Of a DNA stretch of 59,376 bases, positions 1 through 59,376 are shown in pieces. Position numbers and translations under genes: made by a program. Origin of the DNA: Pedosphaera sp. (lineage in GTDB: Bacteria > Verrucomicrobiota > Verrucomicrobiia > Limisphaerales > DSYF01); contig JAFMIZ010000001.1 of NCBI GenBank assembly GCA_017853715.1, positions 78,679-138,054 of the forward strand, given 5' to 3'. Numbering within the stretch: position 1 is the stretch's first letter; each line of letters begins with the position of its first letter. The notes beneath the pieces were generated by a model. The model saw only the letters and a program-made list of their open reading frames with translations. It ran no database searches and was not told where the DNA came from.

Positions 1-267
1 CTAAAAGCCTCTGCGACGGCCAAAGCCGCCCGCAAGTGCCTCGCCGACACCCGGGATGATTTGGAACCCGAATACATCACCCAAGTCGAAGCCGCCTTGC
101 AGGCCGTGAGCGACGCCCTTGCCACCGAGCAACCCAACACCGGCTGCGGCGACACCAAGCTGCTTCAATCCGCCTGCAAAGCGCTGGAAGAAGCAACCCA
201 GCCCCTCGCCGAGCTCCTCATGGAACGCGTGACCGAGGCGTTGCTCAATCAGCGCGGGATCACCTGA
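1..267 (+). CDS. Hsp70-family chaperone, HscA-like, C-terminal fragment (5' end outside window)
   Basis: The reading frame is open from base 1 to a TGA at 265-267 and gives 88 residues of a protein that begins upstream of the window. The visible part is the helical lid of an Hsp70. It shows the pattern ALEEATQPLAELLMER near the end, as in the C-terminus of HscA/DnaK-type chaperones that assist Fe-S cluster assembly or folding in the cytoplasm. It ends without the acidic EEVD-like or glycine-rich tail of DnaK, which favours an HscA-like member. The ATPase domain is not visible, so the exact subfamily cannot be fixed. Confidence 0.7.
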   Translation, partial: LKASATAKAARKCLADTRDDLEPEYITQVEAALQAVSDALATEQPNTGCGDTKLLQSACKALEEATQPLAELLMERVTEALLNQRGIT

Positions 268-274
268 CCCTTGC

Positions 275-338
275 AGGAGCCGACGTGAGGGGGCCCTATT
301 TGAAGCGCCCCGAAGCGACCCTCCTCACGCCGGCTCCT
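275..338. repeat. Imperfect inverted repeat between the hsp70 fragment and hemL
   Basis: The left arm at 275-293 (AGGAGCCGACGTGAGGGGG) matches the reverse complement of the right arm at 319-338 except at two or three positions. About 25 bases separate the arms. It could fold as a long hairpin just after the chaperone stop codon, so it may act as a terminator. There is no T-run, so a dispersed palindromic repeat is equally likely. Confidence 0.6.
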
Positions 339-398
339 ACCCTCCAGGAAAATTGCAAATGCGCGTGATTTGTTCGGCGTAGCAGGTATGCTGCCGAC

Positions 399-1685
399 AT
401 GATTTCGCGCGCCAAATCTGAAGCGCTGTTTGCCGAGGCCCTGAACCACATTCCCGGCGGTGTGAATTCGCCCGTGCGTGCTTTCCGCGCCGTCGGCGGC
501 CAGCCGTTCTTCGTGAATAAGGCCAAGGGCTGTCGGGTCACCACGGTGGACGGCGACGAGCTGATTGATTACGTCGGCACATGGGGCCCGGCGATTCTCG
601 GGCACGCGCATCCCAAGATCATCAAAGCGGTGCAAGACACCGCCGCGCACGGCACCAGCTTCGGCATTCCCAATCCGCTTGAAGTGACGATGGCCAAACT
701 CATCTGCGCCTCCGCGCCCAGCGTGCACAAGGTCCGCATGACCAATTCCGGCACCGAAGCCTGCATGAGCGCCATCCGTCTCGCGCGCGGCTTCACCAAG
801 CGCGAGAAGATCATCAAGTTCGACGGCTGCTACCATGGCCACACCGATTCGCTGCTGGTGAGAGCGGGTTCCGGCGCGCTGACGTTTGGCAATCCTGACA
901 GCGCCGGCGTGCCTGCCGCCTTCACGCAGCACACGATTGTGCTGCCCTACAATGATGTGGACGCCGTGAAAGCGGCGTTTGCGGCGAACCCCGGCCAAAT
1001 CGCCGGCATCATCGTTGAGCCCGTGCCCGGCAACGCTGGTCTTTACCTGCCGAAGCCCGGTTACTTGGAATTTCTCAGCCAGATCACGACGCAGGATGGC
1101 GCGCTGCTCATCTTCGACGAAGTGATGACGGGCTTCCGGCTGGCCTTGGGCGGCGCGCAACAACGCTTCGGCATCACTCCGGACCTGAGTTGCTTCGGCA
1201 AAATCATCGGCGGCGGCTTGCCCGTAGGAGCCTTTGGCGGACGCGCTGAAATCATGGACTGCCTGGCACCGCTGGGTCCCGTTTATCAGGCGGGGACGTT
1301 GAGCGGCAATCCGCTCGCGATGGCGGCAGGTATTGCCAATTTGGAGGAGCTCCAGATGGGCGGCGCATATGGCCAACTGGAAGAGCTGGGCCAACAACTC
1401 GCGGAAGGGATGAGCTCAGCCGCCAAGGCCGCAAACATTCCGCTCACCGTGAACCACTGCGGGTCCATGTTCTGCGGCTACTTCACCAGCGAACCCGTTT
1501 GGAATCTGGCTGACGCGATGAAGGCGGATCGCGAGCGTTTCAAGAAGTTCTTCCACGGCATGTTGAACGAAGGCGTCTATCTGGCCCCGTCACAATTCGA
1601 GTCCGGGTTCATCTCGGTGGCGCACACGCCGGCAGACATCGAAGCCACCGCGAGCGCGGCGGCGAAAGTCATGAAGTCACTCTGA
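399..1685 (+). CDS. hemL: Glutamate-1-semialdehyde 2,1-aminomutase
   Basis: Converts glutamate-1-semialdehyde to 5-aminolevulinate in the C5 route to haem, in the cytoplasm. The product is 428 residues, normal for the family. It carries the PLP-dependent class-III aminotransferase landmarks: [13 protein letters not shown] for cofactor binding, FDEVMTGFR with the aspartate that contacts the pyridine ring, and [11 protein letters not shown], in which Lys268 should form the Schiff base. The N-terminus starts [12 protein letters not shown] and leads into [13 protein letters not shown], the usual HemL opening, so the ATG at 399 is well supported. No strong ribosome-binding site is seen. It is followed 5 bp later by ruvX, so the two are probably co-transcribed. 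Confidence 0.96.
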
Positions 1686-1690
1686 GGATC

Positions 1691-2104
1691 ATGCGAGTTC
1701 TTGCTCTGGACCACGGAACCGTTCGCATCGGCGTCGCGCTCAGCGACGAGCTGAAGATGATCGCCTCGCCCTTGGAACACATCCCGGCGGAGCCGTTCGA
1801 GGAATTTCTGAAGCGGCTGGAAGCCTTGGTGACCGAAAAGCAGGTGGAGCTAATCATCATCGGCATGCCGCGCAACATGGACGGGAGTTACGGTCCGGCA
1901 GCGGGGAAAGTGCGCGAGTTCATCGCGAAACTGCAAACTGAAGTGACCGTTCCCATCCGCACCTGGGACGAGCGACTGACGTCTTCGCAGGCGAACCGGA
2001 TTTTGATCCAAGGCAACGTGCGCCGGGACAAGCGCAAGGAAACCGTGGACAAAATGGCGGCGGCGATCTTGTTGCAGAGCTACTTGGATTTATCCACGGC
2101 TTGA
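1691..2104 (+). CDS. ruvX: Putative pre-16S rRNA nuclease / RuvX (YqgF family)
   Basis: RNase H-fold protein of 137 residues, the usual YqgF length. It opens with MRVLALDHGTVRIGVALSD, where Asp7 and the RIGVA strand form the first acidic active-site element. The later acidic elements are the TWDERLTS segment and the C-terminal KMAAAILLQSYLD. YqgF proteins mature the 5' end of 16S rRNA in E. coli and were earlier proposed to be Holliday-junction resolvases. Which role applies here cannot be told from sequence. It lies 5 bp after hemL on the same strand. Confidence 0.93.
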   Translation: MRVLALDHGTVRIGVALSDELKMIASPLEHIPAEPFEEFLKRLEALVTEKQVELIIIGMPRNMDGSYGPAAGKVREFIAKLQTEVTVPIRTWDERLTSSQANRILIQGNVRRDKRKETVDKMAAAILLQSYLDLSTA

Positions 2105-2190
2105 TCTGACTCTTACGCATAATCCTGATCGCTTAGTGCGCCCAACCAACGAGGGACCAAGATTACGAGCCAGAATCCCTGAACCCAATC

Positions 2191-2994
2191 GTGAGCACCA
2201 CGCGCGTCAAACTTACGATCGCCTACGACGGCTCCGGCTACGATGGCTGGCAATGGCAACCCGAAGCGAGGGGCGTGCAACAGGTGGTGGAGGACGCGCT
2301 GGTAAAACTGATGCCCGGCGGCCCGTATCGCCTGCACAGTTCCAGCCGCACCGACGCAGGCGTGCACGCGCTTGGCATGGTGGCTCATGCGGATCTGCCC
2401 CTGGCCAAGGCACGCATGACGCCGCACAAACTGAGGATCGCGATCAATGCTTATCTGCCGAAGGACATCCGCGTATTGGAATCCACCCGCGTGAGGCCTG
2501 ATTTTCACGCGCGTTTTCATGCCACGGGCAAGCAGTATCGCTACACGGTCTGGAATCACGCCGCCATGAATCCTCTCCTGCAAGGACGGGCATGGCAGGT
2601 GCCGGTGAAATTAGATGTTCCCGCCATGAAGCGCGCGGCCAAACTGTTCGTAGGGCAACAAGACTTCCGCTCACTGGCCACCAATCGTGGACAAGTCTTG
2701 AAAGATGCGGTGCGCACGCTGACCCGTTGTGATGTGACCCGCAGCGGTCCGCAAATCAACTTCGTCATCGAAGGGGACGGATTTCTTTACAAGATGTGCC
2801 GCAGCATCGTGGGCACGCTGGTTCAGGTGGGCAAGGGCCGATTCAGCGAGACTGACATCCGCAAGATCATCGCCGCCGAAAGCCGCGGTGCCGCAGGCAT
2901 GACTGCGCCCGCGCATGGGCTGGTGCTGTGGAAGGTGTATTACAGGGGCAAACGGAGTGGTGGAGCATCGGAGTGGAGGAATCTTGAAAGCTGA
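2191..2994 (+). CDS. truA: tRNA pseudouridine(38-40) synthase
   Basis: Converts uridines 38-40 of the tRNA anticodon arm to pseudouridine. The 267-residue product has the TruA core motif SSRTDAGVHALG with catalytic Asp55, the strand KLTIAYDGSGYDGWQWQP at the start, and GDGFLYKMCRSIVGTL near the C-terminus, which matches the family's second conserved block. The start is a GTG. The first conserved residues follow within five codons, so this start is sound. The gene ends 7 bp before the first possible start of trmL, giving a run of RNA-modification genes. Confidence 0.95.
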   Translation: MSTTRVKLTIAYDGSGYDGWQWQPEARGVQQVVEDALVKLMPGGPYRLHSSSRTDAGVHALGMVAHADLPLAKARMTPHKLRIAINAYLPKDIRVLESTRVRPDFHARFHATGKQYRYTVWNHAAMNPLLQGRAWQVPVKLDVPAMKRAAKLFVGQQDFRSLATNRGQVLKDAVRTLTRCDVTRSGPQINFVIEGDGFLYKMCRSIVGTLVQVGKGRFSETDIRKIIAAESRGAAGMTAPAHGLVLWKVYYRGKRSGGASEWRNLES

Positions 2995-3001
2995 CAGAAC
3001 C

Positions 3002-3508
3002 ATGACGCCAACCCTCCCGCACTCCACCGCTCAAATGCCCCGGCTCAACGTCGTCCTGCTCGAACCCGAAATCCCGCCGAACACCGGGAATGTTGCCCGG
3101 CTATGTGCCGCAACACGGACGACCCTGCACCTGATCGAACCTTTTGGGTTCAAATTGAACGATGCAGCGTTGAAGCGGGCGGGGATGGACTATTGGCAAC
3201 ACGTGCAATGGCATCGCTGGAAGAGCTGGCAGGACTTCGTTGCCAGTGTGAACCTCGGCGCGAAGTTTTGGTTCATCGAGCAAGGTGGAGCCCACTTTTA
3301 CTCCGAGGTCCAATTCGGTCCGGACGACTATCTAGTGTTCGGGCGTGAGACCGCAGGCGTGCCAAAAGCCCTGCTGCAGCAGCACCACGACACTTGGCTG
3401 CGCATCCCGATGTTCAACCCCCAAGCTCGCTCCCTGAATCTCTCTAACTGCGTCGCTCTGGTGCTGTTTGAGGCACTGCGACAGCAGGGATTCACGGGTG
3501 GGGAGTAG
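3002..3508 (+). CDS. trmL: tRNA (cytidine/uridine-34-2'-O)-methyltransferase, TrmL-type SPOUT enzyme
   Basis: SPOUT-fold SAM-dependent methylase that acts on the wobble base of tRNA-Leu species in E. coli. The core LNVVLLEPEIPPNTGNVARL opens the protein. The knot region contains FGRETAGVPKALL and SLNLSNCVALVLFEALRQ, the characteristic SPOUT motifs 2 and 3. Two ATG starts are possible, at 3002 and 3035. The second sits directly before the conserved core and matches the usual length (157 residues). The first adds eleven residues and lies 7 bp after the truA stop. Neither has a clear ribosome-binding site. Function is well supported, the exact start is not. Confidence 0.9.
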   Translation: MTPTLPHSTAQMPRLNVVLLEPEIPPNTGNVARLCAATRTTLHLIEPFGFKLNDAALKRAGMDYWQHVQWHRWKSWQDFVASVNLGAKFWFIEQGGAHFYSEVQFGPDDYLVFGRETAGVPKALLQQHHDTWLRIPMFNPQARSLNLSNCVALVLFEALRQQGFTGGE

Positions 3509-3572
3509 GTCTTGGGCGCATTTGCCCCCCAAAATATCGGGCAAAAAACCTGCCCCGGGGAAAAATCATTCC

Positions 3573-3601
3573 TTGACCGTTGGCGATAAATGAGTTAGCT
3601 C
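3573..3601 (+). promoter_or_regulatory. Candidate promoter for the HU/IHF gene
   Basis: TTGACC at 3573-3578 is followed after 17 bp by TAGCTC at 3596-3601, about 38 bp before the start codon. The -35 is close to consensus and the -10 is weak, so this is only a candidate. Confidence 0.35.
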
Positions 3602-3639
3602 TATTAACGCAGCCAAAAAACTTCAACCCCGGAAATTCT

Positions 3640-3972
3640 ATGACACTTACAAAACGCGATTTGGTGGTGCGGATCAGCAATGAGACCGGCTTGGTGCAAC
3701 AGCAAGTGCTCGACGTCATACAAAAGACTTTGGATTACATCGCCGACGCCCTTGCGAAAGGTGACAAGGTGGAACTGCGCAACTTTGGCGTCTTTGAGGT
3801 GAAAGTTCGCAAGGCTCGCGTGGGCCGCAATCCGAACGCACCGGAAAAGGACGTGCCCATTCCGCAGCGTGCCGTGGTTAAGTTCAAAGCCGGCAAAGAA
3901 ATGCGTGCCGATGTGCTGCAACTCTCGCCCAAGGATGCCGCCGGCACACCGCCGCCGGCACCGATGGCCTAG
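3640..3972 (+). CDS. HU/IHF-family DNA-binding protein
   Basis: Small DNA-bending nucleoid protein of 110 residues. It begins MTLTKRDLVVRISNETGL, which is the alpha-helical dimer interface of the HU/IHF family, so the ATG at 3640 is preferred over an upstream in-frame start. The beta-arm signature is visible as LRNFGVFEVKVRKARVGRNP, including the GRNP tip whose proline inserts between DNA base pairs. A short proline- and alanine-rich tail (AAGTPPPAPMA) extends past the usual end near residue 95. Residues resemble IHF-alpha more than HU, but a second IHF subunit is not in this window. A terminator follows directly. Confidence 0.93.
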   Translation: MTLTKRDLVVRISNETGLVQQQVLDVIQKTLDYIADALAKGDKVELRNFGVFEVKVRKARVGRNPNAPEKDVPIPQRAVVKFKAGKEMRADVLQLSPKDAAGTPPPAPMA

Positions 3973-3992
3973 GAACAGCCCAGTAACTTTCA

Positions 3993-4019
3993 AAAGCCCG
4001 CCAAGTAGCGGGCTTTTTT
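3993..4019 (+). terminator. Intrinsic terminator after the HU/IHF gene
   Basis: AAAGCCCGC pairs with GCGGGCTTT across a short loop and is followed by a T-run (ending TTTTTTG). It sits 20 bp past the stop codon. Confidence 0.9.
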
Positions 4020-4087
4020 GTTGCTCAATCAGTCCAGACCTTTTGCCTTCACGCAGGGCAGCCGCCTCGCTAGCTTGTCGCGGATTT

Positions 4088-5344
4088 ATGGAACGATTGC
4101 CGGGCTTTCGCGATTTCTACCCTGAGCCGTTGCCGCACAGCGATGTGTGGAGTTGCGACGCGCGCCAATACGTATTCGACAAGTGGCGCACCATGGCGCG
4201 GCGTTACGGTTTCCGCGAATACGACGGCCCGCCGCTCGAACCGCTGGAACTCTTCACAACCAAGAGCGGTGATGAAATCGTCCGCCAGCTCTATAACTTC
4301 ACGGACAAGGGCGACCGCCCAGTCGCCATGCGCCCGGAGATGACGCCCACGCTGGCCCGCATGGCTGCCGCCCACGAACGCGCCTACAAGAAGCCCTTCA
4401 AGTGGTTTGCCATCCCGCAGTTGTTCCGCTACGAGAAACAACAACGCGGACGGCTGCGCGAGCACTTTCAGTTCAATGCAGATGTCATCGGGGAACCCGA
4501 GGCTGCCGCTGATGCCGAACTGATTGCGCTGGTGATCGACACGTTGCGTTCACTCGGGCTGACGGCCGATGATTTCTGGGTGCGGCTCAGCAGCCGGCGC
4601 GCATGGCAGGACTTCTACGCCAACGCCAACGGCGACCCCACCCGTGCCTACGAGTTTTATCAGGCCGTGGACAAGCTCGAACGCGACAAGCCTGAGGAGA
4701 TCGACCAGAAACTCCGCGCCGCGGGCACATCGCTGGAGGCAGTCACCCGTTTCATTGAAGCAGGCGAACCCACGGCCGAGTTGAAACAAATCGTGGACGA
4801 TCTGGGCGCTCGCGGTCTGGGTGACTACGTGAAGGTGGATTATCGCGTCATTCGCGGACTGGCCTATTACACGGGCCCCGTCTTCGAGGCCTTCGACCGG
4901 AAAGGCGAGTTTCGGGCCATCGCCGGCGGCGGGCGTTACGACAACCTCATCAAGCTGATCAGCGGCGGCAAAGTGGATTTGCCCGCCTTGGGCTTTGGCA
5001 TGGGCGACGTGGTATTGCTCGAATTGCTGAAATCGCGGGGCTTGCTGCCGAAGTTCGACGGCGGGCTCGACGCCTTTGGGCTCGTGGAGGACGAGGCGCT
5101 CCGGCCGCAAACGCTCGCACTGATCCAGCGGCTACGCGGGGCCGGTTTTGCGGTGGATTACGCCCTGACCAAGGCGAAGTCAGACAAGCAGTTCAAGCGC
5201 GCCCAGGATTTGGGCGCAAAGCACACCTTGCGGCTGGAGCGCAACGAGGCGGGCGCCTTGCTGGCCAAGATCCGCAACCTTTCTACGCGCAAGGAATCCG
5301 CAGTCACTCCCGACGAAGCAGAGGCCGCTTTGCGCAGCAGTTAA
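4088..5344 (+). CDS. hisS: Histidyl-tRNA synthetase
   Basis: Class II aminoacyl-tRNA synthetase charging tRNA-His in the cytoplasm, 418 residues. The start at 4088 gives [14 protein letters not shown], the standard HisRS opening. The open frame continues upstream but overlaps the preceding terminator and lacks similarity. Class II motif 2 appears as [19 protein letters not shown], and the histidine-specific signature as [23 protein letters not shown] is motif 3-like. The C-terminal anticodon-binding domain starts near residue 325. The gene is a single unit between two terminated transcripts. Confidence 0.96.
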
Positions 5345-5414
5345 GCCGGATCTTACCGGGGAAAGGCGCGGGCGGCGCTCAGACAAATTGAAAAACTCAA
5401 TTACGTTCCGCCCG

Positions 5415-6035
5415 ATGAAATGGACCCAACCAGCATTGCTAGGAGTTGCGGCAGCCGCCGCGGCCTGCCTGCTGAGCGGCTGTAGCCGCGACACTCCGCA
5501 AATCTCACAACCAAGTCCGACGACTCAAAAGACAATCACCCATCCCGCCATGAATGACTACCAGAAGCCTTCGCGCGAAGAATTGAAGCAAAAGCTGACC
5601 CCGATGCAGTTTGAGGTGACGCAAAATGCTGCCACCGAACCGCCGTTCCGCAATGAATACGACGACAACTTCGAGCCGGGCCTTTACGTGGACGTCGTTT
5701 CAGGCGAGCCCTTATTCAGTTCGCTGGATAAATTCGATTCCGGCTGCGGCTGGCCGGCGTTTTCCAAGCCGGTTGCAGGAACCGAGATTCCCGAAATTCG
5801 CGATACCACTCACGGCATGATCCGCACGGAGGTGCGCTCCAAATTGGCGGACTCACACTTGGGCCACGTTTTTGACGACGGCCCGGGACCAACCGGGGTC
5901 CGTTATTGCATCAACTCCGCGTCCCTACGATTAATTCCACTCGCCGAGATGGAAAAGGCAGGCTACGGAAAATATCTGGAGCCGTTCATCAAGGCGGGGT
6001 TATATAAGCCAGCAACCCACACGCCGGCAAAGTAA
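5415..6035 (+). CDS. msrB: Peptide-methionine (R)-S-oxide reductase with a lipoprotein signal
   Basis: Repairs methionine-R-sulfoxide in proteins. From the ATG at 5415 the 206-residue product begins with a lipoprotein signal peptide whose lipobox LLSGC puts the acylated cysteine at residue 23. An MsrB domain follows from about residue 50. The catalytic cysteine is C165 in RYCINSAS, and the likely recycling cysteine is C111 in SGCGWPAF. The two CxxC zinc pairs of many MsrB proteins are absent, so this is the zinc-free form. The signal places the enzyme in the cell envelope, where it would need an external reductant. An internal ATG (codon 46) could yield a cytoplasmic form, but the well-formed lipobox argues for export. 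Confidence 0.93.
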
Positions 6036-6069
6036 GCTCGAGCCGAACCGGACGCTTGCAAAAAGAACA

Positions 6070-6092
6070 GCGCTCGTGCGAGCGCCGTTTCA
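6070..6092. terminator. Bidirectional terminator between msrB and accC
   Basis: A perfect stem, GCGCTCG-TG-CGAGCGC at 6070-6085, is flanked by an A-rich left side (T-rich on the minus strand) and a modest T-rich right side. It can end both msrB and the convergent acc transcript. Confidence 0.7.
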
Positions 6093-6114
6093 ATTTTGAT
6101 ATCGGTGAAAAATC

Positions 6115-7497
6115 CTAAGCCTTCTCTTCGATCAGTTCCCGGCGGGCCCCGGTCAGCAGTTGCTCAACGAAGTTCGTGGTGTAAACACCACGGCGGAAGT
6201 TCGGATCCTGCATGATGGCTTGCTGGAAGGAGATGGTCGTCTTCACGCCGGTGATCATGTATTCCCCGAGCGCACGACTCATCTTGTCCATGGCTTCGCG
6301 ACGGTCACGTCCGTAAGTGATGAGCTTGCCGATCATCGAGTCGTAAGTCGGCGGGATGGTGTAACCGGCATAAGCGTGGGTATCCACGCGCACCCCGCGT
6401 CCTCCGGGCTGATAATACATCTCGATCCGGCCCGGGCTGGGGCGGAACTCGTCGAAAGGATCTTCCGCGTTGATGCGGCACTCGATAGCATGCCCCTTGA
6501 AGTGGACATCGCTTTGCGTGTGACGCAACGGCTCGCCCATCGCCACCATGATTTGGTAGCGGACCAGGTCAATGCCCGTAACCTCCTCAGTGATCGGATG
6601 CTCAACCTGGATGCGCTTGTTCACTTCGAGGAAGTAGTAATTCCCCTGCTCGTCCACGATAAACTCGACGGTGCCAGCATTGGTGTAGTTTGCAATCTCA
6701 GCGATCTTCACCGCCGCCTTGCCCATCTTGTCGCGTAACTTCTTAAACTTGTTCTCGATGAGCGGCGACGGAGTCTCCTCAACGACCTTTTGGTTGCGGC
6801 GTTGAATCGAGCAATCCCGCTCGCCCAAGTGAATGATGTGGCCTTTGGTGTCGGCGAGAATCTGGAACTCGATGTGATGCGGGTTCTCGATGAACTTCTC
6901 GATGTAGACACCGGAATTTCCGAAGGCCTTCTCAGCTTCCGCCCGTGCCGTGTGATATCCTTTGACCAATGAGACATCGTTGTGAGCGACGCGCATGCCA
7001 CGGCCACCGCCTCCGGCCACGGCTTTAATCATCACCGGATAGCCAATCTTCTTGGCCACGATCTGGGCTTCTTGCTCGCTCTCCACGAGCCCCTCAGAGC
7101 CAGGCGGGAGCGGCACCCCGGCCTTCTTGGCGAGGGCACGGCTGACGGCCTTGTCTTCCAAAGCGTTCATGGCTTGGGGACTGGGACCGATGAAGCGGAT
7201 GTTGCAGCTTTCGCAAACCTCGGCAAAGTGGGCATTTTCGGAGAGAAATCCGAAACCAGGATGAATGGCATCGACGTCGGCCACTTCCGCCGCGCTGATG
7301 ATGCGGTCAATGCGAAGGTAACTTTCGCTGGATGGGGCTTTGCCGATACAGATGGCCTCGTCAGCCAATTGAACGTGCATCGAGTTGACGTCGGCCTCGG
7401 AATAAACCGCCACCGTGCGGATGTTTAGCTCCTTGCAGGCGCGAATGACGCGGAGCGCGATTTCGCCACGATTGGCGACTAAAACCTTTTCAAACAT
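6115..7497 (-). CDS. accC: Acetyl-CoA carboxylase, biotin carboxylase subunit
   Basis: Carboxylates the biotin of AccB using ATP and bicarbonate, the first half-reaction of fatty-acid synthesis. The 460-residue protein begins [20 protein letters not shown], which is nearly invariant in the family. The glycine-rich ATP loop is [12 protein letters not shown], and the catalytic segment [15 protein letters not shown] is intact, as is [13 protein letters not shown]. In the last segment a lysine replaces the usual methionine or threonine before RIQVEH. The gene lies 45 bp downstream of accB, the normal pairing. The carboxyltransferase subunits are not in this window. Confidence 0.97.
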
Positions 7498-7542
7498 TTA
7501 GGTTGGCTTGGGGGATTGAGGAACAGGCAACTCGCAGCGTGT

Positions 7543-8010
7543 TCAGGTCGGACGGACCCGGAACATCGGCTGCCCAAATTCCACTGGCTTGGCGTTATCA
7601 ATCAGAATTTCAGTGATCACGCCCTTAACCTCGGCTTTGATCTCGTTCATGACTTTCATCGCCTCAATGATGCACACCACGGTGTCAGGTCCGACCTCGG
7701 AGCCGACATCCACATATGAAGCGGCCTCAGGCGAGGGCGAACGATAGAAAGTGCCAATCATCGGGGACTTGATCTCCAAACCGCTGGAGACAGGCACCGG
7801 TGCGGGAGCGGGAGCAGCAGCCAATCCCGCGGCGGGACTGGGGAGGGCCAGGGGCTGGGGAATGTAAGCGACTTGGGCACCTTCTTCATAAGCCCCACCC
7901 CCGCCGCTTCGTTTCAACCGAATCTTGAAGCCTTCACGTTCCATCTCAAACTCCGAAACGGAGTTCTTTTTCATGAGATCAATGACGGCTTTGATATCTT
8001 TGAGGTCCAC
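7543..8010 (-). CDS. accB: Acetyl-CoA carboxylase, biotin carboxyl carrier protein
   Basis: Carries biotin between the carboxylase and carboxyltransferase active sites. The 155-residue protein has the expected plan: a short N-terminal helix region, a flexible alanine/proline-rich linker at about 50-75, and the biotinyl domain. The biotinylation motif is EAMKVMNE with the modified lysine at residue 119. The domain also contains the thumb-like segment PMIGTFYRSPSPEA that is typical of BCCP. It is preceded by a 178-bp gap holding a candidate promoter and is followed by accC. Confidence 0.96.
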   Translation of the reverse strand: MDLKDIKAVIDLMKKNSVSEFEMEREGFKIRLKRSGGGGAYEEGAQVAYIPQPLALPSPAAGLAAAPAPAPVPVSSGLEIKSPMIGTFYRSPSPEAASYVDVGSEVGPDTVVCIIEAMKVMNEIKAEVKGVITEILIDNAKPVEFGQPMFRVRPT

Positions 8011-8106
8011 AGTGATTCTTGATTTGGGATTTGCTTTTCTGAATCAGTCCTAAACAAAACCCGGGTATTCCAGATTCCGTCCAGGCAATTATTTCAACCG
8101 GGCGTG

Positions 8107-8135
8107 AGCCTATGGACGATGAAAGTTGAGGTCAA
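8107..8135 (-). promoter_or_regulatory. Candidate promoter for accB-accC
   Basis: On the minus strand TTGACC (8130-8135) and TAGGCT (8107-8112) are 17 bp apart, about 100 bp before the accB start. The -35 is good and the -10 is weak. The 178-bp aroQ-accB gap, the only large one in the run, is consistent with an internal start of transcription. Confidence 0.35.
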
Positions 8136-8188
8136 GCCCTGTATTTTGAATCGAAAGACGAATAAAAAACAGGCATCTACGCATGAAT

Positions 8189-8623
8189 TCAAGACGCTTT
8201 AACGGTAACAGCAGCTCGCAAACCTAAAATGTAAGAATTTACTCCGAAGCCGGAAATTACGCCGATACAAACGGGCGCAACCAAGGAATGATGCCGGAAC
8301 TCCTCGCGAGCTGAGGTGTTCGAGAGGTGAATCTCAATCGTCGGAATTTTCACTGCCGCGATGGCATCGCGAATGGCGACACTTGTATGGGTATAGGCGG
8401 CGGCATTCAGGACGATAACGTCAAAGACCCCCTTGGAATCCTGAATCCAAGTGACAATTTCGCCTTCGATGTTGGACTGCCTGAAGTCCACTTCCACCTT
8501 CAGCTCACTTGCCTCGCGCCGAACAGCAGCCTCAATGTCAGCCAAAGTTGCCGCGCCGTAGATGCCCGGCTCCCGTGAGCCAAGCAGATTAAGATTTGGC
8601 CCATTCAAGAAGCGAATCTTCAT
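8189..8623 (-). CDS. aroQ: Type II 3-dehydroquinate dehydratase
   Basis: Third step of the shikimate pathway, dehydrating 3-dehydroquinate. The 144-residue product is the normal size of the dodecameric type II enzyme. The motifs are all present: [19 protein letters not shown] with the lid arginine R17 and catalytic tyrosine Y22, [10 protein letters not shown] with the substrate-binding asparagine, and EIHLSN with the general acid His99. It starts 9 bp after the upstream membrane gene and precedes accB, an arrangement (aroQ-accB-accC) found in many bacteria. Confidence 0.96.
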
Positions 8624-8632
8624 ACGGCGAAG

Positions 8633-9982
8633 CTAGGAAGAAGGTTTGGCGTTGTCGAACTTTAACCCAGCTTGGGCGACCAGCCATCCACTCAGCCCAA
8701 ACCAGCACCATGATGTGGCAGGGACGTAAAAGCCGAACTCAACCGAGGACTGAACGGCAAAAAAAGCAGTTCCGAGGGCTCCTCCAAACACCAGCCAGTC
8801 CCCTTTCCCCCCGGCCTCTTTGCCCACCCACAGCACGCCCCCAACCAGCAGCAAGAATAGAACTCCCCCCACCAGCCCGGAATCCGAGAACTGCTGCAAA
8901 TAGTCATTGTGCGCCAACCTTGCCATTTCCGCGTCCGGCGGGCGAACCGCTTCATAGACCTTTACAAACGTGCCCGGACCGCTTCCTGTGATTGGACGGG
9001 CCTTGACGTTATCCAATGCGGCCCGCCAGTAATCAAATCGCGCGACCACGCTAGTGGCTCCACGCTGAAAAAAGCCATGATACTTCAGGGCGAAACCGGC
9101 ATATCCCAGCACGACCAGTGAGACCACCACGCCAAGCTTCAGTCTCCTCGGCAAACTGGACCGCAGCAGCACCAAAACTCCCATGGCCAAGGCGAGGAGC
9201 CAGCCGGTTTTTGACCCTGACCAGAACAGACAGGCCGTCGCACCCAAACCAAGCGCACTGACAAGAGCGACACGTGCCCCAACCGTGAATTTCTCCCTCG
9301 CGGTCGCAAGCAACCCCAGCACCACCGGTGCCACCAGCAAGAGCAACCCTGCCAGGGAGTTAGGATAGAACAAGGTGGCAAAGATCCGGCCGCTCTCCAT
9401 TCGCTTCAGCAACTCGGGCTCCAACCGATCCTGCGAAGGAGCCACATAAGTCATGAAATACTCTCGCGAGGCCGCCAAGCCACCAAAGTGCTGCTCCCAG
9501 CCCGCCACCAACACCAACGAGAAAGGGATCACCAAGCCGGCGGCAAGATATGTCGGCCGCGACATACGTCCCGCCACCAGCAGGCCAAGGTAAAAGCAAA
9601 TCACGCCGACCGTGAAATGAACGCAGGTTAGCCGACTGATGCCTGCATCAATTGAAAATGGCACCGTTGCCCAAACCCAAAGCAGCCACGCAATCGGAAA
9701 CACTCCTAGCTGCCATTTTAGTCGGGATGGCCAGCGCATCAAGGGCAGCCCCGCCAGCACCAGCAAGCCCACCAGCGGATAGGCATAGCGCACCGGCCAC
9801 GACGTCAGCGCCCACTCCCAACCGTTGCTCGGCGGCGTGGACAGATGCTCCAGCAGAGGCGGGTTCGGAAATTTGAGAAAGCAGAGCCCAAGGAACAGTC
9901 CAAACATCGTCGCGTACATTCGCACAGCAGGCCCTGTCTCGGGTCTGGAGGCGGGAGCCGACGCTGGTTTGGGGCGAGCCAT
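8633..9982 (-). CDS. O-antigen ligase/polymerase-like membrane protein (Wzy_C family)
   Basis: A 449-residue polytopic protein with roughly ten to twelve hydrophobic segments and a large loop in the second half. The loop holds the Wzy_C-type signature ARPITGSGPGTFVKVYE followed by LAHNDYLQQFSDSGLVGG, the conserved H-N-D-Y-L motif of O-antigen ligases and polymerases that act on lipid-linked glycans at the periplasmic face. No other LPS gene is adjacent, so the substrate (O-antigen, exopolysaccharide or protein glycan) is unknown. The start is 1 bp from the holB stop, which implies translational coupling. Confidence 0.8.
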   Translation of the reverse strand: MARPKPASAPASRPETGPAVRMYATMFGLFLGLCFLKFPNPPLLEHLSTPPSNGWEWALTSWPVRYAYPLVGLLVLAGLPLMRWPSRLKWQLGVFPIAWLLWVWATVPFSIDAGISRLTCVHFTVGVICFYLGLLVAGRMSRPTYLAAGLVIPFSLVLVAGWEQHFGGLAASREYFMTYVAPSQDRLEPELLKRMESGRIFATLFYPNSLAGLLLLVAPVVLGLLATAREKFTVGARVALVSALGLGATACLFWSGSKTGWLLALAMGVLVLLRSSLPRRLKLGVVVSLVVLGYAGFALKYHGFFQRGATSVVARFDYWRAALDNVKARPITGSGPGTFVKVYEAVRPPDAEMARLAHNDYLQQFSDSGLVGGVLFLLLVGGVLWVGKEAGGKGDWLVFGGALGTAFFAVQSSVEFGFYVPATSWCWFGLSGWLVAQAGLKFDNAKPSS

Positions 9983-9983
9983 G

Positions 9984-11015
9984 CTAGAACTTCAGCTTCA
10001 GCAGGCCCACTTCCAAGGCGAGCGACTCCTGAACGTTGGTGTGCAACAGGCGCTGGGTCTGCTCGATGACTCGCAAGTTCGCCAGCGCCTCGGCTGAATT
10101 CACGCGGGCCGAAACCGTGCGCGTAGCCTCCAACTCGGGAAAGCTCAACAAGTCGCCGCCTGATCCCAACGTGAGCAGCCAAAGATCGCGCAACCACCAT
10201 TGCACCAGCCCCAACCAATCGTTACGCAGCCGACGGTACTCGGACTCCACCGCAGCCTTGAGTTCATCCTGCCATTTCTCGCGCAAATCCTTTTCGGCGT
10301 CCGCGTAACGCTCCAATGGCGAACGCGCCGACAAAGTTTGGTCGATCACCTCCCGCACCAAGGCCAACTGTTCAAGCAACATCCCCAGCAAGCGATAGCG
10401 TGCCAGCAAACTCCCCTCCTCCATCGCCACCAGAGCAGCGAACTTGCGCAGCCACTCAAGCTGTGCAGCATCAAAGCGCTTCGCGCCGTGCCCGCCAAAA
10501 TTCAGCCTCAAACAACGCGATTCAATGGTTTCCAAAACCCGCTCAGGCTCTGTCGTCGCCATGATGATCACCGAACGCGACGGTGGCTCCTCGAGGGTTT
10601 TCAAGAATGCGTTGGCCGACTGCATGTTCAGCCGGTCCGTCCCAACCACCACTGCCAGCTTCCACTTCGCTTCGGTGGGTTTCAGGTAAATCTGCTGCAT
10701 CAAATCGCGCATCTGCTCCACGCTGATGATGCGCGACTTCGACTCAGGCCGGACCCAATGCACATCAGCATGATTACCGTCGTCAATTTTCCGACATGAC
10801 GGGCAGGTGTCGCAGCAGTCCAGCGCGACGCCGTGGTCGCCTGAGAGCGGGGGGGTCTGACAATTTAACGTCTTGGCCAGTTGCCGCGATAGACCTTCAA
10901 GATCTTCCAGTTCGCTCCCAAAAAACAAGTAGCCGTGGGCGAGCCGACCACGCGCCAACGAGCGTTGGAGCAGTTCCACGCCCTGCGCGTATTGCGGATA
11001 ATTCTTAAAGGACAT
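9984..11015 (-). CDS. holB: DNA polymerase III delta-prime subunit (clamp loader)
   Basis: Clamp-loader subunit that helps open the sliding clamp. From the ATG at 11015 the product has 343 residues and opens SFKNYPQYAQGVELLQRSL. A cysteine cluster (C52, C67/C68, C71, C74) matches the zinc module of AAA+ clamp-loader subunits. NAFLKTLEEPP and the ESRCLRLNF segment with the SRC motif are diagnostic. The Walker A position reads FFGSELEDLEGL and lacks the GKT lysine, as expected for the non-hydrolysing delta-prime. An upstream in-frame ATG at 11069 would overlap the preceding gene and adds no conserved residues. Confidence 0.9.
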   Translation of the reverse strand: MSFKNYPQYAQGVELLQRSLARGRLAHGYLFFGSELEDLEGLSRQLAKTLNCQTPPLSGDHGVALDCCDTCPSCRKIDDGNHADVHWVRPESKSRIISVEQMRDLMQQIYLKPTEAKWKLAVVVGTDRLNMQSANAFLKTLEEPPSRSVIIMATTEPERVLETIESRCLRLNFGGHGAKRFDAAQLEWLRKFAALVAMEEGSLLARYRLLGMLLEQLALVREVIDQTLSARSPLERYADAEKDLREKWQDELKAAVESEYRRLRNDWLGLVQWWLRDLWLLTLGSGGDLLSFPELEATRTVSARVNSAEALANLRVIEQTQRLLHTNVQESLALEVGLLKLKF

Positions 11016-11034
11016 CGAGCAACTCCAGATAAAA

Positions 11035-12198
11035 CTACCGAGCTTGGCTGCGAAATGAACCGGCCACATCGCCCGGAACCGACCGAATCGTTCGCGCTCG
11101 TTTTGGCGACACTCGAATCAGCTCGTGCAATCGCGACTCCCATGCCGCACCGTCCAGCGGCAGATTCACCGCCTGGCGTTCCAGGGATGAGAACAAAATT
11201 GCATTGGCCAGTTCAATCGAGTGAATGCCCTCGGCTCCCGGAGCCAGCAAAGGCTCGCTGCCGAGAATGGCGTTGACGAAGTTTTGAAGCAATATCGCAT
11301 GCGCACTTTCCACCGGCACGAACGACAGCTCGGTGGTCATCGCCTGCGGTTTGGCAAACGCATCCGCAGTCGTCCGGCACAAGACAGTGGTTTCGACAGC
11401 ATTTGATGTCGCGAGCAACCGTCCATTCTCCCACAGCAATCGTCCGCGCGTTCCGGAAATCTCGAGCCGATTCGTGCCCGGCACCTCGCCCGTGGAACTG
11501 ATGAATGTGCCGGTGGCTCCGTTGGCCCACTCCAAGTAGGCAGTCACGTCATCCTCCACTTCGATGTCGTGAAAACGGCCCAACTGGCAAAAGCCTTGGA
11601 CGCTGGCCGGCATCCCCGCCAACCACTGCAGCATGTCCAAGTTGTGCAGGCACTGGTTTACCAACACGCCCCCACCCTCGCCTTCCCACGTTGCCCGCCA
11701 TTCACTGCTCGCGTAGTAGGCATCAGGCCGGAACCAGTCCGTGTTTATCCAACTTACGCGCACCAACTCTCCCAAGCTCCCGTTCCGCAGCCACTGGCGC
11801 ATTGCCTGGTAATGAGATTCAGCCCGAAACTGAAACATCCCACCGAAGACAAGTTCCGGGTGACGTTGATGCGCGGCAATGAACCGTTCGGCATCCGCCT
11901 TGTGCGCTGCGATGGGCTTCTCCGACATCACATGTAAACCCGCTGCGAACGCCTGCATCCCGATCTGTGGATGTTGCCAATGCGGTGTCGCCACGAGCAC
12001 GGCATCCACCAGCCCGGAGCGCATCAGGGCTTCCGGTTCCTGAAAAAACGGCAGCGTTGGAAACTCGTCCCGCGCGTCCGGGCTGCGCGAGGCAACCGCT
12101 TTCAGTTCACAGCGTGCCACTTTCCCAGCCATCACTGTTTTAGCGTGAAAGCGTCCGATGTTACCCAATCCAATGATGCCCAGGCGGACAGTTTTCAT
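11035..12198 (-). CDS. Gfo/Idh/MocA-family NAD(P)-dependent oxidoreductase
   Basis: A 387-residue sugar or inositol dehydrogenase-type protein. The Rossmann fold begins MKTVRLGIIGLGNIGRFHA, and the family motif appears as SEKPIAAH, with the lysine of the EKP triad. The C-terminal domain has GGGVLVNQCLHNLDMLQWL, holding the conserved histidine near the substrate. The substrate cannot be told, as the family covers many sugars. Verrucomicrobia often carry many paralogues that degrade complex glycans. It lies 7 bp downstream of the DUF554 gene and 19 bp upstream of holB. Confidence 0.88.
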   Translation of the reverse strand: MKTVRLGIIGLGNIGRFHAKTVMAGKVARCELKAVASRSPDARDEFPTLPFFQEPEALMRSGLVDAVLVATPHWQHPQIGMQAFAAGLHVMSEKPIAAHKADAERFIAAHQRHPELVFGGMFQFRAESHYQAMRQWLRNGSLGELVRVSWINTDWFRPDAYYASSEWRATWEGEGGGVLVNQCLHNLDMLQWLAGMPASVQGFCQLGRFHDIEVEDDVTAYLEWANGATGTFISSTGEVPGTNRLEISGTRGRLLWENGRLLATSNAVETTVLCRTTADAFAKPQAMTTELSFVPVESAHAILLQNFVNAILGSEPLLAPGAEGIHSIELANAILFSSLERQAVNLPLDGAAWESRLHELIRVSPKRARTIRSVPGDVAGSFRSQAR

Positions 12199-12205
12199 GC
12201 TTCCT

Positions 12206-12928
12206 TCACTTGAGTAAAACCGTAAGCAACGGTGCGAGCGCCAGGCTCGGCAGATAATCCGCGATCTCAACGCGCCGCACCTCAAAGACCAACAATGAAA
12301 CGGAGAAAACCATCAACCCCGCCGTGGCATTCACCGCATCCACCAAGCCGTGCGACGCCAAGAAGGGATGCAAAAGAACTGCCACCGACAAAGCAATGCT
12401 ACCCTGCAAAGCCAGCACCGGCAGGGCTGACAATGCCACGCCCCATCCGAACATCATCACAAACCCCATTGCGGCAAGCGCCTCCATGACCGCCTTGACG
12501 ATCAGCACCAAAGGGCCACCTCCCAGCGCTTCGGTTGTCGCTCCCAACCAGCCTAACGGCGCCGCGCAAAACAGGGCTGCGCAAACATTCACGGCATCGG
12601 AAGGATTCCGGCGGCGGGATTTCTGAGTCGCTGCGATGCGATCCCGCGCATAATGCCCGAGGCGGTTGGAAAGCTTTTGCAGGCGCAGGAGCTTTCCCAG
12701 GAGCCGCCCCAGCATCATGGCAACAATTACTACCGCAAGCTGCGAAAGGATCTGAAGAAAGCTGCCGTTTAAACTCATCCACGTAAGCCGCAAGCCCACT
12801 ACTGCCGTGGCAACTCCAAGAACGAGTTTCATGAACGTCTGATTCTCCGGAGAAGGGGGCGACTTGCGGATGAGGCCGACGATAGCGCCGAACAGGATTG
12901 CCAGTGCGTTGATGATGGAACCGGTCAC
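12206..12928 (-). CDS. DUF554-family membrane protein
   Basis: A 240-residue membrane protein with about seven hydrophobic segments. It starts TGSIINALAILFGAIVGL and contains CAAPLGWLGATTEAL and PLVLIVKAVMEALAAMGF, patterns that I recognise as the DUF554 (YqgA/YdfK) family of putative transporters with no established substrate. The GTG at 12928 is chosen because AAGG lies 4 bases before it and because the protein then begins at the conserved TGSIINAL block. The frame is open further upstream but overlaps the divergent gene at 13022. Confidence 0.78.
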   Translation of the reverse strand: MTGSIINALAILFGAIVGLIRKSPPSPENQTFMKLVLGVATAVVGLRLTWMSLNGSFLQILSQLAVVIVAMMLGRLLGKLLRLQKLSNRLGHYARDRIAATQKSRRRNPSDAVNVCAALFCAAPLGWLGATTEALGGGPLVLIVKAVMEALAAMGFVMMFGWGVALSALPVLALQGSIALSVAVLLHPFLASHGLVDAVNATAGLMVFSVSLLVFEVRRVEIADYLPSLALAPLLTVLLK

Positions 12929-13021
12929 GCCTTCACTTAGCCAGAGCCCACAGCCAAAGGCAATTCCGCGCGCCGGGTTTTGCGTTTTGACGCAGTTATC
13001 CGAATGCGATATGGTGTTCCC

Positions 13022-13999
13022 ATGGCAGCGTTCCCTCCCAGTTTCACCCGCGTGGTTGCAGTCACCGCGCTGGCACTTTCCTGTTTGCCGGTGATCGCAC
13101 AAGGGATGAAGGGACGCCCCATCGAGTATTCCGAGCCGCGCAATGCCGAGGAAAACTCCATGCTGAGCCCCAAGCAGTCCCGCCTGGGTTCTCTAGAAAG
13201 TGAACTTAACCGCCCCTTCGAAAGCATCAATCCCGGCCGATCCCTAGACGGTGTTCTGCTCAATGCTCCGCTGCCCACCCCGGCTCCGGTCAACCGAAAC
13301 CCCTCCAACAAACGGTTGGATTGGATGTATCGCTCGGCAGAAGATTTGATGTCCGTCGACTCGGTCGAGACCAAATACAAGCGTCCCCAACTGACACCGG
13401 ACGGACGCGATTTAAACAAGATGCGGCCCATGGAGCGCGCCTACTACGAGGCGCTTGACGCACGCAATGGAGTGCAAGCGACCAACCAATTGGGTTTTTC
13501 AACTTTCACAACCGAGGCAAGCGCGGGCCAGCCCGAATTGTCCGGACTGCCCAGCGGGCTGAGGGATGCCGTGCAGCGAACAATGCAAAACACACGCGGG
13601 TTTTCCTCGCCCGGTACCGAGGATGCCACCGACTTCGCCACGTTCAATTCCGGCTCAGGATTTCCTGGCAGACCGAGTCCGGCTGAATTACGACGCGCTC
13701 AGGATTTCATGAATATATACAACGCCTCCGGAACGCCGTCTGCGTCGGAGTCCCAGAGTTACACCACCATACGTTCGTCGCCTTACGTGAACAGCAGCTT
13801 CTACGATCTCGCAAAACCCCAACCAGCGACACCTCCTCCCGCAGCTGTCAGCAGCAGCCCTCAATTCGGGAGTTTTGCCCCGGTTGCGCCGGTGGCCCCA
13901 ATTTCGCCTGGAGCGGCTTACACGCCGGCACCGCAACCTGCCCGCAGCAGCCCCCCCAGTTCTCCGTTCATGAACGTGACTCGCGGCGGGATTCAATGA
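13022..13999 (+). CDS. Orphan secreted proline-rich protein
   Basis: I do not recognise this 325-residue protein. The ATG at 13022 gives a signal peptide (hydrophobic core VVAVTALALSCLPVIAQG, cleavage likely after AQ), so it should be exported to the periplasm or outer membrane. The middle is polar and low in aromatic residues, with blocks such as RLDWMYRSAEDLM and MRPMERAYYEALDARNG that could be helical. The last 80 residues are rich in proline, serine and alanine (QPATPPPAAVSSS, PQPARSSPPSSPF), suggesting a disordered tail. It is transcribed alone, away from the DUF554 gene and toward the pilB-like operon, with a shared terminator between. Confidence 0.7.
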   Translation: MAAFPPSFTRVVAVTALALSCLPVIAQGMKGRPIEYSEPRNAEENSMLSPKQSRLGSLESELNRPFESINPGRSLDGVLLNAPLPTPAPVNRNPSNKRLDWMYRSAEDLMSVDSVETKYKRPQLTPDGRDLNKMRPMERAYYEALDARNGVQATNQLGFSTFTTEASAGQPELSGLPSGLRDAVQRTMQNTRGFSSPGTEDATDFATFNSGSGFPGRPSPAELRRAQDFMNIYNASGTPSASESQSYTTIRSSPYVNSSFYDLAKPQPATPPPAAVSSSPQFGSFAPVAPVAPISPGAAYTPAPQPARSSPPSSPFMNVTRGGIQ

Positions 14000-14010
14000 T
14001 CCTGCCAAGC

Positions 14011-14044
14011 AAAAAGGCCGCACCTACTTCAGCGCGGCCTTTTG
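14011..14044. terminator. Bidirectional terminator
   Basis: AAAAAGGCCGC pairs with GCGGCCTTTT around a short loop. A on one side and T on the other give a T-run on both strands, ending the orphan gene (+) and the pilB-like operon (-). Confidence 0.85.
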
Positions 14045-14078
14045 CATCCTGGACTGGTTCGGGTCTGAGCCCGCTTTC

Positions 14079-15818
14079 CTAGTGGGCGGCAGTCATCACC
14101 AAAACCTGTTCCAGTGTCGAAACGCCCTCACGAACACGATCCAAGGCCACCATGCGAAGCGTGCGCATGCCCTGACCAATGGCCACCTTGGACATTTCGC
14201 GTGAGTTAGCACGGTTGATGATCAGTTTGCGAATTTCATCCGATACCGTCATTGCTTCAATGATGGCAATACGACCAGCGTAGCCGGAACTCTTACAACG
14301 ATCACACCCACGCCCGCGATACAGAGTGATGCCATCGAACAGGCTCGGGTCAATGTTCAGGTCCTGATACATCTTCGCCGGGTAAGTCACCGGCTCCTTG
14401 CAATGTGAGCAGATGCGCCGCATCAGACGTTGTGCGCAAGAGAGGATCACCGACGAGGAGATCAAGAATGGCGCGATGCCCATGTCATCCAGACGCGCAA
14501 TGGCGCCAGGCGCGTCGTTACAATGCATCGTACTCAAGACTTGGTGACCGGTGAGGGCTGCTTCAATAGCGATTTCCGCTGTTTCCGTATCACGGATCTC
14601 GCCGATCATGACGATGTCGGGATCCTGACGCAAAATGGAGCGTAGGGCATTGGCAAAGGTCAACCCGATTTCCTTCTTCACGGGCACCTGATTGATGCCA
14701 GGGATCTGGAATTCAACCGGGTCTTCTACCGTCACGATGTTGAAGATGGGGTTGTTCAACTCGTTCAAGGCCGAATACAGTGTGGTCGTCTTGCCTGATC
14801 CCGTCGGCCCCGTGACGAGAATCAAACCATGTGGCGCATCCACTGCCTGTTTGACCTGTTGGAACGTATCGGAATCCAGCCCCAGCTTATCGAGGCTGGC
14901 GGAGAGGTTCGACTTGTCCAAGACGCGCAACACGATCTTCTCGCCGTGAACGGTTGGCAGGATGGAGACACGCAAATCAAAATCCTTGCCGCTGACGCGC
15001 ACGCGCATACGTCCGTCCTGCGGCAGGCGGCGTTCAGCGATGTCGAGGTTGGACATGATTTTGATGCGCGAAGCCAACGCGAGTTGCATCTGCTTGGGCG
15101 GCGGGGTTGCATCTATCAAGACGCCATCCACACGGTAACGCAGTCGCACATGTTTCTCGAAAGGCTCCAAGTGAATATCACTCGCGCGATCCTTGATGGC
15201 TTGGATCAAGATCAAGTTGGCCAACTTGATCACGGGCGCTTCCTCGGACGAAGCTGCCAACTGGTCAAGGTTGACCTCCTCCATCGATTCATTGACGGTC
15301 TCGATGTTGTCCGGATCCAACTCCTGCTCGGCGCGCTCGGCAGCAGCCTGGATGATGTCCTCCATGCTGCCGCTCTTCGAGGAATCCACCGCACTGAGCT
15401 TGTCCATGATGGACTTCTCCGAGGCGATCATCGGCGACACGTCCATCTTCGTGATGCGCCTGACATCGTCGAGCGCGAGCACATTCAATGGGTCTGCCAT
15501 CGCGATATAGAGCTTGTTCTCTAGCCGATGTACAGCAATGACCTTGTGGCTCTGCGAAATTTCGCGGGGGAGAAGGTCCGCGATCTCTAGCGGAATTCCA
15601 ATACGCTGGAGGTTGATGGGCGGCACGCTCAAGACGCGGCCCATAGAGACCGTCATGTCCTGGTCGCTAACGAGCTTTTTATCCAGCATCAGCTTGAGCA
15701 GGCGCGTACCTTCTTTCTTCTGCTGTTCCAGTAACTCCTCCACCTGCACGGCGGTCAGGAGTCCGTCCTCAATCAGCGCATCAGCGATGCGCTCACCGAA
15801 TGTTTTGACATGTGGCAT
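14079..15818 (-). CDS. Type IV pilus / type II secretion assembly ATPase (PilB/GspE family)
   Basis: Hexameric cytoplasmic ATPase that drives assembly of a type IV pilus or type II pseudopilus. The 579-residue protein has an N-terminal MshEN/T2SSE_N-type domain (about 1-150) and an ATPase core. Walker A is GPTGSGKTTT with Lys343, the Asp box is TVEDPVEFQIPGINQV, Walker B is DPDIVMIGEIRD, and the His box is TMHCNDAPGAI. A tetracysteine zinc motif (C470, C473, C505, C508) is complete, as in PilB and GspE. It lies 2 bp after the TPR gene. No pilin, platform or secretin gene is in the window, so pilus versus secretion cannot be separated. Confidence 0.92.
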   Translation of the reverse strand: MPHVKTFGERIADALIEDGLLTAVQVEELLEQQKKEGTRLLKLMLDKKLVSDQDMTVSMGRVLSVPPINLQRIGIPLEIADLLPREISQSHKVIAVHRLENKLYIAMADPLNVLALDDVRRITKMDVSPMIASEKSIMDKLSAVDSSKSGSMEDIIQAAAERAEQELDPDNIETVNESMEEVNLDQLAASSEEAPVIKLANLILIQAIKDRASDIHLEPFEKHVRLRYRVDGVLIDATPPPKQMQLALASRIKIMSNLDIAERRLPQDGRMRVRVSGKDFDLRVSILPTVHGEKIVLRVLDKSNLSASLDKLGLDSDTFQQVKQAVDAPHGLILVTGPTGSGKTTTLYSALNELNNPIFNIVTVEDPVEFQIPGINQVPVKKEIGLTFANALRSILRQDPDIVMIGEIRDTETAEIAIEAALTGHQVLSTMHCNDAPGAIARLDDMGIAPFLISSSVILSCAQRLMRRICSHCKEPVTYPAKMYQDLNIDPSLFDGITLYRGRGCDRCKSSGYAGRIAIIEAMTVSDEIRKLIINRANSREMSKVAIGQGMRTLRMVALDRVREGVSTLEQVLVMTAAH

Positions 15819-15820
15819 GG

Positions 15821-16696
15821 TTAGTGGCGAAAGGCTTTACGGAGGTTCTTGACGATTTCGGCCGGTGACGCGACGTACCAGAGAATGCGGTTGTGGGTGA
15901 CCGCGGAAAGCTCCTTGGCCGCCTGCACGTTAAATGGATTTGCTGTCGCGACCAGTACGGCCTTGCCCATCCGATCAAACGGCAATACACACCAGCGCCG
16001 GCATGCATCCACCGGAAATGAACGACAAAGCTCCAGATCGATCTCGTAGCGCTCCAGCGGTATCAATCCGAGACGACACTTGTCGGCAAGAATTCGCAGA
16101 GATTTTTCGATCGGAAAGATCGCCTTGTCGGAAAGCAATTGAACGAAAGGATCGATCACATCGCCCGGTGAGGCCATTGGATCAGACGTTTGCCAGCAAA
16201 GGTCGAAGTCAGCTGCGGTGATATGCTTGGCGTCGACGAAGACCTTGCGCATGCCCTTGCTGCCGTCATCCACATCATCCACCAGGACCACCTTACGTGA
16301 CTTGGGTGCAGCAGGCTCGCCCGTCAATTTCAGCTTCGGCGCGAGCTCTGAGGACGGGGGTGGCATCTCGGGCATCTCGAGATTATCCACCGAAAAACTC
16401 GACGCCTTGCTCTCGATTTCGGCCAAAGCGGTCTTCACGTCCTGATCATCCGGATTGCACTGCAACACTGTCTCGTACTCGAGAATGGCTGAGGAGAGTT
16501 GCCCCATTTTCACATAAGCTTGGGCGATCCGCTTCGATGTGTTGACGACGTCATCCTCGCGACCCAGCTTGCTGTAAGCTTCCTTGAGGATTTCGAGCGA
16601 TTGATAATCCTGAGGTTGCGACTGCGTGATGACCTCAAACATTTCAATTGCTTGGTTCAACTGGGCTTCCTCAGCTGCGGTTAATGTCGTTGCCAT
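15821..16696 (-). CDS. TPR protein with a C-terminal GspE-N/MshEN-like domain
   Basis: A 291-residue cytoplasmic protein with no signal peptide. Residues about 5-110 form two to three tetratricopeptide-type helical pairs (for example QAYVKMGQLSSAILEYETVL). A linker rich in Pro and Ser follows (about 115-145). The C-terminal 140 residues contain CVLPFDRMGKAVLVATANPF, the pattern of the N-terminal domain of PilB/GspE ATPases, which binds cyclic di-GMP in some homologues. The gene sits 2 bp upstream of the PilB-like ATPase, so the two products probably work together. I infer a scaffold or regulator for the ATPase. An alternative in-frame start at 16783 is less likely, as the conserved TPR begins after codon 30 of that frame. 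Confidence 0.75.
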   Translation of the reverse strand: MATTLTAAEEAQLNQAIEMFEVITQSQPQDYQSLEILKEAYSKLGREDDVVNTSKRIAQAYVKMGQLSSAILEYETVLQCNPDDQDVKTALAEIESKASSFSVDNLEMPEMPPPSSELAPKLKLTGEPAAPKSRKVVLVDDVDDGSKGMRKVFVDAKHITAADFDLCWQTSDPMASPGDVIDPFVQLLSDKAIFPIEKSLRILADKCRLGLIPLERYEIDLELCRSFPVDACRRWCVLPFDRMGKAVLVATANPFNVQAAKELSAVTHNRILWYVASPAEIVKNLRKAFRH

Positions 16697-17029
16697 CGTT
16701 CTGAGCTTTACGTTCGCCGCCCCTTGCAGGGCGGCAGGATTTAAATCGGAGCAATCTTTCGGCCATTTTAGTTGGCCAGCCATTTTGAGGCAACTATCAC
16801 TTCTAGTGTCAAAAATGTCACCGCTTGTGTCTCAAACTGGAACCGTGTTTCATCTGCGCGGCGGTTCTTACCAGATCAAGGTGACAGCGCCAGGCTCAGC
16901 GCGACGGAGACGTTTCCTGCGATTTCAGGAGTCCCTTCAACCTCGTCACGCTGTTTGCTGCGCCATATGCAAATGGGGATTGCTGTCCTAGCGGTCCGAA
17001 CCTGCCCACAAACACACGATGCACGACGA
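16697..17029. other. 333-bp divergent intergenic region
   Basis: Lies between the TPR-pilB operon (-) and the debranching enzyme (+). It holds a small hairpin, GCCGCCC-CTTGCA-GGGCGGC at 16716-16735, in the leader of the minus operon. It has no tail of T's and no recognised riboswitch features. The open frame that continues upstream of the debranching enzyme shows no protein similarity. Both promoters should lie here, but none is convincing. Confidence 0.5.
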
Positions 17030-20000
17030 ATGAGCTCCAAAAAACCGTCCATGATCCCGACCTCGGGCGCCCGACTGGTGCGCTTCGTCGGTGACCGCAT
17101 CCGCTTTCAAGTCCGCCTCGCCGACGGCCCGCCAGCCCAGGCCTGGCGCGCTCGCCTGCGCACCAACATCGGACGGGGCTCGGTCCTGCGCAATGAAATC
17201 ATAGAGGCCCATGCCATAGGCGCACCGATTGCGGGCGCCTCGTGGCGCGACCTTCTGATGGAACGCGACGCCGAGGGTTGGTTTTTAGAGCTACCCTTGG
17301 CCGAGACTGGTTTCTTCAAGGCGAAAGCTTACGTCCTCGACGAACGTGACTGGCAACACTGGCCCGATGGCGGCGATGATGGCATCTCGGTGCATCCCAA
17401 CTGGACACGGACTGCAAATATAATCTATTGCGCATTCACTCGCTTGCACGGCGAAAGCCGGTTTGCCGCTTCCACTGAAAACAACCTGCTCGAACCGCAA
17501 CTGAAGCAGCTCGAAGCCAACGGTTATGCCGTTCTGCCTCCCTCAGGAAAGCTGCGCGATCTGGTTGGCCAACTGCCTCACATCACCCAAAGACTAGGCA
17601 GCCGCATCCTCCACTTGTTGCCCGTTGGTCCGACGCCCACGACCTACGCCCGCTTCGGCCGTTACGGCAGTCCGTATGCCTGCCTCGACCTGACGGCCAT
17701 TGACCCGGCGCTCATCGTTTTTGATAAACGAAGCACGGGCATTGACCAATTTGTCGAACTTGCCAGCGCCACGCATCGTCACGGGGCAAAACTGTTCCTC
17801 GACATTGTGATCAACCACACCGGCTGGGGTTCGCAGTTGCAGGAGCAAAACCCGCGTTGGTTCGTCCGCAAACCCGACGGACACTTCCACAGCCCTGGCG
17901 CTTGGGGCAACACGTGGGAGGATCTCGTCGAACTCAAGCAGGACAACGTGGAACTCTGGGACGCCATCGCTGAAAGCTTGCTCGTGTGGTGTCGTCGCGG
18001 CGTGGATGGTTTTCGGTGCGACGCAGGTTACATGGTCCCGATGCCCGCCTGGCAGTACATCATCGCCCGTGTGCAACAACAATTCCCCGAAGCCGTATTT
18101 CTGCTCGAAGGTTTGGGCGGCGCGTGGGAAGCCACCGAATCTCTGCTGACTGACGGCGGCATGCAATGGGCCTACAGCGAGCTGTTCCAAAACCACTCCA
18201 ACGTCCAAGTCAGCGGCTACCTGGACCACGCCGCGAGGCAAAGTGCACGTGTCGGCACGATGATCCACTACTCCGAAACGCACGACAACTCGCGCCTCGC
18301 TGCCAAGGGCCGCGGATGGTCCCTGCTCAGGAACCGCCTGTGCGCACTGGCCAGCTTCAGTGGGGGATTCGGCTTCACCAGCGGCGTTGAGTGGCTGGCC
18401 GCCGAGAAAATTCGCGTCCATGGCTGCACCGGCCTTAACTGGGACAGCAAGGACAACATCATACCGGAACTTGCGGCCCTGAACCATCTGCTGGCGGAGC
18501 ACCCGTGCTTCTTCGATGGCGCCAAACTCACGCGCTTAAGCCCACCGGATTCGGACGTTTATGCCCTGCTCCGCGAATCCGAGGAACGTCTCGATTCCGT
18601 GCTCGTGCTCGTGAATCTCGACACAGAAAAGCCCCGCACCTTTTCGCTGCGGCCCAGCGCGCTTGGAGCCTTGACAGACGCCAAATTGACCGTTCTTGTG
18701 GATTTACTCGGACAAGAGGCACCCCCCCAAGCTGAGGTGAAGGGCCAACCGACTTTCACACTGCCTCCCGGCGCTGCCCTCTGCTTGAGCGACTCAGCCA
18801 AGCCACACGGCTTGAGCGGCGACGAATATCGCGCCCAGCGCGCCCGGGCTGCTTGGGGGCTCCAAGCACTCAGCCAAGTACAAGCTCCCGAAGCAATCCC
18901 TCATTTCGACTGGCGCAAACTCGCCAGCGAGGTGGAGGCATCACCCAAGGAATTTCTAGCCGCAGCCAGTCATCCAAACGGAAACGCCGACGGCAAAACT
19001 TCCCCTCATTTTTCCAACGTCATCGTTTGGGGCCGCGCTGACGCACAACGCATCACCGTCGTCCCCCCCAATCACTGGCTGCTCATCGAAGAGGACGCGC
19101 CCTTCGCGGCAACGCTCCTCGGCACGAACCGCATGCAATCCGGCAAAGTCTCACGCCAGGCGAACTCAATCCCTGCCAGCGGAAAGCACATCGCCTGTTG
19201 GCCGCCTACTTCGGAGGTGTGCGATGCGACGCTGAAGCTTCAACTCGCCACCGATAAGGAATCCACATTCTCCGGCGAAGTGCGCTTCGTTCCCGATGAC
19301 CCCGCCAACAACCCGACGCCCAAGCTGGAACGCACCGATCTTGCCTTGTTAACGAATGGTCGTGGCGGCATGGCCCGACTCTGCGCCGACTTGGGCCGCG
19401 TGAATTCCAAATACGACTGCGTCCTCGGCGCCAATCTCCACAGCACCCTGCCGGTGGATCGCCACGTCTTTGCGAAACGTATTCGCGCGTGGATCAATGC
19501 AGATGGTTTTATCACCCCACTTGATTTTCATAACCTTGTCGCGTTCCGCCCCGGGCCGCCTGCCGTTTGGGAATTCGTAGCGCAGGCGGGCGATGGCCGC
19601 ACGGTCGAAGTCCAGTTGCAGGCGCACATGCCTGAAGGTTCAAACACCACGGTGTGCACCTTCACACGGCCCACAGCCAAGCATGCCCGCGGCAAGCAAG
19701 TGCCTGCCGATGCCGACGTGCGCCTGACCGTCCGCGTGGACATCGAGGATCGCAACTTCCACTCCGAGACCAAACACAACGACGGAGCAAACCACCACTT
19801 CATCTCCCATACGCATCCCCAGAAGAACAGACCCGGTTTCGCTTTCACCCCCGCCCCCGACCGCCAACTGCGCGTTTTTGCCACGGCCGGACAATATCAT
19901 TCACAGCCTGAATGGATTTACAACATCCCCCACCCCATCGAATCAACCCGCGGGCAGACGGGAGCTGGAGATGTGTTCAGTCCGGGCTGGTTTGAACTGC

Positions 20001-21331
20001 CTTTGCCCAAAGGGGCGGCCCTACAAGTCGTCGTCACTGCCGAAGCGGAAGGCGCAGACGAATCCGGCTTGCTCATCGGTGATACTGAAGTGCCAGATAC
20101 TTTCGGCGAACAACTTCAGCAAGCGGCGAGGGCCTATGTCGTGCGACGTGGCGAGGGCAAGACCGTCATCGCGGGTTATCCGTGGTTTCTCGACTGGGGC
20201 CGTGACACCCTGATTTGCGCGCGCGGCTTGCTCGCCGCCGGCATGGTGGACGATGTGCGCGATATCCTCCTGACGTTCGCGCGGTTTGAGGAAAAGGGCA
20301 CCCTGCCCAATATCATTCACGGCGAACACATCGGCAATCGCGATACCACTGATGCGCCGCTCTGGTTTGGCGTCGTTTGTGAGGAACTCGCCGAGGCTCA
20401 GAAGCGAAGTTCCAGTCGCAACCCGGATCTCTATGCCACTTTCGTGGACGGCAGGAAGCGCCCGCTCTCCGAGGTGCTGCGCAGCATAGCCCTCGGCTAC
20501 TTGCACGGCACGCCCAACGGAATCCACGTGGATCAAGAATCTGGTTTGGTGTGGAGCCCGAGCCATTTTACCTGGATGGACACCAACCATCCGGCCGGCA
20601 CGCCGCGCGAAGGCTATCCCATCGAGATACAATGCTTGTGGATTCGTCTGCTTCGGCAACTGGACCGCATCGCTGCCAAACCCGAGCGCGAAGCGTGGTC
20701 CGCATTGGCCGCCCGTGCGACCGCATCATTGGAGAAATATTTCTGGTTGCCCGATAAGGGTCGGTTCGCTGATGTACTCCGCACTGGCAGCAAAACGCCC
20801 GCCGCCCGAGCCGAAGCAGACGACGCTCTCCGCAGCAATGCTCTGTTCACCGTGAGCCTCGGGCTCATTCAGGGGGAGCGTGCCCGCCAAACCGTCGATG
20901 CCGCGCGTCGGTGGCTGGTAGTTCCCGGCGGGCTGCGTTCACTTGCGCCCCTGCGGGTGCAGCTCCCTCTGGAAATCTGTAATCAGAGTCATCGCCTCAA
21001 CGACCCGCATCATCCGTATTTTGGGCGCTATGAAGGCGACGAAGACTCGCGCCGCAAACCCGCTTATCACAACGGCACCGCGTGGACGTGGACGTTTCCG
21101 GTGTTCTGCGAAGCGTTGATGCGCGCATGGGATTACAGCCCGGAAAGCGTTGCAGCGGCTCAAGCCTATTTAACCACCAGCCACCGGTTGATGAACGAAG
21201 GCTGCCTAGGCCAACTCCCTGAAGTTCTCGACGGCGACGCGCCACACGCCCAACGCGGCTGCGACGCTCAAGCCTGGGGCGTCACAGAAGCGCTGCGAGT
21301 GTGGGCGCTGGCACGCGGACGCCAGACTTAG
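17030..21331 (+). CDS. Bifunctional glycogen debranching-type enzyme (GH13 fused to amylo-alpha-1,6-glucosidase)
   Basis: A 1433-residue cytoplasmic protein joining two glucan-active modules. Residues about 10-125 resemble the beta-rich N-terminal domain of GlgE-like maltosyltransferases. A GH13 alpha-amylase barrel follows with FLDIVINHTGW, nucleophile Asp331 in GFRCDAGY, acid/base Glu360 in LLEGLGG, and Asp419 in SETHDNSRLA. After a long beta-rich linker, residues about 1000-1430 form an (alpha/alpha)6 amylo-alpha-1,6-glucosidase (GH133) with YPWFLDWGRDTLI around Asp1055 and NIIHGEHIGNRDTTDAPLWF. The order GH13 then GH133 mirrors the eukaryotic debranching enzyme (transferase then glucosidase). 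Start: the ATG at 17030 precedes the first conserved residues, while the upstream open frame runs through the intergenic region. It is monocistronic. Confidence 0.88.
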   Translation: MSSKKPSMIPTSGARLVRFVGDRIRFQVRLADGPPAQAWRARLRTNIGRGSVLRNEIIEAHAIGAPIAGASWRDLLMERDAEGWFLELPLAETGFFKAKAYVLDERDWQHWPDGGDDGISVHPNWTRTANIIYCAFTRLHGESRFAASTENNLLEPQLKQLEANGYAVLPPSGKLRDLVGQLPHITQRLGSRILHLLPVGPTPTTYARFGRYGSPYACLDLTAIDPALIVFDKRSTGIDQFVELASATHRHGAKLFLDIVINHTGWGSQLQEQNPRWFVRKPDGHFHSPGAWGNTWEDLVELKQDNVELWDAIAESLLVWCRRGVDGFRCDAGYMVPMPAWQYIIARVQQQFPEAVFLLEGLGGAWEATESLLTDGGMQWAYSELFQNHSNVQVSGYLDHAARQSARVGTMIHYSETHDNSRLAAKGRGWSLLRNRLCALASFSGGFGFTSGVEWLAAEKIRVHGCTGLNWDSKDNIIPELAALNHLLAEHPCFFDGAKLTRLSPPDSDVYALLRESEERLDSVLVLVNLDTEKPRTFSLRPSALGALTDAKLTVLVDLLGQEAPPQAEVKGQPTFTLPPGAALCLSDSAKPHGLSGDEYRAQRARAAWGLQALSQVQAPEAIPHFDWRKLASEVEASPKEFLAAASHPNGNADGKTSPHFSNVIVWGRADAQRITVVPPNHWLLIEEDAPFAATLLGTNRMQSGKVSRQANSIPASGKHIACWPPTSEVCDATLKLQLATDKESTFSGEVRFVPDDPANNPTPKLERTDLALLTNGRGGMARLCADLGRVNSKYDCVLGANLHSTLPVDRHVFAKRIRAWINADGFITPLDFHNLVAFRPGPPAVWEFVAQAGDGRTVEVQLQAHMPEGSNTTVCTFTRPTAKHARGKQVPADADVRLTVRVDIEDRNFHSETKHNDGANHHFISHTHPQKNRPGFAFTPAPDRQLRVFATAGQYHSQPEWIYNIPHPIESTRGQTGAGDVFSPGWFELPLPKGAALQVVVTAEAEGADESGLLIGDTEVPDTFGEQLQQAARAYVVRRGEGKTVIAGYPWFLDWGRDTLICARGLLAAGMVDDVRDILLTFARFEEKGTLPNIIHGEHIGNRDTTDAPLWFGVVCEELAEAQKRSSSRNPDLYATFVDGRKRPLSEVLRSIALGYLHGTPNGIHVDQESGLVWSPSHFTWMDTNHPAGTPREGYPIEIQCLWIRLLRQLDRIAAKPEREAWSALAARATASLEKYFWLPDKGRFADVLRTGSKTPAARAEADDALRSNALFTVSLGLIQGERARQTVDAARRWLVVPGGLRSLAPLRVQLPLEICNQSHRLNDPHHPYFGRYEGDEDSRRKPAYHNGTAWTWTFPVFCEALMRAWDYSPESVAAAQAYLTTSHRLMNEGCLGQLPEVLDGDAPHAQRGCDAQAWGVTEALRVWALARGRQT

Positions 21332-21562
21332 TCGGCCAGGTGGATACGAGGGAGGGTTGAAAAGGAGCTTCCGCGGTCAGAATTTGCGCAGCGGGGCAGT
21401 GAACCGCGCCGACCAAGCGGCCAGCAGTGTGATGGCACTAACGAAACATAGAGGCAAAGATATTTGCTTCAGGACGAGCGTTTTGGAGCAACACTAAATT
21501 TAAAATCCGGGATTGTCGTTTAGCTTCCTTATCGTGTCCGCAGCAACGCCCACCGTCTGCCG

Positions 21563-22087
21563 TCAGGCCAATTTCAGAAACGCCACTTCCACAATCAAGT
21601 CCGCCGCCACCTTTTCGAGTTCGGTTTTCAACGCGACAAGATCCGCCGAATTCGGAACCAGCACCGTGGCCCGCGCCTTGAACAGCATTTCGCCAGACAT
21701 CGCCGCGCTGACACATTCCGTTTCCAGTTCCTCCACATTCACACCATGCCGCGCCAAAGCACTGGTGATTTGCTGAACAATACCGGGCCGGTCGTGCCCG
21801 ATGATCTCCAACTGGCGCAGTTCAGCCTGGGGCGCAGCCGCATCAAATTCATCGGGCTGCACGGTAACCGTGATGCTCCGGGCTGAAAGTCCGGCCAGCG
21901 TCAGCATCAAGGCGGCGACCGATTCAGCGGGGACACGCACGCGCAGGATGCCCGCAAATCGTCCGCCCAGGCGCGACATGCGGCTTTCCAGCCAGTTGCC
22001 GCCGTGTTGCGCCACGAGGGTTGCCACCGATTCCACCAAACCAGGACGATCGGGGCCAATGACTGTCATGACCAAGGTGCTTTGCAT
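21563..22087 (-). CDS. Two-ACT-domain protein, GcvR-like
   Basis: A 174-residue cytoplasmic protein of two ACT domains. The first begins LVMTVIGPDRPGLVESVATL, the second LEIIGHDRPGIVQQITSALA, both with the glycine-rich ligand loop (GPDRPG, GHDRPG). This layout and length match GcvR, the glycine-cleavage regulator of E. coli. GcvR acts by binding GcvA, and no GcvA or gcv gene is present here, so a general amino-acid sensing role is as likely. It is divergent from the POT transporter, with 96 bp between the starts. Confidence 0.82.
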   Translation of the reverse strand: MQSTLVMTVIGPDRPGLVESVATLVAQHGGNWLESRMSRLGGRFAGILRVRVPAESVAALMLTLAGLSARSITVTVQPDEFDAAAPQAELRQLEIIGHDRPGIVQQITSALARHGVNVEELETECVSAAMSGEMLFKARATVLVPNSADLVALKTELEKVAADLIVEVAFLKLA

Positions 22088-22183
22088 GAGGTCGTGTTAC
22101 GCAGAGGCTGGTTTGGAGGCAAGCGCGGAAAGAAGTGCTGGCCTCAGGAAAGGATTTCCATTACGCAACCGCACAACAATTCA

Positions 22184-23620
22184 ATGAGCGCACCCGCCAC
22201 ATCCAATCTGGCCAGCCCAGCCGGCTTTCCGAAACAGGCCCTGTTCATTCTCGGCAACGAGGCCGCGGAGCGCTACAGCTACTATGGGATGAAGGGCATT
22301 CTGGCGCTCTACATCACGAACGTCCTGCTGAAGGACAAGGATTACTCCACGAGCGTGATCCATCTGTTCGGCTTCGTGAATTACTTCATGCCCCTGCTGG
22401 GCGCGTGGGTGTCCGATAAGTTTTGGGGACGTTACCGGACCATCCTTTGGATCTCACTATTCTATTGCGCCGGGCACGGCGTGCTCGCCTTGAGTGACTT
22501 GTTTCAGACGGTTGACGCCAAAGTGTGGTGTCTGTTTGCGGGGCTGGGGCTGATTGCCTTTGGCTCCGGCGGCATCAAGCCGTGCGTCTCTGCCTTCATG
22601 GGGGACCAATTCAGCCCGGAGCAACGTCATCTGCTCCCCAAGGCGTATGCCGCGTTTTACTGGTGCATCAACCTCGGCTCAACCGCCGCGTTCCTGACCA
22701 TTCCGCTGGTGCGAAAGGAATTTGGCTACGGCTGGGCATTCGGAATTCCGGGGCTGGCGATGGGACTGGCCACGTTCGTATTCTGGTTGGGAACCCGGCA
22801 CTACACTATGGTTCCCCCGACCGCCCAAACGAAGACGGCGGGATTCTTTCAAGTTTTGTTCTTTGCGCTCGAGCACCGGTCGGACCGCAAACCGGATCAA
22901 GGCTTCTGGGATTCCGCCCGCAGCAGATTCTCTGAGGCTGAAGTTGACGCCGCCCGGTCGGTGTTGCCCATCCTGGGCATCTTCGCCCTGCTTCCCGTGT
23001 TTTGGGCATTGTTCGACCAGACGTTTTCCACCTGGGTGCTTCAGGGGGAGATGATGGCGCCTTACTTGATTGGCAATTATTCCATCGGGCCGGAAGAAAT
23101 GCTCTCCGCCAATCCGATTCTGGTGATGATTCTCATCCCGATCATGACAATGGTTGTTTATCCGTTGTTTGGCCGGCTGGCCACGCCGCTGCGGCGGATG
23201 TGCACGGGCATGTTCCTGGCCGCGTTCTCTTTCGTAATCGTCGCCTGGCTCCAGCAGCAGCTCGACGCCGGAGTGCCACTGAGCATCCTCTGGCAAATCG
23301 TTCCCTACGTCGTATTGACCACGGCGGAAGTTCTGTTCTCGACCACCGGATTGGAATTCGCCTTCCGCGAAGCGGCCCCTTCGATGAAGAGCACCATCAT
23401 GAGCTTTTGGTTGTTGACCGTCGCGCTCGGTAATCTGCTGGTGACGGGCATCACCACGGTTGCGGGCAAAGTGCTGGGCACCGGTGGCGGCCACGATGTG
23501 TCCGTCACCCCGGCCATGTTCCTGTTCTATGCGGGCCTTACCTTTGTCGTAGCGATTGTCTTCAGTGTCATCTGCATCTTCTACCGTTACCGGGATGCCG
23601 AGGCGGCGCAAGGGCGGTGA
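22184..23620 (+). CDS. POT-family proton-coupled oligopeptide transporter
   Basis: A 478-residue inner-membrane transporter of the major facilitator superfamily with about 12 to 14 membrane segments. The POT signature ExxER(F/Y)xYYG is visible as NEAAERYSYYGMKG in the first helix, and GSGGIKPCVSAFMGDQF is the PTR2 family signature between helices. A loop of about 60 polar residues (after residue 205, with KPDQGFWDSARSRFSE) interrupts the middle, as in eukaryote-like and some bacterial POTs. Substrates are normally di- and tripeptides taken up with protons. The start at 22184 places the signature at the usual distance from the N-terminus. Confidence 0.9.
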   Translation: MSAPATSNLASPAGFPKQALFILGNEAAERYSYYGMKGILALYITNVLLKDKDYSTSVIHLFGFVNYFMPLLGAWVSDKFWGRYRTILWISLFYCAGHGVLALSDLFQTVDAKVWCLFAGLGLIAFGSGGIKPCVSAFMGDQFSPEQRHLLPKAYAAFYWCINLGSTAAFLTIPLVRKEFGYGWAFGIPGLAMGLATFVFWLGTRHYTMVPPTAQTKTAGFFQVLFFALEHRSDRKPDQGFWDSARSRFSEAEVDAARSVLPILGIFALLPVFWALFDQTFSTWVLQGEMMAPYLIGNYSIGPEEMLSANPILVMILIPIMTMVVYPLFGRLATPLRRMCTGMFLAAFSFVIVAWLQQQLDAGVPLSILWQIVPYVVLTTAEVLFSTTGLEFAFREAAPSMKSTIMSFWLLTVALGNLLVTGITTVAGKVLGTGGGHDVSVTPAMFLFYAGLTFVVAIVFSVICIFYRYRDAEAAQGR

Positions 23621-23669
23621 TTCACTTCCCGCTTTCAATCGGGCCTCGCGCTTTCTACGTTGAACTCAG

Positions 23670-23757
23670 GCCAGCGTGGCGAAATGGCAGACGCACGGGA
23701 CTTAAAATCCCGGGACCTTAAAAAGTCGTGTGGGTTCAAGTCCCACCGCTGGCACCA
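23670..23757 (+). tRNA. tRNA-Leu (anticodon UAA), CCA encoded
   Basis: The acceptor stem GCCAGCG (23670-23676) pairs with CGCTGGC (23747-23753). The anticodon stem CGGGA/TCCCG encloses the loop CTTAAAA, giving anticodon UAA. A long variable arm (class II tRNA) and the T-arm GTGGGTTCAAGTCCCAC are intact. The CCA end is encoded at 23755-23757. It decodes UUA and, by wobble, UUG. Confidence 0.96.
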
Positions 23758-23882
23758 AGTCATCCGTCCGGAATTCGGCAGGCTCCGTAGTATTCGGGAT
23801 AAGTGTTTTTCGGATTGGGACTTGCAGAAGGAGATTCCAAGCCTAGGCTGAAAGTATAACGGGTCCGGCCAAACACCAGTCC

Positions 23883-24113
23883 ATGAGAATCTTGCTTCAG
23901 CATGTGCGCACTCAGCTTTTCCTGAAGAGTTTGGGCATTTGGACGGCCACCCCCTACGAGGCGTTTGACTTCGAACATTCCCAGCGCGCGATCGAATTTG
24001 CCGACAAGAACCAGCTGCAAGGCGTGCAGATTCTGGTGAAGTTCATCGACAGCCAGTTCAATGAAGCCGTGTCATTGCCGGCGCACGCGCCGACGCACCA
24101 CAAGGCAAAGTAA
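23883..24113 (+). CDS. Small orphan protein, member A of a two-copy family
   Basis: A 76-residue protein of unknown function. It aligns without gaps, from residue 1 to about 57, with the protein at 54074-54328. The shared residues include I3, L4, L14, S16, G18, W20, T21, P24, A27, F30, A36, E38, A40 and I50. The shared start supports the ATG at 23883. Predicted fold is mixed: a helix around 32-44 followed by a beta strand around 48-56. There is no signal peptide or membrane segment, so it is probably cytoplasmic. The last residues are histidine- and lysine-rich (HAPTHHKAK). It lies between tRNA-Leu and smc and ends at a terminator. Confidence 0.75.
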   Translation: MRILLQHVRTQLFLKSLGIWTATPYEAFDFEHSQRAIEFADKNQLQGVQILVKFIDSQFNEAVSLPAHAPTHHKAK

Positions 24114-24135
24114 AAGCTCGCTATTTCTAAAAATC

Positions 24136-24163
24136 AAACGGCAGGCTTCAACGCCTGCCGTTT
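24136..24163. terminator. Terminator between small gene and smc
   Basis: An 11-bp perfect stem (AAACGGCAGGC with GCCTGCCGTTT) around TTCAAC. A and T bases at its ends allow it to serve both convergent genes, although the downstream T-run is short. Confidence 0.75.
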
Positions 24164-24190
24164 CGCTTCTCAACTTAATCGCCACTGGCT

Positions 24191-27100
24191 CTACTTGGCC
24201 ATGACGATGTCCACCGTCTCGTCCCGATTGTGCGGAGCGTCCTCTTCCACCTCCACGTCCGGTACATTCGCGGGCGGCACGAGCGGGGTTGCCGTCTTGG
24301 CGGTCTGCTCCACGTTGGGCTCGTCCCGCTTGTGGAATTTGACGCTGACAATCTTGCTGATCCCGTGCTCCTCCATCGTCACGCCGTAGAGCACGTCGGC
24401 CATGCCAATGGTGCGCTTGTTGTGCGTGATGATGACGAACTGGGAATGCTCAAGGAATCGCTGGAGCACGCGGATGAAGCGATTGATGTTCGACTCGTCG
24501 AGCGGCGCATCCAATTCGTCCAGCACGCAGAACGGACTTGGCTTGACCTGATAGATGGAGAACAACAACGCCACCGCCGTCATGGTCTGCTCACCACCGG
24601 ATAGGAGCGAGATGCTTTGCAACTGCTTGCCGGGCGGACGCGCCACGATATCAATACCGCACTCGAGCACGTCATTTTCATCGACGAGAATCAGGTCCGC
24701 CTTGCCGCCACCGAAGATCTCAGTGAACATGGTGCGGAAGTTGTCCCGAATCTGGTTGAACGTGGTGACAAACATCTCCCGCGTCTGGGCATTGATACGG
24801 CTCAACACCTCGGTGAGTTCGGTCTTGGCCGTAACCAGATCAGAATGCTGCTGGCTGAGGAACGTATAGCGCTGTTCGGTCTCCTCGTATTCCTCAATCG
24901 CCACCAGATTCACCGGCCCCATGTCGTCGATGCGTTTCTGCAACGCCTCAACTTGGGCACGAACCACGCCCCAATCCGTCCCCAAGCCGGCGGCGGCCAC
25001 TTCCTCGGGGGTGGCAATCTCCACCCGGGGCTGACCTTCGTCGGCATAGGTGATCTTGATCGTCTCGCTGCTGACTTCGTTAATGTTGACATGATACTTC
25101 TGCTGGACGCGTTCGCGAATGTTCTGCACAGCCATCTGCTTCTGGGCGACTTCCACATCCAGAGCGCCGCGCTGGTCGCCGAGCGAACCCAGGCTCCGGC
25201 GCTGCTCACGCAAATTCTCCTCACGCCCGTCAACGTCGGACTCTTGCGCCTGCTTCCGACCGAAAAGCTCCGCCGCCTGAGCGTTCACCTGCGCACGCAG
25301 ATGATCCAAGCGTTCGATTTCGCCGCGTGATTGCTGAATTTCCGTGTCAGCCGTTTGCTTGCGCGAAACGAATGCCGTCATCTCACCTTTGCGCTGGGCG
25401 ACGAGATGCGCCAGTTCGCGCAACCGCTGCTCAACGGCAGTCCGCTGCTGCCGCAGCGACCCCACGAGCTGCTCTTCGGAGGCCGCCGCCACCCGGCTCT
25501 CGGTAAGCGCACCCGTCGCTTCGTCGCGCTGGCCACGCAGGGATTCAAGATTCTCCGTCAAACCATTCACCGCCGCCGTCCGTTCCTGCTCGCGAGACTC
25601 CAAGTCACTGACACGCGCGGCCAGTGCTGCACGCTTCTGCAGACCTTCCTGCTCCTGCGCCGCAAGACTTTGAACCTCGTAGACCACCGTCTCAATCTTC
25701 TGACCCAGCAAGCGGCTGGAATCGTTCAGCGCGCGGAACTCGCCCTCATGGGTGGCGATGGCGACTTCTTGAGCACGCAGATCAGTCTGCGCCTGTTGCA
25801 AGCTGGCCTGCAATTCAGTCTGCTCGCTTTGCAGCGCACCACGTTGACGACTGCTCGCCTCGACTTGGAGTTGAACGCCCTCCAGTTCGGTCTTCAGTTC
25901 GGCGATCTGGTTCTTGCGGCCCAGGATGGATTGCGCGGTTTTGCCGTTGTTGTCGCCATGGGAACCACCCGTGTAAACGCCCGAAGCGCTGAGGAACTCG
26001 CCGGTCAAGGTAACGTAATGCGTGTCGGCACCGTTCTCCTGGAACGCGCGAGTTGCGGCCGCCAGGTTGGTGACGATGCAGGTGTTGCCCAGCAGGCGAG
26101 CGAGGAGCGGGCGAATTGAATCATCACCACCGACCACGGACATGGCTTGAATCGGACCGCTGCCCGCAATCAAGTTGGGTGTGAATGCCGGGATCTCAGA
26201 CCCGTTGTCATGGCGGGAAAGCGCCAGGGCGGCCACGCTGGCGCGGCCCTTCTTACTGGCGGCCAGCCCGGCGAGAATATGCTCCGCCGTTTCGGGCGAC
26301 TCCGTCAGCACCAATTGCAGGTGTTGGCCCAAGGCCGCTTCGATGGCGGTGACGAACGTATCGGGCACGCGCAGCCTGTCCGCCAGCGAACCCAGCACGT
26401 TTTCGGATTCCTTCAACGCGGCGAGCGCACCCGCGCTAAAACCCTCGTGACCGGCCTCAAGCTGTTCAAGCACTTCGAGCCGTGAACGCAACTGTGCCTG
26501 CTCGCGCAGCAAACTCTCCTGCTGCTGCGAGGCCGACTTCAACTCCTCCTGAATCTGCTTCAACCGGGCCTGACGTTCCTCCACGGTGCCGCGGGCGGTT
26601 TGAACGTTCAGCTTTTCCACATCCACGTTGGCTTGGAATTCCGAGAGCCGCGCATTGAGGCGCGAGCGCTCCTCTTCCAACTGGATCTTCTCCGCCGACA
26701 GCTTCTCCAGCCGCACCACATTGCCTTGCTTCTGGAGATCGAGCGCAGTGATTTCATTGCGCACGCGAGCCAGTTCCTGCGCGGCGGAAAACGCCTCGGA
26801 CTGAGCAACGCGCAACGCCTCCTGCTTGGCGCGCAAGTCATCTTCAACCGCCTTCAACGCCGCCTGTTTCTTTTCCAGACTGACACGGTGTTCCACCAGC
26901 GCAGACTCGGATGCCTGCAATCGATCGTTGATGGAATCGAGTTCTGTTTGTGCCAGCCCGCCGCGTTCCTCGGCCTGATTGATGTCTGACAACGCCTTCT
27001 CATTTTGGGCCGCCAGCTCGCGGAGACGTTCCTCGTTGAACTGAATCCGGCTTTCGTGGCGGTCGGCCTCGGACTTCAATTCCAAGCCACGCTGCTGAGT

Positions 27101-27973
27101 CCGCGAAATCTCCTGCTCCAGCTCGGAAAGCTGTTCGCGCAACTGGCCGATTTCATCCTCACCGCGCAGGACGTCCGCTTGCACCGTTTCGATCTGGCGG
27201 CGCAGTTGCTCGGCGGTGTGCGTGCGCTCGGTGATCTCTGATTGGAGAACATCGAACTCGTGGCGCGCGAGTTGCGTGTCAAGTTGTTGCAGCTCGTTGG
27301 CGATGGTCTTATAGCGCTTTGCCTTCCCAGCCTGACGCTCAAGCGAAATCTTGTGACGTTTGACCTCCTTGATAAGGTCTTCCACGCGCAGCAGGTTTTG
27401 CTCGGTGTGCTCCAGCTTGCGCAACGCCTCGCGCTTTTGGGCTTTGAACTTCGTGATGCCGGCGGCTTCCTCGAACACCAGCCGCCGGTCTTCCGGCTTG
27501 CTGGAGAGCAACTGGGTGATGTTGCCCTGGGCCATGATGCTGTAACTAGTCCGCCCCATGCCGGTGCCCATGAATAATTGTTGGATGTCCTTGAGGCGAC
27601 AGGCGGTGCGGTTGATGAAATACTCACTGCCGCCGTCACGGAACACGCGGCGCGTGATGGTGACCTCGTTGTAGCCGACTTCCACCCCGGCAGCGCGAAG
27701 ATGTTCTTCATCCACGTCGCCCAGAGTTAGGGAAACCTCCGCCATGCCAAGTGGCTTACGACCGTCGGTGCCGTTGAAGATCACGTCAGCCATTTCGCCG
27801 CCGCGGAGAGCCTTGGCGGATTGTTCACCCAAAACCCAGCGAATTGCATCGCTGACATTAGACTTGCCGCAGCCGTTGGGGCCCACGATGCAGGCCACGC
27901 CGGGCTGGAAATTGAGGGACGTCTTGTCGGCAAAGGACTTGAAGCCAAGGACCGTCAAATTCTTGAGATACAT
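24191..27973 (-). CDS. smc: Chromosome segregation protein SMC
   Basis: Condensin ATPase of 1260 residues that organises and segregates the chromosome. Walker A (GPNGCGKSN, residues 31-39) lies in the N-terminal head. Two long coiled coils (about 170-500 and 680-1000) flank the hinge near residues 520-650, which begins around GHEGFSAGALAAL. The C-terminal head has the signature SLLSGGEQTMTAVALL and Walker B FCVLDELDAPLD. The start at 27973 gives MYLKNLTVLGFKSFAD, the standard SMC opening. An upstream ATG at 28042 adds 23 unrelated residues. The tail past the head (about 60 residues, rich in Pro, Val and acidic residues) is an unusual extension. ScpA and ScpB are not in the window. Confidence 0.97.
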   Translation of the reverse strand: MYLKNLTVLGFKSFADKTSLNFQPGVACIVGPNGCGKSNVSDAIRWVLGEQSAKALRGGEMADVIFNGTDGRKPLGMAEVSLTLGDVDEEHLRAAGVEVGYNEVTITRRVFRDGGSEYFINRTACRLKDIQQLFMGTGMGRTSYSIMAQGNITQLLSSKPEDRRLVFEEAAGITKFKAQKREALRKLEHTEQNLLRVEDLIKEVKRHKISLERQAGKAKRYKTIANELQQLDTQLARHEFDVLQSEITERTHTAEQLRRQIETVQADVLRGEDEIGQLREQLSELEQEISRTQQRGLELKSEADRHESRIQFNEERLRELAAQNEKALSDINQAEERGGLAQTELDSINDRLQASESALVEHRVSLEKKQAALKAVEDDLRAKQEALRVAQSEAFSAAQELARVRNEITALDLQKQGNVVRLEKLSAEKIQLEEERSRLNARLSEFQANVDVEKLNVQTARGTVEERQARLKQIQEELKSASQQQESLLREQAQLRSRLEVLEQLEAGHEGFSAGALAALKESENVLGSLADRLRVPDTFVTAIEAALGQHLQLVLTESPETAEHILAGLAASKKGRASVAALALSRHDNGSEIPAFTPNLIAGSGPIQAMSVVGGDDSIRPLLARLLGNTCIVTNLAAATRAFQENGADTHYVTLTGEFLSASGVYTGGSHGDNNGKTAQSILGRKNQIAELKTELEGVQLQVEASSRQRGALQSEQTELQASLQQAQTDLRAQEVAIATHEGEFRALNDSSRLLGQKIETVVYEVQSLAAQEQEGLQKRAALAARVSDLESREQERTAAVNGLTENLESLRGQRDEATGALTESRVAAASEEQLVGSLRQQRTAVEQRLRELAHLVAQRKGEMTAFVSRKQTADTEIQQSRGEIERLDHLRAQVNAQAAELFGRKQAQESDVDGREENLREQRRSLGSLGDQRGALDVEVAQKQMAVQNIRERVQQKYHVNINEVSSETIKITYADEGQPRVEIATPEEVAAAGLGTDWGVVRAQVEALQKRIDDMGPVNLVAIEEYEETEQRYTFLSQQHSDLVTAKTELTEVLSRINAQTREMFVTTFNQIRDNFRTMFTEIFGGGKADLILVDENDVLECGIDIVARPPGKQLQSISLLSGGEQTMTAVALLFSIYQVKPSPFCVLDELDAPLDESNINRFIRVLQRFLEHSQFVIITHNKRTIGMADVLYGVTMEEHGISKIVSVKFHKRDEPNVEQTAKTATPLVPPANVPDVEVEEDAPHNRDETVDIVMAK

Positions 27974-28598
27974 GATTGCGGGTGACTGAAGCAAAAGGAT
28001 TCCGCCCTGTAAAGGGAAAACACCATATACAGGGCCATTCACGTGGCTGGCGCACTAGTAATAGATGGGCAACCGATGTGCGAACGGCGAGAAAAAAGCT
28101 GTTAAAACCGGCCAATAGGAGCACAGTCAACCTCACCTTTGCTACGCTCCGTGCTGGTTGTCCAGCGGCGAACCTGAAAAATTCCCGCAACCTGTGGCAT
28201 GTCTCGGTCCGCGGTTAAACTTTCAATTTTCAGAGAGCCAGGATTGTCACCCGAGGTAACGACCTAAATCATCGGGCGCGATGTGGGTGATGTGCGCAAC
28301 TGCCGTGCGAGGCGGCTCCAAGCGGGCAGGCGCCGGCGGCACTGCACCGGGTGGGGGAGTCAGCGTTTGACTGGGGGGCGTTGGCCAACAAGACGACCGG
28401 CGCTGGTTTGATCTCCGGCTTGGTCAGTGCAACGGGGCATGGACGTACTGCGCCGCAAACATCGTCCAACACTCATAGCCAGCCGGCTGTGCGGCCTGGT
28501 CTGGTTAAACGCATCTTGCATGTTACGGCTAGCTAGTCTTGATTACGTTGCAACAGCACGACGTCATTCTCAGCCGCGAACGCGTAAACTTTCAAACC
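27974..28598. other. 625-bp gap upstream of smc and the GHL10 gene
   Basis: No convincing gene in either direction. Short open frames here have no start signals and no recognisable motifs. TAAACTTTCAA occurs twice, near 28216 and 28585, both after a GCG-rich block. The divergent promoters for smc (-) and the lipoprotein gene (+) must lie here, but none can be named. Confidence 0.5.
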
Positions 28599-30116
28599 AT
28601 GCTCATCCTCCAAATGTTTTCGACCGGCAACCGCTTGTGCCACACTGCTGCAGCCGTGGCGCTTTTCGTCAGCACCTGCGCCTGCCAGTCTGAAAACTAC
28701 CAAGCCAACAGCACGGTGACCCCGCCGCCCGTGATGCGGGAGTTCCGCGCCTCATGGATTCCGACGGTGGGCAATTCCTGCTGGCCGTCCAAGCCGGGAT
28801 TGCCCGTCGGGCAACAGAAAGCGGAGTTGATTGCCCAGCTGGACCGTGCGGCGGAGTTGAATTTGAACGCAGTCATCTTCCAGGTTCGCCCGGCGTGTGA
28901 TGCGCTCTACAAATCGGAGCTGGAACCGTGGTCCGAATACCTGACGGGAGCCCAAGGCAAGATGCCGGTGCCTTATTATGATCCGCTGGAATTTGCCGTG
29001 AGCGAGGCCCACAAGCGCGGATTGGAACTGCACGCGTGGTTCAACCCCTACCGCGCCCGCCACAAGAATGCAAAGTCACCCGTCTCGGCGAATCACATCT
29101 CCAAGTCGCGCCCCGACCTGACGCGAACCTATGGGAGTTACCTGTGGCTCGACCCCGGCGAGCGTGATGTCCAAGACTATTCACTGCGGGTCGTCATGGA
29201 CGTCGTGAAACGCTACGACGTGGATGCCGTCCACTTTGATGATTACTTCTATCCTTACGAGGAGAATGATTCTGCCGGGCAAATCATTCCGTTCCCCGAT
29301 GAGGCGAGTTGGAAGAAGTTTGGCGCCAGATCAGGTCTTACGCGCGATGATTGGCGGCGCCGCAACGTGGATCAATTCATCGAGCGCGTGAACCAGTCCG
29401 TCCACGCCGAGAAGCCTTGGGTGAAGTTCGGGCTGAGTCCCTTTGGCATCTGGCGTCCCGGGCATCCCCCGCAAATCAAAGGTTACGATCCCTACGTGAA
29501 ACTGTATGCGGACGCGAAGAAGTGGCTGGTGGAAGGGTGGTGCGATTACATGGCGCCGCAATTGTATTGGGCCATCGAACCGCCGGCGCAAAGCTTCCCC
29601 GCCCTGCTGGCTTGGTGGAACGAGCAAAATCCCAAGCAGCGTCACCTCTGGCCGGGCATCAACTCCTTGAAGGTCGGCGAACCCTGGCCATCGCAGGAAA
29701 TCGTGAATCAAATTGAAATCACTCGTAAAATGGTGGCTGCGCCCGGCGTTATTCATTGGAGCCACTCGGCGCTGATGAAAAAACAAAGCCTGCAACACGC
29801 ACTGAACACCAGGGCATATCAGCAACCTGCGCTGATTCCGGCGTTCAGGTGGCTCGACCCTAAAGCGCCGACGAAGCCCAGCTTGAAAGCTGAGATCCGA
29901 ACCAACGGCACCACGTTCAAGTGGTCCACAGGGGACACCAATCCACCGGCTTTGTGGGTGCTCCAAACCTACCAATTCTCGGATTGGAAGACGGAAATCC
30001 TAGCCGGAGGTTCGACCGAAAAATTACTCAGCTTGAAGCCAGAACAGGTGGCTTTGACTGCGGTGGATCGGTGCGGCAACGCCAGTTCCCCGGCGTCGCT
30101 CAAGCTGACAAAGTAA
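28599..30116 (+). CDS. GHL10-family (PF02638-type) glycoside hydrolase-like lipoprotein
   Basis: A 505-residue exported protein. After a hydrophobic N-terminus (AAAVALFVSTCAC, a possible but irregular lipobox), a (beta/alpha)8 barrel begins at REFRASWIPTVGN, the typical opening of the GHL10/DUF187 family. Family motifs are VIFQVRPACDALYKSE, LHAWFNPYR and the acidic VDAVHFDDYFYPY, with the paired aspartates expected at the active site. The C-terminal 90 residues (from about 415) look like a fibronectin-type or Ig-like beta module. The substrate is unknown, although relatives have been linked to cell-wall or plant glycans. The start may be the ATG at 28599 or 28614. Confidence 0.85.
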   Translation: MLILQMFSTGNRLCHTAAAVALFVSTCACQSENYQANSTVTPPPVMREFRASWIPTVGNSCWPSKPGLPVGQQKAELIAQLDRAAELNLNAVIFQVRPACDALYKSELEPWSEYLTGAQGKMPVPYYDPLEFAVSEAHKRGLELHAWFNPYRARHKNAKSPVSANHISKSRPDLTRTYGSYLWLDPGERDVQDYSLRVVMDVVKRYDVDAVHFDDYFYPYEENDSAGQIIPFPDEASWKKFGARSGLTRDDWRRRNVDQFIERVNQSVHAEKPWVKFGLSPFGIWRPGHPPQIKGYDPYVKLYADAKKWLVEGWCDYMAPQLYWAIEPPAQSFPALLAWWNEQNPKQRHLWPGINSLKVGEPWPSQEIVNQIEITRKMVAAPGVIHWSHSALMKKQSLQHALNTRAYQQPALIPAFRWLDPKAPTKPSLKAEIRTNGTTFKWSTGDTNPPALWVLQTYQFSDWKTEILAGGSTEKLLSLKPEQVALTAVDRCGNASSPASLKLTK

Positions 30117-30476
30117 GTTTCACCGCAAACACGCACGAAGGCCAGAAAACCTGGCTGCGCAGCCAACGCGATGGTCGAGGGCGCGCAGCGTGACAATCAC
30201 GGATTGGTCCAAGCGAGAAACCTGGAAGCTCAGCAGCAGTGCGCATTGTCAACTGGTTGAGCAGCCTGCCTTGAACCGGGACGCGTCGACCGCCGCGGCG
30301 TCGACTCGCCGCCGCCCAAGGCTGGCGACTCAGGAAAGCGCCCCCGATCGTTGGTTTCCACAATCAACGGCTCCAAAACACCATACAGCAGAAACCCAAA
30401 TGTCACAGGACTTCCCGGTTCGTTTGGCCAGTGACAAAGGATTTACCCACGGACAATTACCAACTAGACTGGGCTG
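30117..30476. other. 360-bp gap between the GHL10 gene and yggS
   Basis: No gene recognised. It begins TTTCACCGCAAACACGCACG, which resembles the A-C-C-G-C-A-A-A type intergenic debris seen elsewhere in this window (near 52720 and 58460). A 34-codon open frame from 30400 overlaps the yggS start and has no features of a gene. Confidence 0.45.
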
Positions 30477-31172
30477 GTGGACATCGCTGCCAATCTAAAG
30501 ATGATTCAGCACCGGATCGTGGCCGTCTGCGAACGCGCCGGGCGCGATCCCGCGACGGTGACGCTCATGGCCGTTTCCAAGACGCACCCACCCGAAATGG
30601 TTCAAGCGGCCGCCAATGCGGGCATCACTCATTTCGGTGAAAACAAGGTGCAGGAAGCGAAGTCCAAGATCCCCCAATGCTCCGGCAAGCTGCGCTGGCA
30701 TTTCATCGGCCATTTGCAATCCAACAAGGCACGCGATGCCGTCGAATTGTTCGAGATGATCCAATCCGTGGATAGCCTCCCGCTGGCGCAGGAGATCAAC
30801 AAACGCTGCGAGCAGGCTGGCAAACGGATGCCCATTCTGCTGGAGGTGAACCTCGCGGGCGAGGCCAGCAAGTTCGGTTACGCTCCCGAGCGGTTGCTGG
30901 CTGAACTGACTGACTTGAACGCTCTGCCACGCTTGGAAGTTCAAGGATTGATGACGGTACCACCTTGGAAGCCCGTCGCCGAACAGGTGCGGCCTTTCTT
31001 CCGTGAGGCCCGCGAGTTAAAGCAACGTTGCGAAGACGCATTGGGCGCGCCCCTGCCCCAACTCAGCATGGGTATGAGCGGGGACTTCGAAGTGGCCATC
31101 GAGGAAGGGGCAACCGTTGTGCGTGTCGGCACCGCGCTGTTCGGGGAACGCGCACGCCGCCCAAGCCAGTGA
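30477..31172 (+). CDS. YggS-family pyridoxal 5'-phosphate homeostasis protein
   Basis: A 231-residue TIM-barrel PLP-binding protein (COG0325) involved in PLP homeostasis rather than racemisation. The PLP lysine is K35 in LMAVSKTHPPEM. Other family motifs are THFGENKVQEAKSK, LRWHFIGHLQSNK, and the C-terminal LSMGMSGDFEVAIEEGATVVRVGTALFG, where serine and glycine residues hold the phosphate. The start is GTG at 30477. The N-terminal helix begins directly after it, as in relatives. Confidence 0.93.
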   Translation: MDIAANLKMIQHRIVAVCERAGRDPATVTLMAVSKTHPPEMVQAAANAGITHFGENKVQEAKSKIPQCSGKLRWHFIGHLQSNKARDAVELFEMIQSVDSLPLAQEINKRCEQAGKRMPILLEVNLAGEASKFGYAPERLLAELTDLNALPRLEVQGLMTVPPWKPVAEQVRPFFREARELKQRCEDALGAPLPQLSMGMSGDFEVAIEEGATVVRVGTALFGERARRPSQ

Positions 31173-31249
31173 AGAGGACATGCGCCCCAGCAAAACTTGC
31201 CTCAATTCCTTTTCTTCCCCCGCGGGCAAAACGCGTTTATGCTCAAGCT

Positions 31250-31570
31250 GTGACGGTTGACACGTTCAAAACGGAGATTGCGGCGGCGCTGAAAGCGTTC
31301 GAGAAGTTCATCGTGTGCTTGGAGAAATCCCCGGCCGAATTCGACGCCTCGTTGCGTTCGCTCGTCAAGAAGGCCATCCGCGCCTATGAAACACGCGGCG
31401 ATGGGATGCGGCACGGCATCGCGCTCGACAGCCATGTCACTGTCATCCTGAGCCAGAGCGATACCGAACGCCCACTCTGCGGGATCTACTTCAACCTGCA
31501 CACGCCCTACCAAAAGGCTGCGCTGCCCAAAACGGTCAAGCCGCTCAAAGACAAGGCTGAAGAAGAATAG
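31250..31570 (+). CDS. Small conserved-looking protein of unknown function
   Basis: I do not recognise this 106-residue product. From the GTG at 31250 it opens VTVDTFKTEIAAALKAFEKF, an amphipathic helix. A second helix with a basic face follows (SLVKKAIRAYE), then the beta-rich segment HGIALDSHVTVILSQSD and GIYFNLHTPY. The end is lysine-rich. No signal peptide or membrane segment is present. The frame is open further upstream, inside the yggS 3' end, but that portion is out of step with the conserved-looking part. It is not clear whether it belongs to the yggS transcript (77 bp gap). Confidence 0.55.
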   Translation: MTVDTFKTEIAAALKAFEKFIVCLEKSPAEFDASLRSLVKKAIRAYETRGDGMRHGIALDSHVTVILSQSDTERPLCGIYFNLHTPYQKAALPKTVKPLKDKAEEE

Positions 31571-31666
31571 CGACCGAGACCGGTCTCTGGCTTCACGAGC
31601 GGGCCAGCCATCGCCGGACAACTGGTAAAGCCTTGCCGAATCGGGTAAGCATCCAGTCCCAGACGC

Positions 31667-32017
31667 TCACCGGTCGCGCACTTGATCACCCACCTGGGCC
31701 TCACCTTTCAGCAAGTCCGCAATGATGTTGTCGTCTTTTTTCGGGCCAGTGATCTTCACCTCACCGACCTTAAAGCCGTCGCGAAAGAGCGGGAGAGTCT
31801 GGCCGACCGCAGGCATCTGTGTCACCGGAAAGTTCAGCACAGCAAATCGCCCCACGCGGTTGTAAGATACGACTTTGCCCGAAATCGCGTTGGCCGGCTT
31901 GACCACTGGGTTGCTGGTGCTGGGGCCGTCGGGCAGATCCGCAAACTTGGCATCCTTGGTTGAGGAGCATGCAGCCATCAGCATCGCGATAGCCAGGGGC
32001 ACAAGAGTCTTGATCAT
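31667..32017 (-). CDS. Small lipoprotein with a C-terminal beta domain
   Basis: A 116-residue lipoprotein of unknown role. The signal peptide VPLAIAMLMAACSS has a clean lipobox (LMAAC). An unstructured stretch follows (ADLPDGPSTSNPVV) and then a compact domain with GKVVSYNRVGRFAVLNFP and VGEVKITGPKKDDNIIADLL, a pattern of alternating strands often seen at the end of FlgT-like or CsgG-like periplasmic proteins. Two in-frame ATG codons (32023 and 32017) compete. The second is chosen because it leaves a standard signal length. It is divergent from mgtE. Confidence 0.68.
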   Translation of the reverse strand: MIKTLVPLAIAMLMAACSSTKDAKFADLPDGPSTSNPVVKPANAISGKVVSYNRVGRFAVLNFPVTQMPAVGQTLPLFRDGFKVGEVKITGPKKDDNIIADLLKGEAQVGDQVRDR

Positions 32018-32189
32018 TCGCATGGCGGGAGCAAACCGGCTTCGCCAGCGCAGGTCAATGCCGTTTTGGCCCGACAGCAGCACCCATTGCTTGCTGATGG
32101 CGGCACGCAAAGGCACGATGCTGGGGACACTCGCGCGCAGCGGGTGAAGCCTGTGGCCCTGCCCGTGGCAAGAAACCAAAGCAACACTC

Positions 32190-33503
32190 ATGTCCGAGAA
32201 CGCATCTGTCATCCTGAGCGAACTGGTCATATTACACCCCGCGGACCTCGCGGATCAGCTGCAGCGGTTACCGGCCGGGGAAGTCCGCGCCATACTGCCT
32301 GAACTGCCGACCGGTCTGGCCGCGCGCGCCCTTTCAGAGCTGGCGCACGATTCGCAGCAGGAATTGCTGCTGTTACTCCCGTTGCACAGCTTGACGCCTT
32401 TGCTCGCCCAATTGCCCGCGAATCTCGTGGCGGACATCGTTCCGGAACTGGCTCCTACAGACCGGCGGGTCGCGTTGGAATCGCTCCCGCCAGAACAACG
32501 CAAACGAGTGCAGTCACTGTTGCGTCATGCGCCCGACACAGCGGGCGGCATCATGGGCGACCGGTTCATCGCCTTGCGCGACGATATGACGGTGGACGAG
32601 GTGCGCGAATTGTTGCGGGCCCAGGCCCAGGACGAACGCTCGCAAGACATCGCCTATCTATACGTCACCGACGCGCAGCAACGGCTGCTGGGCGTTGTGA
32701 GCCTGCGCGACCTGATCTTCCGCCGCGGCAATCCACGGATGGGTGAGATCCTCAACAAGAGCGTCAAGTATCTCAACGTCACCGACGATCAGGAGAAAAT
32801 CGCGCAACAGTTCGAGCATTATCATTACCTCGGGCTGCCGGTATTGGACAAGGACGGCAAGCTGGTCGGCGTGGTCAAAGCCAGCGACGCGCTGGAAGTT
32901 GCCCAAGCAGAAGCCACCGAGGACATGCAGTTGATGGTCGGTCTCTCGGGTGAAGAGCGCGCCCTGACGCCGTGGCGTACTTCCATCAAGCGACGATTAC
33001 CCTGGCTCTACATCAATCTGGCAACGGCCTTCGCGGCGGCATTTGTGGTGGGACTGTTTGAGGATGCCATCGCCCGCTGGACCGCACTGGCGGTGTTCCT
33101 ACCCATCATCGCCGGACAAGGCGGAAACGCCGGCATCCAGACACTCACGGTCATCGTGCGGGATCTGGCTTTGGGGGAAATCTCGCCCGGCGATGGCCGA
33201 CGCGCCCTGCAAAAAGAGATGATCCTCGGACTGATCAACGGTTTGGCTATCGGGATCATGGTCGGCTTGATTGGTTGGTGGTGGAAGCAGAGTTGGGAAC
33301 TGGGATTAGTGGCCTTTGCCGCGATGGTGCTCAACCAGCTCTCGGCGGCGTTTGCAGGCGTCGCAATTCCGTTCGGACTCCGCGCCGTGAAAGTTGATCC
33401 GGCACTCGCCTCGAGCATCTTAGTGACGACCGTCACCGATGTGGCAGGTTTTTTCTTTTTTCTGGGACTGGCGGTGCTGGCAATGCGTTGGTTCGGGGTG
33501 TGA
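32190..33503 (+). CDS. mgtE: MgtE-type magnesium transporter
   Basis: Mg2+ channel of the inner membrane, 437 residues. The N-terminal superhelical domain (about 1-120) is followed by tandem CBS domains (about 125-245, with LGLPVLDKDGKLVGVV) and five membrane helices. The pore motif reads GQGGNAGIQTLTVIVRDLALGE; the usual GNAGSQS sequence is changed to GNAGIQT. In the second conserved stretch VLNQLSAAFAGVAIP replaces the usual A-A-A-G motif. No M-box leader is seen upstream. The MSENASVILSELVILHPADLADQL opening fits family starts. Confidence 0.93.
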   Translation: MSENASVILSELVILHPADLADQLQRLPAGEVRAILPELPTGLAARALSELAHDSQQELLLLLPLHSLTPLLAQLPANLVADIVPELAPTDRRVALESLPPEQRKRVQSLLRHAPDTAGGIMGDRFIALRDDMTVDEVRELLRAQAQDERSQDIAYLYVTDAQQRLLGVVSLRDLIFRRGNPRMGEILNKSVKYLNVTDDQEKIAQQFEHYHYLGLPVLDKDGKLVGVVKASDALEVAQAEATEDMQLMVGLSGEERALTPWRTSIKRRLPWLYINLATAFAAAFVVGLFEDAIARWTALAVFLPIIAGQGGNAGIQTLTVIVRDLALGEISPGDGRRALQKEMILGLINGLAIGIMVGLIGWWWKQSWELGLVAFAAMVLNQLSAAFAGVAIPFGLRAVKVDPALASSILVTTVTDVAGFFFFLGLAVLAMRWFGV

Positions 33504-33647
33504 TTGAAGGCGGCCCGAGGTGGAAACTTTATTTTCACTTTCTCGGCCCAACTTTTTGACAGGGTCGCAGATACGAGCGAAGGTGGAGGGTGGCTGGAGA
33601 GGTTCACGGGGCATTCCAGTCGAGAGGTTTAGCGCGGGATTCTTGGT

Positions 33648-33705
33648 GAAACAAAGTTTCGTTGAAAGCTCGCGTTCAAGGTGGAACGAAACCGTTGTCA
33701 GTTTC
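33648..33705. repeat. Nested GAAAC/GTTTC inverted repeats upstream of the DUF883 operon
   Basis: GAAACAAAGTTTC (33648-33660) and a second GAAAC...GTTTC pair (33688-33705) lie 66-123 bases before the start of the yqjD-like gene. Further GAAAC units occur on both sides. They could be operator sites or short hairpins in the leader. No promoter core can be named. Confidence 0.4.
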
Positions 33706-33770
33706 GCCTGCGAGCACAGGCACCCGTGGAAACTGGCAGAGAAAACAAGCAGTGAGTGAAAGGAAAGTTT

Positions 33771-34067
33771 ATGACTACTGAGGAAGCCAACCAGAAATTG
33801 ACGGGAGATCTCAAGACCGTCGTCCGCGATGCCGAGGATTTAATCAAAGCCACAGCGGGAAGCGCCGGTGACAAGGTGGCTGAGGTGCGTCAGCGTTTGA
33901 GCGCCGCGCTGGAAGCCGCCAAGGAAACCTGCCACCGCGTGCAGGACAAGACAGTGGAAGCCGCCAAGGCCACGGACAAGGTGATCCGCGCCCATCCGTA
34001 TGAGTCCATGGGCGTCGCCTTCGGTGTGGGCCTGTTGATCGGGGTGCTGGTCGCACGCAGCCGGTGA
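33771..34067 (+). CDS. DUF883 (ElaB/YqjD-type) membrane-anchored protein
   Basis: A 98-residue protein with a mostly helical, lysine- and alanine-rich body (residues 1-75) and one C-terminal membrane anchor. The end HPYESMGVAFGVGLLIGVLVARSR is the signature of the DUF883 family, whose E. coli members ElaB and YqjD bind ribosomes and tether them to the inner membrane in stationary phase. The ribosome-binding site AAAGGAAAG is strong and correctly spaced from the ATG. Its stop codon overlaps the start of the next gene (TGATG). Confidence 0.87.
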   Translation: MTTEEANQKLTGDLKTVVRDAEDLIKATAGSAGDKVAEVRQRLSAALEAAKETCHRVQDKTVEAAKATDKVIRAHPYESMGVAFGVGLLIGVLVARSR

Positions 34068-34465
34068 TGCCCAAGGACGCTGACAATCAATCGCCCGCAT
34101 CTGGCTTGATAGATTCCATCAGGCGTCTGGCACGCACGGCGGCCGCCACGGTTCAGAACCGGATGGAATTGTTCACGCTGGAACTGCAGGAGGAGGGCAT
34201 CCGCGCCGTCGGCGCACTCCTGCTGGCCGGTTTCATCCTGTTTTTCAGCGGACTGGCCCTGATCATGGGGATGTTCACCATTCTGCTCGCGGTCGCCCCC
34301 GAACATCGCGTGCTGGCTGGTTCAATCATGACGCTCATACTCATCGCGACGGCCGCCGTGACAGCCTTTTGGCTGAGGAGCCGGCTTACAAACTGGTCTG
34401 CATTTCCGAGCACGCGGGCCGAGTTGCGCAAAGACAAGGAATGGCTTCAATCCAATCGTTCATGA
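34067..34465 (+). CDS. YqjE-type phage-holin-like membrane protein
   Basis: A 132-residue membrane protein. An N-terminal amphipathic helix (SIRRLARTAAATVQNRMEL) precedes two membrane segments (about 45-70 and 78-100). The pattern LFTLELQEEGIRAVGALLLAG is typical of the YqjE/holin_3_6 family, which is named for holins but is normally encoded next to yqjD. The start at 34067 overlaps the previous stop by one base, so translation should be coupled. Role unknown; stationary-phase envelope function is inferred from neighbours. Confidence 0.82.
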   Translation: MPKDADNQSPASGLIDSIRRLARTAAATVQNRMELFTLELQEEGIRAVGALLLAGFILFFSGLALIMGMFTILLAVAPEHRVLAGSIMTLILIATAAVTAFWLRSRLTNWSAFPSTRAELRKDKEWLQSNRS

Positions 34466-34752
34466 ACCATCAAGAGCGCAAGCAGGCACTGCTAGCAGAG
34501 AGCGAAATTAATCGTCTCGTGCTTCAACTTGAGATTGAAAACCTCAAGAGCGCGGTGACGAGCGCAGAGGGGATGATTTCGCGCATAAGCAGTCGCATCG
34601 GCTGGCTCACGCCCATCCTCGCCGTCGCCGGTATTTTTGCGGGAAATAAAATCCGCAAGACTGCGGGTGGGTCCGGCCTAATCAGGATCGCACTGATCGC
34701 CGCCCCGCTCGCCCTTCGTCTGCTGCGGTCACGCAAAACGGCTTCCAAGTAG
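34462..34752 (+). CDS. YqjK-like small membrane protein
   Basis: Third gene of the yqjD-yqjE set. It starts with an ATGA overlap with the previous stop at 34462. The 96-residue product has a long charged helix (QERKQALLAESEINRLVLQL) and a weakly hydrophobic C-terminal half with the segment IGWLTPILAVAGIFAG. It has no assigned function, and the identification as YqjK-like rests mostly on gene order. It ends 3 bp from the stop of the convergent beta-propeller gene. Confidence 0.68.
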   Translation: MNHQERKQALLAESEINRLVLQLEIENLKSAVTSAEGMISRISSRIGWLTPILAVAGIFAGNKIRKTAGGSGLIRIALIAAPLALRLLRSRKTASK

Positions 34753-34755
34753 CCG

Positions 34756-35955
34756 TCAGTCTTGAGCGCGCAGATCGACGCACACCAAGTCGCCCTTGGC
34801 GTTGCGGGCATACAGTTGGCCCTGGGCCATAGCGGGCATCGTCCAGCACTTGCCGCCCAGGATTTGCGCGCGGCCCAGTGGCTTGAAGCCCTCGGCTGAG
34901 GCATCCGCAATCAAGAGCTCCCCCTTCTCACTCAACGCCACGATGCGTCCATCGGCGATGAACAAAGTCCCCTTGCCCGTGACCGGGTCCGACCACTTAA
35001 CTTTGCCATCCGCGAAATCCACACAGCGCAATTGTTTATCATCCACTCCGTAAAGATGCCCCTGCCACAGCACCGAGGTGGCGAACTGGTTGCGGAGGTT
35101 TCTGTTCTCCCAAACAACCGTTGGCTTTCCGTCCGCGATCTGCAAAACAGCGGCACCGTGGTTATAGCCGGAGGAGATAAAAACTTTGTCGCCGGAAACG
35201 ATCGGGTCGGCGGCGTTGATGTCATAACTCGTTTCCCAAGGGTGCCGCCAAGCCACTTCACCAGTGGCCGGATGCAGCGCCACCAGATGCTTCGCGGTCA
35301 TCAGGAGAATCAGACGTTGGCCATCGAACTGACTGGGCAAAGGTGAAGAGTAACCGGATTTCTCAGCGCCGGATTTCCACGCCAGCTTGCCGAAGTCCTT
35401 GTACAGGGCGGTGCCCTCGGTGCCCACGTTGTAAATGACGAGGTCGCCATCGATCAATGGCGACCCGGAGTATCCCCATTCCGGCTTGGCGGCACCGGTG
35501 AGCTTCGCCAAGTCCGCCTCCCAGATCACGGTTCCCTTAGCGGCATCGAGGCAGAACGCCTTGCCGGTCTTGCTCAAAGTATAAACCCGCCCCGCATGGA
35601 CGGTCGGGCTGGCGTTGGGACCGCCTTCGTAGAGGTTTGGCTTCAACTCCTCGGGGTAACTGTGCTTCCAGATCTCCGCACCCGTGTTGGCATCGAGGCA
35701 CCAGACCGTGTCCGTCGCCTGGTCATTTCCCATTGTATAGAGCCGCCCGTCGGCGACCGCAATGGCCGCGAATCCGGTGTCTACCTCAGCGCGCCACTTT
35801 GGCGTCACCCCACTTGTCAACTTCTCGGGACTCACCTTTTCACCCACGATGGCGTTGCGATTGGGGCCGCGGAAAGTGGGCCAGTCACCCCCGAAGGTGT
35901 CGAAACAGAAGACGACAGCCAATAAGTTGCAAGAAAGTGCGATGGACGTTTTCAT
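34756..35955 (-). CDS. PQQ-like beta-propeller protein
   Basis: A 399-residue exported protein with a short N-terminal signal (SIALSCNLLAVVFCFDTFGG). It begins WPTFRGPNRNAIVG, the characteristic opening of PQQ-like WD40-type propellers in Planctomycetes and Verrucomicrobia. Seven to eight blades follow, each with a repeat of the type CLDAxTGxxxWxxxL, for example LDANTGAEIWKHSYP and LHPATGEVAWRHPW. Whether it binds PQQ is unclear. The tryptophan-docking motif is present, but no dehydrogenase partner is adjacent. It could be a BamB-like scaffold. Confidence 0.83.
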   Translation of the reverse strand: MKTSIALSCNLLAVVFCFDTFGGDWPTFRGPNRNAIVGEKVSPEKLTSGVTPKWRAEVDTGFAAIAVADGRLYTMGNDQATDTVWCLDANTGAEIWKHSYPEELKPNLYEGGPNASPTVHAGRVYTLSKTGKAFCLDAAKGTVIWEADLAKLTGAAKPEWGYSGSPLIDGDLVIYNVGTEGTALYKDFGKLAWKSGAEKSGYSSPLPSQFDGQRLILLMTAKHLVALHPATGEVAWRHPWETSYDINAADPIVSGDKVFISSGYNHGAAVLQIADGKPTVVWENRNLRNQFATSVLWQGHLYGVDDKQLRCVDFADGKVKWSDPVTGKGTLFIADGRIVALSEKGELLIADASAEGFKPLGRAQILGGKCWTMPAMAQGQLYARNAKGDLVCVDLRAQD

Positions 35956-36131
35956 GGGGCAGAATAAAGCCCCTGAACAAGATGCTGTCAAACCAGGGTG
36001 TCGCACACAGCACGACAAACAAACCCAGCAGTAGAGCGCAAGCAGCCGCTAAAAGCCCGTCTCCTGCTCCGGGCACTCAAGACACCCAGCAAGATCCAAA
36101 GGCTGCTAAACAGCGGCTTCCCAAACGCCGC

Positions 36132-36464
36132 CTACATCCGCAAATGCATCACTGCTTCCATGCGCTCGGCTTCACTGGTCAAGGCCTGGTCATGAGGGGG
36201 CACACCCACAGCCGCTGAGCCATTCACCTCGAAGTACTCGTTCTTGGCGGCTTTGCCGGTCCTGCCGTCGAGGAATGACTTGAGATGCTCAAGCTTGTCC
36301 GTCTCCCACAAGCAATCCGCTTTATGACCATCCGTGCTCGGGAGATACATCAACCCCTTCAAACCTTCCGGCAGCTTCCCCTGCTCCATGTCCGCCATGA
36401 CCGCCCGACTGGTTGCAGTCCAGAGTTTGGGATCACGAATTTGGTGATGAACAGTGACTAACAT
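36132..36464 (-). CDS. Small alpha/beta protein of unknown function
   Basis: A 110-residue product. It begins MLVTVHHQIRDPKLW and has LPEGLKGLMYLPSTDG, then ADCLWETDKLEHLKSFLDG, and ends with ERMEAVMHLRM. The strand-helix pattern is like the small dimeric alpha/beta barrel proteins of the antibiotic-biosynthesis-monooxygenase type, but this is a structural guess. The block GKAAKNEYFEVNGSAAVGVPP looks conserved. There is no signal peptide. The gene stands alone between two convergent or unrelated genes, with 140 bp to the RNase P RNA gene. Confidence 0.6.
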   Translation of the reverse strand: MLVTVHHQIRDPKLWTATSRAVMADMEQGKLPEGLKGLMYLPSTDGHKADCLWETDKLEHLKSFLDGRTGKAAKNEYFEVNGSAAVGVPPHDQALTSEAERMEAVMHLRM

Positions 36465-36604
36465 AACAATCCTTTCTGCTTGGAGGGCAAGCCCGCGTTC
36501 CCTTTGCCCGCCCCGGGTTAACAGAGCAATCTAGCAGACTTCCGTGGCATGCTCAAAGCATTGGCTTGGAAATTATCCACCGGCAGTACGGTGTTGAAGG
36601 TAAT

Positions 36605-36998
36605 GGTTTTGGGAGAGCTGTAAGCCGAATTTTGTCTGCGCCCTTGTGGGCGGAGAGAATCATTTGTCTCAGCAGCCATACCCGGAACCCGGCGGGTTTC
36701 CCCGCCATGGAGCGAGCCGCCCCGGAGTTCCCTATTTGGCCTTGCACCCGATGGGGTTTTCCGTGCCGCGTTGCTTGCGCTTCGCGCGGTGGGCTCTTAC
36801 CCCACCTTTTCACCCTTACCCGAATCGTTGCCGACCCGGGCGGTATCTTCTCTGTGGCACTGTCCGTCAAACGGACTTGAATCCGCCTGCCCGCGTGTAT
36901 CCCTGAAATAATCAGGGTTACGCGGCATCGCGCCCTATGGTGTTCGGACTTTCCTCCCCCGGCACGCGCCGGAAGCGATCCTCCGCCCTCCCAAAACC
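36605..36998 (-). ncRNA. rnpB: RNase P RNA, bacterial type A
   Basis: The catalytic RNA of RNase P, which matures the 5' ends of tRNAs. On the minus strand the RNA is about 394 nt. Conserved blocks appear in order: GGAGGAAAGTCCGAACACC near the 5' side, ACAGTGCCACAGAGAAGATA, GGTAAGGGTGAAAAGGTGG, GGCCAAATAGGGAA, and ACAAAATTCGGCTTACAG near the 3' end. Helix P1 is formed by GGTTTTGGGAG at the 5' end and CTCCCAAAACC at the 3' end, which sets the boundaries. The order of blocks is that of the ancestral type A. The Rpp/RnpA protein gene is not in the window. Confidence 0.95.
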
Positions 36999-37054
36999 AC
37001 CCAAAGTTAATCCGGCCCCTCCTCCGACACAACAGATTTACCCCATTCGCACCG

Positions 37055-37082
37055 TTGACTTTGAGGCTCGTTTCGCTAGTGT
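37055..37082 (+). promoter_or_regulatory. Candidate promoter for rpsT
   Basis: TTGACT (37055-37060) is followed after 16 bp by TAGTGT (37077-37082), placing transcription start about 27 bases before the rpsT ATG. On the other strand a weaker pair (TTGTGT, 17 bp, TAACTT) could serve rnpB. Confidence 0.45.
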
Positions 37083-37116
37083 CTCGGCCCTTAATTGCAC
37101 AATTTGATAGTAATTT

Positions 37117-37380
37117 ATGCCGAATACGAAATCAGCCATCCGTCGGACGCGCGTCAACGAACGCAAGCGTTTGAACAACCGCGCCACCCTTTCCCGCGTC
37201 CGCAAGGCCGAGAAGGCCTACAATGCCGCCGTCGCTGCCGGCAAGAAGGATGAAGCCGCCAAAGCATTGCGCGATGTGGCTTCAGCCTACGACAAGGCGG
37301 CCAAGAAGGGTGTCCTCAAGAGCGGCCAAGCCGACCGCAAAAAGTCGCGCCTGACGGTCAAGCTGAACAAGCTCGCCTAA
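37117..37380 (+). CDS. rpsT: 30S ribosomal protein S20
   Basis: An 87-residue basic protein that binds helix 44 and the 5' domain of 16S rRNA during 30S assembly. It begins MPNTKSAIRRTRVNERKRL and is almost entirely helical. KKGVLKSGQADRKKSRLT near the C-terminus is the typical S20 loop and last helix. It is monocistronic, with a promoter just upstream and a terminator just after the stop. Confidence 0.97.
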   Translation: MPNTKSAIRRTRVNERKRLNNRATLSRVRKAEKAYNAAVAAGKKDEAAKALRDVASAYDKAAKKGVLKSGQADRKKSRLTVKLNKLA

Positions 37381-37394
37381 GGCATTGCGATATT

Positions 37395-37436
37395 CGGCCC
37401 TGACCGGCACAACGCCCGTCAGGGCCGTTTCATTTT
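37395..37436 (+). terminator. Intrinsic terminator after rpsT
   Basis: CGGCCCTGAC pairs perfectly with GTCAGGGCCG and is followed by TTTCATTTT. It begins 15 bp after the stop codon. Confidence 0.88.
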
Positions 37437-37492
37437 GGAGTGCGGGAGTTGAATCTTGCGGGGGTATGGGGACACGACTAGCCTGACGCACG

Positions 37493-37798
37493 GTGAATCC
37501 GCAGCAGAAAAAGCAGGAAATCGTGGTGGTTGAGGGACAGTGTTCCCACCCGCCCACCTGCCCGCTCAGCCACGTTCCTGAGGGCTGTACGGTATGCATC
37601 AAGGAACTCACCACCACGCCCGAGGTCAGCAGCCGCTTGCGCGAGATGGGATTTGGCGAGGAAAAGCACATCCGTCTAGTGAGCCACGCCGCCAGCATCA
37701 TCTGCCAGGTGTGCAACGCACGGCTTGGAATATCCAAACAACTGGCTGAACAAATCATGGTTCAGCCGCTCACTGGCACCCAAAAAAAACATTGCTAG
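37493..37798 (+). CDS. feoA: FeoA-domain protein with cysteine-rich extension
   Basis: A 101-residue FeoA (SH3-like) protein that begins with GTG. The core LSHVPEGCTVCIKEL to EQIMVQPL matches FeoA, which helps FeoB import Fe2+. It carries seven cysteines: C17 and C23 in the N-terminal extension (CSHPPTC), C32 and C35 (CTVC), C71 and C74 (CQVC), and the C-terminal C101. Most FeoA proteins have far fewer. Two CxxC pairs within a small fold could bind a metal or redox-sense. It is followed by a second FeoA after 1 bp and by feoB, forming an operon. Confidence 0.85.
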   Translation: MNPQQKKQEIVVVEGQCSHPPTCPLSHVPEGCTVCIKELTTTPEVSSRLREMGFGEEKHIRLVSHAASIICQVCNARLGISKQLAEQIMVQPLTGTQKKHC

Positions 37799-37799
37799 C

Positions 37800-38042
37800 A
37801 TGCCCGAAGCCCTCCAACCGCTGAGCGCGCTGGCGGTGGGAACTCCCGCCGTAGTTGCCGAAATCAACCTCGCCCCCGCCGCGAAGGCTCGCCTCATGGA
37901 AATGGGCCTGCTCAACGGCACGCCGGTCGAACTCATCCGCTTCGCCCCCATGGGCGACCCGGTAGAGATCAAAGTGCGCGGCTACAATCTCTCCCTTCGA
38001 AAAAACGAGGCCGAGCAGATACTCGTGCGGCCCAAGAGCTAA
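37800..38042 (+). CDS. feoA: FeoA domain protein
   Basis: An 80-residue second FeoA paralogue, cysteine-free. It contains LARLMEMGLLNGTPV-like segments (read here as AKARLMEMGLLNGTPVEL) and EIKVRGYNLSLRKNEAEQIL, the typical FeoA sheet and turn. It starts 1 bp after the stop of the first FeoA and ends 3 bp before feoB, so the three are one translation-coupled unit. The closest role is an accessory partner of FeoB. Confidence 0.92.
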   Translation: MPEALQPLSALAVGTPAVVAEINLAPAAKARLMEMGLLNGTPVELIRFAPMGDPVEIKVRGYNLSLRKNEAEQILVRPKS

Positions 38043-38045
38043 GCC

Positions 38046-40343
38046 GTGGCTGCCGCTTCCTTCACCCCCCCAGCGTCCGCCGGGCCGATTTACATCGCGC
38101 TCACCGGCAACCCCAACTGTGGCAAGACCACGCTGTTCAACGCCCTGACGGGATTGCGCGCCAAGGTAGGCAACTATGCCGGCGTCACGGTAGAACGCAA
38201 GGAAGGCAAACTGCAGCACACGCCGCCGAGTCTGGACGTCCGTGTGCTTGACCTCCCCGGCACTTACAGCCTCAGCCCCAACTCGCTGGACGAACAAGTC
38301 TCGCGCGACGTGCTATTGAAGCGTCTGCCGGACCTGCCTTCGCCGCATCTCATCATCGTCATTGTTGATGCCTCCAACCTGCAACGAAACCTGTATTACG
38401 CCACGCAGGTCATCGAACTTGGTCACCCCACGATTCTCGCGTTGAACATGATGGACGTGGCGGAGGCCAACGGCCATGCCGTAAACGCGGAGGAACTGTC
38501 GGAAGCGTTGGGCGTTCCGGTGGTGCCCATCGTGGCGAGCGAACGCAAGGGGCTGGACGAATTACGCGAGCGCATCGTCCGGATGTTGCAGCAGCCGGGT
38601 GAGATCAAACCCAAGCTGTTTTGCCAGTTGCCGGGATTGTTCCGCATCGAAGCAACCGGCTTGGCGGAGCTGCTGGCGGAGACTTACCAAGATCGACGCC
38701 TGCAAGCCACCGCGGAGGCGCTATTGCTTCTGAGCAATGAGAAGGCGCTCGCATCGAGCAGCACACACTATCCGCAGAAGATTCAGGACGCTGTCACAGC
38801 CGCCCGTAAACGCCTGGAGGGACATGGCATCGACTGGCAAAGCGCACCCATCGAGTGGCGCTACGCCAAGATCGCGGACATCCAGCAGAGCGTCACCACT
38901 GAACTCGCCCCGCCGGGTGAAACGTTCAGCGACAAGCTTGACCGTGTGCTGACGCACAAGGTTTGGGGCACGCTGGTGTTCGTGGCCATCATGGCCGTGA
39001 TCTTCCAAAGCATTTTCACTTTTGCCGAATACCCCATGCATTGGCTGGAAACCAGTGTGGCGTGGGCGGGCGATTGGGTCGGATCATGGCTGCCGGAAGG
39101 CGAGTTGCGCAGCTTGATTGTGGACGGGGCCATCGCCGGTGTCGGCGGCGTGGTGGTGTTCCTGCCACAAATCCTGATGCTGTTCCTGTTCATCGGTTTT
39201 TTGGAGGACACGGGCTACATGGCGCGCGCGGCCTTCTTGATGGACCGCCTGATGAGCAAGGTGGGCCTGCACGGCAAAAGCTTCATCCCGATGCTGAGTT
39301 CATTCGCCTGCGCCATCCCCGGCATCATGGCCACGCGCACGATTGAGACGCCCAAGGACCGGTTGGTGACCATCCTGGTGGCCCCGCTGATGAGTTGTTC
39401 GGCGCGACTGCCCGTTTACACGCTGCTCATCGGCGCGTGCATTCCCGACCGCGTGCTCGGCAACCTAAATTACTCATTCAACCTCGGCTTCACGCAGTTC
39501 AATGTGTTCGGCTTCCTTGGGCTGCGCGGACTGACCATGCTTTCCATGTATTTGCTCGGCATCGTGGTCGCGCTGCTGATGGCGTGGGTCTTCAAGAAAA
39601 CGCTGCTCAAGGGTGAAACGCCGATGCTGATCTTGGAACTGCCGCCCTACAAGATGCCGGTGCCGCACGTGATCTTCCGCCACATCTGGGACCGCGCGAA
39701 ACTGTTCCTCACCCGCGCCGGCACGGTCATTCTCGGCATCAACATACTCCTTTGGTTCCTGGCAACGTATCCGAAGAGTGAGCAGATCGAGACCGAGTTT
39801 GCATCGAAGCGCGCAACCATTGAGCAGCAACTTAGCCCTGCGACCGGCAGCATTGTTATCGCGCAAGCGGAAGCTGACCTCGCTGAAGTGAACAACGCTG
39901 AAGCCAGCGCCCTGCTCGCCCACAGCTTTGCCGGCCGTCTCGGTCACATGATCGAGCCGGTCATCGCTCCGCTCGGCTTCGACTGGAAGATGGGCATCGG
40001 CATCGTAGCCTCTTTCGCCGCCCGTGAAGTCTTCGTCAGCACCATGGCGACGGTTTACAGCGTGGAGCAGACCGACGATGAAGAAGCTTCCATGCGGACG
40101 CTGGCCGAGACCTTGCAGCATCAGCAAAGGCCCGACGGTTCGGCGGCCTACACCACGCTTACGGGCATCACCCTGATGGTGTTCTACGTGTTCGCGCTGC
40201 AATGCGTCAGCACCGTAGTCATCGTGCGTCGCGAGACCAATTCCTGGAAATGGCCGCTCATCCAATGGCTTTACATGGGGACACTCGCCTGGGGCTTCGC
40301 CTTCGCCACCAAGCACCTCGGCCAGTTGCTGGGCATGGCATAG
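38046..40343 (+). CDS. feoB: Ferrous iron transport protein B
   Basis: Inner-membrane Fe2+ transporter, 765 residues, with a cytoplasmic G domain. G1 is GNPNCGKTTLFNALTG, G3 is DLPGTYSL and G4 is LNMMD. The membrane part has the two Gate motifs, GVGGVVVFLPQILMLFLFIGFLEDTGYMARAAF and the later FAAREVFVSTMA. The first is a long conserved block here named by its end residues. It begins at a GTG. The gap of about 60 residues around 575-650 (with rich Glu/Gln/Ala) is a variable loop. It follows two feoA genes and is 78 bp upstream of shc. Confidence 0.97.
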   Translation: MAAASFTPPASAGPIYIALTGNPNCGKTTLFNALTGLRAKVGNYAGVTVERKEGKLQHTPPSLDVRVLDLPGTYSLSPNSLDEQVSRDVLLKRLPDLPSPHLIIVIVDASNLQRNLYYATQVIELGHPTILALNMMDVAEANGHAVNAEELSEALGVPVVPIVASERKGLDELRERIVRMLQQPGEIKPKLFCQLPGLFRIEATGLAELLAETYQDRRLQATAEALLLLSNEKALASSSTHYPQKIQDAVTAARKRLEGHGIDWQSAPIEWRYAKIADIQQSVTTELAPPGETFSDKLDRVLTHKVWGTLVFVAIMAVIFQSIFTFAEYPMHWLETSVAWAGDWVGSWLPEGELRSLIVDGAIAGVGGVVVFLPQILMLFLFIGFLEDTGYMARAAFLMDRLMSKVGLHGKSFIPMLSSFACAIPGIMATRTIETPKDRLVTILVAPLMSCSARLPVYTLLIGACIPDRVLGNLNYSFNLGFTQFNVFGFLGLRGLTMLSMYLLGIVVALLMAWVFKKTLLKGETPMLILELPPYKMPVPHVIFRHIWDRAKLFLTRAGTVILGINILLWFLATYPKSEQIETEFASKRATIEQQLSPATGSIVIAQAEADLAEVNNAEASALLAHSFAGRLGHMIEPVIAPLGFDWKMGIGIVASFAAREVFVSTMATVYSVEQTDDEEASMRTLAETLQHQQRPDGSAAYTTLTGITLMVFYVFALQCVSTVVIVRRETNSWKWPLIQWLYMGTLAWGFAFATKHLGQLLGMA

Positions 40344-40421
40344 ACCCCTCAATCCCCGAGCGAATTCGCCGCCGCCAATGTCCATTCTTTACACCCCCGG
40401 CTCGCTGCACAAAATACCACC

Positions 40422-42476
40422 GTGCCTGTGAGTTCGTTTACTGCCCATCGCCCGAACGACGCCACCGCGGCCGCCCATACTGATGCGCCGCTGGTGGCGC
40501 CAGATGCCCTTGCCGCCGCGTTGAAGCGGTCGCAGGAGTATTTGCTGAGCGTCCAAAAGCCCGAGGGTTACTGGATCGGCGAACTGTTCGTGGACGTCAC
40601 TCTGGTGGCCGACATGGTCGCGTATCATCACTGGGCGGACGATGTGGACCCGGAATGGCAGCGCAAGGCCGTCAACCACATCTTCAGCAAGCAACTGCCC
40701 GACGGTGGCTGGAACATTTATCACGGCGGTCCGGCGGAGGTGAACGCCACCATCAAAGCCTATCTCGCGCTCAAACTCGCGGGCGTGCCCGTGACCGACC
40801 AACGGATGCTGCGCGCGCGCTCAATGGCCCTGAGCCTCGGTGGCGTGCCCCGCATGAACACGTTCTCCAAATTGTATCTCGCGCTGCTGGGATTGTTCCC
40901 GTGGGATTACGTGCCCACGATCCCTTGCGAGGTGCTGCTCATCGGCAAATGGTTCCACGTGAACTTCTGGGAGATGAGCAATTGGAGCCGAGCGATGCTG
41001 GTGCCGCTCGCGATCATCAATCATTTCCGCCCCACTCGCGTGCCGCGCAAAGGCATTGATCTTGACGAACTTTACCCGGCTGGCATCCATGAGCGCGATC
41101 TGGCGTTGCCGCCGGATCCGGAACGCGTCACTTGGCGTAACTTCTTCCTCTGGCTCGATCACCTGCACAAGTTCGCTGAGCGTTTCGCTTACCATGGTAT
41201 CCATCCATTCCGGCGCCGTGCGTTGAAGAAAGCCGAACAATGGATGCTAGAACGATTTGAAGGCTCCGAAGGCTTGGCCGCCATTTTCCCGGCGATGCTG
41301 AACTCGGTAATCGCGTTGAAAGCGTTGGGATATTCCGACACCAATCCCGTCCTTCAGCGGGAATGGAAGCACCTCAAAAACCTCCAGCACGAAACCAAGG
41401 ACAGCGTCCGCATCGAGCCGTGTTTCTCGCCGGTCTGGGACAGTGCCATTGTGTTGATGTGCCTGCGCGAATCCGGCGTGCCCGGCGATGACCCGCGCCT
41501 CAAACGCGCCGCCGACTGGATCATGGGCAAGGAGATCCGCTTCCGGGGCGACTGGCATCACAAGAATCCCGTGGACGTGGAGCCCAGCGGCTGGGTGTTC
41601 GAGTTCGACAACAAATGGAATCCGGACGTGGACGACACCGCCATGGTGCTGCTCGCGTTGCGACAAGTGCCGACGGACAATCAGGAGAAGCGGGACAGCT
41701 GCTTCAAGCGCGGCTTGAACTGGATGCTCGCATTCCAATGCAAGGACGGCGGTTGGGCGGCGTTCGACAAGGATTGCACCAAAAACATATTGGAGAAGGT
41801 TCCATTCGCGGACCACAACGCGATGCTCGACCCGGAATGCGCCGACATCACGGCGCGCATCCTCGAACTGCTGGGCTACGAGGAGTTCCCCATCAGTCAC
41901 CCGCAAATCCAGCGCGCACTGGCTTATATTCGAAGCCAGCAGGAATCCGATGGCTCATGGTATGGCCGTTGGGGCGTCAATTACATCTACGGCACGTGGC
42001 AAGTGCTGCGCGGCTTGCGCGCCCTGAATCTCGAGATGCAGCAACCATGGCTGCTCAAGGCGCGCGCGTGGCTGGAGAGTGTCCAGCATGAAGACGGCGG
42101 CTGGGGCGAGCGCTGCGACACCTATGACGACCCAGTCTTCAAAGGCCAGGGACCAAGCACTGCCTCGCAAACGGCCTGGGCGGTGATGGGGCTGCTCGCC
42201 TTCCATGACCCGTTCCGGCCCAGCGTGCAGCGTGGCATTGATTACCTGATCCGCACCCAAAACGCGGACGGTTCCTGGAGCGAGGACGAGATCACCGGCA
42301 CCGGCTTTCCCAAGGTGTTCTATCTGAAATACGACATGTATCGGAATGCTTGGCCGCTGTTGGCATTAGCAACTTACAAAAAGGTGCTGGCCCGCACCAA
42401 AGGGCAACCTGTCAACGGCCAACCCGCCAAGTCCCCGGCAACGGTCACCACCACGCAAACAGTGGCGTCGTTGTGA
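40422..42476 (+). CDS. shc: Squalene-hopene cyclase
   Basis: Cyclises squalene to hopene, the first step to hopanoids that order the outer membrane. The 684-residue product has the catalytic DxDD motif as DVDDTAM with D402, D404 and D405, and many QW-type repeats (for example KQLPDGGWNIYHGG, QESDGSWYGRWG and QHEDGGWGERC). The start is a GTG. The C-terminal extension (about 25 residues, Gly/Pro/Thr-rich) is not typical. No hpn gene is next to it, so the hopanoid pathway must be elsewhere. It may be carried on the feo transcript (78 bp gap). Confidence 0.96.
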   Translation: MPVSSFTAHRPNDATAAAHTDAPLVAPDALAAALKRSQEYLLSVQKPEGYWIGELFVDVTLVADMVAYHHWADDVDPEWQRKAVNHIFSKQLPDGGWNIYHGGPAEVNATIKAYLALKLAGVPVTDQRMLRARSMALSLGGVPRMNTFSKLYLALLGLFPWDYVPTIPCEVLLIGKWFHVNFWEMSNWSRAMLVPLAIINHFRPTRVPRKGIDLDELYPAGIHERDLALPPDPERVTWRNFFLWLDHLHKFAERFAYHGIHPFRRRALKKAEQWMLERFEGSEGLAAIFPAMLNSVIALKALGYSDTNPVLQREWKHLKNLQHETKDSVRIEPCFSPVWDSAIVLMCLRESGVPGDDPRLKRAADWIMGKEIRFRGDWHHKNPVDVEPSGWVFEFDNKWNPDVDDTAMVLLALRQVPTDNQEKRDSCFKRGLNWMLAFQCKDGGWAAFDKDCTKNILEKVPFADHNAMLDPECADITARILELLGYEEFPISHPQIQRALAYIRSQQESDGSWYGRWGVNYIYGTWQVLRGLRALNLEMQQPWLLKARAWLESVQHEDGGWGERCDTYDDPVFKGQGPSTASQTAWAVMGLLAFHDPFRPSVQRGIDYLIRTQNADGSWSEDEITGTGFPKVFYLKYDMYRNAWPLLALATYKKVLARTKGQPVNGQPAKSPATVTTTQTVASL

Positions 42477-43179
42477 GCGCCGGCCGCTTGCCAGGCTAAC
42501 CCACCAAAGGGCCTGGATCGGGAGTACCGAGCACTGCCTGGCGGCGAGGCACTCTGCTGCCGGCCACGTTGCCGGGGCTGAGGCATCCACTCGCGCCTGG
42601 TCAAATACGCGCACGTATCCATTGCTTCCCATAGCTGGATTTTCTGCTCTGACTGCGCCATGGGACAATGGCTTATTTGGGCTGGAACTGGTTGCGCTGG
42701 TCGCAGCCGGTTGGATTTACCGCACACGAACCTCTTGCTGAGCCAGACAACTGTTGACCGACTCCCCCGAAAAACCGCGCGGCTCCGTGGTGCCATTCCC
42801 CAACTACGACCCGCGGCACCAAGGACCGTTCCGGTTCAAATCCGGCGCATGTGGGCTTACGAAAAAATGGAGGCGCCACGCAGCGCGGAGCCGCGCGCAT
42901 TCGTTTCGGTCTTCAACGCGTTGCGTCCCTGCGCACCCTAGATCCGAGCCCCATGGGATCGCTCTGGTAGCCGGCGCATGGGAAATAGGCAGAAAATCGT
43001 CGTCCAGAAGGCTGGACGAGCATGATCATTCCCCCCTAGGGCTAGGTTGAAAAGGTAGTGCCGAGACAGTTCAGAGACGCCATCGCGCCCGAAAGCATTG
43101 TGATACGCGTCCCCCAGAGAATTGTTACATCCCAAGAGGACCAGCGACGCAAAGCCACGACAGACAAACAGCAATCATA
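42477..43179. other. 703-bp region without a convincing gene
   Basis: Short open frames exist in both directions but none has a plausible start, motif or coding bias. The stretch near 42665-42730 could encode a short hydrophobic segment (FGLELVALVAAGWIY) in one frame, but it is stopped within 25 residues. It precedes a decayed protease gene, so this looks like a region of gene loss. Confidence 0.5.
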
Positions 43180-43911
43180 GTGAACGAACAAATCACCATC
43201 GAACCACTCCTCCTGACCACGACCCGTGTACAGACCTTTTTCGGCACGCAACTGCTCACGGGCGCCAGCAGTTTCTTTTTCGAGCGCGAGGGACGGCTGT
43301 TCCTTGTGACCAGTCGGCACGTGTTAATCGATTCCCCGACGAACCACCATCCCGACCGCATCGAAATCGAGCTTCACACCCATTCAACCAATCTCACGTT
43401 TAGACCGGTTGGTCAGTGCTGCTGTATCGCGACGGCAAGAAAATCTGGCGTCAGGGCAAGGACTTCGGCGGCGAGATCGATATTGCAGTGATTGAACTTG
43501 AGCGTTCAACGTTGCCGCTGTCGGTGGTTTTACAGCGTTTCACTCACGCCACCTCCAACGCTCGCTGCAGGACGTGGAAGTCGGCACTTCATTGCTGGTC
43601 GTAGGCTTTCCGCTCGGTTTCCACGATGAAGTGCATCATCTGCCCGTCGTGCGTCAGGCAGTCATCGCCTCCTCGTTTGGCTTGCGCTTTCAGGGGATGG
43701 GTATTTCCTGCCCGATGCGCGAACGCACAGCGGCACGAGGGGCGCACCCGTGGTGATTCGCAGCGTGAACACCGACGCGCTGCTGCACTGGAAATTGTTG
43801 GGCGTCCACTCCGCGCGCCTGGACATGGGCAGCCGTGACCTGAACGTGGATGAAAAGCTAGGGCTAAACTGCGCTTGGTATGCTGACGTCCTGCTGACTC
43901 TGACCGGCTGA
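43180..43911 (+). pseudogene. Trypsin-like serine protease remnant with three frameshifts
   Basis: The frame from the GTG at 43180 encodes a chymotrypsin-fold protein of about 243 codons if repaired. The catalytic His is visible in LVTSRHVLID and the Asp in GEIDIAVIEL. The coding sequence changes frame near 43412, near 43555 and near 43700. At each point the frame drops by one base, as after a single-base loss. One loss lies in a run of G's (CAGGGGATGG). The Ser motif reads SGTRGAPVV, so the nucleophile is arginine instead of serine. The gene is therefore broken in several ways. Confidence 0.8.
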
Positions 43912-44029
43912 ATCGGCGCATTCGCCGCCCCGACGTGAGAAGGCAGATCCTCGCGTTACCAGGCCAAACAAACCTCAATCAGAGGTTTGCATCGGCTGCG
44001 ACATCCGGTTTAATGACCACGCAAACTCC

Positions 44030-46426
44030 ATGCGGCGTCCTCTGGTCATTGTAACGCTACTATTTTCGGCTGGCCTGTGCCTCGCTGAATTCATTCCAGC
44101 ACCTCTTAAGCACCTGTTCATCGCCGCCGGAATCGTCACATTGTTCGGCTTGGCATGGCCCAAGGCCCGCGGTTGGTTGCTGGTCCCACTGCTCATTATC
44201 GCGGGTTGGACCACGCTGGTTTCGCGCACAGCCGTCCTCTCAACCGATGACCTTCGCGCTTTACTGCCCGAGGGACCCGCCTTGGTCAGCGTTCGCGGCA
44301 AGCTCTCGGAGTCACCGACGGTGCGGATGTTCATCCACGATGAGGAGCCGTCATATCGCACGCTGGCAGAGGTGGAGGTCACAGAGATTTGTTGGAAGAA
44401 GGAATGGCGCCCCGCCACCGGGCGCATCATGACCATGAACCCTGGCGACCTGAACGGTTTCGCCTATGGCGGATCGGAGGCGGAGATCACCGGCGTGATC
44501 GGTCGCCCGCCCGGCCCGCTCGCGGAGGGACTGTTCGACTACCGCACCTATTTGAGGCGCCAGGGTATCCATTACCAAATGCGCACGGGCGGCACGAACG
44601 ACTGGAGGCTGCTCACCCCCGCCACGGCCGGTTTGAGCGACCGCTTCATCGCGTGGTCCCAAGCAACTCTGGCCAAAGGATTGCCCAACCGCGACGAGCC
44701 GCTGCAGTTGCTCTACGCGATGACCTTAGGCTGGAAGAGCGGTTTGGTGAACGAAGTGTATGAACCCTTCATGCAATCAGGCACCATGCACATCTTCGCG
44801 ATATCCGGTCTGCACGTGGCGTTGATCGCCGGGATTCTCGTTGCCCTGCTCCGCTTGATTCGCCTGCCACGGCGCTGGTGCGGTGTGGTTGTGGTCCCCC
44901 TGCTCTGGTTCTACACCGCGGCTACCGGCTGGCAACCGTCCGCCATCCGTGCCAGCATCATGATGACGGTCATCATTCTCGGCTGGATGACAGCGCGCCC
45001 CACCGACCTGATCAATTCCCTCGCTGCCGCCGCATTGGTGATTCTGGTCTGGGATCCTCAACAGCTTTTTCAAGCCAGCTTTCAACTCTCTTTCAGTGTG
45101 GTGTTGAGCATCGGTTTGCTGACGCCGCCCATCAAAAACCTTGGCGACAAACTGCTGGCGCACGACCCGCTGATGCCCCGCGAAGCTTTGCCTTGGTGGC
45201 GTCGCTGCGCGGAGGCCCCGCTGGGCTGGCTGAACATGAGCTTGGGCACCTCGATCGCCGCGTGGCTGGGTTCACTACCCCTGACGATTTACTACTTCCA
45301 CATCATTAGCCCGGTCACGCTGCTCGCGAACCTCCTCGTAGTCCCGATGAGCGGGGCGGCGCTTGCCTCAAGCATGGGCAGCCTGATCTGCGGCGACTGG
45401 CTGCCCTCCCTAACCGAGTGGTTCAATCACGGATCATGGTTCTGGATGAGCGGCATGATGGAGGTCAGTCGTTGGGCCGCCGAGTTGCCGCGTGCTTTCC
45501 GCTATGTGGCCACGCCGCCGCTCTGGAGCTTTGTCGCATACTACCTTGCCCTGATCGGCCTGTTGAGCGGATGGTTTTTCCGCGCGGGCAATCGCATCTG
45601 GCTGCTTTTTCTCATCTTCATCGCGACCTGCGCCGGATATTGGGAGTGGAAACGCGGCCACGACACCATAGCAATCACTGTCCTGCCCTTACATGGAGGC
45701 CACGCGGTATATGTGGACGCGGCGGGCACAGCGGACGACTGGCTGATGGACTGCGGGAACGAAAGCTCAGCCAAATTCGTCATCAAACCCTTCTTGCGGG
45801 CCCGGGGCATGAATCACCTGCCACGGCTCCTGTTGACGCACGGCGACTTGCAACACATCGGCGGCGCCAAACTGCTCGGGGACGCATTCAAGGTGGAGAA
45901 GACCTACACCAGTCCGGTGAGCTTCCGTTCAGGTGCGTATCGAGAGGTGCTGGACGCGCTGGCTGACAATCCTGAACGTCAGGTGGAGATCAGCAGAAAC
46001 GACAAGGTCGGTCAGTGGACCGCTTTACACCCCGCTGCTGACGATAAATTCACCCAAGCCGACGATGGTTGCCTCGTCTTGCAAGCGCGCCTCCACAAAA
46101 CCCGGATTCTCCTGCTAGGTGACTTGGGCCGTCCGGGTCAGGAATTGTTGATGCAACGTCATCCTTGCCTTGATGCCGACATCGTGGTCACGGGGTTACC
46201 CGAAAAGGGCGAGCCGATGTGCAATGGCCTGATCGGCAGCACGCATCCCAAACGGACCATCGTGGCTGATGCGGAATTCCCCGCAACCAAACGCGCCACC
46301 GGGGTATTGAAGCAAAGACTGAAAGAAATGGGCGCCAAACCGGTCTTCACCCGCGATCAGGGTGCCGTCACCATCATCATCCGACCGGAAGGTTTTGAAA
46401 TACGCAGTCTGGCCAAGGCAGATTGA
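44030..46426 (+). CDS. comEC: ComEC/Rec2-type DNA-uptake channel
   Basis: A 798-residue membrane protein for DNA transport across the inner membrane in natural transformation. It has a soluble N-terminal domain with two hydrophobic segments at the start, a Competence domain from about 240 (MHIFAISGLHVALIAG is diagnostic), about eight further membrane helices, and a C-terminal metallo-beta-lactamase-like domain from about 545. That last domain has LLTHGDLQHIGG, in which the D-x-x-H metal pattern is kept but the first H-x-H pair is not obvious. No other com gene is adjacent, but the pilB-like gene lies elsewhere in the window. Confidence 0.92.
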   Translation: MRRPLVIVTLLFSAGLCLAEFIPAPLKHLFIAAGIVTLFGLAWPKARGWLLVPLLIIAGWTTLVSRTAVLSTDDLRALLPEGPALVSVRGKLSESPTVRMFIHDEEPSYRTLAEVEVTEICWKKEWRPATGRIMTMNPGDLNGFAYGGSEAEITGVIGRPPGPLAEGLFDYRTYLRRQGIHYQMRTGGTNDWRLLTPATAGLSDRFIAWSQATLAKGLPNRDEPLQLLYAMTLGWKSGLVNEVYEPFMQSGTMHIFAISGLHVALIAGILVALLRLIRLPRRWCGVVVVPLLWFYTAATGWQPSAIRASIMMTVIILGWMTARPTDLINSLAAAALVILVWDPQQLFQASFQLSFSVVLSIGLLTPPIKNLGDKLLAHDPLMPREALPWWRRCAEAPLGWLNMSLGTSIAAWLGSLPLTIYYFHIISPVTLLANLLVVPMSGAALASSMGSLICGDWLPSLTEWFNHGSWFWMSGMMEVSRWAAELPRAFRYVATPPLWSFVAYYLALIGLLSGWFFRAGNRIWLLFLIFIATCAGYWEWKRGHDTIAITVLPLHGGHAVYVDAAGTADDWLMDCGNESSAKFVIKPFLRARGMNHLPRLLLTHGDLQHIGGAKLLGDAFKVEKTYTSPVSFRSGAYREVLDALADNPERQVEISRNDKVGQWTALHPAADDKFTQADDGCLVLQARLHKTRILLLGDLGRPGQELLMQRHPCLDADIVVTGLPEKGEPMCNGLIGSTHPKRTIVADAEFPATKRATGVLKQRLKEMGAKPVFTRDQGAVTIIIRPEGFEIRSLAKAD

Positions 46427-46501
46427 GACTGATTTTGCCCGGAATTCACGCCCGCCCATTTACATGCGCCACGGTCAATTGGAGCGAAAATGACGGATTG
46501 A

Positions 46502-46519
46502 GAAATTCCGGAAATTCCG
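46502..46519. repeat. Tandem 9-bp repeat GAAATTCCG x2 before the CBS gene
   Basis: Two directly adjacent copies of GAAATTCCG occur 54 bp before the ATG of the CBS protein. They could form a binding site. No promoter can be placed with confidence. Confidence 0.4.
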
Positions 46520-46572
46520 GGTGACGACATGAAGTCATGGTGCTAGATTTTCACATATAACCCTGTAAAGCC

Positions 46573-47019
46573 ATGATTGACACCACAAGCATCAGCGAAA
46601 TCCTTGACGACAAGGGCTCACAAGTTTGGAGCGTCACCCCCGACACGATTGTTTTCGACGCTATCAAGATGATGGCCGACAAGAACTGCGGCGCGCTGGC
46701 AGTCGTCGACGGCGACCGACTAGTAGGCATCCTATCCGAGCGTGATTACACCCGCAAAATCGTCCTGCTCGGCAAGTCTTCCAAGTCCACACAAGTCCGC
46801 GAAATCATTTCGGGTCAGGTGGTCACAGTGACCAGGGACAGCACCGTCGAGGATTGCCTGAAGTTGATGACGAAACATCGGGTCCGTCATCTGCCGGTCT
46901 TGCAGGACGGCAAGCTTACCGGCCTTGTCTCCATCGGCGACTTGGTCAACGCAGTGATCTCCATGCAACGCACAACCATTGAGCAGTTGCAGACTTACAT
47001 CTCCGGAGTCCCGAACTGA
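46573..47019 (+). CDS. Two-CBS-domain protein
   Basis: A 148-residue protein composed of one Bateman module. CBS1 contains KNCGALAVVDGDRLVGILSERDY and CBS2 HRVRHLPVLQDGKLTGLVSIGDL, with the GxLxGixSxxD adenosine-binding pattern in both. CBS pairs bind AMP, ATP or SAM and regulate partner proteins. The standalone form is common in soil bacteria, and its partner is unknown. It may be transcribed alone: 146 bp separate it from comEC and 162 bp from the next gene. Confidence 0.9.
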   Translation: MIDTTSISEILDDKGSQVWSVTPDTIVFDAIKMMADKNCGALAVVDGDRLVGILSERDYTRKIVLLGKSSKSTQVREIISGQVVTVTRDSTVEDCLKLMTKHRVRHLPVLQDGKLTGLVSIGDLVNAVISMQRTTIEQLQTYISGVPN

Positions 47020-47181
47020 GCAGCTTGGTCAACCCAGCAAGCGGGCCCGCACTCATGGTGCGGGCTGGCAGTTTAACTTTTAAGGAGCGGTGGAATTGGC
47101 CTGCAACAACATCCAGGCATTGCGATTCCCGGGGAACTCGTGTAACACTTCGCCCGCGCCAGTGAAAGGCGTTCCAATTCA

Positions 47182-47421
47182 ATGCACAAGAAAGCCAAAC
47201 TGTATTTGATCATTTCCCTGGCGCTGGTGGTGGTAGGGCTGGTGATGACGGTCACAAAGATGGCCGCAGACAAGCCCGTGCTGTACGTCTTCCTACCCGT
47301 CGGCGCGGTGTTTTTCGGACTCTTCCTCATCTCCGCTTTCTTGGCGGATGAAGCTGACCAGCATACCAAGGAACAGGACGAATTCACCAAACAGATGGAC
47401 GGCCCGGCCGGTAAAGCCTAG
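47182..47421 (+). CDS. Small two-helix membrane protein
   Basis: A 79-residue protein with two predicted membrane helices (about 7-26 and 35-55) and a short charged C-terminal tail (EADQHTKEQDEFTKQ). I do not recognise the family. It has no signal peptide cleavage site, so both ends are likely cytoplasmic. It is followed by a terminator shared with the RND operon. Confidence 0.65.
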   Translation: MHKKAKLYLIISLALVVVGLVMTVTKMAADKPVLYVFLPVGAVFFGLFLISAFLADEADQHTKEQDEFTKQMDGPAGKA

Positions 47422-47442
47422 TAGGTCCCATTTATCCGATCA

Positions 47443-47473
47443 GCCGCACGCCCGCCGGGTTGTGCGGCTTTTG
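47443..47473. terminator. Terminator after the small membrane protein
   Basis: GCCGCAC pairs with GTGCGGC and is followed by TTTTGCTTT. It lies 22 bp past the stop and 12 bp from the RND gene's stop on the other strand. Confidence 0.75.
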
Positions 47474-47484
47474 CTTTAAGAAGT

Positions 47485-50807
<3,323 letters not shown>

Positions 50808-50811
<4 letters not shown>

Positions 50812-51833
50812 GGCTGCACCTGAAGAGGTTGACCATCCAACAGCGTCTGGGCGCCATCCACCACGACGCGTTCTCCGGCAGACAAACCCGAAACAATCTC
50901 AACCTGTCCCAGCTCCTTACGCCCGGTCCTCACCAGCCGCATCTGAGCGGTATCGTTGGTTGCAACGAACACCATCTCCAGCTGGCCCCGCACCACGACG
51001 GCCGATTCGGGCAGGCGCAACGAGGACTTCTCACCCACCGGCACCGCCACGCGCACAAATTGCCCCAAACGGAGGCTTGAGCCACCGGGCAAATCCAGCT
51101 TCACGAGCGACGTTCGACTGGCCGGATCCGCCGACGGCGCCATCTCACTGACAAACGCCTTCACTGGCCTGCTAAGTTCAACACTGTCCACCTCCATGTG
51201 ATCCCCCAGCTTGATCAAGCGAACCAGCCCCTCAGGCACGTTTGCCTCCACACGCAACGCCTCGGGATCCTCCAGCTCCACAATGCCCCGGCCCGGCGCC
51301 GCGATGTCGCCAACCTCAGAAATCTTGCGTGTGATGACGCCGTCGAAGGGAGCGGTGACTTTGGCATAACCCAACATCGTCTCAGCCTCCGTCTGTGCCG
51401 CCTGAGCAATACGCTGGCGAGCCTCGGCTGTGTCATACTCCGCCTTCGTCAGCACATTCTGTTTGATGAGTTCTTGATAACGCGCCAAGTCCCGGTTCGC
51501 CTGCTCCAAGGTTGCCTTGGCTTGGTCCAGACGCGCCTGAACTTCGCGCACATCGAGCTGCGCGATCAAATCCCCCTTCTTCACCAATTGTCCTGCGCTC
51601 ACCGGCAGAGACTCGATCCGACCACCCACGCGCGCTTCGATCACTGCGCGCGTCTTTGAACGCACGGTGCCCACGACTTCTTCCTTCGCCCGCAACATTT
51701 TCGCGGCGGCAACATCCGTTTTCACGGCAGCTGCGGGCAACGAATCATGGCCATGACGTTCGTGCGCAGGTTTGCATCCCACCATCGCCAGCAGCAACAG
51801 TGGGAGAATGCCGATTTGGATTCCTCTCATCAT
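50808..51833 (-). CDS. RND periplasmic adaptor (membrane fusion protein), lipoprotein
   Basis: A 341-residue membrane fusion protein. The lipobox AMVGC places the anchor cysteine at residue 20, after a well-placed ribosome-binding site (GGAG). The segment HERHGHD directly after the anchor is histidine-rich. A lipoyl/beta-barrel plan follows: [11 protein letters not shown]-type strand (seen as [13 protein letters not shown]), a coiled-coil hairpin ([20 protein letters not shown]), then [10 protein letters not shown] and [14 protein letters not shown]. Partner of the downstream RND pump. The operon probably starts with the two small membrane proteins upstream. Confidence 0.92.
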
Positions 51834-51892
51834 AAATCTCCAAAGGTTTTCAGCCGGTATGAACCCGCAGTGGCATCCTCAGCTCAATCACC

Positions 51893-52063
51893 TCAATGCC
51901 GGGCCGCCGCCAACGAGAAAAGCGTGCCCATCGCCGCCCCATAAATCGCCCCGCGCCACCAAGTTGAGGTTAGGGGACAGGTTCCTGACGAACACTGGCC
52001 AAGGTATCCCATCAACGCCCCGATCGCCGCTCCGATGCCAATACCAGTCAGGACCCGCAACAT
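51893..52063 (-). CDS. Small membrane protein, DUF6132-like
   Basis: A 56-residue protein with two hydrophobic segments. It begins MLRVLTGIGIGAAIGALMGY and ends with a second helix (GAIYGAAMGTLFSLAAA). Between them is the motif CSSGTCPL with two cysteines, a C-x4-C pair, which I recognise from the DUF6132 family. It is preceded by a strong ribosome-binding site (AGGGGG). Its start lies inside the 3' end of the DUF2892 gene (16-bp overlap). Role unknown. Confidence 0.75.
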   Translation of the reverse strand: MLRVLTGIGIGAAIGALMGYLGQCSSGTCPLTSTWWRGAIYGAAMGTLFSLAAARH

Positions 52064-52260
52064 GATCCCCCTTTTTTGCCGACACCCAGTTTGCCCAAAA
52101 TGATTTCCGCTGGGCAGAAACCGGTGATTGCCGATTGAATCAAATTGCAGCCGACGAACACGCCGAGCAGCAACCACCATTGGCTGACCCAATGCGCCAG
52201 CGAGATGCTGATCAGCACCATGGTGCCGGCGAGAATACGAATCGCATTTTCCATTTTCAT
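52048..52260 (-). CDS. DUF2892 (YgaP-type) membrane protein
   Basis: A 70-residue protein with two membrane helices (LAGTMVLISISLAHWV and WWLLLGVFVGCNLIQSA) and the conserved end GFCPAEIILGKLG, which is the DUF2892 pattern seen in the membrane part of YgaP. No rhodanese domain is attached. The C-terminus ends KKGGSCCGS, adding two adjacent cysteines. Starts at 52260 or 52254 are possible. An ATG at 52317 lies inside the promoter and is excluded. It is the first gene after the divergent ArsR promoter. Confidence 0.82.
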   Translation of the reverse strand: MKMENAIRILAGTMVLISISLAHWVSQWWLLLGVFVGCNLIQSAITGFCPAEIILGKLGVGKKGGSCCGS

Positions 52261-52310
52261 AAGCTGAATGTGTTTGGATCTAATCTGTGCCACGCCTGAA
52301 CTGAACAACG

Positions 52311-52339
52311 TTGACATAATGACTATATGCTCATATAGT
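52311..52339. promoter_or_regulatory. ArsR-type palindromic operator within divergent promoters
   Basis: ACTATATG-CT-CATATAGT (52322-52339) is a perfect inverted repeat. On the plus strand TTGACA (52311-52316) is followed after 17 bp by TATAGT (52334-52339), a near-consensus promoter for arsR. On the minus strand TATAGT (52322-52327) has TTGCGG 16 bp upstream, giving a promoter for the DUF2892 gene. The palindrome overlaps both -10 elements. Binding there would block both genes at once. Confidence 0.8.
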
Positions 52340-52364
52340 GTTACCGCAAGTCGAATTTGTTTTT

Positions 52365-52709
52365 ATGCCAAAGACGCCCGCCCCCAAAGCATTGTCTGAT
52401 CATGCCCTCGAACTTATCGCCCGGCGTTTTAAGGCGTTGAGTGAATCCAGCCGACTTAGGCTCATCCACACCCTGCAATCGGGCGAGATGAGCGTCGGCG
52501 AACTGGTAGAGGAGACGGGGCTGACGCAGACCAATACCTCGCGTCATTTGCAAGTTCTTGTTGAAACAGGCATCCTCAAGCGTCGAAAAAAGGGGCTGAA
52601 TGTTTACTACGCCATCGCGGATCAAGGTATTTTCGACCTTTGCGAAGCGGTCTGCGGCAGCATTCAGCAACGCCTTGAACGGCACGTTGAAGCGTTTGCG
52701 GGGAACTAA
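52365..52709 (+). CDS. ArsR-family winged-helix repressor
   Basis: A 114-residue dimeric repressor. The helix-turn-helix region is SVGELVEETGLTQTNTSRHLQVLVETG, followed by the wing KRRKKGLNVYY. Metal-site motif ELCVCDL of classic ArsR is missing. Instead two cysteines, C93 and C97 (LCEAVCGS), lie in the last helix, where thiol or metal sensing has been found in related families. It is divergent from the DUF2892 gene and probably represses both from the shared operator. The start at 52365 follows the operator by 25 bp, as expected. Confidence 0.9.
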   Translation: MPKTPAPKALSDHALELIARRFKALSESSRLRLIHTLQSGEMSVGELVEETGLTQTNTSRHLQVLVETGILKRRKKGLNVYYAIADQGIFDLCEAVCGSIQQRLERHVEAFAGN

Positions 52710-52721
52710 CTTCAATGTCCA

Positions 52722-52786
52722 ACGCAAAGGGGCTAAGGTCCCAAAGCTTCTTTTTGGGTTCTTGGAAACCTTTGCGATCTTAGCGT
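52722..52786. repeat. Inverted repeat downstream of arsR
   Basis: GCTAAGGTCCCAAAG at 52732-52746 pairs with CTTTGCGATCTTAGC at 52770-52784 at 13 of 15 positions. The flanks (ACGCAAAGG) resemble widely scattered 'cgcaaag' intergenic repeats. It may terminate arsR or be a dispersed element. Confidence 0.65.
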
Positions 52787-52833
52787 GATGCTTTCCGCCT
52801 CCCCCCGCCCCCGCCCTCGCTCACATTACGCGC

Positions 52834-53952
52834 ATGAACGTGCTCATTGCGACGGCGACGGCCGGGGGGGGACATTTAGCGGCGGCAGCAGCCATCGAGG
52901 AGGCGTGGAAAGCCATACGTCCGCACGACACCGTCGAGAAAATCGACCTCGTCAAATTCTTCTCGCCCTTGCACCGGCGCATCCATGCCGACGGTTACAA
53001 AACCCTGATCGAACATGCCCCGGAGATCTGGGGGATGCTTTTCAGCAAGACAGACGACCCAAAAGTCGTCGTAAAGATGAGCCGCTTGCGCCGCGTCTTC
53101 ACACCCACGTCCACGCTCAAACTGGAACGCCATATCAAACGCACCAAGCCTGATGTGGTCATCTGCACCCACTACTCGCCGATCGAAGTGCTCGACCGCA
53201 TGGGCAAGGACGAAAAAGCGCATCACCCGTTCATCGTGAGTGTGATCACCGACTTTGAAGCACACGCCCTCTGGATGGGGAGCAGCGTGGACCTCTATTG
53301 TGTCGCAGCGGAAGGCACTTCGGCCCGATTGCTGGCGCGCGGAGCCGACAAGCAGAACATCGCCGCCACCGGCATCCCCATTTCCTCCAAGTTCACCAAG
53401 GAAGTGGACGCCAAAGAGGTCCGCCGACGTTACGGCCTGCGGGACGATCAACCCGTCATCCTGCTGCTCGGCGGGGGCTTTGGCTGGGGCCCCATCTCGG
53501 AGACGCTGGCCGAACTGGACAAAATCCCCACGCGGTTTCAGACCATGGTCGTGTGCGGACGCAATGCCGATTTACGCTACGAAGTCGCCGCGCAAGACCG
53601 CCAGCATCCCACGCACGTGCTTGGTTTCGTCTCCAACATGAACGAACTGATGGCCGTGTCCGATATGGTCATCACCAAACCGGGCGGGTTGACCACTTCC
53701 GAAGCCATGGCTAGCGGTTTGCCCATGGCAGTGGTAAATCCCATCCCCGGTCAGGAAGCCGCCAACAGTGATTTCCTGCTGCAAGCCGGGGCGGCCATCA
53801 AGGCGAACCGCGTGGAAGAGATGTCCCACCGCATCACACAACTGCTGGAGACCAAAAAGCTAACGGCTATGGCCAAGGCGGCGCGATCCATCGGGAAACC
53901 CGCCGCCGCCCAGAATGTCTGCGAAGAGGTGCTGCGCCGTGTCCGCAAGTAA
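52834..53952 (+). CDS. MGDG-synthase / MurG-like glycosyltransferase
   Basis: A 372-residue peripheral membrane protein of the GT28 superfamily. The N-terminal half begins LIATATAGGGHLAAAAAIEEAW, the glycine-rich loop of the MGDG_synth domain, which takes diacylglycerol as acceptor in its best-known members. The C-terminal UDP-sugar domain has GGGFGWGPISETLAEL and KPGGLTTSEAMASGLPMAV, the nucleotide-sugar-binding motif. It probably makes a glycolipid, but UDP-galactose versus UDP-glucose cannot be told. It stands alone between arsR and the small orphan gene. Confidence 0.87.
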   Translation: MNVLIATATAGGGHLAAAAAIEEAWKAIRPHDTVEKIDLVKFFSPLHRRIHADGYKTLIEHAPEIWGMLFSKTDDPKVVVKMSRLRRVFTPTSTLKLERHIKRTKPDVVICTHYSPIEVLDRMGKDEKAHHPFIVSVITDFEAHALWMGSSVDLYCVAAEGTSARLLARGADKQNIAATGIPISSKFTKEVDAKEVRRRYGLRDDQPVILLLGGGFGWGPISETLAELDKIPTRFQTMVVCGRNADLRYEVAAQDRQHPTHVLGFVSNMNELMAVSDMVITKPGGLTTSEAMASGLPMAVVNPIPGQEAANSDFLLQAGAAIKANRVEEMSHRITQLLETKKLTAMAKAARSIGKPAAAQNVCEEVLRRVRK

Positions 53953-54073
53953 CCGTGACTTTTTAATCGGCTTGTTGCCCGAAACGCATAGTGCGAGCTG
54001 AATCTGCCTGGCTTGGGTAAATATGTTGGGATTTGTCGTGTAAGCTCCGGCGACTCTGACATACTGGTCGGTC

Positions 54074-54328
54074 ATGAGTATTCTGATCGAAAACGACGCC
54101 ACCCTCGAGTATCTTTCCTCCGCTGGTAAATGGACCAAGAACCCGATGGCCGCCAAGCGCTTCCGCGGGAAGCATGAGGCGGTCGAGGTAGCTAAAACGG
54201 AGGCCGTGGGCAAGTTCACCATCGTGCTCTACATCCTTGAAACGAATCAATTCGTCAACTTGGACCATGGCAAGGGAAAGGGCGCACCGCAAAATGTAAG
54301 CCCCGAAGCGGCTCCCGTTCACGGCTAA
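54074..54328 (+). CDS. Small orphan protein, member B of a two-copy family
   Basis: An 84-residue protein of unknown function, in ungapped alignment with the protein at 23883-24113 from residue 1 to about 57. Shared positions include I3, L4, L14, S16, G18, W20, T21, P24, A27, F30, A36, E38, A40 and I50. The middle (KHEAVEVAKTEAVGKFTIVLYIL) suggests helix then strand. The tail differs and is rich in Gly, Pro and Lys. No signal peptide or membrane segment. It lies between the glycosyltransferase (+) and rsmI (-), both unrelated. Confidence 0.75.
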   Translation: MSILIENDATLEYLSSAGKWTKNPMAAKRFRGKHEAVEVAKTEAVGKFTIVLYILETNQFVNLDHGKGKGAPQNVSPEAAPVHG

Positions 54329-54401
54329 ACAGGCTTGGGCCGAGGACATTCCAACGCGGTGCCTCCACCAGCGCAAGAATTTGTCGGCTCAAACGCCGAC
54401 C

Positions 54402-55097
54402 TCACACAGCCGCCACCATAACGACGAACTCGCCCTTCAGGGTGCGAGTCTTGGTGGCTTCAATCAACTCAGCCGGTGTGCCACGCAGGTATTCCTCAAA
54501 CTTCTTGGTTAGTTCCCGGGCGAGCACTACCGTGCGGTCGGGCATCACTTCGGCCAGTTCTCCCAGCAGCTTCTCGATGCGATACGGTGATTCATAGAGT
54601 GCCAGCGTGCCCGTCAATTGACCAAGCCGGGTCAGTTCGTTACGTCGCTGGCCGGACTTGTGCGGCAGGAAGCCGACAAAATGGAATTCGTCGGTGGGCA
54701 AGCCGCTGGCGGTCAATGCCGCCACCAGCGCGCACGCGCCAGGAACAGATTCCACGCGTTGGCCCGCCGCAATCGCCGCACGCACCACTCGCTCACCAGG
54801 GTCGCTGATGCCGGGCGTGCCTGCGTCGGTCACGAGCGCAATCTTTTCGCCACGCGCCAGGCGTTCGATGATTTCCTCGCTGCGACGGGCTTCATTGAAC
54901 TGGAAATAGCTGAGCAACGGCTTGCTGATCTCAAAGTGTCGGAGCAGTTGACCAGTGCGACGCGTGTCCTCGGCAGCCACCACGTCACATTCACGCAAGA
55001 CGCGAAGAGCGCGCAGGGTGATGTCCTCCAGATTGCCAATGGGCGTGGCAACGAGGTAGAGCGTCCCGGGAATCAGCGGCGGCAGTGCATCAGCCAT
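54402..55097 (-). CDS. rsmI: 16S rRNA (cytidine1402-2'-O)-methyltransferase
   Basis: SAM-dependent methylase of the tetrapyrrole-methylase fold that modifies C1402 in the decoding centre. The 231-residue product starts at 55097 and contains GTLYLVATPIGNLEDITLRAL and VTDAGTPGISDPGERVV, the family signatures. E. coli RsmI has about 286 residues. The missing part here is the small C-terminal domain, so this is a core-only form. The alternative start at 55151 adds 18 residues with no similarity. Confidence 0.93.
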   Translation of the reverse strand: MADALPPLIPGTLYLVATPIGNLEDITLRALRVLRECDVVAAEDTRRTGQLLRHFEISKPLLSYFQFNEARRSEEIIERLARGEKIALVTDAGTPGISDPGERVVRAAIAAGQRVESVPGACALVAALTASGLPTDEFHFVGFLPHKSGQRRNELTRLGQLTGTLALYESPYRIEKLLGELAEVMPDRTVVLARELTKKFEEYLRGTPAELIEATKTRTLKGEFVVMVAAV

Positions 55098-55179
55098 GCG
55101 GCAGGGTAGAGTTTTGAAGAATGAATTGCCAGAGCGGGAGTGCGACTGCAAAAGTTAGCAGGCAGAGCCAGAATTCAAC

Positions 55180-56193
55180 CTAAGATGATACGCATCGGTC
55201 GGCCAACAACTTGCGTGCTGCTTTGCGGACCGATTCGCGCAATGCGGGCGGCTGCAGGACCCGTGCGTGCCCGCCCCAACTCAACACCCAGCGCTCGATC
55301 TCGACCAAACTAGACAGCTTTAATTTCAACTCCAGGTCGCCGTCACGCAGCTCACGCAACTCCTGGGAATCATGCCAGCGCTTCTCGCGGATGTAATCCG
55401 CCACGCTCTTGGAGAAGCGCAGCACCACGTTGAACTGCCCGTGCCCAGAGTGAACGCCGAAACTATCCCGCAACCGATTCTCCAGCGAGAACCCCTGCGG
55501 ACGCTGGAAAGTGTTGCCCGTCCGTGCTGCCGATTTGATCCGCGCCGGCACGAAGGTGCGAATGTCCTTACGCAGGTGATCGAAGCCGAACAGAAACCAC
55601 TCCCCGTTGATGTTGGCCAAGTGATACGGATCCACGACCCGCTTCTCCGGAGTGGTTGATCCGGCCTTGCGATAATCCAACTCCAGCTGCTGGTGTTGGG
55701 AAACAGCCTTCGCCAGCACATCAAAAATGCCAAGGTTTAGAATCGGCTCCGCGCGGGTCCGGAACGAAATGGCCTCGCCCAGCTCACCCAGATTGATGGA
55801 AATGGTATCCGGCAGGGACTGCTCCATCTTGCGGAGGGCGGAGAGCAACGGCTTCTCGAAACTGGTGCCGCGATATTGTTCCAATGCCTTCTCCGCCACA
55901 CAGAGCGCGAACAACTCACCCTCGGTCAATTGCAACGAGGGGAATGAGCTGACCTCACTCGTGTAGAAATAGCCATTCCGCCGGGTGTCGAATTCAATCG
56001 GCAGATTCATGCGATCACGCATGAAAGCGATGTCGCGGTGAATCGTTTTCACGACCACTTCGATCTCCGCCGCGAGCTTGGTCGCGTTAGGATACTGGCC
56101 TGCCTGAATGGCCTGATGAATCCGGAGCATCCGCTCCAGCGGCGGACGCGAGTGCAGTTCCGTGGGAACTTTGGATGGCGTTTTGCGCGGCAT
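55180..56193 (-). CDS. WYL-domain transcriptional regulator
   Basis: A 337-residue regulator with an N-terminal winged helix (about 15-75, with RIHQAIQAGQYPNATKLAAE) and a WYL domain (about 150-225, with ANINGEWFLFGFDH) followed by a WCX-type C-terminal part. WYL proteins bind nucleic acids or ligands and control DNA-damage, phage-defence and stress genes. The gene begins 21 bp after the rho stop, so it may share its transcript. No defence genes are near. Confidence 0.88.
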   Translation of the reverse strand: MPRKTPSKVPTELHSRPPLERMLRIHQAIQAGQYPNATKLAAEIEVVVKTIHRDIAFMRDRMNLPIEFDTRRNGYFYTSEVSSFPSLQLTEGELFALCVAEKALEQYRGTSFEKPLLSALRKMEQSLPDTISINLGELGEAISFRTRAEPILNLGIFDVLAKAVSQHQQLELDYRKAGSTTPEKRVVDPYHLANINGEWFLFGFDHLRKDIRTFVPARIKSAARTGNTFQRPQGFSLENRLRDSFGVHSGHGQFNVVLRFSKSVADYIREKRWHDSQELRELRDGDLELKLKLSSLVEIERWVLSWGGHARVLQPPALRESVRKAARKLLADRCVSS

Positions 56194-56214
56194 AGGATGC
56201 TGCGCGATGCAGCG

Positions 56215-57345
56215 CTACTTGAGTTGAGCGAGCAGCTCGTCGTTGGTCTTGTATTTCCGGCAGGCGTTCTGGAGGGTTTCCATGGCCTCGATCGGATTCA
56301 AGTCCACCATCATGCGGCGCAGTTTGCGGATGGCGTCGAGATTCTTCGCGGGGAACAGTTTCTCCTCTTTGCGGGTGCCGCTGCGCGGGATGTCCAGCGC
56401 GGGGAACAGGCGCCGATCCGAAAGTTTGCGGTCGAGGATGATCTCCATGTTACCGGTGCCCTTGAATTCCTGGAAGATGAGTTCATCCATGCGGGAGCCG
56501 GTGTCCACGAGTGCGGTGGCGATGATGGTCAACGAGCCGCCATTTTCAATCTTGCGGGCGGAGGCGAACATCTTGCGCGGGATCTCTAGGGCGCGGGCGT
56601 CCACACCACCGGTCATCGTGCGTCCGGAACCGCCGTGGGCGCTGTTGTAAGCGCGAGCGACGCGGGTGAGTGAGTCGAGCAGGACGAACACGTCCTTGCC
56701 CGCTTCCACCATGCGGCGGCAGCGTTCGATCATGAAGCGCGAAAGGCGCACGTGGGTATCAATGTCCTGGTCGTTCGAGGACGCCACCACTTCGGCTTTC
56801 ACGGAGCGTTGGAAGTCGGTGACTTCCTCGGGGCGCTCGTCGATGAGCAGGACCATGGCGTGAACTTCCGGGTGATTGGTGGTGATGGAATTGCAAAGCT
56901 GCTTGAGCACGGTGGTCTTGCCCGTGCGCGGCGGCGCGACGATCAGGCCGCGTGTGCCTTTACCGATGGGCGTCACGAGGTCAATGATGCGGGTCTCCAG
57001 CACATCGGAGGTCGTCTCCAGCTTGAATTTCTCGATCGGGTCAATGGTGGTGAGGTTTTCAAAGCGGGACGCCTTGACGTAATCCTCAAACGCCATGCCG
57101 TTTACCTTCTGGACCGATTTCAACTGTGGGCTGGTGCCGCGATGGGGCGGCTGCGTGGTGCCCTCGATGAAAGCGCCTTCGCGCAGAAAGTTACGCTTGA
57201 TAGTGTCAGGCGTGACGAAAATGTCGGTGGGCTTGGGGTGATAATGGCTTTGCGCGGTGCGCAGGAAACCGAAACCCTTTTCCGAGATTTCGAGATAGCC
57301 AGAACCTAAATCAGGCTGCGAATTGTTGTTGTTCGCGTTATTCAT
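56215..57345 (-). CDS. rho: Transcription termination factor Rho, lacking the N-terminal domain
   Basis: A 376-residue hexameric RNA translocase that ends transcription. The protein begins with a short polar segment (NNANNNNSQPD) and then the cold-shock RNA-binding domain GYLEISEKGFGFLR. The Rho_N helical domain of about 45 residues is absent. No in-frame start upstream exists before a TAA, so the truncation is real. Walker A is VAPPRTGKTTVLKQL, Walker B/catalytic LLIDERPEEVTDF, and the Q-loop and R-loop regions follow (RAYNSAHGGSGRTMTGGVDA). The Walker A variant PPRTGKT differs from the common PPKAGKT. Confidence 0.95.
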   Translation of the reverse strand: MNNANNNNSQPDLGSGYLEISEKGFGFLRTAQSHYHPKPTDIFVTPDTIKRNFLREGAFIEGTTQPPHRGTSPQLKSVQKVNGMAFEDYVKASRFENLTTIDPIEKFKLETTSDVLETRIIDLVTPIGKGTRGLIVAPPRTGKTTVLKQLCNSITTNHPEVHAMVLLIDERPEEVTDFQRSVKAEVVASSNDQDIDTHVRLSRFMIERCRRMVEAGKDVFVLLDSLTRVARAYNSAHGGSGRTMTGGVDARALEIPRKMFASARKIENGGSLTIIATALVDTGSRMDELIFQEFKGTGNMEIILDRKLSDRRLFPALDIPRSGTRKEEKLFPAKNLDAIRKLRRMMVDLNPIEAMETLQNACRKYKTNDELLAQLK

Positions 57346-57652
57346 AAGAAACGGATGTGTGCCGAAGGAATCCAGATAACCTTAAAGAGGTTGAATGTTG
57401 AACTTGGGGAAGCTGCTGCGCCTTAAATCTACCGCTTACCACCGCAGCTACTAAACCTTCGGCGAGGGAAAGAGATAGGGTCAAAGCGGCTGCAGCGCAA
57501 CTACTATTTTGTGAGAGAATGGGAGAGGCTGGATAGATCGTGACCCCCTGTGGTCACGCTTAAGGTGATGAGTTACCGCCGCAAGGTTGAGCTGCTGCGC
57601 CTCCTCCGGAGGGGGCGCAGCAGCGGCGCGCAAAACTTGCCATCCTCCCGGC
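57346..57652. other. 307-bp region between rho and the transposase remnant
   Basis: No gene recognised. GCTGCTGCGCCT occurs twice (near 57410 and 57590). The second copy begins an imperfect palindrome whose right arm is GGCGCAGCAGC near 57615. TCAAAGCGGCTGCAGC at 57481 resembles a repeat type known from related genomes. The rho promoter must lie at the left end. Confidence 0.5.
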
Positions 57653-58375
57653 GTGCACAGCACCTACTTTGAACTCTATCGCATGCGCACCGACCGTCAT
57701 TGGCTCCATCAAAAGCTCGTCGCCTTCGCCCGCAAGCACGGTCTCAAGGCCGCCGCCCGGGAGTTCGGCTGTTCCCGCAACACCGTCCGCAAATGGCTTC
57801 GTCGGCATGTCCCCGGCAAGCCTTCCGCGCTGACCGAACTCTCACGCCGCCCCAAACATTGCCCCCATCAAACTTCCACCGCTCTGGCAGGCCAGATCGT
57901 CAAGCTCCGCCAACAAACCGCCTTCGGTGCTGAACGCCTCAAGCACGAGTTCCAGCTGCCCTGTTCCCACAACGCCATCGCCCGCATCATCCGCCAGCAT
58001 CAACTGACCCGTCCGCGCAAGAAAAAGACCGCCACCAAGAAGCAACTTCGTTCGGTCAAATCTCTCCGGCTCCTCTTCGGCCAGCTCTCCACCGATACCA
58101 AGTATTTGCAGGACATTCCCCACCACTGGCCCCAGATGACCCACCTCAAGCTGCCCCGCTTCCAATATACGGCCCGCGAGCCGGTCAGCGGAGCCTGCTT
58201 CACCGGCCATGCCGATGAACTCTCCAAGAGCTACGCCACCTTCCTGGCCGAACAACTCTCGGTCCACCTCGCCGGGCATGGCGTGGATCTCACCCGCCTG
58301 ACCTGGCAGACCGACAACGGGTGTGAGTTCTTGGAGAATCAGGATGAACAGGGCTTGCCAGCTCCAGCCCCGTCC
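57653..58375 (+). pseudogene. Truncated DDE transposase (IS481/IS3-like integrase core)
   Basis: The frame from the GTG at 57653 (or ATG at 57683) encodes a helix-turn-helix (LKAAAREFGCSRNTVRKWL), a HTH-linker region (GAERLKHEFQLPCSHNAIARI) and the start of an rve-type core. The first two acidic residues of the DDE triad are in DTKYLQD and WQTDNGCEF. The third, and about 100 residues after it, are missing. After GCEFLENQDEQGLPAPAP the frame runs into non-similar sequence. No terminal inverted repeats could be found. It is a decayed insertion sequence. Confidence 0.82.
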
Positions 58376-58701
58376 TGGGATGGAGACGGAACCAAAACTT
58401 TACCACGGATGCCCCGGATTAACCTGATGAAAAATGGTTTTCTGAACCTTAAACCGCAGAGGGACCCAGACGAGCGCAGATCAGGCATGAAGTTTGAACC
58501 CCTTGGACCGAACATGACATTCACCGGAAGGTGATTGCCATCCCTCACGTCGCCCCCTCGGTGTCTGCGTCCATCTGTGGTTGAGCTGCCGTTGCCAGGT
58601 TGAACCGCATCGTTCCGGCTTGGGTTCATCGCGCGCGCCGGCGGAACCAACCGATCCGACCAACCCAAAAAAGACCACGGCCCCCCCGACCAGGGACTCC
58701 C
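58376..58701. other. 326-bp debris downstream of the transposase remnant
   Basis: The segment contains CCACGGATGCCCCGGATTAA and, further on, AACCGCAGAGGGACCCAGACG, which are forms of short intergenic repeats common in related genomes. The open frame that runs through it is a by-product of the truncated transposase and encodes no recognisable protein. Confidence 0.5.
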
Positions 58702-59376
58702 TCAAGGGTAGACCAGCCGGTAGAACACGGTCGGCCTGGTGTTGTCCACCGTGATGTTGGTGCTGCTCACCGGGCCGTCGGTTACATATATCCAGTTGGT
58801 GGAGAGCCCCGCGCTGAGGGCGTTGGTCTGCTGTTGCAGGCGCCAGCCCTGGCCCGCGGGCCAGGAGAGGCTAAGAGTTGTGCCGCTGAAGCTGTTGGTC
58901 AGCGTGGCCGGGCCGCCGGGGCCGACGGCAGCCACCTGCAAACTGCCCGTGCCGGCGATGAAGGGGGCCGCGTTGGCGGCATGGTAAACGCCCGCCGGCA
59001 GGCTGACGCCGTTGGTGACAAAGCCGGCGACCCCGTTGGTGGTGGTGAAGTCCAATTGCAGCACCGCACCCGCCGCCACGGAGACCGTGGAACCGGCGGC
59101 GAGGGAAGCGACTTTAATGGTCAGCCGGCCGGCGTTGACGGTGGTGGGGCCAGTGCGGGTGTTGGCGGCGGCAAGGATGAGCGTGCCCGCCGAGGTCTTG
59201 ACCAATCCGCCGTTGCCGCCCAACGGGCCGGCGAGCGTGACCGCCCCGACAGTGGCGTTGTTGCCGCCGACCTGGAACGTGAGGTCGTTGGTCAGGGCCA
59301 CCCCGCTGTTCAGGGTGAAGTTCGTGGTGGGCTGGTCGTCGAAGTTAAGGACGACGGAGCCCGCCGCCGGCAGGAT
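58702..59376 (-). CDS. C-terminal part of an autotransporter beta-strand (PATR) surface protein (extends off the window)
   Basis: The minus-strand frame is open to the right edge, giving 224 residues with no start. It has one PATR-type repeat (GNGGLVKTSAGTLILAAANT, then TRTGPTTVNAGRLTI), and the following glycine- and alanine-rich strand pattern continues to a beta domain with WPAGQGWRLQQQTN. It ends TVFYRLVYP, a tail shared by many exported verrucomicrobial proteins, which I infer acts in surface sorting. The protein is probably very large, and its full architecture is not visible. Confidence 0.75.
   Translation of the reverse strand: MLPAAGSVVLNFDDQPTTNFTLNSGVALTNDLTFQVGGNNATVGAVTLAGPLGGNGGLVKTSAGTLILAAANTRTGPTTVNAGRLTIKVASLAAGSTVSVAAGAVLQLDFTTTNGVAGFVTNGVSLPAGVYHAANAAPFIAGTGSLQVAAVGPGGPATLTNSFSGTTLSLSWPAGQGWRLQQQTNALSAGLSTNWIYVTDGPVSSTNITVDNTRPTVFYRLVYP

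Follow-up and report, generated by a model that had tools for sequence, protein, structure and literature searches.

The window, that is the whole stretch of 59,376 nucleotides analysed here, contains a gene for an ArsR/SmtB-family regulator that faces a leftward operon across an inverted repeat. The features of the locus are as follows.

47485-50811, minus strand: RND permease, 1108 residues, HAE-like (PF00873, 8e-155)
50808-51833, minus strand: RND periplasmic adaptor, a membrane-fusion lipoprotein (TIGR01730, 1e-65)
51893-52063, minus strand: DUF6132 small membrane protein, 56 residues, with CSSGTCPLTSTWWRGA (PF19628, 2e-26)
52048-52260, minus strand: DUF2892 (YgaP-like transmembrane) protein, 70 residues, with GFCPAE and a C-terminal CCGS (PF11127, 4e-11)
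52311-52339, plus strand: predicted regulator promoter TTGACA-17-TATAGT, with its -35 element at 52311-52316 and its -10 element at 52334-52339, the right end of the operator
52322-52339, no strand: putative operator, an 8-2-8 inverted repeat ACTATATG-CT-CATATAGT, conserved upstream of regulator orthologues
52322-52349, minus strand: predicted promoter of the leftward operon TTGCGG-16-TATAGT, with its -35 element at 52349-52344 and its -10 element at 52327-52322, the left end of the operator
52365-52709, plus strand: ArsR/SmtB-family regulator, 114 residues (PF01022, 1e-11; NF033788, 5e-24)

The leftward genes, in the order DUF2892, DUF6132, RND adaptor and RND permease, span positions 47485-52260 on the minus strand. 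The start of the DUF6132 gene overlaps the end of the DUF2892 gene, and the adaptor and permease genes overlap by 4 bases, as in one operon. A preliminary description of this DNA had placed the two small membrane proteins in these families and had pointed to their CCGS end and CSSGTC motif, respectively; both motifs are present and both family assignments were borne out. The DUF2892 start was moved from 52317 to about 52260, as leftward transcription is predicted to start only near 52315, and the regulator start was put at the ATG at 52365 because rightward transcription is predicted to start near 52346; an alternative, longer regulator reading frame with a GTG start would begin within the -10 element. 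A gene for an MGDG-synthase-like glycosyltransferase (52834-53952) lies further downstream, in the orientation of the regulator gene, with no sign of membership in the system. The reading frame at 57587-58534, which combines a helix-turn-helix with an integrase-like part, looks like what is left of a transposase.

The operator had been taken for a perfect 18-bp palindrome. Both 8-nt arms are perfect, but the two central bases break the symmetry, which leaves 16 of 18 positions symmetric. Its overlap with the -10 elements of both facing promoters was correctly described, each -10 element forming one end of the operator. The two promoters are divergent and interleaved, the leftward one being the weaker owing to its poor -35 element (TTGCGG). 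Four perfect 8-2-8 inverted repeats occur in the window, so symmetry of this kind is not rare, and ~0.9 sigma-70 matches as good as the rightward promoter are expected per 3 kb. Unconvincing when viewed in the window alone, the operator and promoter were judged real because they are conserved in relatives.

Orthologues of the regulator were gathered from relatives, the order and the phylum with a 15-sequence profile (mean column identity of the family in the profile alignment, ~52%), and 82 loci, including that of the window, were studied; many of the genomes are related, and locus counts therefore do not represent independent events. Relatives with complete genomes that carry the locus are G130, G138 and G179. 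An operator match of at least 11/16 was found upstream of the regulator in 63 of the 82 loci, compared with 19 of 2341 (0.8%) other sequence windows from the same loci, and in most loci it lies ~55-130 bases ahead of a fixed regulator codon. The operator-aligned logo is symmetric, with a consensus near ATAGTATATGCGCATATAGT. A minus-strand -35 element matching TTGACA in at least five of six positions accompanies the operator in 25 of these 63 orthologues (4.1 expected from shuffles), and a plus-strand element of the same quality lies to its left in 15 (5.2 expected). The aligned loci thus show that the whole layout, an operator set inside a pair of opposed promoters, is conserved. In a genome-wide search, the window operator was the sole place in its own genome with three or fewer mismatches, and the same search in nine relatives returned mostly known loci; in several genomes, the matches did not outnumber those of the reversed control. 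No wider regulon is therefore claimed.

The regulator contains two cysteines, C93 and C97, which had already been noted and which form a CxxxC motif in helix α5. The motif is present in all 82 orthologous loci of the Verrucomicrobiota; the search profile contained the same cysteines that were scored, a selection effect, but losing both should cost far fewer bits than the margin of the hits over the cut-off. The next-lower scoring group, mostly without C97, was still found by the profile. In 51 of the 82 loci, the two are the sole cysteines of the regulator core. Both features on which the preliminary description had staked its proposal, the palindrome and the cysteine pair, are thus conserved.

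The AlphaFold monomer model of the regulator (pLDDT 90) has a long α5 helix (residues 87-113) that includes C93 and C97, and the winged-helix α1-α5 core with PF01022 places the protein in the ArsR/SmtB superfamily. The closest solved folds are CzrA, SmtB and their relatives, and SqrR, BigR and HlyU are also among the matches; PADLOC matches reflected generic winged-helix similarity and were dismissed. In SmtB, residues 104 and 106 of the α5 site face residues 120' and 117' of the partner chain, and set on SmtB, C93 would lie near the twofold axis. On this modelled analogy, C93, C97 and their dimer partners could form a single four-thiol site. The claim that the classic metal-binding residues of ArsR proteins are missing was confirmed: there is no α3 CXC arsenite/metal site, the regulator having no cysteine before residue 93, and of the SmtB/CzrA-type α5 site DXHX10HXXE/H, D86 is present without H88, H99 or H/E102. 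With two cysteines, the protein also falls outside the pattern of the α5 As(III) sensors, which have three.

Four dimer thiols in α5 could in principle bind As(III), Cu(I), Zn, Cd or Hg, with the RND system exporting the metal. Such an arsenite or soft-metal sensor would be in keeping with the ArsR family, with the α5 cysteine ligands of atypical As(III) sensors (PMC10509353), with the HERHGHD stretch of the window adaptor and with the CDF or P-type ATPase genes found near relatives on some plasmids. It is nevertheless unlikely, as most members lack a third α5 cysteine, no ars or metal-pump genes were seen at the Verrucomicrobiota loci read, the partners are sulfur genes, and the permease, at 216 bits, falls far short of the 701-bit cut-off for heavy-metal RND proteins (CusA/CzcA, TIGR00914). 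The HERHGHD stretch, to which the preliminary description had drawn attention, is indeed present in the window protein but absent from the adaptor orthologues; it was dropped as a metal clue, and no meaning of it is supported.

An ordinary persulfide repressor of the BigR/SqrR/YgaV type, with one cysteine in α2 and one in α5, would share the fold; BigR ranks among the top PDB matches by sequence, and YgaV, too, adjoins a protein with this transmembrane domain, YgaP. The probability of this alternative is nonetheless close to negligible: H35 occupies the position of BigR C42 and Q101 that of C108 (the latter by gapless extension of the alignment), C93 and C97 are the only cysteines, and the score against NF040642 (BigR/SqrR type) is 51.8 bits, far from the cut-off of 155. 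Membership in that group was rejected on the missing α2/α5 pair.

The genes that accompany the orthologues give the regulator its context. DUF2892 adjoins 54 of the 82 regulators, an RND adaptor and/or pump is encoded in the divergent operon at 45 loci, usually behind DUF2892, and TolC and DUF6132 each lie beside 14. By contrast, when 20 stretches of 11.5 kb, drawn at random from these genomes, were scored for DUF2892, DUF6132, rhodanese/TauE/dioxygenase and RND genes, they gave a single RND pair and none of the others. No other partner accompanies the regulator as often as a DUF2892-(DUF6132)-adaptor-pump operon, which argues for the earlier suggestion that the response extends to the RND pump. 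In other clades of the family, a regulator and operator of the same kind face sulfide/persulfide operons. Six loci have rhodanese-DUF2892, TauE/SafE and a persulfide-dioxygenase-like MBL-rhodanese (L031-L033, L041, L047 and L087), two of which also carry a type III SQR-like flavoprotein (L047 and L087), while L082, L083 and L085 add DsrE. In L036, two YeeE-type sulfur transporters are found inside the RND operon, and the L067 regulator faces a FadL-like gene followed by a molybdopterin oxidoreductase, an NrfD-like subunit and YeeE-like proteins, the first three names being read from the sequence alone. The genomic link to sulfur genes that marks BigR/SqrR-type regulators is thus present in sister clades and other phyla, and in the window it consists of DUF2892 only; 25 of the 82 loci have no core sulfur markers nearby, and 24 belong to the 'other' group of the tree. 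In L027, L054, L060, L098 and L099, the first divergent gene encodes a small secreted protein of ~210 residues with a cysteine-rich tail and no Pfam match. A clade of six (L061, L064, L065, L088, L097 and L100) has lost pump and sulfur neighbours but kept the cysteines and, in most members, an operator that has diverged.

A general sensor of thiol oxidants or electrophiles (peroxide, hypochlorite, quinones) coupled to a drug-type pump, like some MarR-family regulators, has to be weighed against these neighbourhoods. Many oxidants can attack a dithiol, organic compounds are the usual substrates of such RND pumps, and MarR-family drug regulators respond to sulfane sulfur too. The partner genes in the sister clades, however, are specific to sulfide and persulfide rather than to peroxide or drugs, and the known peroxide-sensing ArsR protein RexT uses α3 cysteines (PMC10509353), so that we consider such a sensor improbable.

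In the tree, RND-linked and sulfur-operon-linked regulators fall largely into separate clades, and the inducer of the pump clade is therefore carried over by homology. This separation leaves room for a real operator and divergent operon whose inducer merely travels with sulfur genes, or for a pump clade that has switched inducer. We regard either as very unlikely, since C93/C97 and the operator are unchanged across both clades and since one genome, G182, holds two regulators, L068 and L077, that are sisters in the tree and have near-identical operators (TTGACTATATGCGCAATGAtGCAT and TTGACTATATGCGCAATGAcGCAT). These two operators are the only matches in the 6.4 Mb of that genome, and a reversed-pattern control gave none. 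L068 faces DUF2892-DUF6132-TolC-adaptor-RND, which is the window operon plus TolC, and L077 faces a fusion of CoA-disulfide reductase and rhodanese. Nothing else connects the pump operon with sulfane sulfur as directly as this pair. The thiol, sulfide or persulfide response at which the preliminary description had hinted gains support from the invariant cysteines, the operator and the sister regulators that face putative persulfide-detoxification operons.

Relatives in other phyla share parts of this pattern. Plasmid-borne relatives with CxxxC occur in Rubrobacter (LCDLVC), Nostoc (LCELVC) and Chroococcidiopsis (LCEIVC), adjoining MBL dioxygenase-like genes, and several of them also have a DUF442-type sulfurtransferase and TauE nearby; in a Pseudanabaena relative, the second cysteine is replaced by serine, and one copy adjoins DUF2892 and an FAD oxidoreductase. 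A shorter ArsR group of ~106 residues from the same genomes (L115-L133 except L123) was considered as a negative control and rejected, as it lies by DUF2892 and sulfur genes itself: of the 20 loci in the control set, all have DUF2892, 16 have rhodanese and 10 have CoA-disulfide reductase-like genes; the random stretches were used in its place. Its members keep C93, usually not C97, and have an extra cysteine near residue 38, and the group is perhaps another sulfur sensor with a different cysteine pair.

The small membrane proteins carry conserved cysteines of their own. The GFCP cysteine is retained in nearly all free-standing DUF2892 homologues, whose link to sulfur rests on YgaP, and the CxxGxCPL motif (CLL in one case) is retained in 15 of 15 copies of DUF6132, perhaps a small membrane protein that handles sulfur. 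Searches of plasmids gave no match for DUF6132 and only generic RND adaptors (~30% identity) for the adaptor, and a literature search on DUF6132 yielded no relevant paper. In every DUF6132 copy (window 51893-52063 and 14 homologues), C-x2-G-x-C is followed by a WWRGA stretch, and copies in L036, L098 and L099 lie near YeeE-type sulfur transporters. A search of the window's own genome for a persulfide dioxygenase turned up rhodaneses and an MBL match that was weak and broken, but no clear dioxygenase, and export or membrane handling may for this reason be the main answer of this organism to sulfur stress.

The combined results suggest a model in which the protein is probably an autoregulated ArsR-family repressor that is released by reactive sulfur species, one operator closing its own promoter and that of the pump operon. 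The reduced dimer would bind the palindrome and close both divergent promoters; repression rather than activation is proposed because the operator covers both -10 elements. When sulfide or thiosulfate rises, persulfide or polysulfide would form and, through persulfidation or by way of a sulfur bridge, modify C93 and C97, which lie one α5 turn apart and would be near their counterparts on the other side of the dimer axis. The modified dimer would leave the DNA, the small cysteine-bearing membrane proteins and the pump would be made, and these would handle or expel the sulfur stress. Repression, the identity of the inducer, the dithiol chemistry of the cysteines and the cargo of the pump are what we infer in this scheme. 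A broader proposal, for which we see about even chances, is that ArsR repressors with an α5 CxxxC dithiol beside the dimer axis form a persulfide-sensing class of their own, found in Verrucomicrobiota, Rubrobacter and cyanobacteria. In addition to persulfide detoxification, such repressors would control a DUF2892-DUF6132-RND operon dedicated to efflux, the cargo of which would be either a sulfur species or a product of sulfur stress.

The family is a well-conserved candidate for a second cysteine arrangement among ArsR regulators of sulfur genes, and it offers a defined operator and a two-cysteine switch. The locus may also connect sulfur stress with two uncharacterised families, free-standing DUF2892 and DUF6132, and with an RND pump that is widespread. 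Every known ArsR sensor of reactive sulfur falls into one sequence-network cluster (SSN cluster 4) and has the α2/α5 cysteine pair, and the α5-only arsenite sensors with three cysteines form another, SSN cluster 5 (PMC10509353). According to work on Hyphomicrobium, many sulfur-linked ArsR proteins are without the usual cysteine pair and may work differently, and related regulators have RND, TauE and YeeE genes as targets or neighbours (PMC12423496). A literature search for an ArsR class with an α5 CxxxC found none, coverage of subscription journals being thin.

Like BigR, SqrR, YgaV, SoxR, sHdrR and HlyU (PMC10509353; PMC12423496), the regulator combines the ArsR fold, a compact dimer and two cysteines with the absence of a metal motif, and it is found beside rhodanese, TauE, YeeE or RND genes, with release by sulfane sulfur expected. 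We infer that it works like BigR/SqrR, although the membership tests run place it outside that group, where one cysteine is in α2 and one in α5; here, both are in α5, four residues apart, and α2 has none. The atypical As(III) sensors of SSN cluster 5 (PMC10509353) likewise confine their cysteines to α5, but they have three and accompany ars genes, whereas the regulator has two and accompanies sulfur or RND genes. RexT is another thiol-based ArsR switch without metal sites, and differs in its vicinal α3 cysteines, its response to peroxide and its thioredoxin genes. The YgaV-YgaP pair of E. coli resembles the window in that an ArsR regulator adjoins a protein with a YgaP-like transmembrane domain; YgaP has a rhodanese domain that the window DUF2892 protein lacks, rhodanese-DUF2892 fusions occurring at sister loci, and YgaV has the BigR cysteine pair, in contrast to the α5 pair of the regulator described here.
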